From assembly GCA_037367355.1 (NCBI GenBank), contig CM074703.1:1736001-1800000 (forward strand): a DNA stretch of 64,000 bases, read 5' to 3'. This document shows positions 1-64,000 of the stretch, piece after piece. The DNA comes from Neoscytalidium dimidiatum. Its lineage: Eukaryota > Ascomycota > Dothideomycetes > Botryosphaeriales > Botryosphaeriaceae. Within the stretch, counting starts at the first letter, position 1. Every line of letters begins with the position of its first letter. Under the pieces are notes generated by a model. The model was not told the DNA's origin and made no database searches. It saw nothing but the letters and a program-made list of their open reading frames with translations. The position numbers and the translations under genes were made by a program.

Positions 1-433
1 CTCGTCTCTGCATGGACAACGAAACTCGTATCCATCTGCTGAAGTCCAGGCTGTGCCATTCTCGGACAAACGCCATAAGCAAGCGCCGGGCTTTTGGAGA
101 TCTGTTGTAACGCCGATGTGTTATGACGGAAAAGAAAAATGCCGGAACTAGTCATTAGTCGGTACAGACGTATTATCGCTAGAATGATGCTCTCAGTGTG
201 TTCGTTTTCAAGGTCGCGCCAGTTGTTCATCTTCACCTCGCTCCTGGATCTGCCTTAAGGCCGGCGACTATCAGCACCTGTATGTGCTTTAAGCAGCAAT
301 GGATGCTGCATCTGTGATCAGAAAGGCCTTTTCCTCAAGCCAGAAGAGTCTGAATGATCAACTGAGACTCACCTGAAAGGGTATTCAGGCAAATCTCCGA
401 TAAGATCAATGTCTGAGAAGCCAGCATGTTCAG
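1..433. other. 3' flank of the SP-RING gene, no gene seen
   Basis: This stretch lies downstream of the minus-strand SUMO-ligase gene and probably holds its 3' UTR. All frames are broken by stops and I see no tRNA, repeat or exon signal in it. Confidence 0.4.
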
Positions 434-3400
434 CTAATCCAGCTCGATAACTTCCGGACTGCTTGACGGTAAGTGAGACGAAGGAGCCGACTGAACAGGT
501 CCACTATTGTTGCCCTCGGGCGTTGCGCTGTCAGAAGCGCGAGAATCGTCCTGTTTCTTTTCAGGCTTGGGCTTCCACTTGCCGTATCTGTCAACTATAA
601 TAGCCCTGGTGTCGAGCTGACCCGACACCGATAACTGTTTGTGAACCTCTATCAAAAAGCCATCGACGATGAGGCTCTTCGGACGAACGTCAGCCCTGCA
701 AATAGGACACCTCCAAACGTCAATTAGACTGGGACCGTCCCGGTGCCTCCGGTCGCGAGTCTGGAGGAAAATCTCTAAGTCAAAGCAGTCTCGATGCGCA
801 CAATATTTCCCCCTGACAGGTATGTCGCAAGGGCGACAGTTCGTAAAGGGGTCGAATAGCTTTATCGTAGGGTCTTCGCTTTTATCGTCGAGGACTGCAA
901 CGTCATCGTCATTCTCTGGCCCATTCATGCTGCTCTTGATAGAGCTCAGGACGTCCTCGGCAGGAACCACTCTGTTCGAGCACTCGTCCTTGATCCTGTC
1001 ATAATGCTGAATCCCAACTATCTCAACAGCCATAACGAAGTTCGATATTTTTTCCTCGTTAGGTCGTCTGAGCAAGTTGATCTCAAGGTGATTTTCACCT
1101 GCCCTGAGCAGTGACGTAATATCAATGGGGAGGTCTTTGCCATGTTGCAATTTCTTGCGCATCTCAAGAGGTCCACCATTCAAATTTAAAAACATTCCGG
1201 CCGGCCAGAAGGTATCTTGCAGAACCCATTCGTGCTCTTCCGTAGAACTCGAGCGTGCGCATCGCAAGCGGTATATTTTCGTGTCTTCAGCGACCAATCT
1301 TGTGCATGACTTGCCTGGCTCTGCTGGGGTCTCTGAGGGCAGCCTGCTCTTATCCTCTGGGGAAATTGAGAAGGAAAAGTGTTGATGAGCTTGCTTATCC
1401 GCAAGTCTGATGGGAGAAATGGCGAAGTTAACAACAGATTGGTAGAGTTTCCGGCCAATCTCTGAAGTTGGTATAGATTTCAAGACTGGGCTCCGTAGAT
1501 GCGCTTGATGGAGTGCTGCTTGGCTCGGATCGATTGCCTGCAAGGGCCACATATGACCCGCTGGAGGTACGAAACGTTGTGCCGGGGGTTGCTGGACGTA
1601 GACTGGTGACCTTGCATGACCGGTAATCTGCCCGGGGTTCAACTGCGGTGCTGGTTGGCGAGGCCCCTGAATTGGAGCTACAGAAGGCGCAGAGTTGCTA
1701 CGAAGAATCTGTTGAGGGATCGCTTGGTATTGATTGCCCTGTGAAATGGCCGGGCCGGATTGCCTGTATGGATACATGGCTTGGTGGCGTGCACCGTTTG
1801 GTACTCCTTGAGGAACTGGTCGACCCTGGACGCCAGGTGAAGGAAATGGCGGTGACATTGGAGATTGCGACTGCCCTTGCGCCCAGTATTGAGGGATCGG
1901 GCTTTGGTTAGTCGAAGTCAAGACATAGCCGTTTGGAGGTCCCATCATCGGACTGCCCGTTTGAACCGGTTGGCGAACTTGTTGCTGATTTTGATAGTAT
2001 ACCGCATGATTGTTCATGTTCTGGACCGAAGCAAAGTTTGGTGATTGTACCGTTGACGTTGGCGTCATCGTCCCAAACTGCGCCATTTGCGAACTCTCGG
2101 AAGCTCTTCTCGGGACCGATATCTGAACTTGAGGTCGACCAGTCTGTTGAGTAGGCATAGTCCGCTGCTGCACTGGCGCGGGCGCTTGGTTCTGATGCGT
2201 CGGCATCACAGGAGGGCTGTTCTGCGCAGGTGAGAGCGAGTGAGTCTGGTGGTAGACGGGTGAGTTAGGCTGCTGTCCCTGTGAGATCTGAATGTGCCGA
2301 GACATCCTCTGCGCCTGCGCTGTCGAAACGTCTGGTTGTGCACCCTGCGCGAGGAAGCCCCGCTGAAGCATGATTATTCTTTCTCGGTATCTCTGCTCTT
2401 CACCCATTTCGTCCTCACTGAGCTGTTGCGTCGTCGGCACCGTGGTTCGCAGATGTTGGAGCCGATGTTGGTGCTCCTTGAATTCCGCTTCCGCGTCGGA
2501 GAAGTACCGGATTTGACGCTGCGTGTTAGGCTCAGGAAAGCTGCAGATACGTCGAAAAATAGCCCTATTGAAAATCGACTGGAAGATCGGGGAACTCATG
2601 CCTAACTCTTTCCTGATTTCCACAGCGGTCGGCGGGAGTCTCTTCTCGAAACAGGCCTTCTGAAGTTTGTCCCAGCCATCCTTTGCCAACGTAATGAACT
2701 GTTTGAAGTGTAAGATCTGTCTATCATACTCCTCCGGCCAGCGTTCCTTCAAACACTGTTGACTAACGGGGAAGTCTGCGAACCATTGAAGCCATGCAGT
2801 CGAGCATTCTCTTGACTGGACAAGATGATTGAGGAGCTCGAGGCACACGATGGTGCCTGGCAAAGGTAAGAGTTCCAGCGGAAGGCGCTGGGCAGAAAGC
2901 GCTCTCAAACACATCAGCTGGTGGAAGCGCAAGTAATCGCGGTCTCCAATCGAGGCGGCTTCACGCACTAATTCGACCCTAACGCTCTCAACCGAGGAAA
3001 GACCCCGATGGTGCGAGATGTTACGCAGGTGTTGCAGTTGCTGAAGGCAAAAACCGGGAGCAAAGCACGAAGTCCCCGGAGGAGGAAGAGTACGCCAACG
3101 CCCAGGGTCTTGTGGAGGACTGTGCTCATCAGCACTCCGGGGCGCTTGCACCGTGACTTCACTTCCAAGATGCCGGAAATTCGGATGCCCTGAGGCTGCA
3201 GCATTTGAAGGGCCCTGGGGACGAGAAATCGCCGCTGCGCCACTGGCCTGCTCGACAGTTGCCGGTGTGGCGGCTTGGACACCGTTCGTTGGACTAGATT
3301 CGGGCATAACCAGCGATGAACTCCGCTTTTGAGCAGGAATTGCACCCTCCATCCCACGACTGTCTCCATTGTGGCCTCCATCATCCTCCTCATCCTCGTC

Positions 3401-3850
3401 GCCCAGGCTCACGATGGTTGCGGCCCTTCCTCTTCCGGCGGACATGTCCTCGCTCGGCGCGGGCGAAGGCAGGATGTTGTTCTCGTTGCTATTGGATGGC
3501 TGGGAAGTTCGCCGGGCGACGATATTGGGGAGGGCCGGGGAGGCAGGGTTTGAGGTCGAAACATTCTGGACAGCAACACTGGACGGCTGTGCCTGGGGAG
3601 CAGAGGCGGGGACGTAGGGCAGATTCGGAGAGGCCGAGCTGGAAGGCCGTTCGAGAGCGGGCTTGGAGGAGCGTCTTGGACGGTCCAACTCTTTGGGGGG
3701 CGGTCTCTTGCGCGAGGGCACCAGCGGCGTAGCGTTTGTCTGGAGCTGGCCGGAAGTCAGCCAGGACGGCATTCGTCTGCCGCCCAGGAAGGCATTCGCG
3801 GTGGAATTGGAGGTCTGGTAGTCGTGGACGGCGTGGTCAGGCGGTCTCAT
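434..3850 (-). CDS. SP-RING (MIZ) zinc-finger SUMO E3 ligase, PIAS/Siz-like
   Basis: A single uninterrupted 1138-residue frame. Roughly residues 1-800 are low complexity (Ser/Pro/Gln-rich, many PQQ and SPV patches) and probably disordered. About residues 850-950 form a folded segment resembling the region before the RING in PIAS-type proteins. About residues 995-1055 carry the SP-RING itself, with motifs PVRGKYCAHRDCFD and WRCPICRADV that supply the zinc ligands. SP-RING proteins of this type pass SUMO from the Ubc9 E2 to nuclear substrates, so a nuclear SUMO-ligase role follows from the family. The first ATG at 3848-3850 is used because the frame is coding-like from there. It is divergent from the Boi-like gene, with about 1.1 kb between the starts. 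Lack of introns in a gene this long is slightly unusual here. The ligase activity is inferred, not shown. Confidence 0.85.
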   Translation of the reverse strand: MRPPDHAVHDYQTSNSTANAFLGGRRMPSWLTSGQLQTNATPLVPSRKRPPPKELDRPRRSSKPALERPSSSASPNLPYVPASAPQAQPSSVAVQNVSTSNPASPALPNIVARRTSQPSNSNENNILPSPAPSEDMSAGRGRAATIVSLGDEDEEDDGGHNGDSRGMEGAIPAQKRSSSLVMPESSPTNGVQAATPATVEQASGAAAISRPQGPSNAAASGHPNFRHLGSEVTVQAPRSADEHSPPQDPGRWRTLPPPGTSCFAPGFCLQQLQHLRNISHHRGLSSVESVRVELVREAASIGDRDYLRFHQLMCLRALSAQRLPLELLPLPGTIVCLELLNHLVQSRECSTAWLQWFADFPVSQQCLKERWPEEYDRQILHFKQFITLAKDGWDKLQKACFEKRLPPTAVEIRKELGMSSPIFQSIFNRAIFRRICSFPEPNTQRQIRYFSDAEAEFKEHQHRLQHLRTTVPTTQQLSEDEMGEEQRYRERIIMLQRGFLAQGAQPDVSTAQAQRMSRHIQISQGQQPNSPVYHQTHSLSPAQNSPPVMPTHQNQAPAPVQQRTMPTQQTGRPQVQISVPRRASESSQMAQFGTMTPTSTVQSPNFASVQNMNNHAVYYQNQQQVRQPVQTGSPMMGPPNGYVLTSTNQSPIPQYWAQGQSQSPMSPPFPSPGVQGRPVPQGVPNGARHQAMYPYRQSGPAISQGNQYQAIPQQILRSNSAPSVAPIQGPRQPAPQLNPGQITGHARSPVYVQQPPAQRFVPPAGHMWPLQAIDPSQAALHQAHLRSPVLKSIPTSEIGRKLYQSVVNFAISPIRLADKQAHQHFSFSISPEDKSRLPSETPAEPGKSCTRLVAEDTKIYRLRCARSSSTEEHEWVLQDTFWPAGMFLNLNGGPLEMRKKLQHGKDLPIDITSLLRAGENHLEINLLRRPNEEKISNFVMAVEIVGIQHYDRIKDECSNRVVPAEDVLSSIKSSMNGPENDDDVAVLDDKSEDPTIKLFDPFTNCRPCDIPVRGKYCAHRDCFDLEIFLQTRDRRHRDGPSLIDVWRCPICRADVRPKSLIVDGFLIEVHKQLSVSGQLDTRAIIVDRYGKWKPKPEKKQDDSRASDSATPEGNNSGPVQSAPSSHLPSSSPEVIELD

Positions 3851-4968
3851 GGCGTCGCGCTGTGGGCTTTAGAGCAGTGGATTGGGGCGGCACGGTGGAC
3901 CAGCAGGGACATAATGCGGCACAGCGGCGTGGGAGAAAGAGACGAGCGTTTGCTGGGTGCTCCAGGTTCTGGCGGCATCGGCACGTCGCGCACGGTGCAC
4001 CCGGCCCGAGACTGGAAGATGGAGATGGAAGGCGACGCAGCGGTCAGCGGGCGGGGCAGCGAGGTGAGGGCGCTCTTGACTCTCTCGCCAGTGGACGCGC
4101 TGGACGTGTGAGCTGTCTGCCAGTCGGAGGTAAGCGCGCGCGCGCGCGAGAGAGAGACATGGCCCTGGCCCTGGCTTTGACCCTGGCCCCAGATGCGCCG
4201 CCACAGTGGAAATTCCAAAATGCAATAATGCGACGCGCACCGCTCGGCCAGAATGCTCGCTGCGTGCGACCCGTTGGCTGCGACGCGCGATTGATGCGGC
4301 AGGGCGACGCGGGCCGCGCTGGCTTCAAGAGCATTGTACGAGTCTTGAGAGGCGTTCGCGCTGGGGGAGATCCGCCGCCCGTGCGAGCCTTATTGCATCC
4401 CAGACGGGGCCGGAGACGGAGTGACAGCTGCCGCGTGCCTGCGGCTATCGCCTCTCGCCTCTCGCCTCTCGCCTCTCGCCTCTCGCCTGTCGCCTGTCGC
4501 CTGCTGGTCGCCTGTGCTGGGATGGCGCCCTGGACCCAAGGCCATGCGCCCAACCCGAGTGCCAACTCATGCCCGGCGTCTCGCGCTCTCTCGCGCTCTC
4601 TCGCTCGCAACCTCTTGCTCGCCGACTGCCTTGCGCCCTCGTTGCGCACCACCGCTGCCGCCGCCCGTCTGCTTGCGCTTCCTCCTGCGACCTCCATGGC
4701 GCGAGCGCGCATGTGATTGGCCCGCCGCGCTGCATGCTATTAACTCAGACGGGGCCCCGAAATTGAGCTTCTCCATACCACCCAGGCCGCCACTCCCGTC
4801 GACTGAGCTCGCGATTCTCCATCGGACTGGCACGACCCAGCCTTCGGCCAGCCTCTGCGCGATGCCCTTTGCGAGGGCTGCCATGTGGTGATTCTCAGCA
4901 GCTGCACCGCCCCCGATTTCGCGGCCCACGACCAACCACCGCCCCCGCAGCCGCCGTGACAGCACACC
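3851..4968. promoter_or_regulatory. Divergent intergenic region with a CTCGCCT tandem repeat
   Basis: GC-rich region between two divergently transcribed genes, so it must hold both promoters. It includes a short tandem repeat of the unit GCCTCTC around 4449-4500 and a CG alternation near 4137-4150. Long open frames here are compositional and show no recognisable protein. Confidence 0.4.
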
Positions 4969-7900
4969 ATGGCGGCGCGCCCTGACATGGACCAGGCGCG
5001 CCCTGGCGACACCCTCCTGGTCATCCGTAAGTCCCCCGCGTGCGCTGCCCGCGCGAGCCGTCGCGCCCGCGGAGCCCCCGTCGCGCTGGGGCGCCTGCTG
5101 ATGGCTACGCAGACGAGTTCACCGCGCGCAGCCCCGACGAATTGAGCCTCAAGCGCGGCGACCGCATCGAGCTCATCGAACGCGACGATGACTTCGGCGA
5201 TGGCTGGTTCCTGGGTCGCCACCTGCAGAACGGACTCACCGGCCTCTTCCCAGAGGGTACGCCAGTTCTCCCGTTCCGCTCACGGAGAATGGCTAACTGA
5301 GCTAGTCAAGTCTACACCCAACTGGCCCCTCGCCCAACCTTCACCTCTGCCCTTCATGCCCGCCCCGGCGTGACCTATACCGCTAGCCCAACCTCGATCA
5401 CCGGCCCTTCGTTCGCAAACCCCGATGGTGCCCCGCCCGACGACAGCGACAAGCAGCAGCCCTCGCCTGCCTCGGCCGAACCCGCCGCACCTCATACCAG
5501 CGCTTCGACTGCCCAGCGCTCTGCGACTGCGCCAATGGCGCTTTCCACCGCCGCCGCCATGGGCAACGGCCAGCGAGCCCTGTCAGGAGAGCAGCGAAGC
5601 CCGGTCATGAACGAGACCCTGAGCGTCATTGACGAGCACTTGACAGACATCAATACCCCGCGCGGCAGCATGATGCGAGACCTGCGACAGAACAACGACA
5701 GCTCCAGCGAGTACAGCAGCCATGTCGAGCACCGGCTCTCCTACATCAACGGTCAGGAAACAGACGAGGAGGAGCAGGGAATACACACGCTTCAGGAGAT
5801 CAGGAACTGGACACCGCTTCAGGTTGCTGAGTGGTTGGAAGACGTGGGAATCGACAGACGCCAATGCGATGTCTTCAAGGACCAGGAAATATCTGGAGAA
5901 GTGCTTCTTGGAATGGATCAGGCGTCGGTCTTTATGAAGGAGTTTGACCTTGGACCCATTGGACCACGCCTGAAAATTTGGCAAAAGATCAAGGCGCTCC
6001 AGCAAGAGGTTGCTGACGCGGTGCGCAGCTCTCACAGTGTACAGGATTATTCCGGTTCGGAACACGGCTCATCCAACGCTGGATCCATTCGCCATCGCAG
6101 CACGTCAATTGGCACCGTACTTCCCCGCATCCCGAGCTTGATGGAGTCCAACGGCGCCAGGCCATCCAGCCGACAGCAGCTGAACAGAGGGAGTTCGCAT
6201 CAACAGTTGGGCTCTGCTCCTGGCACCCCAGGTTCTCCACGGAACGACACGCGACGGCCTTCTGCAGCATCTGTTCGGGAAATGAACCACCACCGGAGGC
6301 ATTCTTCAATCGAATTTGCAAATATCCCAACGACACCGACAACATCAAGCGCCGTGCAAGTGACCCAGGCAACGCCAACCAGTCACAGGAAGCAGCCTTC
6401 GTTCGACCGCGGTTGGAAGATGGGAGATGCAGCGACAAACGGACGGCCAGCATCATCAGCGGCAATGCGGCCCCTGAGCCCGGGTCTTGACGGTAGTCCG
6501 CGCGGTGGTAGTCTGAAAGTGGCGACGCCTGATCTGGATCGCGGGTATTTCTCAGGCGGCGAGGTTGATAATCGCAAACAGAGGAACGTTCTGCGCAAGG
6601 GTCACAGCCCCAGCCATTCGCGAACATCAAGCTCCGGTAATGATGGAAGGCGCATGTCAGCGTTCAAACGTCACAGCCGCTTCGGAAGTAGCGATTCTGT
6701 CCGGGAATTCTCTGAGCCTACCATCTTCTCATCTTCATTCTATTCTCCCACAAAACGGAGCCAGAGTGCACGCACTGCCAGCGGTCCTGAGCTGAGGAGT
6801 TCTCCGAAAGCCGTCAACAAGGAACGCTCTCAGACGGTTACGAAACTAGACTACGGGGCGCCGAGCATTGACGCAATCGCTTCATCGCCGCACATGGCGG
6901 AGGGCGACGAGGCAGCGGGACGCGCTTCACCACCACCGGCGATTCAGAGGTTTCCCAAGCAACGCGCTACCGGCCTCCGAGCTATCTCAGACGCATTAGC
7001 TGGAACTCTGAGCGGCGCCAAAAATCCCCCCGTCTCTCCGAATAAGGATTCTCCGATGAATTCTCCCGTCCGAACCGGATCCAGTACTCCCTCGCACACT
7101 TCCAAAAGTTTTGAGTCTGGAGAAGCGCCACCGGATGTACTTCGCAGTGGAACCGGAAACTCACTGGCGCCCAGCACCTCCAGCAGTGGTCCGAAGAAAA
7201 AGACGAAAAAGGAGACCAGTGCCTACCAGAGAGGCTTGGAGAATAAGCCACCGTCCGAGACAATACCAGGCTCCGACTACAGTGGGTGGATGAAGAAAAG
7301 ATCGTCCAACATGATGACGACGTGGAAGACGCGGTTGTTTGTGCTCAAGGGACGGCGCTTGTCGTACTATTATTCCGAGTTCGACACGGCGGAGAAAGGC
7401 CTGATCGACATATCGGGACATCGAGTGCTACCGGCGAACAACGAACGCATAACCGGTCTCCACGCAACTATAACCGGGGCGAAATCCTCACCAACTTCTC
7501 CGCAAAATGCAACCTTACCTACTTCAGCTCAGACCGATGCGGCAAACGAAGTCGACGTGAAAGACGATACTTCGGGCATGTTCATCTTCAAATTGGTCCC
7601 ACCCCGTAGTGGCCTGTCGAAAGCCGTCAACTTTACGAAACCGACGGTGCATTACTTTGCGGTGGATAATCTTCAGCAGGGTCGGCTGTGGATGGCAGCG
7701 CTGATGAAGGCGACGATTGACCGGGACGAAAGCAAAGAGGTCATCAGCACGTACCAGCAGAAGACGATCTCGCTTGCCAAGGCGCGGGCGATGCAGCAAC
7801 GACCTCCGGCACTGATGGGCGACGACGAGGATGAGGAGAATGTCAATCCCAACAAGATCGACGAGGAGGATGAGGAAAGGGGCTTGGCGATATCCGGCCT

Positions 7901-8024
7901 GGAGGACGAAAAGACCGAGGGAGATACCGGGGACGATACAAAACGGTCGAGCAGCATCGATGCCAGCGAGGGTGGAAATGCAGCGTCAGAGCCGGTGCAG
8001 GGTGAGGCTGCCAGTAAAGAATAA
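4969..8024 (+). CDS. Boi1/Boi2-type polarity protein (SH3-SAM-PH)
   Basis: Three exons: 4969-5026, 5113-5256 and 5311-8024, giving 971 residues. The joins restore a continuous SH3 domain at about residues 15-75 (FTARSPDELSLKRGD, DDDFGDGWFLGRH, GLFPEVYTQL); each intron carries GT...AG and the frame is kept. A SAM domain follows at about 230-300 (WTPLQVAEWLEDVGI) and a PH domain at about 720-870 (YSGWMKKRSSNMMTTWKTRL). Between them lie long Ser-rich linkers, and the C-terminus is acidic. In yeasts Boi proteins bind Bem1 and Cdc42 and promote polarised exocytosis at the bud or hyphal tip; the same role is inferred here from this domain order. The start ATG at 4969 is chosen because only it puts residues in frame before the SH3. 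The long 5370-8024 frame alone would lack the SH3 domain. Confidence 0.9.
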
Positions 8025-11000
8025 AGGGTTCAAGATGTCGCCTGCTGGTTGGGAGATCACCCTCATCCAAGAAAGCAAGATTCCTTCTCTTTTTCTTTTT
8101 CCTTGGTCGAGGTACGCCACTCCATCAGTTTCATTTGTTCTTTCGGGAAATCTTAGGTTCAGCGGGGAAAATTCAGGGGAAGTCCCTGTGCGCGCGTTTA
8201 CTTCATGGCAGCACACTTGGCTGCAGAAAGCTCTCGACGACTGGCTAGTCTTTTTCTTTGTTTCCTTTTTTTTTTTTTTTTTTAAGTGAGCGCTACTTCT
8301 GTTTTCCATCAGCATTTCTGGACGACGGTTATGAAAGTGGGCCCTGCGGTTCGGATTGGCGGTACATGAACCAGTACCCCTGGAGGCTTCCAGTACAGCG
8401 ATTCCTTCATTATTATTCTTCTCCAGCCTTGCTTTTTTTCGCCCCCCTCCTGTCTCCGAAAAGCGGAGGGGCAGATTTCTTTATAGTGTTTAGTCAAGGG
8501 TCTTCAGCCTACAGGTACCTTTCGTTGGAGTACTCAGCATAATACAGAGCGGCTGTCTATTGTTGGACATAGTGAATCGGTGTTCCGCAATTGCCATGGT
8601 GCCGGGATTGATGGATGGATGGATGGAGGTGGAACTGGATGGGTGCATTCCGCACGCGGGTGAAGACGATTGGAGTAATGGCTCGCGGCGTCTTCTGGCA
8701 TGGCATATCGAGGACGATGGGGAGGTACACTGTCACATTTTCACATCGGCATGCAGGCTGCGTCGACGGCATAAGCAGGACGAGGATCCGGGCTGTATGC
8801 TTGCGCGGCGGTCATCTCGATTTGAGGAGCAGCATCGCGCGTACCGTACCTCGTAACTGACGCAGCCCATCAAGGGCACCGGAAGAATACGCAGCACGTC
8901 AGAGCCGGCAGGATCCCTGCAGCGGGCGGCCGGGATACGTCAAGGTGCGCATAAGGCTTATATGGAGAAAAAGGTTGCTGCGGCTAACCCGGTTGCCGAG
9001 CAGGTGCAGGTCTGGGTGGTGGCGTGCAGATTTGGACTGGCTTCACAGACGCAGACGCAGACGCAGACGCAGGCGCAGGCGCTGACCGGTAATATAAATA
9101 AACTTGCATCGTGCAATGCAGGCGCGGGGGTAGCAGGATGGCACAAGGGCGTACATGCACAGTAAGGGCGGTCTTCTCTCTGGCTGCCGGGGATCGAGCA
9201 AATCTGGAATGCCAGAGCAATCTTAATTGCATCATCGGCAATGGTGTGGAAAGCAGGAGCTCGGCAGCCACACGGGGCGCATAGCGTTCTCAGACGTGAG
9301 ATCGCATCGGCGGGCATCGCGTCGCATCGCATCGCATCGCATCCGCTCCCTCGTCGACGTCGGTGACCACGGCGTGTGGCCGCCCTCTCCCTCTCCCTCT
9401 CCCTCTCCCTCTCCCTCTCCCTCACCCTCTTCCCTCCACCACGACGCACCCCCATGGCCGAAATCTGCTGCAGGGTCCCTCCACCCGCCATCAGCACGCA
9501 GCACGGTCTAGTTCTTTCTCTGCTTCTGCGCTGCTGACCCAGCCCCTCGCAGCCTTCCAGCCCTCCAGCCCTCCAGCCCTCCCACCCTTCGCCAGCCCAC
9601 GCCATTCTGCTTCCTGTTCTCCCGAAAATGAGCCAGCGGCTTCCGCCTCGCCTCGACTTATCCATCCTGCACGCTGCATATGCACGCCCGCCAATCTCGT
9701 CACGCACGCAGAGGGCTGATGGGAAAGGGTAGCTAGGTACGCACCCCGTCGCCCGTTCCAGCCAAATCCCACAATCCCCGTCAGGGATCCGTCCCTCTTC
9801 TTTCCCCATCTTTTTTCCCTCGATTGCGCTCGAAGGGCCACGCTTGTCTCAGCTGCTCCCCCACCACCATGCACGCACACGTCAACGCGGGAACCCGGCA
9901 ATTGGGGAAAACGCCCACCAGCGTTTGCCTATTTCTTTCGGGAGCCGCACGCGTTCGTCGTTCCGCAGCACATGCCATCGGTCGATTGGCGAATGGCAGA
10001 GAGCATCCGGCGGCAGACACGCCAACCAAGGGTCGCACAAATGCAGGCTGATGACCATGCAGCAGAAGCCATGCGGCCCTCATGCCGGCCCGCGAACCGG
10101 AGACGTAAAAATCCACAGCTCGCACAAGGACGCAAAATGTGATAGAAAAGCGAAGCAGCAGCTTGCACGGCATGAAGAATGTGTCGACCTCGTGTCGCTC
10201 TCGTCCACATACCTCATCAGTCAATTGTTACATATACACACCAGGGAGCAGGAAGAATCACGTCCGTCCCCTTCCCACCCAACGAGAAACGGGGGGCGCA
10301 GACCGGTCTACAAGGCATCCTGAAGAATTAAGCAACAAGTGAAGAAAACCAGGGCACGGCTGCTTGCGTAGCATGATGGTGTGCGTGCGTGTGTGTTTTG
10401 TACAACGTCGTAGGGCAACGTGAGAAGGTGGGAAGAGTAAAACAAAAAAAAAATAAGAGAGAAAAGACCCACACCCAACCCACGCACTCACACCAGCAGA
10501 ACAAGCCACCTGGCCAGCCACCAGCCAGGAGTTCTCTCGCCGAACACTCCACAATGGCAATGCCTTTTTTTTTTTTTTTTTTGCATCTGCACGCGACACG
10601 GCGGCGGCGGCGTTGTCGGCCCCATGCGAACACATCCCGCACCACGCACACGGGCACGCACGTTACGCACGCAAACGCCAGTTTGCTGCGAACACCCACG
10701 CACGCGGCACGGGTAATGAAAAAAAAAAAAAAAGGACTTACTGCGAAAAGTGGAGTGCAGAAAGTACGGCACGTTATAGACAGGCAGCGGGACGACGGCA
10801 AGCGGGGAGCGAGCGGAAGCACGATTCAAACAAACACCAAAAGAACCAACATCCCTACGATAACATCATCGATCGTAGTAAACTCCGGGAGCGAAAGAGA
10901 TGGAACTATCGACGGCGGCCGTCGCTCCGGACCGTCTTGACAAGGCAAAGGGCCGGGGCCCAGAAGGACGGCAAGAGCGGGCGCGTCAAATGTCATTATC

Positions 11001-11951
11001 TAGCTTTTCTCTTCCCATCCCATTGATCTCGCGATCGGCCGCCCGTCCAACCTTGTTTTCTCTTTTTTTTTTTTTTCTTTTCCTGCTCTCCCGTCGAACT
11101 GCTCGTGTCACGCTAAAACTTACGATGGCGTTAAGCCGCCCTGTAGGGCCAGAGGAAGGTTAGGGATGGGGCGGGCCATGCGCACACCACCGCACCACCA
11201 TCAGCGGCGTCATCTCCGGTGGTCCTAGTCAGTGGATGATAGGGAACCCCTCCCCTCGTGGAGAAGTCAGCAACGAGCAGGCAATAGGCCCGGTTGCCCG
11301 ATTCGCCAACGCTTCCGCCTCGACCCTTAGCTGCCCTCTCGTCTCTTTCCCATCTACTCCCTCTGCCGAGCGCTTCGGCAAATCGGAGTCATATGCCGAC
11401 GCGAACGCTGTCGCTGCCGCTCGCTGACAATTGACCCGAAGCGTCAGTGTCTGGACCCTGGGAATGAGGTCACCGGCAGGTCAGCCGCGCCGAAAAAAAG
11501 GGAAAACATTGCTCGCGTCGGAAGAGTGCGCGTTCGAGGACACGGTGGCTCGTCAATTGGGCTGGCGCGGACCTCGCGCGGAGCTCGTGTTACTTTCCTG
11601 GAGTGCGGAGACCCCGCGGCGGGACAGCACGGTGCGAGGGAGAGAGTAGAGCGGAGAGGCGGGGCAGCTGGAGAGTACTGGACATATGTACTGCGCGAGC
11701 TCAGCTATCGACGCGCGCGCGCTCTGAGAAATTAAGAAGGACTCTTCTGTTGACTTTTCTACTATCTCCGTGAAGTGCATACAATATATTTTCACCACCT
11801 CTTTGCTTCTCATCTCTGAATTCTCCCCCTCCCCGGACCCCGCAAAAGAAATTCCCCCGCCGAAGAGCTCGATTCCAGGCCGTCTCATCCACTCCCTCCC
11901 CTCTTCCGCGGCGCACCACCGCACCATTTCACGAAAATCCCCCGAGCGCCA
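8025..11951. other. 3.9-kb gene-free GC-rich region with microsatellites
   Basis: No exon with convincing codon structure is visible on either strand. It holds poly-T and poly-A runs (about 8267-8283, 10565-10582, 10719-10732), a CAGACG tandem repeat (9045-9080) and a CCCTCT tandem repeat (9383-9422). The first few hundred bases probably contain the 3' UTR of the Boi-like gene and the last few hundred the LRA1 promoter. Open frames up to about 280 codons here are compositional. Confidence 0.5.
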
Positions 11952-12290
11952 ATGACGACCCAGCTCCTCGCCAACAAAGTCGCCGCCATCACGGGCGGCG
12001 CCACGGGCATCGGCCGCGCCATCGCGCTGGAGTACCTGCGCCAGGGCGCGCGCGTGGCCGTGAACCACCTGGACGACGACAAGTCGGCCGCGCAGTTCGA
12101 GGCCATGCTGCGGGAGAAGCCCGCCGACGCGCAGCTGATCGCGGTGCCCGGCGACATCTCGAAGCCGGAGACGGCGCGGCGGCTGGTGGAGGAGACGGTG
12201 GCGCGGTTCGGGCGGCTGGACGTGTTCGTGAGCAACGCGGGCGTGTGTCGGTTTGCGGATTTCCTGGAGTGAGTGTGTGCATTATTTCCC

Positions 12291-12326
<36 letters not shown>

Positions 12327-12908
12327 ACCTTTCTTGCATGGTGAGAATCACGCCCGCTGACGTTGCGTCGCGCCACCGCAGCCTCGACACCGAGCACTGG
12401 GAATTCACGCTCAACACCAACCTCGGCGGCGCGTTCCACGCCACGCAGGCGGCGGCGCGGCAGATGGCGGCGCAGGGCCACGGCGGCTCCATCATCGGCG
12501 TCTCGTCCATCAGCGCGCTGGTCGGCGGCGGGCGGCAGGCGCACTACACGCCCACCAAGGCCGGCGTGCTCAGCCTGATGCAGTCGTGCGCCTGCGCCCT
12601 CGGCCGGCACGGCATCCGCTGCAACGCGCTGCTGCCCGGCACCATCAAGACCCAGCTCAACGAGCGGGACCTGGCCGACCCGGAGAAGCGCGCGTACATG
12701 GAGGGCAGGATACCGCTGGGCAGGACCGGCGTGCCCGACGACCTGGCCGGCCCGGCCGTCTTCCTGGCCAGCGATCTGAGCAAATACGTGGTGAGTGCTG
12801 TTTTTCGGTGTTTGGATGTCAACCGGGTCGCGTTTGCTGATGTACGACGGCGGGCAGACCGGCGCGCAATTGCTTGTGGATGGAGGCCTTTTTGTGAATC
12901 TTCAATAG
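11952..12908 (+). CDS. LRA1: L-rhamnose-1-dehydrogenase, short-chain dehydrogenase family
   Basis: Three exons: 11952-12268, 12382-12790 and 12858-12908, giving 258 residues. The N-terminal Rossmann motif GGATGIGRA is near residue 15, the SNAGV motif near 90, and the catalytic Ser and Tyr-x3-Lys lie in SSISALVGG and HYTPTKAGV. The C-terminus QLLVDGGLFVNLQ closely resembles the yeast L-rhamnose dehydrogenase LRA1, and the length is right for a classical SDR. The enzyme oxidises L-rhamnose to L-rhamnono-lactone with NAD(P)+ in the cytosol. Intron 1 carries a long TC repeat (12302-12326). The short third exon is easy to miss: without it the frame runs past the donor. The convergent neighbour encodes the next pathway enzyme, which supports the substrate call. 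Confidence 0.85.
12302..12326. repeat. TC microsatellite inside LRA1 intron 1
   Basis: A pure TC dinucleotide run just 3' of the LRA1 intron 1 donor, upstream of the branch region. It may act as a long pyrimidine tract. Confidence 0.8.
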
Positions 12909-13031
12909 ACGTTGATAGGGAATTCAATTTGAAAAAAAAAAAAAAAGAAACCAGAATGAGCAATTATGGACGGGGACATGTCATTATCAACCATCTAAGC
13001 CTCTAAAACCCTCCCGGTGAACGCCGTTTCC

Positions 13032-13509
13032 TCACGCTTCCGGAGGCGTCAACCGATACGCCTCCACGGCCGTCCCGTACCACACCCTATCCCTCTGCTC
13101 GTCCGTCAACCCGTACGCATCCAGGATCATCTCCACCGCGGCCACCCAGCTCCTCCACGCCAGCTTTTCGCCCGGGCCGCGGACGTTGCACACGGGCCAG
13201 TCGCTGCCGAACATGATGCGCTCGGGCGGGAAGGACTGGAACAGCCTGTCGAGCCAGGGCCGCATGCGCTCGAGCACCTGCTCCGGCGTCCACGGCCGCT
13301 CCGGGTCCTGGTCCGCCATCTCGGAGAAGGCGCCGGAGAGCTTCATGTAGGTGTGGGGGGAGCGGGCGGCGCGCTCGATGGCGGCGCTCCAGCGGTCGAA
13401 GGCGTCGCGCTGCGCGGGCGTCGTGGGGTGCTGCTCCATGTCGGGTTTGCAGAGGTGGTCTGGGACGGTCACGAAGTCGAAGAGATCAGCCAAGGGTCTT
13501 CAAATTCTC

Positions 13510-13556
<47 letters not shown>

Positions 13557-14338
13557 CACCACCACCACCCAACACCAACGGAGACGGAAGGAAGGAAGAA
13601 ACGAACGCGATCCCACTCACTCAGAACGAAGCGCACCTCCTCCCCCGCCGCAACCCCGTCGTTCACCCGCCCGCACGCCTCCACCACCCTCTCCACCTGC
13701 CACACGCCCGCGCCCCTCGCGTCCACGCCGACGTCGAAACACCAGCCCCTCCGCCCCAGCTCCCTCAGCGCCGCCACCCACTCCGGGCTCCCGACCACCT
13801 CGGCGAAGCGCCCCTCGTCCCCGATCCCCTGCACCAGGAAGCGCCAGCCCTTGACCCGGGCCCACGCGTCCGGCCCGGCCGCCTCCTCGGCGCGCGCCAG
13901 GTAGGCCCGCAGCTCGGCCGCCGGCACGTCGACCGGCGCCCACGGGACGAGGCCCCAGAGGAGGGCGGCGCCGTCGCCGGGCGCGAAGGCCTCGCCGGGG
14001 AGCGGGGTCCCCGCCACGAGGCGGCGCAGCCAGGCGAGCTCGGCGAGGGGCTGGGCCGCGCGGCGGAGGATGTCGGTCGAGGGGGGGCCGAGGGTGCGGT
14101 CGGTTTCGACGTAGATGGCGCCGCGGAGCGGGGACGAGGAGGGCCGTGTGGTGGTGGTGGTGGTGGTGGTGGTGGTGGAGGACGGCGACGGCGTCGAGGT
14201 CGCGGCGAGGTAGTCGGAGAGGGAGAATTGCTTCGTCAGCGGGCCGCCGGGGGCCATCCAGGCGTGGCCGGCTGGGTTCGTCGAGTGGTGCGGCCAGAGG
14301 TGGATGTGGGAGTCGAGGATGCGCGGGGCCGGGGGCAT
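13032..14338 (-). CDS. LRA2: L-rhamnono-gamma-lactonase, amidohydrolase TIM-barrel
   Basis: Two exons on the minus strand, 13621-14338 then 13032-13459, giving 381 residues. The 161-nt intron has a GTGAGT donor and a CAG acceptor; joining restores RFVLNHLCKPDM across the junction. Metal-site motifs of the amidohydrolase_2 family are visible: LDSHIHLWP at the N-terminus, NHLCKPD in the middle and FGSDWPVCNV near the C-terminus. The family includes fungal LRA2 (LraB), which hydrolyses L-rhamnono-1,4-lactone to L-rhamnonate, the second step after LRA1. The gene is convergent with LRA1, with 123 nt between the stop codons. A related sugar lactone such as L-fuconolactone is possible as substrate, but the pairing with LRA1 argues for rhamnose. 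Confidence 0.82.
13511..13553. repeat. TCA trinucleotide microsatellite in the LRA2 intron
   Basis: An uninterrupted TCA run of about 14 units lies wholly within the LRA2 intron. It explains why that intron is 161 nt rather than the 50-90 nt usual here. If left unspliced it would encode a homopolymer tract. Confidence 0.85.
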
Positions 14339-16386
14339 TGTTGTTGGTTGTTTTGTTTTCGTTTCGTTTCTTTGTGGCGCTCCTTTTTTTTTCTTTCTTG
14401 CTCTATTTTCGTTTTGTTTGTCCCTTGTATCGGAGCTTGAATGTTAAGAGGCCGTTAAGTTCGAGAGTGCTATCGGTGTGGGCGTTGGGATTGGGGTATG
14501 GTATCGCGCAAGAGAGCTTGGAGAGAGCGAGCTCCGAGAATGCGGAGACAAGACGGATAAATGGAAATTAAGGCTGGAGAGAAACTGGGGGAGAATTCAT
14601 GGCGAATCCGGGGCAATGCTAATACGAGGTTCAGCAGAATAGCAGATCAATAGCAGCGAAAACGGCAGATGGCAAGAGTAACCCGTAAATTCAGGGCAGT
14701 CGCGCCCAGACCTATTGGAGGCTTTGGAATTGTCAGGACAGCAAGGTCTTCGGAATTTGCGAGCGGGCGTGAGGGGGAAGTTTGCCGGTTGCGTGGGCTG
14801 CGGCGTCTGCCCCTCCACGCCCTCAAGTCTTGGCCGCGACTTTCAACGCCTTTTCTGCACCCATCCCACGCGAATTACAATTTGCTCTGCTCATGCCAAC
14901 GCCACTGGCTATCGCAGACAAGCACCGAGTTTCACACCGTGCAAGACGGACAGGCAATGGCGCTCAATTATTTCCTCAACGAACGGCTCGACCCCACCGC
15001 AAGGCTGGACGTCATCCCACTCACGGCGACGGTCTCGCCCCCGGAGAAGCTGCCCTCTTCCAAACAGCCAGCAATGGCGGGGTAAACCGCAAAAAAAAAA
15101 ATTCCAAGACAAAATGACGCACCAAGCGGGGACCGTCAGGGGGGTCGCACGGCACACGGCGAGAGAGGGAGAGCGCGAGAGCGAGTCGGAAAGAGATAAC
15201 ATCCAAGGAAGAGAGTAAGAGCGTCGTCCCACAGCGGGGCAGTAGTAGTAATAGTGTCTCGAGGCCTTTTCTGCAAACCCAGCTCCCGCCCCGTCCAGAC
15301 GCAACAAGCACACCAGCACGACAGCCAAATACGATGCCGGAAACAGCGCGGACTCGGAGCCAACTCCTTGGGATCTTCTCTGTCCTTCGGGTGCCCTAAG
15401 CCACGGACCCCCCGGTGCCTCTCGCCCACCGCCGGCCCACACCGAGAGAGAAAGCGAGCCAGAAGCGCAAGGAAGAGAGTAAGGTAGCGTGACAGGCGCG
15501 ACGGCTACTAAGTCAAGCAAGAAAAAAGATGGTGCTCGACCTTTTTCCGAACAGAGCGAGCACTGCCCGGTGCGCGGCGCATGCACTAACGCAAGTCATG
15601 GTTCTCCGGGGGGCCGTGGCTTGGTGTTTTAATCTTTTGCGCTCGGCGCCAGCCCCAGAAACCGTTCGCTCAATCTAACCATCTGAACTAGGAGGAAGAG
15701 AGGGCCAGCCTCCGATTCCTTCAATCCTCGATCCTCAACGATCTCCGAGACAATCGAGAATTGGGGCTGGAAAAAAAAAAACGCCATCTCGGAGCAACGA
15801 TTTGGGGGCCAAACGAGGGGGAATTTCCCTTTCCCCCACCCCTCTAACCGTATCCCGATTACCCGCTTATCGCGCGTCAGCCCCTCCCTTCTGCTGCGTA
15901 CCCGTGATTTACCGATGCTTAGGCTTTTTTCCTGGTCGCTGGCATCGGCGCGATGTGGCGCCGAAGCCTTGCCCGTGAAAGCTTTCCCGCCGATATGGAG
16001 CGAGAGAGCGGGTGCATGGCGTACGCTACCACGAAGTCCCCCGAGAAGTGGACGGCATTGCGGGGAGGCTTTTCGCTTGTCGTTCACCCCTCCTTCCCCA
16101 ACCGTCTCGCCCCATGTGGACTCGAAGAGCAGCTCTTATATAATTGTTACGAATGGATGCACAGCACGAGCTACGTGTATACATAGTAGACCGGTGTCGG
16201 GGACGGATGAAGGGGAAATATGGGGAATGTGAGCTTGTTTAAATACTCATTGACGGGACGCGACGGCGCGAGGCAAGATACACACAGTCCTGCACTCTCG
16301 ACATCATGTGCGTACTATTATTCTTCCCCCATCCCTTGCTCCTTCCATTGTGTAGAATTTTAGACGTGTAGCCACCTACCTTCACC
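14339..16386. other. Gene-free region between LRA2 and the aldolase pseudogene
   Basis: Contains the LRA2 promoter at its left end and no recognisable gene apart from a doubtful 42-codon ORF at 14957-15085. Several poly-A/T runs are present. Other open frames are short and biased in composition. Confidence 0.4.
14957..15085 (+). CDS. Possible small ORF, 42 codons, unrecognised
   Basis: The frame starts MALNYFLNERLD and ends KQPAMAG. Its codons end mostly in G or C, unlike the surrounding sequence, and it follows pyrimidine-rich DNA resembling a fungal 5' leader. No signal peptide, membrane helix or known motif is visible. It could be a small gene, an exon of a larger one, or chance in GC-rich DNA. 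I do not recognise it. Confidence 0.2.
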   Translation: MALNYFLNERLDPTARLDVIPLTATVSPPEKLPSSKQPAMAG

Positions 16387-18075
16387 ATGATTGCCTCACC
16401 GCCCAGGGGCATCTTCGTGCCCGTAAGCACACCAGCACCGCAGGACTCACCTGAATATCCAGCCCACAATCACCAACCTGCCACCAATTACCCCCGAGTC
16501 CCCACCTTCTTCGTCCACAAGTCCTCCAGCGACCGGCGGATTCGCCAACTAACCCCGAGCATCGCGGGGATGAGCGAACGCAAGAGTGTGGATGAGACGG
16601 CTGGCGTAGCTGGTGGATGCGCGAAGGAGGCAGGCGCGCAGTGGCGGGGGATAGGTGTTGGCACCCGGGGTACTTCCCGGGCGGAGCGTGGTGTAGCAAG
16701 GAGGGAGGATTGTGCAGTGATTTGAGGCGTGCGTGGAGAGGAGCCCCGTGTCGAATCTTGTGTGAGTGGTCATAATACTCTGCACTCAATCCCTCTTTAT
16801 TTTTTGCAGGCTTGGGTCGCGGGGGTGGAGAGAGAGAGAGGGAGAGAGAAAGAGAGAGTGTGTGTGTGCGCGCGCGCGGTAGTGTGGGGAGAAGGGAAAA
16901 AGGTGATGCGGAGGGATGACGTATGCTTTTGAGGCTCGTTTATCAAAAACGAATCGCTGGGAGGGTTGAAGAGAGCAACAACCCGTTCGGGACGTGAAAA
17001 AAAAAAGAAAAAAAAACATGACGGAACTCGGCGAACACAAAGAAAAGTAATGAAGGGCAAAGAACGAAAAAGCAAATAAAAGGACGTCGATCCCATCACA
17101 TCCAACCGCCTGGACGGGAAATCGCCTCAAGCCTCCGGGAACGCCGTTTCTTTTTCTGCAAGTATCTGCATATGCCGCAAATGCGGTTCCTTGCAGGTCT
17201 GAAGAAAAACGGGGACCCTGAAGAAAATATAATGCCCATCCCACCACACTCCATCCTACCGTACATAAAAACCTGGGAGGGAGGGAGGGAGACATGTAAA
17301 CGAGCCAACGAGCGTTCATGGGGAAGTTGGAAGTATTCCTCCGTACGGGTTCTTCAGGAATATTGCCATGCCCCCCGGTCTCTCCTCCCTCTCTCTCTCC
17401 CTCCCTCCCTTTCCTTTGTGGCGAGCTGCATCTCATTTTTCCCCATTGTCCGGATGAACGGTTGCCTCGAGAGTCCGTGATTGCCTGCATGCGGCGCAGA
17501 GAAAACTGCATGCTGCAGGTCCCAACACGGTGGAAAGGAAGGAAGATGGCACATGCAGGTCCTCACTATGCACGATCCCAAAAAAAAGAAAAAGCCTCAC
17601 ATCATTTCACTCGGAAGGAACAAGAAAAAAAAAACGACATGTCAAAGATAGATAGACAGATAGAAGACGAAGAAAGAAAAAGATAAAGAAAAAGAATCTC
17701 AAAATACCTGAAAGGTTAATCAGCTTCCTCTTTTTCCGCCACATTGCAGATACCACTACCAAAGCGTCTCCAACCACGTCGCCATCTCCCTTAAGACCAA
17801 CGTCCGGCAGTTCGATCTATTCGAGGCGGGCTCGCGGGCGGCCCGCGCTCTCGCCGAGCTATGCGTCCTTTAGCAGAAAAGTCGCTGCGGGCGAGAAGCT
17901 CCTCGGCAGATGGGGCGTCGTCGGCGTCAATGAAGGCATTTTACGGCTGCGCGGCTTCCGTGGCCGGGACGGCGGCCGTGTGCCGCTGCAAGGCGGTTTC
18001 CCTGCAGGCAATGCCGAGTGGGCCAGGTCGAAGGATGTGCTGAACGAGCTGGAGGCTGTCGAGAAGTCCCTGTAA
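16387..18075 (+). pseudogene. Decayed DapA-family (dihydrodipicolinate synthase-like) aldolase
   Basis: Three blocks in the same orientation recall one fungal DapA/DHDPS-family protein. Block 1 (16387-16725) starts MIASPPRGIFVPV and continues with PTFFVHKSS and AKEAGAQW. Block 2 (17750-17876) follows a good intron acceptor and reads YHYQSVSNHVAISLKT then FDLFEAG in one frame, ending at a stop. Block 3 (17877-18075) continues in another frame with LLGRWGVVGVNEG, GFRGRDGGRVPLQGG and a C-terminus ending LEAVEKSL. Frame switches by block with GC-rich third positions in each, as expected for an old coding sequence. Comparison with the family from memory suggests two internal losses: part of the barrel after PTFFV, and the segment after AISLKT that carries the Schiff-base lysine. 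About 1 kb of unrelated DNA separates blocks 1 and 2. An active enzyme is very unlikely. The link to rhamnose catabolism is only by proximity. Confidence 0.6.
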
Positions 18076-21000
18076 AGGGGAGGAGCGGGGACACGGCGGC
18101 GGGGGAGAAGGGCTGGGGCTGGAACGGGAGCGGACGGGCGACGGTTGGTTGGTTGACTGGGAAGGATGTGTACAGTAGGATCCCGCTACCAACCTGAAAA
18201 TAAAAATACCCCGTTTCGTTGCTTGCTTGTGGGCTTGATGGGCTTGCACACCACCCCGCGGGCATCGAAAGTTCCCGGCTGAACAGGGCGCGGGATGATG
18301 GGAAAAAAGTCCACCATGACGAAAACGAACGTTCCCTCCGTCCCCCTTTGCGAACGATAGATAACTCATCCGCCTGGAAGATCGGATTATCGTTTGCTAG
18401 TGCGAATTGTCTAAGACGAAGACAGAGAGATCGGGTCAGCTACTATGACAGCTTTTGTCGAGCGGAAGAAAAGCAAGCCTGCTGACCACGGCAGCTGGAC
18501 GGATGGACGGCTTTCGTCGGCCATTATTGGCTCAAGGATGATGGTTCGCCGGGAGCGACTCGCTTGTTTTTTGTGATGTTCACTTTTTTCCTTTTTCCTC
18601 CCGCTGCTGGCCGGCTGATCACACCTTGGCTTGGCTTTTTGGGTTCGTAAACACTTGCATTAGCTTGCGGCTCTGCTCATTACTCGTCGGTGGCAAAAAA
18701 CGAGGGGTGACGACGGGCTGATGAGCAGGCATCACAGCTGCTCGAGCGGAGGGGTTGGGGGAGGCGGTGCGTGGCTTGCTCTACAGCCCTAAGGGCGTCC
18801 TGTTTTCGAAGATCAAAGGCATGCGCGTGAGCCTCAAGTGAGCTGCGAACACCCTCCGATCCCGAAGATAGATCCAAAAGAGCCAGAAAGTTTGTTACTA
18901 GCACGCGCGCCTGCAAGTCAGAGCAGGCCGTCGCGCTTGGCGCGCTCGCGCGCTGCCCGCCAGCCCAGCGAGCAGTCGCGGGCGTGGGACCTGTCACCTC
19001 GTCCCCAGCTCAGCTAGCTCTCTCGCAGTCGATAAAATGTCGCGGAAGTGGCTGCTGATCGAGCGAGCTCCTGCGCGGCGGGCAGCACTAAGGCGTTAGC
19101 AGAGTTGCACTGCCATGCTGCTACGCCAGACAAGACAAGACAGGATAAGACAGACCCAGACCAAAGAGCCAGCAGCGGACGAGGGAGGCAGGCTGGCAGG
19201 CAGGATCACAAGCAAAGCGGCGGCATCGACGCAGCTCGTGCCCGCTCCCATGTCCACCATCGATGGCCGTGGCTGATCGCCCCCGCATCGGCGAGTCGCG
19301 CAATCGCAGCAGAGCGCACGAGTCAGCGTTTGTTCCGCGGTCAGCGCGATGCGAGCACAGCGGGAGCCGGGCTGGCACGGCCCCGGCTCTGGCGCGGGCG
19401 TGTGGGAAGTTACCGCCGCCAGCAGTTGATCGGGACAGAGAGGGTCCAGGCGGCTGAGTCGCGGGACGAGACCGGTGCGGTGCTGGCGGGCGATGACGAT
19501 TGCTGCGGCGGGCTGACGATGAGATGGAAGGCCGTGTTTTACGCGCAACGTCTGTGGGGTTTGTTCAATAGTGCGCGCGATGTGCTGCAAGGGCCGGGGC
19601 CTGGAGTTGTTCCTGATTCTCTCGCGGCACGCCGTGACGTTTTCCTACTCGCCCAGCGCGTGCGCAGGCTCCACGGATCGCTTTGTCTGGCCGCGCCTTG
19701 ACACACGCGAGCTCCGCTGATGGACGGCCAGCAAACACGTCTCGGGCTGCGCGTGCGGTGTCCCGGTGGGTTTCGGCGGGCGCTGTGGTCGCAGCGTTAG
19801 CGGAGAGAGGATGGGATTGCGGAGGCGATAGGGCCTGTCTGTCAGCTAGCGGACTGCCAACTGCCCGCTAGAGGCGCCGTCCGACATAACGCCGTCAATC
19901 TCGCACGGCCAAGCGGCAGTCTGTGTGCGTGTGGGTGGATGTGGGCGGACGGACAAAGCGCCGCCGCCCAGCCAGCTCCAGTTGCGCAATGTGGCTACCG
20001 CGAGCTAGTCGCCATAGGGGGAGAGCCGGGCCCCGGGCGAGATGTGCTCTGGTCGCTAGGTTGACGATGAGGGTCCACGATGGATCACGGAGACGCCTGT
20101 GACGCCGCCGCCGCTGTCGCCGCCGCCGCTGCTGCTGGTGCTGGTGCTTGCTGCTGTTACTTGCTGCTGCTGCTGGGAGCATCCCGGGGCTGCTGCGCGC
20201 TGATGGGTCCCCGTACGGCCTTTCCGGTCAGAGGGCGAGACGGCCGGTTCGGAGCGATGGGCGCGCGCGTGCGATCAATCTGGGTGGTGCTGACGATGAC
20301 GATGTGTCGTGCCGGCCGCGATTCGCTGCGCGGCAGGGCCGAGCCACAAGCAGCAGCAGCAGCAGGGAAATTTCTTCGCCAGCTCGCGCATGAGCACGCC
20401 GGGGCCCTTAGCAACGACGGACAGACGGGAAGCGCGGAGCGACCGACGGGGCTCGAGAGCGGGATCATCCATGGCCAGTGTGTCCCTCACGCCGCACGGC
20501 GCACTGACGGCTGCCGGGCGCTGGGACGGCCTCCAGGGAACGCGGCGGAAACGAAGCGTAAAAGGGACGAGGGACGGCTCGAGGACCAGGGCAGCGCAGA
20601 CGCTGAGCGACAGTGCGCTTTCAAACGGCGCAGCGCCCCACCGCCGCCGCGGCCGCGCCACAGCGTCTTCTCCGTCTCTGGCTCTGGGCGAGCGAGCGCG
20701 CGACGAGGGGTGGGATGATCGCGCGGGCGGCTGGCCTCGCCGGCGGAACGCAGGCGCAGACGCAGGCGGCAAAAAGCAACCACGCGCGCTGCCTCGTGCC
20801 TCGTGCCTCGTGCCATCGTGCCTCACGCGTGGGTGAAGAACGATCGCTTTCAGGTGCCTCATCATGCGTGCTTGCTTTTTGCTGTGAGCAATGCGGGAAC
20901 AACCGCACGACAAGCGACCAGGACGCGTGCCACCCCGGACCTGGGCGGCCGCATACATAAACTCTGTGCCACGCCGCCCGCCCGTCAAGGTCAAGGTTCA

Positions 21001-22584
21001 GGGTCGAGGGTCAGGTCGAGGGTCAAGGTCAGGGAAGGTTCGAGGTAACAATGGGCGAAAATGCCATCAGAGACGACAGGAAGACGGCGCGTGCTCCAGC
21101 CGGCCGCCGCTAGCAGAGGTCGGTACAGTAGCAGGTACGGCATGCTGCTGCGCGACCTGCTGCTGGATGATGACAACCGGCCGCGGCAGGTAGGTGGGTC
21201 GTCGCCAGAGTGTCCGGTCCAGGTCTTGCGTCGCTCCTTCGCCCGCGGCCTTGGACCCAGCCAGCCAGACCCTGCTGGCCGGCTGCTGCTCCCGCTGCGT
21301 GCCCATCACAGCCCGTGCTTTTGCAATCCCTGAGAGAGGGACCGTCGCGCGAGGGAGCGAGCGAGCGAGCGAGCGATGGCGGACGCGGACACGGACGCGG
21401 ACGTAGTTGCCGTGGGTTGGCGGCGGCCCCAGAGGGCCCCCAGAAGCAGCAGCACCGGCAGCAGGACCAAGTAGCAGCCATCCAGCCAATCTGTCCGCAG
21501 AAGCACGGCTGTTGCCGTGTGCAGCGTGCAGCGCCGCTCCGGCGATGGCGGGCGTCGAGCGTCGAGCGTCGAGCTTACCTCACCAACCCTTTCCCTTGCC
21601 GGGCCTGCGACTTACGTGCGGCCGGCCTGCACTCCGGGAGAGCAGGCAATCTGGCGCTGGCTGATCGCGATGTCTTCTCGCCAAGGGTCCCCAGGCCAGA
21701 CGCGCGCTCGATGCGGTCGCTGGTCGCGAGCTCACCCGCTCGAAGGAGGGCAAACCCGGCAGCCGGCCAAGGCGCACCGCGGCTGTTGACACTGTGGCGC
21801 TCCAAGAGACCCCTTCCAACCTTTTTTCCCTTTCTCCACCGGCGCCATGGCTCGGCGATGCGGCCGGTTGGGGGCATGGGAAAACAAAACCGATGTAGGG
21901 TACGACGGTACCTCATGCTGGGGCTGGGGCTGGGGCTGGGGCTGGGGCTGGACTGGCTGATGTTGCTGCTGCTGCTGCTGGCTGGCTGGCTGGTTGGCGG
22001 GCTGCTGCTTGCTTGTTTGCTTTCCTCCTGCCTGCTGCCGTGACTGGCCGCTTCGCACCCGCGTCGAATATGCAGGTCGCAAAGCACGACCGGAGCTCAT
22101 GCTGCGCCTTCTTTCTTCAGGGCCCGCGGCACATGCTGAGGAAACTGCCATTGCTCCCTCTCCTGTCTCTGATCTTGCCATTCTCGCCTGAACTTCTTAA
22201 GCAAGCAAGACGGCAGCGGCAGTCAATCAGGTCAATCAATCAAGCAAAAAACGCAAGCAAGCAAGCGCCATGCCCTTTCAGAAATGTGACAAAGCGTTTT
22301 TTCTCCATTGCCCACTTTCCCTGCGCCCCTTTACCCTTTCTTCAGCTTTCCGTCCCAGCACTGCGGGCGGGCCCTTTCCCGGAGCGGCCTGCAGGGCATT
22401 TCGCGCCTCTCTTTTCGGGACTGGGGGCCTTTTCGGCATGCCAATTACAGCCGTGTGGAGTGGGCTCCAGCGCGCTGATCGGTCCATGACGTCCGCTAAC
22501 TTCTCGCACGACGGGCCCATTTTCCCTGAACGTGTATGTGGGTGCTAGACGAGCGAACGACGCAGCCGGGGGCGCCCGCGATGT

Positions 22585-22622
<38 letters not shown>

Positions 22623-23481
22623 AAAGAAGAGGGGCCAGCCGGCAGATTTCGGGGCCTGCATAGCCGTAGCGTTCGTAGTAGTGTCTTGCGTGATGCTCTG
22701 TCCGCTGGGGCTTTTTTTTTTTCGTCTGCATGGCGCCGGACGCGCCGCCGAGCTGCTATTCACCAATGGCTAAAATGCCTGCTCCAACCGTCGCGTTTCA
22801 CCACGAGCTTCGCTGCCAGCAAGAATTGGTCCTCGTTGAGAGATATGCATAGCATTACTGCTGACTATATTGGTCTTCTTTTTTACCCGCCCATGAGAAA
22901 AGTGTACTATATACACACAAATCGTGAGATCGAGTCTTTCTCTGGACATGATGATGCAAGCTGCTGCCCTCTACGCCATCCTGGGATATCGGCAAACACG
23001 GAAAAGAAAATGGACTGGCAAAAAATGCAACAGGTAACCAGACGCGAGCAGGATCGAGAAAAACACATGTCCGTAAACCCCCTTTTCGCAGTGCAGCGCG
23101 ACAAAATGGCCCAAAACAATCGTGAATGCAAGCCAGCCTCCCGCCCATTTTTTTCTTCTTTCAGAAAAAAACAAACCCAATGCGCAGCCTTCGGCGCCTC
23201 CGCCGTGCATTGTTTTGAAACCAAAAAAAAAAAAGGGAAGAAGACGAGGTGGAAAAGGAGGAACAGGAGGAACAGGAGAAGACGGAAAACCCAAAAAAGC
23301 ACACCACCTCGGCGTGCGAAGATCGCTGTGCGACACATCATCAATAAACCTAGCCAGCGTATGCAAGATTAGATCTCGGCCCCCATTTCCAGAGGGGTGA
23401 CACGAGCGCGGCATTATGCGGACAGAAGACCACCAAGCAAGCAAGCAAGCAAGCACAACACGGAACAAAAGCGTCTGGCGT
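18076..23481. other. 5.4-kb gene-free GC-rich region
   Basis: No credible exon is visible on either strand. The sequence is rich in short repeats, including a CTGGGG tandem repeat (21918-21951), a GA dinucleotide run (22588-22618) and GCAGCAGC-type stretches (20090-20180). Long open frames occur in all phases, as GC-rich DNA produces, with no domain motifs. The rightmost part must contain the 3' end of the GT2 gene transcript. Confidence 0.45.
21918..21951. repeat. CTGGGG tandem repeat
   Basis: About five and a half head-to-tail copies of a six-base G-rich unit in non-coding DNA. It is capable in principle of G-quadruplex folding. Confidence 0.7.
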
Positions 23482-25185
23482 CTATTTGGGAAGTAAAGGC
23501 TGATGCAGCAAAGACTGATGCAGCAAAGACTTTTCGTTGTCCGACGGCGCAATGCCTGCTTGCGCTGCTGGTCTGGGTGGTCGCTCCATTCTGATGGCGT
23601 CGTCGGTATCTGCGGCCGGCCTGCTGCCCCAAGTCGTCTGGTAGATTGCGCCGTCAGTTAGGGGGTTTTGGGTGCTGGGAGCTGTGTGCGGGGTACGGCG
23701 GTCGCAGGTGCGGCGGCAGCGGCAGCGGCAGCGGCAGCGCCCAGACATGGTGGGGGGGTGGAAGGGAACGGTTGGGTTGAAGCGACTTACTGCGTTGAGA
23801 GTGACCAATCCCCAGAGCTTGATCAGGCCGTGGACGTAGCCGAACACGACGACAACGGGCAGCAGCAGCACCGTGTCCTCCGGATGCCGCACGAAGTGAG
23901 GCATCAGCTTGGTGCATTTGCTGAAGACGATCCAGGCGGCGAGGGCGACGGCGCCGGCGACGCGGGCGTCGTAGTGGTAGTCCTCGCTCAGGCCGGCGCG
24001 GTACCAGGTGTAGAACAGGGTCAGGTCATACGGCAGGGCCCAGGCCGTCAGCGTGGTCTGCTGCACGGCGTACGTGCTCCACGGCTGGCGTCTGCGCGGT
24101 CGGGGTCAGCAGATGCACAAGTCAATCAATATCGGGCGGCTGCGCCCCGTTCGGGAAGGGATCTCTTACGTCCAGGTGTGGCGCTCCACGAACATCGTTG
24201 TCAGGTTGCTGCGCCAGTTGCTTCGTACCCAGCGCAGGCATTGCCGCAGGTACCGCGGGTTGCACTCGAGCGTAGTCTGGACCTCGGCATCCGGGTGGTA
24301 CTGGACGGTGGTGTCGAAGCCGTGCGAGACCATCCAGCGGGTGATGAAGTTGTCGTCGTCGGCATTGAGGGTGTAGCCGTTCCACTTCTCGTTCTGGAAG
24401 CCGTGGGTGAAGTCGCCATTCTGCAGGATACGCGCCCGGTAGGCGACGGTGCGGCCGCTGAGGCAGGGGAGACCCCCGTCCATCTGGGTGCAGGCGGTGA
24501 TATCGAAATTACGACGCCGAATGTACATTTCCCCGAGAAATTGCCACAGGTACTCGCGGGACAGATAGCGGAAGTTGGGGTTCCTCTTGATCTTCTGGTT
24601 GGTGCCGACGCCGCCCATGTTGGGGTGCTCGAAGGGGGCCAGGATCCAGGGCAGCAGCTTGGGGCCCCAGATTACGTCGTCGTCGGCGAAGATGATGATC
24701 TTGGTCTTGACCTGGGGGATTGCGGCGCACATCTGGCGGCGCTTGTTTGCCTGGGCGACGCTCATAACTCGGATCGTCTTTTGGGCGGCGCCGCCCATGG
24801 CGTCCAGCATCTTATTGGCCCGGTTGACATTGGCGTCGATCGTCACCAAAATGATTTCTGCAGGCGCACAGCCCAGGATTGACCGGATAGTTTCCCGCAG
24901 CTCCTCGCCGTCGCCGTCGATGGAGGGCAGGATGACGGTGACGTCGCCGGCGGTGTAGGTGGGCTTCTCGGGGATGGGCGTGGGGCGGTAGAGGGCGTAG
25001 AAGGCAATGGCGTTGACGACGGTGCGCACGCCCTTGAGCAGGCTTGGGCGAGGGGGGAGCGAGTTAGAGACGGAGAGCACGCGCAGCATTGTGCAATGCA
25101 TGTGAAGCCGGAGCCGGACTTACAAGGTCAGGGCGAAGACGGTCAGCCACCAATGCTGGTCGACAAAGGACCAGAGAGCCTCCAT
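23482..25185 (-). CDS. Family 2 polysaccharide synthase (Cps1/hyaluronan synthase-like)
   Basis: Four exons on the minus strand: 25124-25185, 24170-25042, 23791-24091 and 23482-23637, giving 463 residues. All three introns (81, 78 and 153 nt) have GTAAGT or GTAAGA donors and keep frame. An N-terminal hydrophobic segment (WWLTVFALTF) precedes a GT-A domain with ILPSIDGDGEE, the DxD-like IIIFADDDVIWG, TLNADDDNF and the processive-synthase motif QCLRW. The C-terminal part has further hydrophobic segments (VAGAVALAAWIVF, LLLPVVVVFGYVHGL). This architecture is that of membrane beta-glycan synthases such as cryptococcal Cps1 and hyaluronan synthase: UDP-sugar in the cytosol, polymer exported through the membrane. 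The exact sugar cannot be read from sequence. The last exon (TTWGSRP...) matches the usual family ending but also contains a short duplicated LLHQ unit. Confidence 0.82.
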
Positions 25186-26217
25186 TGCAACGCCAAACGA
25201 GGGACGCAACGAGTGTGAGGGAGACTGCGGGACTGCCTGCGTCGATGCGCTTGTCAGGCGGCGCTTCTGTCGGGGAGGGGAGGGACTAAATAGTGCAGCC
25301 ACATCTGGGAGTGGAATATGACTGGTAATAAGTACGCCGTTGATGGGGTTGAATAGCGCAGCAGCATGTCGTCAAAGAATAAGTCCTTGTGCATGGCCCG
25401 TAGCCCGGGCCCACCAGGCCACTGAGCAGTTCTGTAACTGCCTGCAGGCGCGCTTTCCCCATCTGTCGTCTAGTCGATCGACATTAGGAGTATTTCCGCA
25501 CCCACACCCTCTGCAAGTAAGGAAAGGCCAGTTGCAGGGGGGGGCCGCCAGCTCCCAGCATATCCACTCGCCAGCGCCGCCTAGGCGAGGGCACGCCGTG
25601 CGCCGCACGCCGCACGCCGCACCGCGGGCAGCCATCGCGCGGCCTCCGATCATGCACCGCTCGTGCCAGCTCCCGCGCGCGAGTGGAGGCGCGTTAAGAA
25701 TAGGCAGGCCGGAGAGAGCCTGTGCCTCGTTCTCGATTGCGCGCCGGCCCACTGCACTCCGCGGCCAGCGAGCGCGAAGCACGATGCCTCGCACGCTTGC
25801 CAGAGCAAACCCTCGCACCCCCCGACGCCCGTGGTGTGATGCTGGATGGAACCCACCTCCCACCCCCCCCGCAGGCCCGGCGTCGGCTAATGCCTGCTGC
25901 CCACTCACTTATCCACTGCCCACCTCATCACTCGCGCACACACATACTCACGCTGCTTGCCCGGCCCTGCCCTGTCTTGCCGTGCCCTGCCCTGCCCTGC
26001 CTTGCCTTGCCTTGCCTTACCCTGCCTCTTGCCCTGCTGCTGCCCGCGCCGCGCCGCGTCGTTCTGCTCTTGTCTCTCGAGCATGCTCCATGCTCCATGC
26101 TCCATGCTCATGCTCATGCTCATGCTCATGCTCCAAGCTTCCCAGCAGCCCGCAGCCGTCGCCCGCCGCCCGCCGCCCGCTGCCGCCGCCGCCGCCGCCG
26201 CACACGCCCCAGCTCTG

Positions 26218-26248
<31 letters not shown>

Positions 26249-29200
26249 CAGCGACCGGCGATCAACTGCTTGCCGGAACATGGCGAATTGCCTGTGGCGA
26301 CTGCCCGTCACGAGCAAGCGTATCGCCCGCCCCGTGGCTGACATCAAAGTCTTACTCCATGTCATGCTCGCGCCATCGATAACTTCCTCGTATGGCCAGC
26401 GTGCGGCCGCCCCAAGCCCACACCAGCCCCAACCCGGGCCCGCCCTCCACACCCTAGCAGGCGCGCGAGCGCGCTTCTTCTGCTGCCCGTCCCCCTGCGC
26501 CAGCACTACTCTCCATCCACCTGCGCCGCCCCGGCCCCAGCCCTCCACCGCGCACCCCCTCCCCCCCATTCCAAAAGGCGCCCTCCAAGCCCACAGCCCA
26601 GCCCGCGTCAAGCGAGCCCGCCGCCTGCACGCAACGTGCGCCGCGCCGTCATCATGCCGTGCGTGCTGCATAATCTCCTGCCGCTGCGTTTTTATCCGCA
26701 CGCTCGTCGAGCTGCAGCAATGATCTGCCCGGGGGCAGCGGGGGGAACGATGCCTCCCGTTCCGATGCATGTCAGGAAATTTAGCCAGCATGCGCAAAGG
26801 AGAAAAAGGAAAGTGGCCATTGCTGCGAAATATTTCGATCCATCTCTCTCACCCAGCCCAGCGCCCCCACCAAGGGCCCTTGAGGCCCTTGAGGGCCCGC
26901 GGAAGGGCCCGCGGAAGGGCCCCCCCTCCCCTTCCAAGCACACAGGTCGCCGCGGGTCCACCGTTTTGCTTCCCTCACCCGGCGCGCTGCAGCGCCGGCC
27001 GGACGGCATCGCCGCGCTGCGCAGTCCGTCGCCTGCTAATCTGCCCAGAGGCGGCTCTCGTGTTAGTCAGAGGTCCCCCAGCGCGATCTCAGCGTGTTTG
27101 CGCGGCGCCATGCTGTTTGCGGAGCCTGGACGAACGTAGGGCTGAGCCGCATAGACGTCCTCCATCGTGGCACCCATGCGCCAGAATTGCTTTTTCGCCT
27201 TGAGCTTGTTTCCAACAAGGCCACAGACGCACTGCCGCTCTAGCCTCAACGACGCTCTGCCCGGTGTGAAGGGCTTGCAGGTGTCCGTGTCTCAGATGCT
27301 GCCCAACGCCTCCACATCGACCCCAGATGGACGCCCTCGCGCTGCTCCCGAACCACCGCGGAGCGCCCTCCAAGCCCCTCCACGCACACCCAGCACCGCT
27401 CCGCGCGGCTGCTCGACCTATCGGCAGGGCCACGGACGAGATCGATCTGCTGTAGGTAACTGCAGCTGCAGCCTGTCGCTACCCGCCGCCGACATGGGTG
27501 CGCCTCGATCTCCGGGTCCTGGGCCATAAGACCATTGGTATGCCGCTCGGAGGGGTCGTCGCTGCTGAGGGAGCGTGACCAGCCCGACACCACCTCTTTC
27601 TAGAAGCCCGCGCGAACCTGCATTGCAGGGCATGTCGCGGCCCGCTCTTTGTTCCGACTCGCCGTGCCCGCGTCTGGCGTGCCCTTGAGGCCACCCAATA
27701 GAAGGAATCAGGACTCGACGCGGGGCCGTGGGATATCCCACGACGTAGGTTCCTCGGTCAGGACCAACCGTGCAGGGGGGGGCGCCGGAAGGAGCGGCGT
27801 GGCAGAGTCTCTGAGGTCTTCCTTTTTAGCTCAATATTCTCTTGTCTCTGTTGGAGTAACTCATCTCCCTTGTGGTCCCTCATTTCGCCTGCTGGTCGCC
27901 GCGGCGGTTACGCGTCGAGAGTTGGAGATGTGCGCCCGTCACTCCACTCCGGAGATAGCGTTTGGAGGCTCATCCATCCCCTTTGGGAATGTCGGAGTCC
28001 CGTCCTCTGCTAATCCTCTCGTAGAAGCCGCCCAAAATTAGCAATCTGCATTCTCTTCCTGTACCGACGCGGAGATGAGGAATTTGTGGAAAGTGCCGAT
28101 GACAATCCCGTGCGCTTTGAGCACTCCGCTGTGCCAAGCCCAGAATAGCACCCTCACCGCGACTGCTGTACTCTGCCCCTGAGCCCAGAACATCGTCTGC
28201 CTGTCCGATAGGCAATTGCGTGGTTCCACACAAGCGTGTCTCGTATCAAGCCCGCTGTCGACGACTCAACATGCCGGCCAGACCCTCCCTCTCTCGTTGG
28301 TGCGGCATGGGCGCTTGCATTAGGGATCGACGGCACACCGGCACTCCCGATCGCTTTGTACAAGCTGATGACAATTTCCTCTAGCTCACCTCGTACCGTC
28401 TGGCCCGCCGTCCCCTCTTGTCTTCCAGAAGCCGATTCTGAATAACGCAAGCGCTCGCCATTCATGGAAAAATGCACCCGATGGCGTTCCATATCCACAG
28501 AACGGGGACGGGAGTCCGCGACTCGTTGCCGAGATTGCGGTATGACGTCTCTGCGACACATCTCCATTCTCGCTTTCAATACTCTTCCCTTCCTTCCATG
28601 TCTCATACGGAGTACGATGATGGCATGCGGCCTGAGGATGCGGACGACAGCCGCCCAGAAAGGTGAGAGAACTATCACAACGGTCAGTCCCAAGCTCTCC
28701 GATCCGCAAATCCGTTCGGTGAAATTTTTCTGGTGCGGCGCTTCGAAGCTCCATGCTCGTTGACTGCGGGCCCATCCGTCTTGGATTCTTCTATTCCCCA
28801 ATGTCTCATTGGACGATTGGCTCCTATTGGTCCGTCTCGCTTCTCGGTACTTTCGGTACATGGTGGAGCGTTTCATGGGATATCCTATTTGTCAATCGTC
28901 CAATCTCCCTTTAGTGTTCTCGTCTCTTTTTGTCACCGACTCCGAAAGGAATGGGAAGAGCTCATGTTCGGGAAAAGAAAGTAAAGGGATCGTGTGGATG
29001 GGAGAGTATCCGGCGAGTCAGGGTGCAGGTGGCGCTGCGGGATGGACCGCCCGTCGAGTCAATGGAAATGGACAACGGTCTGGCCGGTGACGTAGGGAAA
29101 ATGGGGGTGGATGAGGTGGGGTGCAGAGAGTCATTGCCCGGGTCAATTTGGTGTTGAAGGTGCCAGGCGGATTTCGGGCCGTGACTGGGGGACGAGGTAT

Positions 29201-29973
29201 TCTTTCCACCCACCCTGCAGGTACTCGGGCAATGTACCTACCACCTGCGTGCGATCGAGAGGTCCGCAGAATGGGGCATCAGAGGAATACCTCAGATGGG
29301 ACTCTGGGCAGGTCATCCGGTAAGGCTTATCGTCCCGTCTTCTGCGCCTCGCAACCTACAAGCATTCTTTCAACTCTCTTCAATGAACCTTCCCGCTGAT
29401 GCACTGCTACATGAGAGAACGTCGGACGGCATGGCGCAATGGGCTCTGCGTCCACAGCCAGGAGGGCGAATGAGGGGCTACGGAAGGATGTGCGGGCACG
29501 GGAGATGGCGCGGAGGGAGGTGATAGGGATATAGGACGTTGGTTCGAGTGCGCGACGCCATCTATCCGCAGGCCTGAGGTGTCATCTGCGGTGACCTAGT
29601 GACTTGCTCTTCCGTACCTCCTGACTGGAAGTCCGAAGCAGCCATCCGGGGCTGCGCTGCATGGTGGGCTGGCCGGACGGATGAAGATGTGACAGAGAAC
29701 AAAGGCGGCGGCGAGGCGCCGGCGGCGAGATGCGCGCGTCTCCGCGGCGGGCTTTTTTGCGATAGAGAGGAAAAAGTTTGGAAGTGGTGTGTGAAAGGGC
29801 GTTGGTGACTGTCGCGCAGAGCCGGCATCTCAGCTAGGGTCTTGGCGCCCGAGGCGCTGGAATGGTTTTCCCTTCGGGCGTGCACGGCAGAGAGTTGACC
29901 TCAACGCCCACGGAGCACGCAGCCTCATCCACCCTCGACACCACCCCATCTCCGCTCCTCCATCGCCGCCGCC
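25186..29973. other. 4.8-kb region without a recognisable gene
   Basis: Microsatellites dominate the left half: a CCTGC-rich stretch near 25960-26030, a GCTCATG/GCTCCATG repeat (26082-26133) and a TC run (26219-26246). The right half (27.8-29.5 kb) is less GC-rich and has short frames with some protein-like composition, for example 28236-28445 (plus) and 28154-28876 (minus), but no motif I recognise. The last 300 bases must contain the ATP20 promoter. Confidence 0.4.
26082..26133. repeat. GCTCCATG / GCTCATG tandem repeat
   Basis: Two related units (about 7 bases) are repeated head to tail with no spacers. It is a minisatellite, not a CRISPR array. Confidence 0.7.
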
Positions 29974-30835
29974 ATGTCTTTCGCTGCCTCTCGCGCCGTG
30001 CTGCGGCACTCCCGCTTCGCCGTGCGCCGTCCCGCCGTGCGCCATGCCTCCAGCACCACCGAGGCTGCGAAGGAAAAGGCCTCTCAAGCCTCCTCCAAGG
30101 CCGCCGAGGGCCTCTCCCGCGCGAGTGCTTCTGGCAGCGCTGCCCTCCAGAAGGCCTCCCAGTTCGGCGGTGCCGCTCTGCAGCGCCTGGCCTCCGCCGG
30201 TGGCCGCACGGCCAAGGTGGCTGGCTTCATCCAGTGTAAGTGCGCCTCGCCTTCTGCAGAGCCAGCATGGAGATCGTCATCTGCCGCTTCGTGGATCCAT
30301 CGACATCGACCGGATGCTGCGGTGGCAGGATCATTGGCGCTTTCGATGGTGTTCTAGACGCCTGCAGCTTGCCTGTCGACCCGCGGTGGTGGAGGCGCAT
30401 CCACAGCCATTGCTTGTAAGAGCTTGCGTAAACCCGACTGACATGCATTCCCCGCAGCTCTCATCCCACCGACCGTCTACTACTCGCGCGTTGCGCTTGA
30501 GCTCGGCAAGATTGTCTTCCAGGCCCGCAAAATGAGCCCTCCGTAAGCGAAGTGCCTGTACAAATCTTGAAACAGAGCATGTACTCATGGACCCTCGCAG
30601 CTCCACGCAAACCTTCCAGGCCTACTTCCAGCCGCTCCTCAACTCCCTCAAGAACCCGTCGCAGCTCTCCGGCCAGACCTCCAACATCTTGGCGCGCATC
30701 AGGAACGTGAACCGCGCGGAGCTTGCCTCTGCTGGCGTTGTCGCGGCGGAGGTTCTTGGGTTCTTCACCGTTGGCGAGATGATCGGCCGGTTCAAGATCG
30801 TCGGCTACAGGTCGAGCGCACCGGCCCACCACTAA
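29974..30835 (+). CDS. ATP20: Mitochondrial ATP synthase subunit g
   Basis: Three exons: 29974-30235, 30458-30542 and 30601-30835, giving 193 residues. The N-terminus (MSFAASRAVLRHSRFAVRR) is Arg-rich and acid-free, as in a mitochondrial targeting sequence, and is followed by an Ala/Ser/Lys-rich stretch that is longer than in yeast. The conserved core spans the two introns: LIPPTVYYSRVALELGKIVF, then QTFQAYFQPLL, and a C-terminal membrane segment LASAGVVAAEVLGFFTVGEMIG with the GxxxG-like pattern typical of the family. Subunit g sits in the inner membrane at the Fo dimer interface and supports ATP synthase dimerisation and cristae shape. The 222-nt first intron is long for this genome. The gene lies 435 nt upstream of ROK1 in the same orientation. 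Confidence 0.9.
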
Positions 30836-31270
30836 AGGGGCACGAGATAGGGGATGGATTGGAGCAAGGCCAGCTGTCGATTGGAAGCAGGACGCAGACG
30901 GGGCCGAGGCCGGGTGAATGCGGAAGACAGGGCGACAAAAGCAGTAGAGGGAGCTGTTGACTAGAGGAGCACAACCTGCTCTACGGAGCAGGGCACTGTA
31001 CTACATGCGCATAAGCTGCTTCTAGATTTTATCCATTTCCTTTGTATTTCTATGCCAATCAGGCCATTGCATTCTAGTGGACGAGCCATTGAAGCTTAAT
31101 GCTTTGAGTGCACGTGATGGTTGGAAGCTTTGACGACCCTGATAAAAGTTTATTTTTTTTTCGATAGCGGAATTATTGCGCCGCCAACGTCTGTCGGTAC
31201 CACAAAACTATGTGTCGCCACCAGTGATCGTTCGCAAAACCTCGTCATCAACTTCACATCCTGTCCAGGC
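30836..31270. promoter_or_regulatory. ATP20-ROK1 spacer, ROK1 promoter region
   Basis: Short intergenic region with the ATP20 3' UTR and, toward the right, AT-richer DNA including TGATAAAAGTTTATTTTT near 31139. A frame open upstream of ROK1 continues into it from 31121 but lacks helicase-like sequence. Confidence 0.35.
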
Positions 31271-33547
31271 ATGGACTTCCTCAAGATTCTGTCGCGCGGC
31301 ACCAATATCGCCAAAGGTGCCGCGAAAAACGCGCCCGCGCCGAAGACGCCCTCCAGCGGCGCAACCTCGAATCCCCAGCTTTTTGGCCGCGAAGCCGTCC
31401 AAGACGAGCAAAACTCTGCTACGGCCACCCAAACGAAGACGAAGAAGCGCAAACGAGGCCAACATACTGCGGCGACAGTCGATCTGCCGCCCGAGCTCGA
31501 CTTCTTCGGCGACGGAAAGCGGGAGGACAAGCATGCGGAAGGCCAGAACCGGGCTGCTGACAAGGAGCATGAGAAGAGCGGGCACACTGAGGATAGTATT
31601 GGCAATGAGGCTGCTGGAGGAGAGATTTCGATGACGGAAGAGGAGTGCAAGCGGATTCTGCGATCTCACAAGGTCAAAATAACATTGCTGGAGGACTACA
31701 AGGCCCAAGAGGCGCAGGAGAAGGCGGCGGAGAGGAAATCCAAAAGGCGCAAGAAGTCGAAGGAGCAAGTGCAGGAACCGCCGCAGAAGAAGGCGAAGGT
31801 GCAACTGTTCCCGCAGCCGCTCACATCCTTCGGCCAGCTGAGGTCGCGGTTCGATATTTCGAGGAAGTTGGCTGAGAACATCGATGCGCAGGGCTATACC
31901 GTGCCTACTGAGGTGCAGCTGGCGAGTTTGCCATTGCTGCTTGAGGATGTAGGCCCGGAGAGCAATGGTATCGATTTGCTAACTGTTGCGCCGACTGGTA
32001 GCGGAAAGACGCTGGCTTTCCTAATCCCTGTGGTCGAGTCGCTTTTGCGGAGACGTAGGCAGGCGCGGAACGGCAAAGATGCTCAACAAAATAAGGAAGG
32101 AATCCAAGCAATCATCCTCGCACCAACAAAGGAATTGGCTAGTCAGATTGTCAATGAGGGGCGGAAATTGAGCCTCAAGACGGGGATTAAGGTCTCCCTC
32201 ATGCGGAAGGGTATGGAGGTTTTGGAGCAGCCTGGAGAGGAAGAAACCAAGCGTGACGATGAAGACGAGGGCTCGGAAGAAGAGAGTGGCAGCGAAAGCG
32301 AGGGGGAGTCTGCATCTGAGAACGAAAAGAGCACCAAGAAGGCGAAGGCACGCAAGAAGGGGCAGCTGGTCAAATCGGATATTCTTGTCTCGACACCACT
32401 TACTCTACTCCACGCACTACAAGACTCAGACGGAAATGCAAGCTCCATCTCATCCGTCAAGTACCTAGTTTTGGACGAAGCAGACGTCCTTCTCGACCCC
32501 CTTTTCCGCCAACAGACCCTAGACATCTGGAACGCATGCACAAGCCCGCTCCTCCGCGTCAGCCTCTGGTCCGCCACCATGGGCTCCAGCATCGAAGAGC
32601 TCGCCAGAACCACCATCACATCGCGCTGGACCTCCGTCTCCGCCTCCGACATCACCCGTCCCAACCTCGTCCGCCTCATCGTCGGCCTCAAGGACTCTGC
32701 CGTGCCCAACATCCACCACCAACTCACCTACGCCGCCACCGAGCAAGGCAAGCTCCTCGCCGTCCGCCAGCTCCTGCACCCCACCGCCCCCGCCAAGCGC
32801 GACCAACAACAATCCGCCCCGACCCTCCGCCCGCCCTTCCTCATCTTCACCCAGACCATCCCGCGCGCCCAGGCCCTCTACGCCGAGCTCCAGTACGACA
32901 TCCCCCCGGAGGCCGGCGGCTCGTCCCGCATCGCGGTGCTGCACTCGTCGCTCTCGTCCTCGCTGCGCGACGGCGTGATGGCGCGCTTCCGCCGCGGCGA
33001 GGTGTGGGTGCTCATCACGACGGACCTGCTGGCGCGCGGCGTCGACTTCCGCGGCATCAACGGCGTCGTCAACTACGACGTGCCCGCCAGCGGCGCCGCG
33101 TACGTGCACCGCGTGGGCCGCACGGGGCGCGCGGGCCGCGAGGGCGGCGTCGCCGTCACGCTGTACACCGAGGAGGACGTGCCGTACATCAAGAACATCG
33201 CGAACGTGATCAAGAGGAGTGAAGAGCTGAGGGGCGGCGACGGCGGCGGCGAGAGGACGGTGCAGCAGTGGCTGTTGGATGCGCTGCCGACGCCGTCGAA
33301 GAGGGAGAAGAAGTTGCTGAAGAAGAGGGGCGTGGAGGCCAGGAGGACGGGCGTCGAGGGGAGGGATGGCAGGGGGAAGTGGCGGACGCAGATTAGTACG
33401 AAGAGTGGGTTTGAGAGGAGGGTGGAGCATAATAGGAGGGAGGCGGTGGAGGCGAGTAAGAGGAGGAAAGAGGGCGGTGGGGTGGAGAGGAAGGGAAAGG
33501 GCGAGGGCGGTGCGGAGGAGAACGCGGAGGAGTTTGGGGGATTTTAG
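31271..33547 (+). CDS. ROK1: DEAD-box RNA helicase Rok1, 40S ribosome biogenesis
   Basis: Intronless, 758 residues. The start is taken at the ATG giving MDFLKILSRGTNIAK, which matches the family N-terminus; the frame runs 50 codons further upstream without homology-like sequence. Helicase motifs in order: Q-motif region GYTVPTEVQ (about residue 207), APTGSGKT (about 240), PTKELASQ, DEAD (about 402), SAT (about 435), LIFTQ, LLARGVDFRG and HRVGRTGRAGREG (about 620). A highly acidic Glu/Ser insert between motifs Ia and Ib is typical of Rok1. The C-terminus is Lys/Arg-rich. Rok1/DDX52 is a nucleolar helicase needed for early pre-18S cleavage, with snoRNA release as a proposed role. The second half is visibly richer in GC than the first. 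MRD1, elsewhere in this window, acts in the same pathway. Confidence 0.93.
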   Translation: MDFLKILSRGTNIAKGAAKNAPAPKTPSSGATSNPQLFGREAVQDEQNSATATQTKTKKRKRGQHTAATVDLPPELDFFGDGKREDKHAEGQNRAADKEHEKSGHTEDSIGNEAAGGEISMTEEECKRILRSHKVKITLLEDYKAQEAQEKAAERKSKRRKKSKEQVQEPPQKKAKVQLFPQPLTSFGQLRSRFDISRKLAENIDAQGYTVPTEVQLASLPLLLEDVGPESNGIDLLTVAPTGSGKTLAFLIPVVESLLRRRRQARNGKDAQQNKEGIQAIILAPTKELASQIVNEGRKLSLKTGIKVSLMRKGMEVLEQPGEEETKRDDEDEGSEEESGSESEGESASENEKSTKKAKARKKGQLVKSDILVSTPLTLLHALQDSDGNASSISSVKYLVLDEADVLLDPLFRQQTLDIWNACTSPLLRVSLWSATMGSSIEELARTTITSRWTSVSASDITRPNLVRLIVGLKDSAVPNIHHQLTYAATEQGKLLAVRQLLHPTAPAKRDQQQSAPTLRPPFLIFTQTIPRAQALYAELQYDIPPEAGGSSRIAVLHSSLSSSLRDGVMARFRRGEVWVLITTDLLARGVDFRGINGVVNYDVPASGAAYVHRVGRTGRAGREGGVAVTLYTEEDVPYIKNIANVIKRSEELRGGDGGGERTVQQWLLDALPTPSKREKKLLKKRGVEARRTGVEGRDGRGKWRTQISTKSGFERRVEHNRREAVEASKRRKEGGGVERKGKGEGGAEENAEEFGGF

Positions 33548-36186
33548 ATGATTAGACGAAGAAGAGGGTTGATGGATGTTTTTAAAAGTTCGTGTGAATT
33601 CATGAAAGGACGGAACGAGTCCCGGTGCCAGTTTGTCTGTGGGACACAGCACGCCTGTACATCATTGGTTGTGGATATGTGATGGGCCATGATTTTCAGT
33701 GTTGTCTTCCACCCATATTTGACGAGCCTCCGAAGTCGTTCGACGGGCACAAGCTCTACTGCAGTCTGTATTTGTGCGCACCTTGACTTCAAACTCTCCA
33801 TTCGGTTTTTGAAGTCCAGCTCCAGTCAAATTTCGGGGTTCTCCTGAGAGGACGCATAGCTAGTGACAGAAGAAATCACCTCGAAATCCAAGAAGACGGA
33901 AATCGCGTAGAGACATTTTACGCCCTGATATCTGCTTCAAGTATACACATGCCATGATGTGCGAGATTCCTGGTGTTATTACCATGCACATATTCAGGAT
34001 TATCTCATTGCACGCGCAGGAGTGACCTAGCAACGTACGAAGTGCAGGCCATAGGTGGTGTACAAGCGAGACATCATGAACATCTCATCTCGCATACGAT
34101 ACAAGAGATCCCCACATGCATTCACGCACATACAGTCGAGGAGCAAATACGAGCGCCTCAAAGCCGGATGAAGGTGCATACAGATCGAGCCACGTCTGGG
34201 GCGTTGCCTTTCACGTGCGATTCGCAGCGCATCATCCAATCAATCCCAATGCAGCATGCCACCACTGCACGATATGCTTTTCCGAACGGATGCACAACGA
34301 ACCCCCATCCCCCCCGCCGTGCCGCTTTCTCCATTCCCTCTAACCTTTTTTTTTTTCCTCCGAACCAACCAACCGCAACCGTGGGTATCCGCCATGGCCC
34401 TTCCTTCAGAGTGTTTTATGACGTACTGGGGACGAGGTGGGGGCGCTTGCATTCCAGACGTTCGAAGTTGCATCCGGAGCAAAAGAATCCCAGGAATGCG
34501 CTTGAGCGGAGACAACTTCCAATTGGATAGCCCGCTGCGGTGGGTTTCGGTCGTACGCCCGTTGCAGCATGGTGAAGGTTGAATTGGCGGAAAAAGCGAC
34601 GGTAGAGTCATGTGGCGGACGAGGGGACTAGTCGTGCCATTGGACGATGCCCCACTTCGCGGGGGCCCTTTAGTGTTATCGTGGTTGTGGTCGGAACTGC
34701 GTCTCGGGGCGTCTTACGGTGTTGGTTTAATGACATGGGTGAGCATATGCTGCTTGACTGGTTTGAGGTGCATTTGATCAAAGCGTATGAAGGGGTGACT
34801 GCAACGAAGAGAGGATTGGCCGGGGTATCTGTAGCCAGTCGACGAGCGCCGTCTTCTCAGTCGAACGAACGATTATGACCAGATATCCGTCAGTGCATAA
34901 ATCCGTCTCCAGCAGCATCTGGGTCTAGCCAAATGTTCCGGTTCTGGCCGAATGCGAAATGAAGGATATTGTTGTCCAGGCAAGGCAGCGACAGAACAGG
35001 GAGCTTATCCCGTGCCATCTGAGTTGGTACTGGAAAACTAAAGAGAGTGTGGAGTTGTGGTATCGGAGATGATTGCCTTGTAACAGCCTTTGCGCATGCA
35101 TGAACTGTAGGAACCAGGGACAGTGACTTACCGTTCAACAAACAGGTGAATGGGTTGAACAGGCGACGGGCAAGCAAAATCCAAGGAAACATGGAATAAT
35201 TGCGGATAGTCAGATTCTAGGTCGGCAAAAAGATGGTAAACCTTTCCTTCGAAACCCTGTAAGGCCGTTGATTTGGAATGCATGGCAGGGGATAGTACCT
35301 CCAATACATCCGCTGCCTCAGATCGAACCGTTCACCCGTCTCTGTCTGCACCCGCTCGAGATGCGGATGGATCCGTGTTCCGCTCGGCCGTGCGAAGTGC
35401 CCGGCATGCGGGTGTCTTGGCCGGTGAGCGGTTCGGGTTGGGCCTCGGCAGGTCATGTACAGCGGATGCTGGTTATAGAGACTGAACGTCAAAAGTGGGC
35501 CGCCGAAGTGCTACTGTGAGTAGGTTCTGACTGTACGATATGACTACAGTGGCAAGGGCTAGTCGTTGGGCCGGCGCATGGCACGGCAGTAGGGGTTGAA
35601 TCCGCAGGCTCGAGGATGTGCCAGGGTGTGGTCCAGTGTAGCGGGAAGGAAGGAAGAGAATCATGTTTTGGCGTATTCTCATGGCTTCCCCCCTCCCATA
35701 TGGTGAATGTAGCAAGACACTGGCATCTCATGTGAGCAGATTCGGGTCCGGAGCCCGATTGGCGGGGAAACGGGCATCTCGTATGTGATGGCAGCCACCT
35801 TTCGTATCGTCTTCGCTTCCAAATATACATTCCAGTCAGAGACAGACTTCGCATAGATGAAATGCAGACATACGAGAGCGGGGAGGAGAAAGGTCCAGAA
35901 CACTTCCACGTACTGGCATCATTCCCTGATTTGCTTCGTCTCTGCACAGAGACGACCGCTCACCTTCCTCATTGCAGAGATTGAGGACCCATCCTCTCCC
36001 GACAAAAAGCCACACTTCGTGATACTAGAGTCATCCTGACAAAATCCACTTCCAGGAGTATCCTGATAGGGATAGCGTAATATTGGGAGCCTTCCACACC
36101 ATCGGGGAGCAAAACTGTTAACCCACCACGTAAGAGGGCAAAAAGAAAGCCATCGTGACATCCAAGGGCAAAAGAAGAAGGTGTTA
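33548..36186. other. Less GC-rich stretch with one doubtful spliced ORF
   Basis: Composition drops in GC relative to the left part of the window. I see no well-supported gene. A possible two-exon ORF at 35679-36161 (minus) is listed separately, and isolated protein-like pieces on the minus strand around 34890-35490 might be further exons or relics of the same locus. Confidence 0.35.
35679..36161 (-). CDS. Doubtful two-exon ORF with one membrane segment
   Basis: Joining 35964-36161 to 35679-35912 across a 51-nt intron (GTGAGC donor, GCCAG acceptor) gives about 143 residues in frame. The second exon begins YVEVFWTFLLPALVCLHFIY, a plausible transmembrane helix, followed by DWNVYLEAKTIRKVAAITYE. 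I recognise no family. The start at 36161 is the most upstream ATG of the frame; a shorter start at 35972 would leave only three codons in exon 1. Further exons toward 34.9 kb are possible. It could equally be a relic. Confidence 0.22.
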
Positions 36187-36291
36187 TGGTCACTACGAGG
36201 GTCGAACTCGCGACCTTGGCGTCAACTCTTGAGTCCTCTGGGAGGACTGCCAATATTAGCACCACGCTCTAACCAACTGAGCTAAGCGACC
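36187..36291 (-). tRNA. tRNA-Ile(AAU) with a 31-nt intron
   Basis: The minus strand folds into a complete cloverleaf: acceptor GGTCGCT/AGTGACC with one G-U, D-arm GCTC/GAGC, anticodon stem TGGTG/CGCCA with loop CTAATAA (anticodon AAT, read as AAU or inosine), and T-arm GCGAG/CTCGT around TTCGACC. A 31-nt intron lies at the canonical site after position 37. The discriminator is A, and CCA is not encoded. Runs of T4 (36170-36173) and T5 (36140-36144) on the transcribed strand can end Pol III transcription. Confidence 0.93.
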
Positions 36292-37840
36292 AGTTGCGAC
36301 CTTCATATCGCGGTGTTGAGGTCCTAGGGCCTCGTTGATGGAGCGGGAGAGGCTGGACGTGCTTATGGTCATGAGCAGGCACGAAAGAGGCGTGAAAACT
36401 AGGAGAAATGGACCGGAAATGGTTGGGTGTACGTGGTATAAAATTTTGCTTTGGTGGACCGGTGCTGCCTGATCCGGGATAGTGTGGGCCTGAGCGGCTT
36501 CGGGGATATGAAAGTGCCGAGGGTGAAGCAAAGAGAGTAGTGAGAGAAAGAGGGAGATGACATCGAGGACAAAAGAACGCGTGATCTAAGGAATCGATAT
36601 TGGACTTTGACAAGAAGGGCGGAAAAAGAGAATGAAAGCGACCAATGCTGGAGGGCAAATTTCGCCACGAGCCAAAAGCGGCAAATGTAAGCAGGAAAGC
36701 TGCCGGGTCCGGGCAAGTGGGCAAGAACAAGGTGGTGTCAGTAAGCACTTCGAGAGTGGATGGAAGGGCGAACGGCCACGGTCGTATTGCAGCGCCCTCG
36801 GCAGAGATTGAGGCACGGGTTATGCCGTAACGGAGTTGAAGATGGGGAAACGAGGTGGGGTAGGACAATAAGATGGAAGCATATGGACGTTGACAAGGCC
36901 AAAACAGCTGTCAAGGCGCTATGGCGTCTGGACGTGGCGTCCGTATACGGCGGGGACGACAATCGGGACCAGGAGATGAGGAGAGGGAGTCGTGGCTCAG
37001 GCGAGCGGCTCTCGCACTCGATGAGCGGAGGTTACTCATGAAGTAGTCATCAGCGGCAGGTGGACGTAGGGCTGAAGGGATGGCCGGAAGAGTCGGTTGC
37101 GACGCTGATCTTACGCAGTGCTGGGGAGGGGAGGAGGGAGGCAACAAGGGCGGAGCGGAAGGGCGGAGAGGCTGAGTGGGCGGTGCAGCTGGCGGCTGGC
37201 GGCTGGCGGCTGCCACCTGCCACCTGCCACCTGCCACCTGCCCTGCAACGTTGCAGCGCCCGTGCGCCCCGCTGCTATTTTGGGCACTGCCACTCCCACC
37301 ATCACCTTGCATCTTCACACCACGACGCCGCTTCCTCCGGACCTGCAGCCAGTCCGCCGCCGCCCTCAGCACTCATGCACCTCGTAAGGCTCGTACTACC
37401 GGCCCTTCCGCTCAACTATGGCGTTCGTATGCACCGAATCTTCGCCGGGTTGACCTCTGTCGCTTCCACCCTGCCTTGACCGTGAGCTGCGCCATATCCG
37501 CTGCGGCGCGCCATTGCTCATCCATCACGGGCAAGATGACACGGTTCCAAATTTGGCTGATCTCTCGCCTGCCTTCTGTAGCCGTCACCATGGATCGGTC
37601 TGTAGAGTCACGCAACATCCACACGTATATATCTCAGCGCTGCCGCCCCCGTAGCTTCTCTCTCCATCATAACGCAGTTACATCTTAATTCAGCATACAC
37701 TAATACAGGCTACGAGCCCACACTCGCTTCCCTGCATTGCATAGCTCAACTCGTTAGAGCTCTCAACTCCCATTACTTTAAAACACCAGCAGCTGCCCTC
37801 TTAGTAATTTTTCAGATCTCCCCAAGCACACCTTACAATA
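36292..37840. other. Gene-free region upstream of the secreted-protein gene
   Basis: Open frames on both strands (the longest is 36269-36868 minus, about 199 codons) show no recognisable motif. A tandem stretch of GGCTGGC and CCACCTG units lies near 37194-37248. The right end is AT-richer and should hold the promoter of the following gene. Confidence 0.35.
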
Positions 37841-38959
37841 ATGCATGCCCTCTCCATCGCTTTCACCGCCCTTGTTGGCGCCGCTGCCGCTAGCGTCAAC
37901 GGTCCTTGGCAAAGTCACAGCTCGTGGGGCACTGCAGTATCTAGTACCCCGACTCCAAGCGCCTCTCCAACCGACACAGCTCCCTCTGGCACTGGCCACA
38001 CTTCAGTCCCCACTACCAGCAAGCCAACCGGCACTGGGTACTCTAGCACTGCCACTCTGACGACATTTACTACTGTCACCACTTGCCCCATTACCCAGAC
38101 TACCACCGACCATGGCTCTACCTACATCACCACCACTCTCACCACTTCCACCATTGTCGTCACTTCTTGCAAGGGAGGGTGCCACAACTGGCAGCCGCAC
38201 CCTACTGGTGCACCTAACTCCACCTATGTGCCTACCGACAAGCCAACGACTGCCCCTAACGGCACTTATGTCCCTCCCACGCATAGACCCAGCACTGAGC
38301 CGACCACCAAGCCGACCACTCTGCCTACGGACAAGCCCACTGAGAAGCCGACTCAGAATCCTACCACCGCGCCCACACAAAAGCCGTCGACTACCGAGTA
38401 CGCCCCTGGCACCACGCCTGTGATCACCACCAAGATCTACCCAACCACCATCATCGACACCATCACCTCTTTCGTCCCCTGTTCGACGCCGGTTGGCCAC
38501 GAGGGCAGCCAGACCTGGTACTCCACCTGGTTGACCGCCACCTACATTCCTCACACCACCGTCTCGACTTGCACCACCGTCTCGACTCTTTACCCCGCCC
38601 CGACCAACGGCCACGAGGGTGGCAACGGCGTCTGCCCGCCTGCTTCTACCGTCACCGTCACCAGCGGCCCCACAGTCACCGCCTACGTCACCGTGAGCTA
38701 CGACTCCAACGGCAAGCCTACCACCGCTACCGGCAAGCCCCACTACGAGACTGGCAAGCCCGACCATGAGACGGGTAAGCCTGGCCAGGAGACCGACAAG
38801 CCCAACTCCGGCTCTGGCTCGAGCTCGACCGCCACCCACGACGTCCCTAACCCCACCACCAAGCCTCACTGGTCCGGCTCCACTACCACCACCGACAAGC
38901 CCCAGTCACCCACCGGTACTGGTAGCCCGTCTGCCGGCTCTGGCAAGAAGTGGTACTGA
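37841..38959 (+). CDS. Ser/Thr/Pro-rich secreted or cell-wall protein
   Basis: Intronless, 372 residues. The first 18 residues (MHALSIAFTALVGAAAAS) form a clear signal peptide. The rest is over-rich in Thr, Ser, Pro and Lys, with degenerate tandem units such as PTTKPTT, TDKPT and ETGKP. A few Cys residues (CPIT, CKGGC, VPCST, STCTT, GVCPP) suggest small disulphide-linked modules like those of fungal adhesins and mucin-like wall proteins. Heavy O-mannosylation is expected. No hydrophobic GPI tail is visible: the protein ends SAGSGKKWY, so it is probably secreted or wall-bound by other means. The specific function is unknown. Confidence 0.75.
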   Translation: MHALSIAFTALVGAAAASVNGPWQSHSSWGTAVSSTPTPSASPTDTAPSGTGHTSVPTTSKPTGTGYSSTATLTTFTTVTTCPITQTTTDHGSTYITTTLTTSTIVVTSCKGGCHNWQPHPTGAPNSTYVPTDKPTTAPNGTYVPPTHRPSTEPTTKPTTLPTDKPTEKPTQNPTTAPTQKPSTTEYAPGTTPVITTKIYPTTIIDTITSFVPCSTPVGHEGSQTWYSTWLTATYIPHTTVSTCTTVSTLYPAPTNGHEGGNGVCPPASTVTVTSGPTVTAYVTVSYDSNGKPTTATGKPHYETGKPDHETGKPGQETDKPNSGSGSSSTATHDVPNPTTKPHWSGSTTTTDKPQSPTGTGSPSAGSGKKWY

Positions 38960-40265
38960 GTGGGATGAAGGTTGACGCACCTTTTTCTTGTAATTCCTGA
39001 CTGATAGACTTCTTCACATATGAGCGTTTCACATTCATTTATGCATTGGGACGGCGTTAATCGTTTAATGAGTCGGCCTTAGCATCGGCTAGTTTTTTTC
39101 ATTCTTTGGAGAGCGTGACAGACGGAAGGATGATTACCGGGAAGAAACATGCACGATTGGGATTGGCATTGGCAATGGAAAGTAGCAATATGGAACCTAA
39201 CACTCCTTTCTGTGCATCAGCCCCTTGTAGGTAACATGTAAGTACTGCCGCGACGTGAAAAGTACAAATCGAAAACTATTCATATCACCAGTCTTTCTCA
39301 GTTGGCTTTCGAACCTAGTAATTCTTGCTCGATGCTCGTTTGAAAAACAGATTTATCTTTTTCTTTTGTCTTTGCCTGTGCGTAAAGGTATTCGATATAG
39401 ACCGCTCAGTCGTCCCCATAGTTTGGAAATGTCCCTAAATGTTGCATTTCCTCGTTCTCTTCGGCGAAACCAAACTCAGCCACGGCACCAGCAAAGTCCC
39501 ATGGCTCCTTTGTAAAATTCAATGCTTGTTTCGACTGGGATGGTCCTTCTCCATAGTCCTCGCAGCGCATCATAAAGGGCACCGTGAGGTCTCGATAATT
39601 GTGATGGTTCCATGGAGCTCCGGCGTCCTGTACAGCATTCTGCATATGTGCAGATACCGTTCCAGTCCCGTAAGCAGAGTCGATAGAGTTTGATTTTGAA
39701 TTCAGCCTACACGCTTCCTCAATAGAAACGCTGTAAACGAGACTGAAAGGTCCAGATAAGTAATTCGTGGAGCCGTGGCTGGTGCTGCTCGATGAAGTGC
39801 CATTCGCGGATCCCTGAATAGCGGGATGGCATCTTCCTGAGCCATAGCTGGTAGGACGGCTTGATTGCGGCCCCTGATTTCTCATTCCACCTTTTACACC
39901 GGAAGGGCATAGCGCCTCTGGCTCAGATTGCGTTGTGGCTCACCCCACGCGCTCAGCCCTAATGATCCTTGCAACCTGCTGGCCGGCACAGTCTTGATCG
40001 CGCATCGGCGTGGATCGTTACATCAACTGAGGCGACATCTCAAATGAACGGCAAATGAATGCTCCTCCGCTTCCAAACGATGCCGATTCCTGAATGTAAA
40101 ATCCTCCATGCAATGTGGTGGGGGGAGTTGGTTGAACACTCGAACCAGCGACCGGCGGTTTCTGGGGGACTTCTCCGGCGGTGATGGCGATGAGAAAGCG
40201 AGATGTTTCTTCTGCATCGGATATAATGAGACCACGGGCGAAGCTCTGCTGTATTTCTGCAGGAT
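38960..40265. other. Intergenic region with a doubtful ORF
   Basis: Apart from the minus-strand ORF at 39406-39885 listed separately, no gene is evident. Composition is AT-richer than in the left half of the window. Confidence 0.3.
39406..39885 (-). CDS. Hypothetical ORF, 159 codons
   Basis: The frame gives a Ser/Asn-rich N-terminal half and a more acidic C-terminal half (FGFAEENEEMQHLG). No signal peptide, membrane segment or known domain is visible. Third-position composition is not strongly coding-like. It may be a lineage-specific gene, the 3' exon of a larger gene, or chance. Confidence 0.22.
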   Translation of the reverse strand: MRNQGPQSSRPTSYGSGRCHPAIQGSANGTSSSSTSHGSTNYLSGPFSLVYSVSIEEACRLNSKSNSIDSAYGTGTVSAHMQNAVQDAGAPWNHHNYRDLTVPFMMRCEDYGEGPSQSKQALNFTKEPWDFAGAVAEFGFAEENEEMQHLGTFPNYGDD

Positions 40266-41012
40266 GACAAGCCGGAGGGCGGTAAAGCGCAAGCCGTCGC
40301 ACAGGACGGCAGCAAAGGGCAGGATACCATGCAGAAGGAACATCTTCGGAAGCGTCATGCTGAAGACGCCCTGTCGGACACTGAAATCAACGGCGACCGT
40401 GCTCCTCCAGCTGGCGAGAAGCCACAGGCAGCCCGTGAGAGGAGGCGCAAGGTTAAGAAGCAAGCATCTCGCCTTGATATAACCGCTGTGGGAACAGAAC
40501 TATCAGCATTGGGCTCGTTCGAACTCCAACCCATGAAAAAGTTCCGGGAAGAGGACCTCATCTTTTCTCCAAACTCTGTCTTTTGCGGAGGCTACAACCG
40601 CAGATATTTTGACGATGTCCAGTTCATCTACTTCCTGAATACCGTCCTATAGCTGCGGACTATGTAGCACAGGCGAACTGATGCCCACAACATCTTCTTC
40701 CGAGACCTGGGTATCATCTGCCAGGCCCTCCGTGAGCGAGACAAGCTTCAGTATGCGTCGACCAGGCTCAGCACTGCGTGTCTCTTTACTCAGAAAAGCT
40801 GGAAGCCTCAGGCAAAAGGACCTTGGGACTCTGCGCTTCGAGATCGGGGCCAGTATATCCTTGAGTTCATCTATTTTCGCTTGGGTGGTAGCTGTGACAA
40901 TCTCATCCTGGAGGAGCTGAAGGCACTGCACGAAGCGGCAAGCGCATGGGAGGAGGTCGGCGGCGACGTTGGGCGTAAGGTCAATGATGATGAAGGAACG
41001 GCGGCGGCGTAA
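40266..41012 (+). CDS. Unrecognised spliced gene or gene relic next to the repeat island
   Basis: An exon seems to begin after the acceptor TGCTGTATTTCTGCAG (40265) with DDKPEGGKAQAVAQDG and runs in one frame to about 40614, including a basic stretch RERRRKVKKQASR. A weak 51-nt intron (GTCCAG...GTAG, 40615-40665) would remove two stop codons and join it to HRRTDAHNIFFRDLGIICQA and onward to the stop at 41010-41012. The second part is strongly protein-like (RDRGQYILEFIYFRLGG, EELKALHEAASAWEEV). The 5' end is unknown. I recognise no family. It ends about 30 nt before an LTR-like repeat, so it may be a disrupted or truncated copy. Confidence 0.4.
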
Positions 41013-42501
41013 GCTTACTTTCGAGACATAAATACGCGCTTATGTCAGGCCCCCAGAGCACTGATCAAGAAGTGGACCGCCGGGTAGACACCCCGCGACC
41101 CCGGAGGTTGGGTAGGAACCGGAATAATATAGGACCGACGGCTTAGTTACCGACTATAGGCGCATATATATACTTATCTATCTTTCTCTTATTCTCTTCT
41201 CTTTTTCTCTTTATACTTAGATTTTTTTTTGAATGTAATACTAATCTTTAGATATTTATTCTCTTATATAATCTTAGTACTAATATCTAGACTATTAGTT
41301 TAAGCTACTTCTATAGTCTAGTTATATCTAGAAATATAAAAGTATGCCTTACTATAGTATTAAAAAGTACGGTATTTCGAAAAAAAAAAAATACCGAATT
41401 TTATAGTAGTCTATACTATGTTTTGTCCGTTCCTTCGTCTTTCGAGCGGGTTTAGGCTGCCTGCTAGTGTTCCCGTTCGCGCCATTACTTCGTGTCCTTG
41501 AGATTCCCGTGCGGGATCTGAGGCCCTTGGGTCATAAAGCCCGTGTTTCCTAGGGTTCGTAACGCTATCTAGTAATAGTGCCGCGACGGAAGATAGCTTC
41601 CTCCTCGGTCGATTCGAGTGTGTTAAGCAGAGACTTTGCGCCTTAGGTCAAGCGCTGAGAACAAATTTACGATTGTGCAGAGGTCCCACACCTTCGAAAC
41701 ATACGTGGAGGAAATAATTGCGACGAAGGAGCAGTTATAGGAAAGCTTACTGGCATATTATAAACTCATGCGTGGCACATTGCACACAAGACTGTATGGC
41801 TATGCTTGTAGAGCAGCAGGTGGACCATCAAATATACTCTTTAAAAGATGGCTTGGCTGAATTTAAGAAGGCTAGTTGGTAGAAGTGGTTCACAACAACC
41901 TGTCTGATGTCATCGCGGAGCAGCTTCGAAATCTTGTGACAGGACCTCTGGAAGATCGTCTCGGATAAGCTCGAGAGTCCCAAATTCTTGCTGTAGGTCC
42001 ACCATTGAGAATGCTGAGCCTCGCTGTTTCATCCCTTGCTTTTTCTACTGGGCACACCGTCCGAAACAAGCTCGGCAACGACTTTTGCGAAAAACGAGAG
42101 AACCAGAACAGCCGTACCACACGGCGCAGTGTTTCTGTGTACGAGCGGGTGTTTCTGCTTGAGCAAATAATATTTCCAGGCGATTCACACCAACTACGTC
42201 TGAGCACATATGAACGACAGAATTTGCGCGAGATTGATTGAACTAATGAATGAATGATTATTTGGTACTCCAGTTCCGCTTAGCGTTGAGCCTAAGATAG
42301 GTTATCCCCCAGGCATGCAGCGAAATTCGATTTCAAGAAAAAAAAAAAAAAAAAAGAGATTCCGTCAATGTCGTCAAATCGTTGATCCAATAGCAACCCT
42401 TCTATCACGAGGATCCAGATGATCCAGCAGTCTTATCATCCGTCTTTCTGCTCTAAATTAGCCTGCATCTTGAGAGCCTTCATATATTTGGTTGGTTTAA
42501 C
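41013..42501. mobile_element. AT-rich repeat-derived region, no intact gene
   Basis: The left part is an LTR-like repeat copy (listed separately). The rest, about 41400-42300, has scattered protein-like fragments broken by stops and looks like decayed internal transposon sequence, though I could not identify reverse transcriptase, integrase or gag motifs. A poly-A run of about 18 lies near 42340. The element class is not determined. Confidence 0.4.
41043..41330 (+). repeat. LTR-like direct repeat, copy 1
   Basis: It begins TGTCAGGCCC and shares ordered blocks with the copy near 44.85 kb: GAAGTGGACCGCCGGGTAG, GGAACCGGAATAA, CGGCTTAGTTAC and TCTCTTTATACTTA. The right part is very AT-rich. Same orientation as copy 2. 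The TG start fits an LTR, but no clean CA end or target duplication could be fixed. Confidence 0.55.
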
Positions 42502-42726
42502 TCACAACCCGCGCCGTTTTCGGGACGAGTCTCCCATCTTCTGCATGAGTTCAGCGTTTTCCTGATCAGCAAGGCTTTCGCTAAGAGCCTCCCTATCAGC
42601 GATGGTTTGTTCGCTGTGCAGAGGTCCGTGAGAAGTTCCATGGGTCTGGCCGGTCGTCCTGCTTGCACTGGTGTTGCTTTGGCCAGAACCGGCATTGCCA
42701 GTATTGTCGTTCGTACCGCTGGACAT
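42502..42726 (-). CDS. Small hydrophilic protein, 74 residues
   Basis: Starts MSSGTNDNTGNAG, then a Ser/Thr/Gln/Gly-rich half followed by a charged, helix-prone half (ADREALSESLADQENAELMQ) and a basic end SRKRRGL. No signal peptide or membrane segment. The change from disordered to helical composition and a clean ATG and stop suggest a real small gene, but I recognise no family. It lies divergent from the APH-like gene, inside the interval between the two LTR-like repeats. Confidence 0.45.
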   Translation of the reverse strand: MSSGTNDNTGNAGSGQSNTSASRTTGQTHGTSHGPLHSEQTIADREALSESLADQENAELMQKMGDSSRKRRGL

Positions 42727-43160
42727 GGCAACACAGAGATAAAGGGCGAAGACAGGGTGTGTGATTCCGTGGCTGAGATGGGATAATTTCAGGTTGGAGC
42801 ATGCTAGCCATCTTTATACCCGCATTTAAGCGCTCTATCGTCATCATGTATATCGAACGAGCGGGGGCGTCTAGGCAACAGCACCTTTCCTTATCATATG
42901 CACGCAAAGAGGGCCTTGAAACCCCGCCAATATCTTTGCGGAGCTCCACATCCGGTTGGATGCACCTTCACATATGCGACTTGCACCCAAGCGGGTTCAT
43001 GCAAAAGCAGATGCTGATGAGTAGCCGAGTGCTTACGAGGTGACAGAAACGGATCAACGAATCACCGGTCCCCCTTTTCAAAAAGTGGGGTCAAGAACGC
43101 TGAGTGCGTCGAGCGACACCACTTTCTCTTACTTCAAACAGGGCGAACCGCCTGACTATC
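42727..43160. promoter_or_regulatory. Divergent spacer between the 74-residue gene and the APH-like gene
   Basis: A 434-nt spacer that must serve both divergent genes. No specific site is recognised. A short in-frame extension upstream of the APH start (from 43104) is open but not convincing. Confidence 0.35.
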
Positions 43161-44562
43161 ATGGACTGGGACGAGCGTGTGGAGTCGATTCACTACAATC
43201 AGTGTCTCGAATGGTTTGAGTCTTTTCGCAAACAAAAGGCGCGGATTCCAGAATGGATTTCAGCATACCGCGACGATCAACCCTGCGAGCTTGTCGGTAC
43301 ATCTTGTGGCTCTTTCAATTGGTGCTGCAAGATTGGCTTCCAGGACGGTGTCAACTGGATGGTGCGATTCGCCGTCGCGGGGAAGGCGATGGATAGAGAT
43401 GGTAAAACCCGCCGAGAAGTCGCCACAATGCGATTGGTGAAGGAGAAGACAACTGTGCCAGTGCCAACAGTATACCATTGGGGTCTTTCAGACGAAAACC
43501 CACTCCACCTCGGGCCGTTCATTATCATGGACTTCGTTGACGGCCATTCGCTTCGGGACCTCTGGCAGCAACAACCATGCCCGACGGACGGCCGCATCTT
43601 GAGATACGATATTGCCGAGCAGGACCTGCGAAAAGTCTATCAGCAACTCGGTAAATATATGCTTGAACTCTCCAAGCTTAGGTTTCCACAAATAGGGGCT
43701 CTTTCGCTCGGAGAGAACGAATCGTTCTGTGTTGATGAGATTCCTTTAACGCTGAAGATGCAAGAGATCGAGGCGCACGGTGGAGTGAGGGTAGGAAGTA
43801 AGTCTGTCGATCTAATTAGCTAGTTGTTGGTAAAACGCTGACTGGTTTATAATAGGAAACCAATCTGAACCTTTCTCCACCGCTACGGAGTACTTCAATC
43901 ATGTTGCCGACCAAGACCTAGAGCACTTGCAAAAACAGCAGAATTCTGTCGACAACGCCGAGGACGCCCGGGCTAAGTATGTTTTCCGGAATCTCTTCAA
44001 GAACTCCATCCCGCTTTTTGTGTCCCAGGAGCATGACCGAAGCCCATCGCGGCCGCTCAGTGACGACATACGTTTGGGCAACATTCTCGTCGACGACTCC
44101 TCAAACTTGACTATCGTTGCGATCTTAGACTGGGAGTGGGCTTATTGTGCGCCTTTCCAAATGTTCTATTCTCCTCCAAGATGGCTTCTGATAAAGAATC
44201 CACTCCAATGGGATGTCTTGGAGCAACGTCGGTATGGCCAGCTTTTCCGTATTTTCCTAGAAGAGCTAGAGGGCGTGGAAATGCTTGTCAGAGGAGAAGA
44301 TGGGTCTAGACCCGAAGAGAGACTTTCGGAGCTCATGCGGCGATCGATGGATGATGGGAAGTTCTGGTTTCATGAATTAATTTACGAATGCTTTGAGGGC
44401 GCTGATAATCTGGCGTGGAACGCGCTTCGTCAGCTAAGACCGGAGATCGATGAGCTGAGTCAAGTGTCGGAACTGGAGATTCAACGGTTTGTTGAGCAGA
44501 AATTGAAGCAGTTGAGCACGTACAAAGCTGAAATCGCTGGTCTGACAAAGCCGTTCGAGTGA
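43161..44562 (+). CDS. Aminoglycoside-phosphotransferase-like kinase
   Basis: Two exons, 43161-43797 and 43856-44562, give 447 residues; the 58-nt intron has a GTAAGT donor and AATAG acceptor and keeps frame. The N-lobe has a CKIGF...WMVRFAVAGKA segment and MRLVKEKTTVPVPTVYHWG. The C-lobe has FIIMDFVDGHSL and the catalytic stretch LSDDIRLGNILVDD followed by AILDWEWAY, the metal-binding DxE-like element. This is the large fungal APH family, which phosphorylates small molecules of mostly unknown identity. The usual HxD of the catalytic loop reads SDD, so the His is replaced while the Asp and Asn remain. The start MDWDERVES is preferred over an ATG 19 codons upstream. The gene sits between two LTR-like repeats. 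Confidence 0.78.
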
Positions 44563-45927
44563 AGATGGAAGAAAGACAAAGAGAGGATGATTTCTATATC
44601 TCGTCGGAATAGATGGATATACCAGTCAACATATTACGCCAGATTCCTTATTTAATAGACGAATCATCTACGTTCTCTCCGGGCACGCAAGGATATAGTC
44701 GAGCCTACCGCACCCTCTAAAATCCAGAGTTATAAATAGACATCGTGTATATTTCGTATAAGGGGAGGTAGCTAGTTATCCTAGTATATTCCAGTCTATT
44801 TTAGTATATACTAGTCTCGAAATAATTAATTTATTATACGGATTTAGTAGGCCCTTCAGGCACTAACTAAGAAGTAGACCGCCGGGTAGTTATCTAGCGG
44901 CCTTATAGGTTAGAAAGGAACCGAAATAACTAATACTCCGCCGGCTTAGTTACAGTATACTAAGAATAGGCGAGTATATAAAACTATCTACTCTTCTACT
45001 ATCTTCTTTTCTTCTTCTCTTTATACTTAAATTTCTTCTTAATAGTAATGCTATTCTTTAGATTTTAGCTTTCTTATAGTTTAGAATACTAGTAGATTCT
45101 TTTCTTATACTATATTATTATATTTAAGTAGATTACGAGTCTATTAACTATTCCGTCGACAAGTTCAGGCCCTATATAGCGCTGGACCTATGATGATTCG
45201 CAAGACTCCACCCCGTTAATACACGAGCAGTATGGTCCTTAGGGAAGCTGTAGTAGTAACTCAGACCCTCAAAATAGTTCGTGCGAAGTCGAAGCAGTCT
45301 TCTGGATGTGGCGGTCTGCATGAATATGTTAAAGCCACTATCCCGCGCTGTAATCAGTGCTGCGTTGTACTTTTTTTTTTTTTTTTTTTTGGTCCGACGC
45401 TGTCGCTAGTCTCTCCAAGCATTCACATTCGGGCAACTGCTTCTGCTGCCCACGTTAAAGGTTGCCCGTTACAATGACTTTCAGCTGAGCTCGGACACTT
45501 GCGTAGAACCCAGCGTTGTTTGCTCCGAGCGGGCAATGCCACGCTTCCGAATAGACCATGACGTAGACCCAAAGCCCACTCGCTGGCCAACAGTGGAGCT
45601 CGGCCGCCTACCCGCAAGAAAGGCACCATGATGGCTGACACCCACTCACATCACTCACTCATCCCACACACTGCATCGCAACTCCTCCTCCTCCTCCTCC
45701 TCCTCCTCCTCACTAACACACGACAATACACGCACTCCGCTCATCTCACAGCCTCCAAAGCACTCATAAGACAACTTGATCCATACCAATCATTCTTCGT
45801 TGCATACGACTCATAACGCATACCTACGCAGGTCCACCGACTATTTCATCCGAGCCCTTTCCCGTATAGCTTCGACCCACTAAGCTAATCCGACCAGCCT
45901 GACCTCAGGGAATCAAATCAAATCAAT
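44563..45927. other. AT-rich region with LTR-like copy 2 and microsatellites
   Basis: Very AT-rich between about 44.7 and 45.15 kb because of the repeat copy listed separately. Farther right are a poly-T run of 22 (45370-45391) and a CTC trinucleotide run (45682-45710). No gene is visible. The right end is the 3' flank of Het-C. Confidence 0.45.
44845..45140 (+). repeat. LTR-like direct repeat, copy 2 (more mutated)
   Basis: It aligns by eye with copy 1 but with more A and T: for example AAGTAGACCGCCGGGTAG against AAGTGGACCGCCGGGTAG, and CTAACTAAG against CTGATCAAG. The excess of C-to-T and G-to-A differences is what repeat-induced point mutation leaves in ascomycetes. It lies about 3.8 kb from copy 1 in direct orientation. 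Confidence 0.55.
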
Positions 45928-48900
45928 CTAATACCCACCGCCTCCATACCCACCACCGCCATAACCGCCGCCCTGGCCGTACTCCCTCCGCGGACGACCG
46001 TACTCGTCCACCTCGCCGCCAAAGCCACCAGGCATGCGGTCGCCGCCACCGCCGCCGTATCCACCACCATACTCCTCGCGGCGAGGCTCGCCGTAGCCGC
46101 TGCTACCGCCGCCATAACCGCCGCTCGAGTACTCGGACGAGCCGCCGCCGTAGCCACCGCCGGAGCTGTACTCGGAGCGGCCGCCCTGGTAGCCGCTGCT
46201 TCCGCCGCCGTAACCGCCGCCGGAGCTGTACTCGGAGCGGTCGCCGTAGCCAGAGGAGGAGGTGAACTCGGACGAGCGGCCATAGCCACTCTCGCCGCCG
46301 TAGCCACCGCCGCCGTAGCCACCGCGCTCACGGGAGCCGGAACGACGGCGCTCACGCGAACCGGAGCGGCGGCGGGAGCCCGAGCGGCGGCGGGAGCCCG
46401 AGCGGCGGCGGGAGCCGGAACGACGACGCTCGCCGTACTCGTTCGAGCCGCGACGCTCGCGGGAGCCCGAACGGCGCCTGTGTTTTTTGCCGTCGTCAGA
46501 ATCGTCATCGTCATCGTTTGAACCGTAGTCGCCGCGCTCCTTCTTGCGACGGTTCTTCTCCTCCTTCTCGCGCCGCTTCTTCTCCTTCTTGCGGCGCTTC
46601 TCTTCGTCCGAGTCCTCGTTCTTGGAGGCGCGGCGACCGTGGTGCCTAAGCTTCGTCGGCGAGGGGGAAAGGGAAATAGGGAAATTCGGTATGCTTACCT
46701 GGATTCAGACGAGTAGTACTCGCCGCTGCCACCGCCACCGTAACCCTCGGTGCGCTGCCTGCTCTCGTACGAGCCGCTGGAGTAGTCGTAGCGCTCTTCG
46801 GTGCGTCTCTCGTAACCGCCGGAGCCGTAGCTGCGCTCCTCGCTGCTGGCTTGCATGCCGTAACTGGAGCGGCCCTCGGACTCGTAGCGCGAGAACTCCT
46901 CGCGCTGGCCGCTGCCGTCGCCGTACTCGGTGCGGCGGTATTCGGTCTGGCCGTAGCGCTCACCGCTGCCGCGGCGCTCGCGGTCGCGTTGGCCGTACGA
47001 CTCGTTGTAGGAGCCGTCGCGGCCGTAACCGGACTTGTGATACGAGTCTTCGACCTCGTTCTCCTTCTTCTCGTTGTCCATGACATTGCTGATGGTGCTG
47101 CCGACGATGCCGCCCAGCATGCCTCCAAGGACACCGCCGCCGACGGCCTCGCTGACGCCTTGGCTAATGTTGCTGGCAACCTTGTTCTGGGATCCAGAGC
47201 TGCCGCCGCTGCCACCGCCAATCTTGGCCATACCAAGGGGCTTGCCGCAGCCGTGGCCGGAATCGTGGACTCCTTCCTTGTGGTTGCGGCCGCTCTCGAC
47301 ACCGTCACGCGACAGCTTGTCACGGAGGTCATCGCGCTCACGGTCACTCTTCTCCTCCCACCACTGCTGGACGACACGGAACATCAACTGGCGACCGTCG
47401 CTAGCACCGTCGCGGCCAATTTCACGCTGAGCGGGGTGGTGGAAAACCCCGGTGATGATGCGGTTCAGGGTGCGGTCGACGTCAACGTTGTCATCATCCC
47501 AGGCCTCAACGATCTGAGGAACGACCCACTTCAGAACCTGAGAAGCGATCTTGCCAGCAGGCTCGTTCAGGATGTTGCTGAAGTGGTCCTTGGACAGCAT
47601 AGAGTGAGTAGGGTCAGAGCAGTCATCATCATTGAAGACAATGTGCTGCTTGTCGATGGAGGACTGAATGACCTCGGAGGAGCCGGTCTCAAGCTCAGAC
47701 TTGACCTGCTGAAGCAGGGGAAGGATGAAGGGAGCGATGAGAGAGAAGACGAAGATGTTGATCTGGTTCTGGAATTCCTCGATGAGGTCAGGCAGAACTG
47801 GAATCTTGTCGATGGCCTCCGAAATGTTCTGCATGATCTCATCGTGGAATTCGATAACGGGATAGATCTGGCGGCGGATCTGCTCAGCCTGCTCAACGAA
47901 AGCCTCGGGCTCCTTGGGGTTGATGTCCATGTTCTCCATCTGAGCAGCAGTGGCATTGGCCTCGAGCTCATCAGCCTTGCCAGCTTCGTCCTTGCCGCCG
48001 AAGATGCCGTCAGGGAGCTTGCTCAGGAGGTCCTTGACCATACTCTTAGCTTCATGGTTGCGCTGAGCGTCGCTGATGGTGCCCTCGAGCTCCTGAATCT
48101 CAGACTGGGTAGCCTTGTCGTTGACCTCACCCATGACGGAGTGCAGGAAGTCGACACCTCCGAAAGTACCAGTAACAATGGGGTAGACAGGGTGGTCCAC
48201 ACCCTCGATCTCAATCTTGGTGTTGCGGCCGACATGAGGGAACACGTCACGCTCGCCAAGTTCGCGAAGGGCAAGCTCGGTGAAGTTGGAGTGAGCAGAG
48301 TAGTCTGGGAGGGAAATCAGTAAGCCGTGTCGTCTCTCGCAATGCCCAAATTTACATACCCTCAAGGCAGTGGCAGCCAGTGCCAAGGAGTCTCAGAGCC
48401 TCGTACAAGTCGGCCTTGTTTCCATCACGGTTGTAGCGGCGGGCAAGCTCGATTGAGCGGCCGAAAAGCTTGCGGACGAGACCGGCAGAAGTGTCGATAC
48501 CAACGTCCTCATTGGCAATGTAGTTCTTAAGACCGGTGCGCTCATCAATGGCGAGCTCAGTGCGCTCATCTACCGGACCACGGAGACGCCTATCGTACTC
48601 GCGTGCGTCCAGGTTGTCCGCGTAGTCCTTAGGGTTATCGATGTGCTCTTCAGGGCTGACTTACGTGTCAGCAGGTGTCACAACACGATAGGAAGCTCTG
48701 GAACGTACCGGTAGCAGCCGAGGCGGTCGCGAGTGACCTCAAACTCGCCAGTGCCATAGCCAAAGGTCATGAAACCGAGGATCCAGAGCAGGAGCCTGAT
48801 TGCCTCAGAGCTAACCATCTTAAGTGCTCCAACCTGTGTAGTGAGCACATTAGCGGGGCAAGGCTCTCTCACAATGCAGCTCGCAGTCGCGCAGCTTCAA

Positions 48901-49198
48901 CTTTGGGGCACTCGAAGGCAGGATGACTTACATCGACGGCCTGGGAGTAATCGCGAAGCCAATTGCCAAAGTAGACGCGCTTGACGTCCATCTTGGAGAA
49001 CTTCTTGCCGTTGCCAGCGCGACCCATCAAGAGGGCCAGCAGGGTGTCTTCGATATCGCCATGGCGCCAGTTCTGACCCTCGATCTTCGCAGTGGAGGCA
49101 ATGTTACCAGCTCCGAAGGCATGGCTGGGCTGCGCGAGGAAGACGAGCAGCACCAGGCAGGAGAGGAGGAAGAGCGGGGAGAGCCGAACGGTCGGCAT
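45928..49198 (-). CDS. het-c: Het-C heterokaryon incompatibility protein
   Basis: Five exons on the minus strand: 48932-49198, 48709-48833, 48655-48360 (read downward), 46699-48304 and 45928-46645, giving 1003 residues. A signal peptide (LFLLSCLVLLVFLAQPSHA) precedes the family hallmark FGAGNIASTAKIEGQNWRHG and KRVYFGNWLRDYSQAVDVG. Exon 3 carries the acidic PEEHID region and LGTGCHCLEDYSAHSNFTEL. The C-terminal third is unusually long: Ser/Tyr/Arg/Gly-rich, then a KRRKKEKKRREKEE stretch, tandem RRSGSR units and GYGGG repeats. In Neurospora, different het-c alleles in one cytoplasm trigger cell death; the protein is surface or secretory. All introns are 50-120 nt with good signals. The usual NLR-like partner pin-c is not present in this window. 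The start is the ATG at 49198, because the frame upstream has only a GTG. Confidence 0.92.
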
Positions 49199-50030
49199 GG
49201 TGGGCACAGTGTGTGCGTCAATGCAATGCTAGGCGAATACTGTAGGTATACTGGAGTTGATGATCAGGGAGGGTGCGGATAGGAAGAAGAGGGTGGTGAG
49301 GTTGAGGAGGGGCTTGTGGGAGCGTCAGGTATGGGAAGAGTAAACAGCTGGAGGAGGGGCACATGAAGGTCGGATCGGCCTGAGACCACTGCTGCAGCGC
49401 GCGCCAATCCAGCTGGATTGTGTGGCCGCCAAGCACTCTCTGACGTCGACGCCCCTCGCGCGATGCTTGTTTGCAAAGCTCCAGCCCTGCGTGCACGGCG
49501 GGGCGCCTGGGCGTCGCTCGTACACGTACACGTACGTCGCGCAAGCAAAGAAACGCGCCTGCCACTCTCGCTGTGCCTGGGCAACGCGGCGCCCGGCTAA
49601 TCCAGCGCTGTTGGACCCTTGGAGTTGCTCTCCCCCTCGGTGGTGCCCCGCGCTGTAGCAGCTAGTCGCACAGTTTGCGCGACGCGTTTTGTAGCAGGGG
49701 TGCAGGCGGCGAGCTAGAACACAAGTCAGCGGCCTGCGCCATCACGCCAACAATTGGCCGCCAGCACTGCTAACCGGTCACGGATATTCGGCAGCCGACC
49801 GCGGTCTTCACGAGCCCATCTGCCACAATTTTTCTGCCTGCTGTCCAGCTTTTTCGTTATTCTAAAAATGCCCGCCGCAATTATTGGCCGAGCAAGCCCC
49901 AGCGCGAAGATTTTGAAACAGGAGCGACACGCTTGCCACCACCTGCTCCACAACGCGCACATCCCTGCTCAGCTGCGTGATACGAACTGGCTGGACGTGC
50001 CTCCCTCCGCCTCCACCTCCGCCCACCCTC
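49199..50030. other. Het-C promoter and 3' flank of the Clr5 gene
   Basis: An 832-nt spacer between two minus-strand genes. Open frames on both strands are short and biased. A CGTACACGTACACGTACG motif repeat lies near 49520-49537. Nothing else is recognised. Confidence 0.35.
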
Positions 50031-52115
50031 TCACGCCAGCTGCACCGCAAACGTAACCTTCCCTGCCGACATGTGTGCCAGATAGCCTCCCAGCTCCTCG
50101 TTGTCGTCGATGGGGTAATTGACCTCCTTGAAATCCTGCCCTTTGACCACTCCCTCGATCCGCACCACGCTTGATCCCGCATGCGCCCTTGTAGCCAGTG
50201 CTCGCAGCTCTTCCATCGTGCCTGAAGTCAGTGCTCCCAGCCACAGACGCGGATCAGCCTGTATCTGCGAGTGAGGGTGCAGTCTGAAATAGACAGGTAT
50301 GGGCGTGGGTGACGGATCCGGATAAGCCGGAGCATAGCTATACTCTCGTGCATGCTGTTGATGCTGCGCAGAGCCGACATCCGTGTACCCTTGCTGCTGA
50401 TGCATTGTGTGGTTGTTGTATATCGGGCTTTCCTGCTGTTGTCCCGCCAAGTCGTTCGCCGCTAAGAGAAGCGACGGGTCGATCTGGAGATCCGTAGCAC
50501 CGGTCACTTCGGGAGCTGCGGATGTCGTCGGTGTGGGTGTGGTGGGCGCATAGGCCGTCGGTGTTGACTTCATCGGACTAGCATGAGCACTCTGAGATCT
50601 GCGACTGTTGCGTGCAGGAGTCTGCATACTCCGCGGAGGAGCTGGACCCGGACCAGGCCCGGTTTTGCTCTGCTTCCTACGTGCAGGGTCACGCTTCGCC
50701 TGGTCGTCTCGAAGACGCTTCATAACATCGCGACAGAGTACCTCCAGAGCTTTGAGTCGTTGCTGATGCTGCGGATCCGCCTCACCGGGTGCAAGGATGC
50801 GCTGCAAGATTGCCGAGCCCGCCATCCATCGCTCCTTGAGTTCTTGCCAGCGCTCGTCTCCCGTCTCCAGTTTGCTTGTGATGCGGTCCGACCGCAGAAT
50901 ATCGTAGAAGTCACTCCGAATTTGCCTGCTCTCTTCTGGATTGATTCCGATGATGTTCTTCGCCTCGGCAATGGTCATCCTGCGCTCCATGGTACGCATC
51001 CGCTTGGTGACATCAGTGCAGATGACATCCAGCGAAAGGGCTTTCTGGCCATCAGGCTTGTCTGACTGGTCATCGGAAAACTGTGCATGCAGATGCTCGT
51101 TTTCAGCAATCAAGCGATCTTTGACCTGTTGCCACTTGTCTGGGCCGGCCAATGTCTTCTTGATGACTCCTTCCTCCTCGCAAATCATTTGAAATTGGTC
51201 GCGCAGCTGCCGATAAAGCTCGTTGTCAAGGTTCAAGTAAGCTTTGCTCTCATCAATAGTCGTCTCGGAAGGGAAACGAGGTGGGCCTGCAGGGTCGGCG
51301 GGTAATCCCGCATACCCGCGCGTCCGCCGTCGACGTTTTCGACTGCGCCACCGCTCTTCGCTCTCTTGCTGCATCTTCTCCAAGCGTTCTTTTCGCTTGC
51401 GTAAAGTCTCGGGGTCGACCTCCGGAGACGGCTCTCTGGGCGCTGGTGCAGGCGTACGGGGAGTCGCGACCGGAACGCTCGCTGCATCTTCCTAGTTCAA
51501 GGTTATTATGACGATTTCTGACACCGGTAGACAAACATACAGTGATAGCCTGTTGTAACTCATGGACGAAGGCCTCCGTATAGTTCTCGGCGGCCTGTGC
51601 GATAACTGTGGTGGTCGTTGTTCCCTTCATGCCATTGGGCACTCTGAGCAGCCATCTGTTCTTCGCACGAACACGCATGAGCTCACGCTCTTTGATATCG
51701 AAGCCCTCATCGTTTAAGATCTGCAGCATGTCCCGCTGATTCGTATTCTTTTCCCATAGCTCTTTGACGCGCGCAACAAGCGCCGGATTCTTGTGTGCAG
51801 GATTCTGCTTGCTTGGAAAATCCCATCGCTGCAACACCCGTGAGCATATGAAGACTCTGCATTAGAGATAGCAGGGAAGCCGACCTTAAACTGAGTCTGG
51901 AACGCGCGTTTACTACTTCAAGTCAGTCCTCGCGTTCCGTGTACGAGTCGGCATCCGTAGAATACGGCGGACCGTCAAAACAGCGCAAAATCAACGACGA
52001 ACCTTGGCGTGAAATCCCTCTGCCTCCAGTACTCGATGACCTCATCCAAGGACTTTCGCTCTTCGACATACATCCGATAGCATTCAGTCTCCTTCCCCTC
52101 CCAGTCATAAACCAT
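50031..52115 (-). CDS. Clr5-domain protein, putative transcriptional regulator
   Basis: Four exons on the minus strand: 52003-52115, 51885-51912, 51541-51828 and 50031-51491, giving 629 residues. Splicing of the 28-nt second exon restores the Clr5 domain: MVYDWEGKETECYRMYVEE...YWRQRDFTPSKRAFQTQ then FKRWDFPSKQNPAHKN. Next comes LWEKNTNQRDMLQILNDEG and a basic RWRSRKRRRRTRG stretch, a helical middle region with two similar ITS/DERWQELKERW-like and PDKWQQVKDRL segments, a disordered Pro/Thr/Gln-rich linker and a folded C-terminus ending AGKVTFAVQLA. The Clr5 domain is found at the N-terminus of many ascomycete nuclear proteins and is thought to bind DNA or chromatin. An upstream ATG at 52232 would add 39 residues; 52115 is preferred because the domain usually begins at the first Met. 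The second donor (GTCGGC) is weak. Confidence 0.78.
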
Positions 52116-52859
52116 TTTGACGGAGTGTTGTGGGCTTTGCAGATCCAGCAGGCGAAAAGTGCGCTGTTGGTGCGTTGGCGCAACCTGACGTTGTTGCTGC
52201 TCCGGTCGGCGGATCTTCGCTTGCCGACTCAACGTTCAGTCACGTGCTGGCTTTAGAGCGGAAGCTGCATGACGGAAATGAGAATGAGCATGAGCGAACC
52301 AGTGTGCAGGTCAAGAAAATCAATATTGACTGTTTCATAGCGCCACCCTGTTTGATGTATGTCATTATCAGCCAGTGCTTGACTGTTGTCTTGTCAGCCT
52401 ATCAAAAAGACGGCAAGCCTGATAGCAGCCTTCCGCAATAATGCGCCCTGAAACCAGTCCGTGCTGAGCATATGTAGCCATTTTGCACGAGATCTATGTA
52501 CTTGGCTGGTGTGCAAATCGACAACTATTTGCCTGGCGCTAAGAGCAGAATCGAGGCCTGTTCTAATCCTCCCTGCCGCCCCCTGTTGAGCTACTTCACG
52601 GCGCTCGCTTTAGCTGCTGGTTGCTACTTTAGATTCAACGCACGTGTGAGTAGACCGAGGAGGGCCGTGAACCGTGTATTGCATTACCAAACTATTGAAA
52701 ATATACAGATGGAGGGGCTAAGAAGTGAAGGAACCAAAGCCGAAGCAGGTCGCTGAATTGCCGGGAGTGTTAAAGCAAGATGCCTGCGTGTTGGGAAGAC
52801 GTATTTTGGTGGGAATGATGATTCCTCCAAACCCAAACTCCTTGCCGATGGTGAGATTG
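52116..52859. other. Clr5 promoter region and LC8 3' flank
   Basis: A 744-nt spacer between two minus-strand genes. Includes an open upstream extension of the Clr5 frame to 52232. No other feature is recognised. Confidence 0.35.
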
Positions 52860-53467
52860 TTACTGGGTTTTGAAAAGCAGAATCGCGCAATGACCCAAGT
52901 AAAAGTAGATGAAATGCTTGGTTTCTGAAACACCATCAGCCGCAGAAAGATGCACAAAGCACACAACGCAACCTACCATGCGTAACAAAGCTCCCGAAAT
53001 TCCTGCCCACGATGCAGTGCCAGGTAGCTCCTCGCTTGTCGTCGAACTGGACACGATCAGCGCCCGGCTCCGCGTGAGCGATGTTGTTGGCATCTTACCT
53101 CTTTCTTGATGTACTGAGCGATATCCTGAAGCTACTTAAGCTTGCAACGTTTCTCACCTACGGCTTGAAGCCAATACACACCTTTTCAATGTTGAACTTC
53201 TGCATGGCCTCGGTTGCTAGACACGAGTCAGTATCGCAGCATGCATGTGTCAGGAAGGCAACGACTCACCAACTTCAATAGCTTGCTCTTGCATGTCGAG
53301 CGTCTGGATTACGATTAGTGGAGAGAGCGCAGTCTTCCGGAACAAGTGGCACCCATACCATGTCCGCGGACTTGACCTGAGCTGAACACAAACATCAGCG
53401 CATGCTTCCACGACAGGCAAAAGGGGGGCTTACCCTCCAGCTTCTCAGGGTTCTTCTCGTTGGCCAT
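52860..53467 (-). CDS. Dynein light chain LC8 (seven exons)
   Basis: Seven short exons on the minus strand: 53434-53467, 53359-53381, 53270-53303, 53182-53216, 53099-53125, 52977-53046 and 52860-52924. Together they encode 95 residues, too fragmented to show as one open frame. The assembled protein reads [51 protein letters not shown], then [16 protein letters not shown] and a C-terminus [16 protein letters not shown], an almost textbook LC8/DYNLL sequence. LC8 is a homodimeric hub in dynein and many other complexes; in Aspergillus the orthologue NudG supports nuclear migration. Every intron is 51-55 nt with GT...AG ends and all phases agree. It is divergent from MRD1, 361 nt apart. Confidence 0.92.
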
Positions 53468-53828
53468 GGTGATGACGAAGTGGGGTGTGGAGTAGACACG
53501 GAGAGTTGAACGATTAGGGACGGGAGAGGAGCAGCGATATGGAAATAGATGGAACAGGGAGGCGGAGCTGATTGGTCAAATACTGTGATGGTCTCCGGAT
53601 GGGTCTGTCCGGCATGTGAGGAAGGGGGAGTTACGACCGGTGGGCGGTCAGCGGTCAACGCTGGTGGGTCGGCGCTTCCGGTGCCCGACACGAAAAACGG
53701 GAGGCCCGTGCGGCCCAGAAGTTTTTCCCTTGCACGTCAGGACTGTGCGACTATTTACGCCCACTCACAACACAAAATCTCCCACGCGCCCATCACTCGC
53801 TCCCACAGCGCGTCCGCGGCCCCTCAGC
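53468..53828. promoter_or_regulatory. Shared divergent promoter of LC8 and MRD1
   Basis: A 361-nt region separates the two ATGs. Both genes are housekeeping genes, so a compact bidirectional promoter is likely. A pattern GCGGTCAGCGGTCAACG near 53644 could be a factor site, but I cannot name the factor. Confidence 0.45.
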
Positions 53829-56592
53829 ATGGCGTCCTCGCGGATATTCATCAGGAATCTGCCCCCAACACTCACAGAGGGAGACTTCCGCAAACATTTT
53901 GCCCAACGCGATCCTGTCACAGACGCGAAATTGCTGGCAAATCGCCGCATTGGCTATGTCGGCTACAAAACCCCAGAGGCCGCTGAGAAGGCAGTCAAGT
54001 ATTTCAACAAGACATTCATCCGGATGTCAAGAATAGGCGTCGAGTTAGCCCGACCCGTAAGACCTGCCTCTCATCTCCGCACAAGATTTTGCTAACTGCG
54101 GACCTTTAGGTCGACGAAGCGCCACAGCCTAAAAATCGCAAGCGCGCTCCTACTGCAGCCCCGCCCGTAGTAGATAACGAGTCGAAGGGGCCAAAGCCAG
54201 CGGCGGAGAACTCCCTGAAGCGCAAGAGAGGTGTCGATGAAGCTGTCGAGGCCGATCCTAAGCTCAAGGAGTTCTTAGAGGTCATGAAGCCGGCTTCCAA
54301 GAACAAAACGTGGGCGAATGGTGACTTGCAAGTTGACCAGTCAGCTGCAACAGACAACTCGCCCAACGTAGAGTCCATCCCTGTCGCTGAAGCTGACAGC
54401 GATGACGAGTATCAAACGGTTCAGAAGAAGCGCAAACGTTCTGAGTCGATACCCGCGGCTGAAACCTCTGATTTCACCACAACAGCCACGCAGTCACCGG
54501 GCGAGAACATGCCCGAGGGCGAGCATGCGGAAGAGGATGTTGAGCCCGAAACGGAGACCCAGCCCTTGTCAGACCTTGATTGGTTGCGTTCCAGGACGAA
54601 AAGAACGTTGGAGGTGGATGACGATGAGGAGGAGGAACTTGCACATCGTCCCAAGGTCACGAAAAATGAAAATTCGAGTGCCTCGGCAGATGAGAAGCCC
54701 GGACCGGAAGACGACATCCAACCATCAGTTACAGGTGGCGGTGCAGCCACAGAGAAAACCGAAACCCAGGTCAACTCTGAAATCGAAAGTATCCGCCAGA
54801 ATGGTCGCCTGTTCCTGCGGAATTTGCCTTACGATGTTTCGGAAGATGATCTGCGTGACCATTTTAATTCTTTCGGGTCCCTGCAAGAGGTAAGATTCTA
54901 ACATTCTTTCTTCCCTGCGTGCCTCTTTCCATGATGAACACCAGATAGGGACAACCGATGCAATGCATCTGAGGATAACCCTGGGAGAGTATTTTAGTAG
55001 ATGCTTCTCTTCTCTGAACAGTCACAAGGCTTTCATCTGAATATTCTCATATTGAGACCAGACCTGTGGATGCTAATATAACATCATAGGTACACGTCCC
55101 GCTCGACTCCAAAACTGGGAAAGGGAAAGGCTTTGCCTATGTACTCTTTGAGGAACCTGATGATGCCATCCGGGCTTATGAACAGCTTGACGGCAGGATT
55201 TTCCAGGGTCGCCTCCTGCATATCCTTCCTGCTGCTGCAAAACGGGAGAACAAACTTGACGAATTCGCTATCTCTAAGTTACCGATTAAGCAGCAGAAAC
55301 GTATTCAACAAAAGGCGCAAGCGGCGACTTCGACATTCAATTGGAACTCCTTGTACATGAATGCCGATGCTGTCATTGCATCCGTTGCCGATCGTCTGGG
55401 TGTCAGCAAGTCCGACGTGCTTGATCCTACTTCTTCGGATGCAGCTGTAAAGCAAGCCCATGCGGAAACGCATATCATCCAAGAGACAAAGGCGTACTTT
55501 ACGCAAAATGGTGTAGACCTGGATGCCTTCAAGCACAAGGCCAGAGGAGACACTGCCATTTTGGTGAAGAATTTCTCGTACGGCACCAAGCCTGACGAGT
55601 TGAAGAAGATGTTCGAGGAGCACGGCACGGTCACTCGTTTCCTCATGCCTCCTAGTGGAACTATTGCGATTGTGGAGTTCGCTCAGGCTCCCCAGGCTCG
55701 GTCTGCTTTTGCTTCGCTCGCGTACCGGAAAATCAAAGACTCGATCCTCTTCCTGGAGAAGGCTCCGAAAGATCTTTTCAAGGAAGGCGTTACACCACAG
55801 GCAGCACTCGCCACTGTTGCCTATACGGCTGAAGGGAAGGCTAAATTGGCCGCGTCGGACTTACTTGCGAAGGAGGCTTCCTCCGAGCAGGTTGACACCT
55901 CGACTCTTTACGTCCGGAACCTGAACTTCTCTACGACCACTCAGCGTCTGACGGAGGTGTTCAAGCCTCTTGATGGCTTCGTGTCTGCGCGAGTGAAGAC
56001 GAAGACAGATCCGAAGAAGCCTGGTCAGGTTCTGAGCATGGGCTTCGGTTTCCTTGAGTTCCGGACCAAGGAGCAAGCCCAAGCTGCCCTCGCCGCCATG
56101 GACGGCTACAATCTCGATGGTTACAAGCTGACGATCAAGGCGTCCAACAAAGGTCTTGATGCTGCTGAAGAGCGGCGTAAAGAGGACAAGGCAAAGAAGG
56201 CAGCAGGTAGGCAGACCAAGATCATCATCAAGAACTTGCCGTTCGAGGCTACCAAGAAGGACGTACGTGCCTTATTTGGAGCCTACGGGCAGCTCCGTTC
56301 AGTGCGCGTACCTAAGAAATTCGACGCCTCAGCGAGGGGTTTCGCGTTTGCCGACTTCACTACTCCTCGCGAGGCGGAGAACGCCATGGACGCGCTGCGG
56401 AGTACCCACTTGCTTGGTCGCAAATTGGTCCTGGATTTCGCTGCCGAAGATCCAGAGGACGCTGAAGAAGAGATTGCCAAGATGCAGAAGAAAGTTGGCA
56501 CGCAAGTCAACAAAGTCGCCCTGCAAAAGCTTACGGGGGCCGGAAGAAAGAAATTTAATGTCGCAGGCACCGATGAGCTCGAAGAAGCTTAA
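53829..56592 (+). CDS. MRD1: Multiple RNA-binding domain protein 1 (pre-rRNA processing)
   Basis: Three exons, 53829-54056, 54110-54889 and 55090-56592, give 836 residues. Five RRMs are visible: RRM1 at residues 1-76 (IFIRNLPPTL, RIGYVGYK), RRM2 at about 307-385 (LFLRNLPYDV, GKGFAYVLFEE) spanning intron 2, RRM3 at about 490-560 (ILVKNFSYGT), RRM4 at about 607-690 (LYVRNLNFST, GFGFLEF) and RRM5 at about 712-787 (IIIKNLPFEA, GFAFADF). Between RRM1 and RRM2 is an acidic, Lys-rich linker, and after RRM2 a conserved helical stretch (NWNSLYMNADAVIASVADRLG). Length and order match Mrd1/RBM19, a nucleolar U3-linked factor needed for cleavages that release 18S rRNA. The second intron is 200 nt, four times the local norm, and may host a small RNA. 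Confidence 0.93.
54926..55045 (+). ncRNA. Candidate box C/D snoRNA in MRD1 intron 2
   Basis: The 200-nt intron holds a perfect C box ATGATGA (54931-54937) and downstream CTGA elements at 54969-54972, 55014-55017 and 55037-55040 that could serve as D' and D boxes. Intron-hosted C/D snoRNAs in ribosome-biogenesis genes are common in eukaryotes. Against it, I find no clear terminal stem and have not identified a target. The boundaries are approximate. Confidence 0.25.
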
Positions 56593-57573
56593 GATGGTAG
56601 AAGAGGCGAGGATCCCAAGGATTTTTCCTACACGGCCCTTTGGCCGCCGTCCGCGTCGGCCCCTTGCTTCTTCGGCGAAACGCGATCTCGAGCGCGCCAC
56701 TCTGGTTTGCTGCCCCCTTGGACGACTGATTCCCGTTGCCTGGGCCCGCCACTGCAGACAGCACAGCACGATCTCCTCTCGGCAGCGTTCGGCCGAAATT
56801 CAGTTGCAGGTGGGAAACGTTTTGAACCTTTTCTACCGCGTTCGTGAAAACCTTGCTGCGACTGATGTCTTAGGCGCGCGTATCGTCCACGCTAAACAGA
56901 AATCAGGGGCCATGACGCCTAGCAAACCAATTTCGTTCTGAGCTCACACGCTAACCTCCGTCGCATTCCTGTCGAAAGACTCGGCTCAACTGCCGCAGCG
57001 AAGCCCGTAGAGTGGGTGTGAAGAACATTCCTCGCATAGGCTACATCCCTGGCACCGCAAGAGGGGTCTCAATCCACCAGAAAGAAGTTCTTTGGGGGCG
57101 AAAGGCCCGGCCAGCCCTTGCTTATCAGGCTAACATGATAGAATAGAAGGAAGTCAGCATTCTTCTAGTAGTCCAATCTATGAAAATCAGACAAGAACGT
57201 CAACAAACGATGATGAAATCCAGCCAATCCCGTCGCGCCGTGAATCTTGGGTAGAATTGGCTTTTCTTATGTCATTGATCGGCCCACGCCTCTCCTGCCG
57301 GCCGTTTCCATGGTGCCCTGAGGCATTGTTCGCCGACGAGGCTCCTTTCTGAGTCCAAACCCAGCCCTCCTATAAACAACAGGCCACTTCTCTTACATTC
57401 CCACACCCGCCGTCCACATTCTCTTTCTCTGTCAAGTCATTCCTTTGGTCCAGCTCTCTACGTTCCTTCGTCTTTGACTGCTCTGTTCGAAAGAGCGAAG
57501 CCCAGCACCCCAGACATTCTTACTTTTGAAGCCTCATTCTTACCCTACCTCGCGGCATTCCCGAAACCACATA
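56593..57573. promoter_or_regulatory. MRD1 3' flank and AbaA-type gene promoter
   Basis: A 981-nt spacer. Toward the right it has a TATA-like CTATAAACAA (57371-57380) about 200 nt before the next ATG, followed by a long pyrimidine-rich leader typical of well-expressed fungal genes. No further gene is seen. Confidence 0.4.
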
Positions 57574-60242
57574 ATGGATAGAAGCTCATGCATCTTACCC
57601 TCAAACGCTCCATCACTGCACGACAGCATCATCGATGAGATAGGGGTCCCGAGACCAATCCTGCAGGAGCGTTGCAACAACCGGCAACAGGACTTTCTGG
57701 ATGCCGACCACCGCAAGCATGGGCTCTATCAGCCTACCGAGAGTTTTTACAACGGTGCGGCGCAAGGCTACCTGGCATCGTCACAGAGCTCGCATACCAG
57801 CTATGCCGCGTCAACCTGGCTGGCGGACGAGGACGAGCGGGTCAGACAGGAGGCGGCTCGCTTGTGGCGAATGCTGTCACGGTCGGATGCGTATCGGAAG
57901 TATCGAGCACGACAGCCGAAGGACTGCAGAGAACAAGATCAAAAATGGCCCGAACATATGGAGTTGGCCTTCTTCTCAGGTAGGACACTCTTCTCGCCGG
58001 CCTTTTCGGCCAATGAGAATTATCGTGGCACTGACGTGTTCTTGCATTGCAGCCTTGGTGAAGTATCCGCCAATGGGCCGCCGCAAACAAATGCACGAGG
58101 GGAAACCCCGCGGACGCAACGAGCTCATAGCTTATGCCATCGAGAAGTGGACCGGTGAGGCTCGTTCAAGGAAGCAAGTGTCAAGTCACATCCAGGTGCT
58201 GAAGCCACTCTTCAAGGAGTATCCCAAGAGTCAGTATACCTGTCCTGTCCAGCCTCGTCTACCGTGTGCAACGCTTCCGATCCGTACTGACTTGGCTAGT
58301 TATGAGATATATGTCAAAGGAAGACCTTGATCACCGGCGTCACCATCGGCACAATTCTAACGACATGCTTCGTCGACGATTTGGTCCACAGGCAAGCATG
58401 CGTCCTTTGGACTTCGACTCCATTGATCAAGGTTCAATATATGGATCCCATCAACACACCACGCTTCCGCCACCTCGCCAAATGCTTTCCTCGACTCCTG
58501 CCTTGGTGCCTGCCTGCTTCGAGATGAATGCCAGGGACACCACTTCTGACCCTCCCCGTTCTCTACACTGCTTCACCCGCTTTCACAAGCGAGCGGAGCA
58601 GTCCCCACTCTATATTTCCGATCTACAGGACGTTTCCATTAGCATACCAAAGCACCTTCGAGAAATTCTAGATGACAAGGATTCACTGATAAACTGCGAT
58701 GTCATCTTGGCAGAGTCCAGCATCGAGCTGATGGCGATGCATGCCCCCGGCGACAGCACGGAGCTTGGTATACAGATCGAGTTCAACAGCACGTACGAGT
58801 ATGCGCTGTATGACCACTTCGAATCTCATACGCGATTCTACACTGGTGACGAGCTTGCGACAGAACCAAAGAGCGTCCTCGGTTACGACACCCACTACAA
58901 GCGGCTACACGCCGTAGCAGGAACATTTGGCAGCGGTTTTTGGGCAGGCAAGCTAGGCGAGCTCTCACTAATAATGCGGAAAGCCTACAAGAAAAAGGGT
59001 GACCTGGTACCCGCACGTGGCGCGGTTCAGGCCGATGACGAGCGGCTCCAGCAGGCTCGCGAGCACGCAAACCAGACACTCAAAGCGCTCAGCGCCGTCC
59101 AAGAGATCTTCGCCATCCCCCGTGGCAGTATCGCCGCTGCCAGTGGGTTTGGCACAGAAACGCCCGCCCCTGAACGCGCTCTTATCGTTGGGTGGACCTT
59201 CCGGCACGCAGACGCCGGCGACGTCGGAGCCACCACTTGGCGCCGTGTCATCCTTCCGCATCAGCAATCCTCCAAAGAAGAGTCGTCCCTGAAAGAAGAA
59301 TCCCAAACAGCATTCATGAACAGCAGCAACGCCATGAAACAAGATAATAATCCGTACGGCAACCTCACCCTCGAGACCATACCCGGCAGCGGCCTCATCA
59401 CGCCCACCACCTCCACCCACCCGTCCTTCGACGCGTCCGCCCACAACGGCGCCGGCGCCTTCGATCTCGACCCGCTATCCTCTATCAGCGGGCCTTTTTC
59501 CGCCAGCTCCGCCATCGCCCTGCCCCTCTCCGCCTCCTCGACCACCGCGCCCTCCCTGCACCACCACCACGCCCAACACCACCTCCACAACCCCCTGCCC
59601 ACCACCGCCGACCTCGTCGCCAGCCTCACCGCCGTCAACAACCCCTCGCACCTTTCCTCCCATCACCATCACCAACACCAGCCCGCCGTCGACCACAACG
59701 CCCTCGACTTCGCCGGCGGCCACATCAGCGTCTGGATGGAGCCCTCCGTCTCCCTGCAGGGCTACTACGACATCACCGCCTCGCACCCCTCCCCGCTCGA
59801 CCAGCACCCTCACCCCCATCACCACCAAGCCGTCTCCATCACCGGCACGCCCGCGCACCACGGGGCCCCGCCTCCGCCGCCGCCGCCACCTCCTCCGCCG
59901 CCGCCGCCGCCGCCGCCCCCGCAGGCGCCGCACACGCCTGTCGGGTACGGCGCGGGCGCGGGCGCGGATGCCGCGCTGCAGGCGTACCATCCGAGGGGCG
60001 GCTGGGGCGGGTTCGGCGGGTTGTTGGAGGAGGGGTGGGGGGCTGGGGCGGCTGGCGGTGCGCAGGGCGGCGGGTTTGCGGATGGGCCGTTTGGGAAGGA
60101 TGGGGACGAGAGGGGCGCGCAGGGGAAGCATGGAGCTCAGTTTTTGGATGATGGTGGGGCCGCTGGGGGCGGGCAGGGTGGAGGTGGGGCGGGGGTTTTT
60201 CATGCGAGCGGGAGGAGGGACAGTGGAATGTTGGGGTTGTAG
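57574..60242 (+). CDS. abaA: TEA/ATTS-domain transcription factor, AbaA-type
   Basis: Three exons, 57574-57979, 58053-58229 and 58300-60242, give 841 residues. The TEA DNA-binding domain spans about residues 95-193 across both introns: [19 protein letters not shown], then [39 protein letters not shown] and [17 protein letters not shown]. The centre contains a folded segment with [20 protein letters not shown] and [16 protein letters not shown]. The last 250 residues are low complexity, with His-rich, poly-Pro (about 18 in a row) and Gly-rich tracts. TEA factors bind CATTCY-type sites; AbaA in Aspergillus drives conidiophore phialide development and its orthologues often control morphogenesis. 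The ATG at 57574 is the first in frame. The third-exon acceptor follows a weak GTCAGT donor, but the junction restores frame. Confidence 0.88.
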
Positions 60243-61177
60243 AAGGGAGGAGGGTGTGATGGGGGAGTCTATGCGATTAGTTTGGTTTTCATTTTTTTTT
60301 TTCTTTTTTCGGTGGTGGAGATTATTTTCGGATGGTGGTTTGTTGTGGAGGCATGGATGGATGGATACCATGACGACGACTGACGAAAAGAGGAGGAAGA
60401 ACACTCGATTGAACGGGAAGGAAGAAAGCATGGACGCTCGCTGGCACATTCGCTGATCCTATCTGAAGCCTGGTCAAAGACTGACGTTTAGCCCCTCCGC
60501 TACAACTGTTTATTTATGCACACCTTTACCGACCTTTCCACTCGCTCTGGTGCTGTTGGCTTGGTCTCTTATATACCCCCCATCCGTCGACTTGGCTTGC
60601 GCCCCCGCCCAAATCGGAAAAAAAGTTACTCGTTGCGCGCGAAGTTTCCTTTCTACCTTACCGTTCGGCTTGTTTATCACTCACTTTTATTTTTTTTTTT
60701 TAAGTTGCAGCACCTTTTCATAGTAGGTAGCTTACTGGAACCCCCTAATTTGAGATATATGATTACTCGATGCCGTCACTGAATTGGTACTGTGTTGCCT
60801 GCGTGTCATGATTGCTCCATTTAATGTTGCTGATCCGTCCTCAGACGCGTCGCCTGCAGCCCTCAGCGGTTCGCCAAATAAAGAGTGAGGTCACAACGGA
60901 GATCACCCACCAGATATATAAATCAGAAAAGACGGTCTTTGGGCCATCTCACGTCAAGTCAGCTCTAGCTAGCACAGCACTCATACGGTCTCTCAAAGAA
61001 TCTCTCTAAGCATGTAGTGCATCACGAATGAGCAAAAGTTGAAGTGCCCCCGAGTCAAGAAGCCCGCGCGGTCCGCGGCTTTGCGTCCGCCCCACAAGCC
61101 CGCATCGTAGTGGCTCAGAAAGTGCAAAAAGAAAGGCTTGCTACCCAGTCTGAGACTGGAAAGGACGTCGAGTTCCT
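60243..61177. other. Spacer between the TEA gene and tRNA-Phe
   Basis: 935 nt with poly-T runs near 60293 and 60691 and no visible gene. A run of five T on the transcribed minus strand (61126-61130) lies about 50 nt past the tRNA-Phe end and could stop Pol III. Confidence 0.4.
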
Positions 61178-61213
61178 TGCAGCTTCTGTGGATCGAACAC
61201 AGTACCTCCAGAT

Positions 61214-61247
61214 ACCGCACAGATAGATTGCTGTTGGCTGAAGTGGA
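61214..61247 (-). other. Canonical 34-nt tRNA intron of tRNA-Phe
   Basis: Located after position 37. It contains CTTCAG, which can pair with the anticodon-loop CTGAAG to form the structure recognised by the tRNA-splicing endonuclease. Confidence 0.8.
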
Positions 61248-61254
61248 CTTCAGT

Positions 61255-61308
61255 CTGTTCCAATGTTAGTTGAGGACGGCGAGAGAAGGTGAGTCAAGGA
61301 CTACTAAC
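61255..61308 (-). other. Spliceosomal-type intron inside tRNA-Phe
   Basis: 54 nt inserted between nucleotides 30 and 31 of the anticodon stem. On the minus strand the left junction is CCAG|GTTAGT, a consensus branch site ACTAAC lies at 61265-61270 and the right junction is GAACAG|ACTG. Size and signals match the mRNA introns of this window (51-58 nt in LC8, MRD1, ATP20 and APH). The donor GTTAGT is also the exact complement of ACTAAC, so a hairpin is an alternative reading. Confidence 0.75.
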
Positions 61309-61338
61309 CTGGCGCTCTCCCAAGTGAGCTAAAGCTGC

Positions 61339-61704
61339 TGATTGGCTGATAGAGGCCTGAAAATGGTAATTGCATTTATGTTTCGGCTTAGGATCCCAGA
61401 AGCAAGCGTGAGAGTGAACGGTGCTAGCAATGCAATTTTTCATCCACAGTGGACGGACGATCTCGGCGAGAAAGCGGCCTTCCACGTGATTTCCCGACCA
61501 GCGCTATCTTATCGCACGCGTTTCAGCCTTCCCGCGTTTGAGCGCGCGCGCGCGGAATTATTTCGCGTCAATCAGCCCACCCCTCCCCCCCAACACCTGC
61601 TCTACATAGTATACCACCCAAATTCAGCCGTCCCATTGCACATCATCGAATTCCAAGGCCCACAAGACCGATCGAGGAGCTCTGATCACCACGCCTCCGC
61701 GACA
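61339..61704. promoter_or_regulatory. Upstream region of tRNA-Phe and the dsRBD gene
   Basis: A 366-nt spacer between divergent transcription units. A frame open from 61342 leads into the next gene but its composition is not coding-like before 61705. A pure GC alternation (GCGCGCGCGCG) lies near 61542-61555. Confidence 0.4.
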
Positions 61705-63353
61705 ATGGCCTCCGGCGCCTTCCCCCAGACCTTCCCCGGCCTCGGCCCCAGCTCAGCGCAGAGCATCGAGGACTTCGAGGCCCAGATGGCCGCCGCAAAG
61801 CGACTGCCCGCGCCCACCTCCTCCTCCTCCACCAACGCCCTCGACGACATCGACTTCGCCATCGACGCCTCCCCGCCGCCTCCGCGCTATTCCGGCCAGC
61901 AGCAGCAGCAACAGCTGCCTCCAACCCCCTCCTCTTCCGCCGCCGCCGCCGCCGCCGATCACCCGACCCTGCAGGCCGGCCGCGCGTGGTCCAGCGAGTC
62001 GGTCGCCCTGTTCAACAACGCGTGCCTGCGCCACGCCGTCGCCAACGCGTACGACTACGAGCAGGTGCGCCAGGCGCCGCCGGGCTGGGCGGTGGCGCTG
62101 CACTTCGGCTTCGGGGCGCTGGGCGGCGAGGGGGAGCGGTTCACGGTCGAGCTGCGCGGGCCGTACGGCAGCAAGAAGGAGGCCAAGGCGGCGGCGGCGG
62201 AGGAGGGGCTGCGGGTGCTGGGCGACGCGCTGGCGAGGAAGGGGTCCGGCGGCGCGAAGAGGAAGAAGAGGGGCGGCGCGGGCGAGGATGCGGAGACGGG
62301 CGAGGGTGGTCGTGGTGGGGCGGCGCGGGAGTCGAGCGACGAGGAGGGGGAAGAGGAGAACGAGAATTGGGTTGGGTTGCTGGGAGGTAAGTGGCCTGTT
62401 CCTCCTCTCCTGCGGTTCGGGAAACCGGGATTTTTGTGCGTTTGTTAATGTGGTTGGGGTTGTCGTGTCGAACAGAGTACTGCCAGGCCGAAGGCAAGCC
62501 GCGTCCCCTCTTCCAGGAATTCAGCCTGGGCGCCAACTACTCGATGGAATGCACGCTACCGGCAGACCGCCCGGACGAGCCGTTCGGCGGCCGCAACGTG
62601 CTCTTCAACAGCAAGCGCGCGGCCAAGGCCAACGCCGCGCGCGACGCCGTGCGCTGGCTGCGCGATGAAGGCCGCATGCCGAAGAAGGGGCATCCCACGA
62701 AGAAGAAGATGAAGGCCGCGGCCGCAGCTCAGCTCGCTGCCGCTGCGCCCCGGATCTCCTTCTCCTCATTCCCCTTCCCTGCCGACGCGGGCCTGCTGCC
62801 GACGCCCATACCGATCGGCGGCGGCGACGCCGCGAGCGCGACCACCGCCGGCGCGGGCAACGCCTCGAATCCCGCCAGCGGCGGCTCCGACAGCGAGCAC
62901 TCGTCGTCCGGCTCGCCCGACCCGCTGAACCGCAGCCCGGGCGAGCAAGTTATGAGTACGTTTCCCCTTCCCTTGCATCCTTTCTCCTCCTCCTCCTCCT
63001 CCTCCTCCTCCTCCTCCTCCTCCCACACACAGTAATAACCAAGAAGGAAAAATCGCAAAACAGTCCTCTGCAGCAAGCTCGGCTGCGCCCAGCCCGTCTA
63101 CAAGATCACGCCCGACCCGCGCGTCCCGTCCATGTGGTCCGGCGCCGCCTTCTTCCCGCACGACCCGGCCGTCGCGCCGCCGGGTCAGCCCGTCGGCGAG
63201 GTCAGGAACATCTACGGCAAGAAGAAGGCGCGCGAGGAGGTCGCGAAGAAGGTGTTGAAGCACCTGAAGGCGAAGAGGGCGGAGAGGCAGAGGGTTGTTG
63301 AGGGGGTGTTGGCGGGCGCGGGCGCGGGCGCGGGGGCCGGGACGGCGGGTTGA
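61705..63353 (+). CDS. Protein with three dsRNA-binding-like motifs
   Basis: Three exons, 61705-62386, 62476-62955 and 63064-63353, give 483 residues. Three segments have the dsRBD-like pattern of an N-terminal helix, beta strands and a Lys/Ala-rich C-terminal helix: about 95-180 (NACLRHAVANAYDYEQ ... GSKKEAKAAAAEEGLRVL), about 225-305 (NWVGLLGEYCQAEGKPRP ... NSKRAAKANAARDAVRWL) and about 388-470 (CSKLGCAQPVYKI ... GKKKAREEVAKKVLKHL). The middle one is the best match to the fungal dsRBD family. The linkers are Ser/Ala/Gly-rich and include a KRKKRGG basic patch. No RNase III, helicase or deaminase domain is present, so it may be an adaptor in RNA silencing or RNA maturation; that is inference. 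Intron 2 contains a TCC microsatellite. The start follows MASGAFPQTFPGLG. Confidence 0.72.
62985..63022. repeat. TCC microsatellite in intron 2 of the dsRBD gene
   Basis: A run of about 12 TCC units lies inside the 108-nt intron and doubles its length relative to local introns. Confidence 0.8.
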
Positions 63354-63429
63354 TGGGTGTTTTGTTTACCCTGTGATGTAAGGCTTCGGCGGGAGGTGGT
63401 GAGATGGGTTGGGCTGGGAGAAGAAGGGT

Positions 63430-64000
63430 TCAGCTCGAGGCCTGTGGAGAAGTGGACTCCAAAAAATTAGGAACGTCCGTGGGGAAGTCTTGTGACGGGT
63501 GGCATTGGCGTTTGCAGGATTCATGTACCTGTCTCTTTAGGATATGAGCGGGAGCGTTGGTAGTATACCCTGGGCGTTGTTCATCCTGTTTAGTTGTGAT
63601 TTTCTCCCCCCTGGACGAGTTCATGCCGGGATCAGGAACGGTTGAATTCGAGATAGAGGCCTCATTGCCGCATGCTTCGGCGAATGGGCTTTCCCAGCGT
63701 TTCTTTGACCCTTTGACCGCATGTGCGAGCCAATTCTTCAGACCCCGATCGCTCTTCGTCTCCTTGGTATATGAGAACGAGCACATGTCTTCACCCAAGG
63801 AGCCTCGGTCTTATGCCATTTCTTTTGCTCGGTAACGATGAGGGCTGTTCTTCTCTACCATGCAAAGAAGATAACCATTTCCCGCTAATGTCTATGCGAA
63901 TGCGACCCAGAACAAGTTCCACTTCCGCACCTAACACCCCACGCGCTTTAGCAGCTATGATGTAGAGGTAGTGGTCGATCTCATCGTCCGGACCTTCTTG
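63430..64000 (-). CDS. Partial gene entering from the right edge, unrecognised
   Basis: On the minus strand the edge-proximal part reads GPDDEIDHYLYIIAAKARG and continues GAEVELVLGRIRIDISGKW, strongly protein-like. A second frame closer to the stop (LGEDMCSFSYTKETKSDRG, then KNWLAHAVKGSKKRW) ends at 63430-63432. The two frames differ, so an intron is needed between about 63810 and 63890; I could not fix it. The 5' end lies beyond the window. I recognise no domain. It is convergent with the dsRBD gene, whose stop is 76 nt away. Confidence 0.4.

Follow-up and report, generated by a model that had tools for sequence, protein, structure and literature searches.

The tRNA-Phe(GAA) gene at positions 61178-61338 (minus strand) of the 64,000-nucleotide stretch of the Neoscytalidium dimidiatum genome analysed here (the window) contains the usual tRNA intron of 34 nt at position 37/38 and, at 30/31, a 54-nt insert of the form GT...ACTAAC...CAG. 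Judged from the sequence of this gene and its relatives, the 54-nt segment is very likely a U2-type spliceosomal intron in a Pol III tRNA gene, and the spliceosome would remove it before the tRNA endonuclease takes out the canonical intron. GT-AG inserts of 51-64 nt were found in at least nine tRNA genes of this one fungal genome, which belong to five families and are interrupted at five positions, and the mRNA-splicing machinery is probably needed for making some tRNAs of this fungus. By its defining sequence features the insert appears to be an ordinary U2-type intron, and the novelty would lie in its tRNA host. To our knowledge, mRNA-type introns have not been reported before in nuclear tRNA genes. 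No description of spliceosomal introns in nuclear tRNA genes was found among the matches listed from titles and opening abstracts of the open-access literature (subscription papers and preprints fall outside this scope), nor in the available portions of PMC13149111, PMC13130702, PMC4022394, PMC4479816, PMC5499181 and PMC6461891, and the first of these classes tRNA splicing as spliceosome-independent.

The gene is 161 nt long (30 + 54 insert + 7 + 34 canonical intron + 36). Its parts and its trailer are listed below, where C2 and C5 stand for the contigs on which two sister genes lie; the window itself lies on contig C9.

61309..61338, minus strand: exon 1, positions 1-30, with the 5' strand of the acceptor stem, the D arm / A box and the first bases of the anticodon stem; ends in CCAG; the same in all five tRNA-Phe genes found
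61255..61308, minus strand: putative 54-nt spliceosomal-type intron at 30/31, GTTAGT...ACTAAC...AACAG; two paralogues are without it
61303..61308, minus strand: putative 5' splice site GTTAGT; GTCAGT (C2) and GTAAGC (C5) stand at the same site in paralogues
61265..61269, minus strand: putative branch-site motif CTAAC, with the branch A at 61266, 11 nt before the intron end; CTAAC is also present in the C2 and C5 paralogues
61255..61257, minus strand: putative 3' splice site CAG, read from the sequence and from paralogue comparison
61248..61254, minus strand: exon 2, ACTGAAG (7 nt), positions 31 to 37, anticodon GAA
61214..61247, minus strand: canonical tRNA intron at 37/38, 34 nt; its ACTTCAG pairs with the anticodon loop CTGAAGT
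61178..61213, minus strand: exon 3, positions 38 to 73, with the T arm / B box GTTCGATCC; TCTGG...GCTGCA is the same in all five tRNA-Phe genes found
61145..61159, minus strand: trailer hairpin CCAGTCTCAGACTGG, recognisable at all five tRNA-Phe loci, imperfect in C2
61126..61130, minus strand: TTTTT, a probable Pol III terminator by sequence reading, 48 nt after the tRNA

Read on the minus strand, the insert is GTTAGT...CAACTAACATTGGAACAG. When both segments were removed, the remaining 73-nt RNA gave a four-arm cloverleaf as its minimum-energy fold (-25.4 kcal/mol), which bears out the original prediction that the cloverleaf is complete once 54 nt at 30/31 and 34 nt after position 37 are taken out and that the lengths add up. 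The four arms also formed when only the 54 nt were removed and the 34-nt intron was kept (-34.9 kcal/mol), and the intron then paired with the anticodon loop. It had further been predicted that the insert breaks the tRNA fold. With the insert kept, the normal D and anticodon stems were indeed missing from the minimum-energy fold; this fold is a weak test, because the spliced C2 gene and both insert-free tRNA-Phe genes (canonical intron in) were also without the D arm. Once the 54 nt were taken out, ARAGORN named the window gene tRNA-Phe(GAA) and placed a 34-nt intron in it. With the 54 nt kept it made no call under default settings and, when long introns were allowed, a tRNA-Thr(AGT) with an 88-nt intron. 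The Rfam tRNA model gave no match at this gene.

Each half of the tRNA-Phe exons was searched with up to three mismatches in the genome assembly of the window (43.76 Mb, 40 contigs). Both searches returned the same five loci with zero mismatches, the exons being identical throughout. In three of the five genes an insert lies between CCAG and ACTGAAG (61 nt in C2, 54 nt in C5 and 54 nt in the window), and the genes on C4 and elsewhere on C9 have the empty site, CCAGACTGAAG, uninterrupted. The three inserts start with GTCAGT (C2), GTAAGC (C5) and GTTAGT (window), have CACTAAC, CACTAAC and AACTAAC as their branch regions, and end with GCAG, ACAG and ACAG, in the same order. In the stretches between these signals, the window insert resembles those of C2 and C5 no better than shuffled sequence does (0.50 and 0.47 of shuffles scored at least as high as the real comparison), and C2 and C5 are slightly similar to each other (0.007 of shuffles were as good). 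GTNAGY, CTAAC and CAG have still been kept in the three otherwise near-unrelated inserts, as expected with splicing under selection. With the inserts removed, all three interrupted genes were named Phe(GAA) by ARAGORN; with the inserts kept and long introns allowed, the C2 and C5 sister genes were misnamed tRNA-Arg(GCG). The element TCAGCCAATCA (window 61339-61349, minus strand) directly abuts the 5' end of the window and C5 genes and lies 4 nt upstream of the C2 gene, and it is absent from the 60 nt upstream of both intron-less tRNA-Phe genes. This common upstream element suggests that the three interrupted genes descend from one interrupted gene. In the trailers of all five loci, CCTT is followed by the hairpin CCAGTCTCAGACTGG or a variant of it before the T run; the second C9 gene has a paired change in this hairpin (CCAATCTCAGATTGG), and the C2 copy is imperfect. 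This hairpin is perhaps a Pol III trailer element.

Comparable inserts were found in four other tRNA families, for which the census consisted of pattern searches of the one genome, so that nine genes is a lower bound. In Pro(AGG), two genes on C11 read ...TCTAGTGGTATG, then an insert of 64 nt from GTAAGT to ATAG, then ATTCTCGCTTAGG..., and a third gene, on C3, was found with the 3' half (up to three mismatches) and has a 54-nt insert GTGAGT...CTAAT...ACAG at the same site. The Pro(AGG) inserts thus all lie in the D stem between TATG and AT, with GTAAGT, GTAAGT and GTGAGT at the start, CTAAC, CTAAC and CTAAT as branch motif and ATAG, ATAG and ACAG at the end. Exactly the same three genes were returned when the interrupted 5' half was searched with up to two mismatches. 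When the Pro 5' half was searched across the assembly with any first anticodon base and up to three mismatches, no uninterrupted Pro(AGG) gene and no Pro(TGG) gene came up, and the only matches were two Pro(CGG) genes, in which the site TATG/AT is empty (one of them was read in part). The count of three interrupted genes out of three covers assembled genes that resemble these Pro halves, a very different Pro(AGG) sequence being beyond the reach of the search. Leu(CAG) has its insert at 25/26, where GGGAAGATGGCCGAGTGGTTATGGC is followed by 55 nt from GTAAGT through CTAAC to ATAG and then by GCTAGTTTCAGG..., and its 3' end has a single match in the genome (up to two mismatches), which is the interrupted gene itself. 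In Arg(CCG), at 26/27, ...GGTAAGGCG is followed by 56 nt from GTACGT through CTAAT to CGCAG and then by TTGCTTTCCGG...; in Ala(CGC) the insert is in the D loop, where 51 nt from GTTAGT through CTAAT to TTAG stand between ...GGTCTAG and GGGTATG.... The positions in Leu(CAG), Arg(CCG) and Ala(CGC) were numbered by eye.

A canonical 37/38 intron is also present in all nine interrupted genes; that of Pro(AGG) is 16 nt long at the boundary preferred by ARAGORN. The spliced forms of Pro(AGG), Arg(CCG) and Ala(CGC) were named as such by ARAGORN, and the spliced Leu form was miscalled Gly(CCC), although on inspection by eye its arms fit Leu(CAG). Neither spliced Pro and Ala nor the spliced C2 Phe gene shows a full cloverleaf in its minimum-energy fold, and the same is true of the insert-free Phe precursors; ARAGORN nevertheless accepts the spliced Pro and Ala forms. 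The inserts with conserved signals despite divergence, the empty sites in paralogues and the four further families all argue for the original prediction that the segment is an mRNA-type intron in a tRNA gene.

All nine inserts start with GTNNGY, end with YAG and measure 51-64 nt. Each also has a CTAAY whose branch A stands 10-14 nt from the 3' end, a motif through which five of the nine genes came to light. For each of the seven inserts tested (Arg and Ala were left out), the combination GTNAGY...CTAAY...YAG appeared in none of 400,000 base shuffles. On both strands of the 64-kb window the strict intron signal occurred twice, whereas 20 Markov controls averaged 0.5 (range 0-2); one match is the tRNA-Phe insert and the other, at 54044, lies upstream of an MRD1 homologue, and the count alone lacks significance. 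The diverged inserts at the same site in two other Phe genes, together with the two empty sites, provide the stronger evidence. That the signals and size of the insert are those of the mRNA introns of this genome had also been predicted, and the introns of two protein genes in the window agree with it. The HetC homologue has three introns (GTAAGT...GCTAAT...ACAG, GTACGT...GCTGAC...TCAG and GTATGT...CTGAT...CCAG) and the single intron of the MRD1 homologue measures about 200 nt (GTAAGA...GCTAAT...ATAG). They were placed by protein alignment with ends set at GT/AG, HetC being aligned with Lasiodiplodia, Diplodia, Saccharata and Sporormia. The mRNA introns of these two genes are thus about 49-200 nt long with GTAnG, CTRAY and YAG, and the tRNA inserts are alike in style. 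The best named matches of the HetC homologue are from Lasiodiplodia theobromae (85%) and Diplodia seriata (80%), both Botryosphaeriaceae, and unnamed proteins match at 88-89%. Within the intron of about 200 nt of the MRD1 homologue lies a C/D snoRNA of the family Afu_335 (window 54927-55019, plus strand). The motif ACATC stands at most 14 nt upstream of the branch site in four of the nine tRNA inserts (L003, L071, L072 and L092) and in one of 35 intron-like matches in 208 kb, this one being the C5 Phe insert; since five of the 35 matches come from tRNA inserts, none of the other 30 has it. This post hoc observation may hint at a common origin of the inserts.

How the genes were found determines which of these features count as independent evidence. 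The window gene was the find of the original prediction, and exon halves alone led to two further Phe genes (C2 and C5) and to the Pro gene on C3; all four of these inserts, found without the use of splice signals, carry GT, CTAAY and AG. The two Pro genes on C11 and the Leu, Arg and Ala genes were found through CTAAC or CTAAT, and in these five the branch motif therefore does not count as independent evidence, which comes instead from the spacing and from the GT and AG where insert and tRNA meet. Scanning for CTAAC 46-76 nt ahead of a B box gave 57 matches, six of which are interrupted tRNAs (three Phe, two Pro(AGG) and Leu(CAG)). A second CTAAC scan gave 58 matches and no interrupted tRNA by eye, and a CTGAC scan gave 123, of which the 100 listed yielded no further interrupted tRNA by eye, being ordinary tRNAs preceded by CTGAC. 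When CTAAT was combined with a stricter B box, the scan gave four matches, namely Arg(CCG), Ala(CGC) and two tRNA-Gly genes, which on reading by eye were rejected as ordinary genes with a canonical intron. Controls with the reversed patterns gave 180, 168, 167 and 6 matches and exceeded the real pattern in all four scans (57, 58, 123 and 4); the scans alone therefore prove nothing, and each gene was read individually. Thirty matches of the 57-match CTAAC scan were run through ARAGORN, five of the 57 (three of these five being among the thirty) and one of the 58 were fetched, read and rejected as interrupted tRNAs, and the remaining matches of the CTAAC scans were judged by eye on their first 80 letters. 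Twelve stretches read by eye, eleven of the 63 Rfam tRNA matches (span 90-157 nt) and one Pro(CGG) locus, had no second insert. Searches for relatives in viral_contigs and genome_contigs, two collections where fungi would not be expected, gave no hits.

The interrupted genes retain the features of Pol III genes. Each of the nine has a stretch of four or more T 3-49 nt downstream. Direct reading shows a B box in all nine and an unbroken A box in eight, the exception being Ala(CGC), where the insert splits the A box. TTTT is absent from all nine inserts, which fits Pol III transcription, though weakly (P 0.11 by shuffling); in Ala(CGC), TTTT is present in the exon. The features of a functional tRNA gene, i.e. 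A box, B box, T run and a cloverleaf once spliced, were accordingly found, with the exceptions of Leu, which is miscalled Gly, and of Ala with its split A box.

Transcription of the gene, the action of the spliceosome and the order of the two splicing steps are what we infer from these data. Pol III, directed by the internal A and B boxes, would transcribe the entire gene up to the T run. The spliceosome would then recognise the short intron (GT / CTAAY / YAG) by intron definition and excise the 54-nt segment as a lariat, whereupon the tRNA body could fold and its ends be trimmed. Finally, the endonuclease and the ligase would cut out the canonical 37/38 intron and join the exons around it. 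The spliceosome is placed first because the Sen complex is thought to take its measure from the body of the tRNA (PMC4090602), and the insert disrupts that body until it is removed.

The inserts share with the U2-type introns of fungal mRNAs the GT-AG ends, CTAAY 10-14 nt before the 3' end and the length of 51-64 nt; unlike mRNA introns, they lie in a host with an internal Pol III promoter, an internal exon of down to 7 nt (Phe) and no reading frame. The U6 snRNA genes of some fungi carry mRNA-type introns, and these are likewise spliceosomal introns in a Pol III transcript. U6 is a component of the spliceosome, whereas tRNAs are not, and the precursors here would also have to pass through a second splicing system, the tRNA endonuclease and ligase. 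The canonical 37/38 introns are present in the same genes and show anticodon-intron pairing in Phe and, by eye, in Leu; the inserts differ from them in their position, in their consensus-driven boundaries and in their presumed independence of the mature fold. The statement of the original prediction that nuclear tRNA introns are known only at 37/38 was too strong, since the nuclear tRNAs of Cyanidioschyzon merolae and the tRNAs of algal nucleomorphs have others (PMC4090602, also for what follows on them). The non-canonical introns of archaea, C. merolae and nucleomorphs resemble the inserts in lying at 30/31 and in the D arm, and a gene may have two of them. Those of C. merolae and archaea depend on bulge-helix-bulge (BHB) motifs, whereas the seven inserts examined for it here are without the full motif. 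The nucleomorph tRNA-Phe(GAA) of Guillardia theta has two introns, the non-canonical introns of G. theta being 3-24 nt long. The word spliceosome does not occur in PMC4090602.

Several other readings have to be weighed against a spliceosomal intron in a Pol III gene; they are partly compatible with one another, and the likelihoods given to them need not add up to certainty. The nearest one, which is compatible with the preferred reading, keeps the spliceosome and lets it act on Pol II read-through transcripts of the tRNA loci. Capped Pol II transcripts are the usual substrates of the spliceosome, Pol III transcripts are without the cap and the Pol II tail, both of which aid spliceosome recruitment, and the A box of Ala(CGC) is split; we nevertheless regard this reading as unlikely in view of the B box and the T run 3-49 nt downstream in all nine genes and the unbroken A box in eight. 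It is rather improbable that the interrupted copies are pseudogenes, that is, dead tRNA genes that took up insertions and whose task falls to intact genes. For Phe, two intact genes exist and could provide the tRNA in place of the window gene, and eukaryotic tRNA genes with short D- or T-arm insertions, mostly one of many synonymous genes, are supposed to be pseudogenes (Yoshihisa 2014, PMC4090602). However, all five Phe genes found agree fully in their exons, whereas the inserts have diverged almost to randomness, and GT, CTAAY and AG are kept in all four inserts found without splice signals. In addition, the sole Leu(CAG) 3' end found belongs to the interrupted gene and all three Pro(AGG) genes found are interrupted; as the searches turned up no intact Pro(AGG) gene, it is difficult to explain the interrupted genes in general as pseudogenes. 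The original prediction had named a silent locus beside intact genes that supply all tRNA-Phe as the mark of a pseudogene. For Phe half of this was found, as two uninterrupted genes exist, and for Pro(AGG), with its three interrupted genes out of three, it does not hold.

Very improbable, in our estimate, is that the inserts are non-canonical introns of the archaeal or red-algal type, which the tRNA endonuclease would cleave at BHB motifs. Archaea have introns both at 30/31 and in the D arm, and C. merolae and nucleomorphs have non-canonical ones, those in the nuclear tRNAs of C. merolae being thought to be cut in this way; outside red algae and nucleomorphs, non-canonical insertions in eukaryotes are treated as rare and mostly as pseudogenes (PMC4090602). 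In two of the three Phe inserts a central helix with four of four pairs forms between intron bases 2-5 and exon bases, a pairing that is due in part to the complementarity between the 5' splice-site consensus and CTGA. Against this, the BHB arrangement of a 4-bp central helix between two 3-nt bulges, with outer and inner helices, is complete in none of the seven inserts examined in a fixed-register test (Arg and Ala were left out): the inner helix has none of three pairs in the three Phe inserts and the Leu insert, and the Pro inserts have two to three of four central, two of three outer and one to two of three inner pairs. BHB cleavage also leaves GT, CTAAY and AG in nine of nine inserts at five positions unexplained. 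The sequence also permits the fold of a tRNA with a single intron and another identity, namely the tRNA-Thr(AGT) with one 88-nt intron called by ARAGORN. This identity is hardly credible: the same program makes Arg(GCG) of the sister genes though these match two plain tRNA-Phe(GAA) genes in all their exons, intron-less Thr(AGT) genes exist elsewhere in the genome (L013-L015), and the ACTGAAG piece is kept along with its pairing to the canonical intron. Self-splicing group I or II introns were rejected, as the inserts measure 51-64 nt and a ribozyme core hundreds of nucleotides, and the Rfam intron families gave no match at gathering score within the window.

If the preferred reading of spliceosomal introns in Pol III tRNA genes is true, the spliceosome acts on Pol III tRNA precursors efficiently enough for translation, as at least one isoacceptor is without an intact gene among those found. 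On the evidence of the genes recovered, it is likely that the spliceosome is obligatory in tRNA maturation here: Pro(AGG), and perhaps Leu(CAG), Arg(CCG) and Ala(CGC), would exist only as genes with U2-type introns, so that decoding of their codons would need mRNA-type splicing followed by endonuclease splicing, and the inserts would have been gained several times independently across the families. tRNA splicing and mRNA splicing are usually taught as separate systems, and these genes would offer a natural test of the extent to which splicing relies on the cap and on the Pol II tail. They would also offer a natural test of intron gain, because the tRNA fold pins each insertion site to the base and sister genes with empty sites exist. 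On the unspliced sequences of the nine genes ARAGORN gave a wrong anticodon in seven and a wrong intron placement in the other two; as all nine are misread, more such genes may be hidden in public genomes.

Some further tRNA genes were noted along the way. The window has another tRNA gene at 36187-36291 (minus strand) with one canonical intron, which reads by eye as Ile(AAT) and was called Asn(ATT) with a 31-nt intron by ARAGORN. A tRNA-Ser(GCT) gene (L080, C10:2020460-2020670) has a 76-nt intron at the canonical position. On contig C40, mitochondrial-type tRNAs recur at an offset of about 176,850-176,910 bases, as if this contig consisted of two tandem copies of a large mitochondrial genome.
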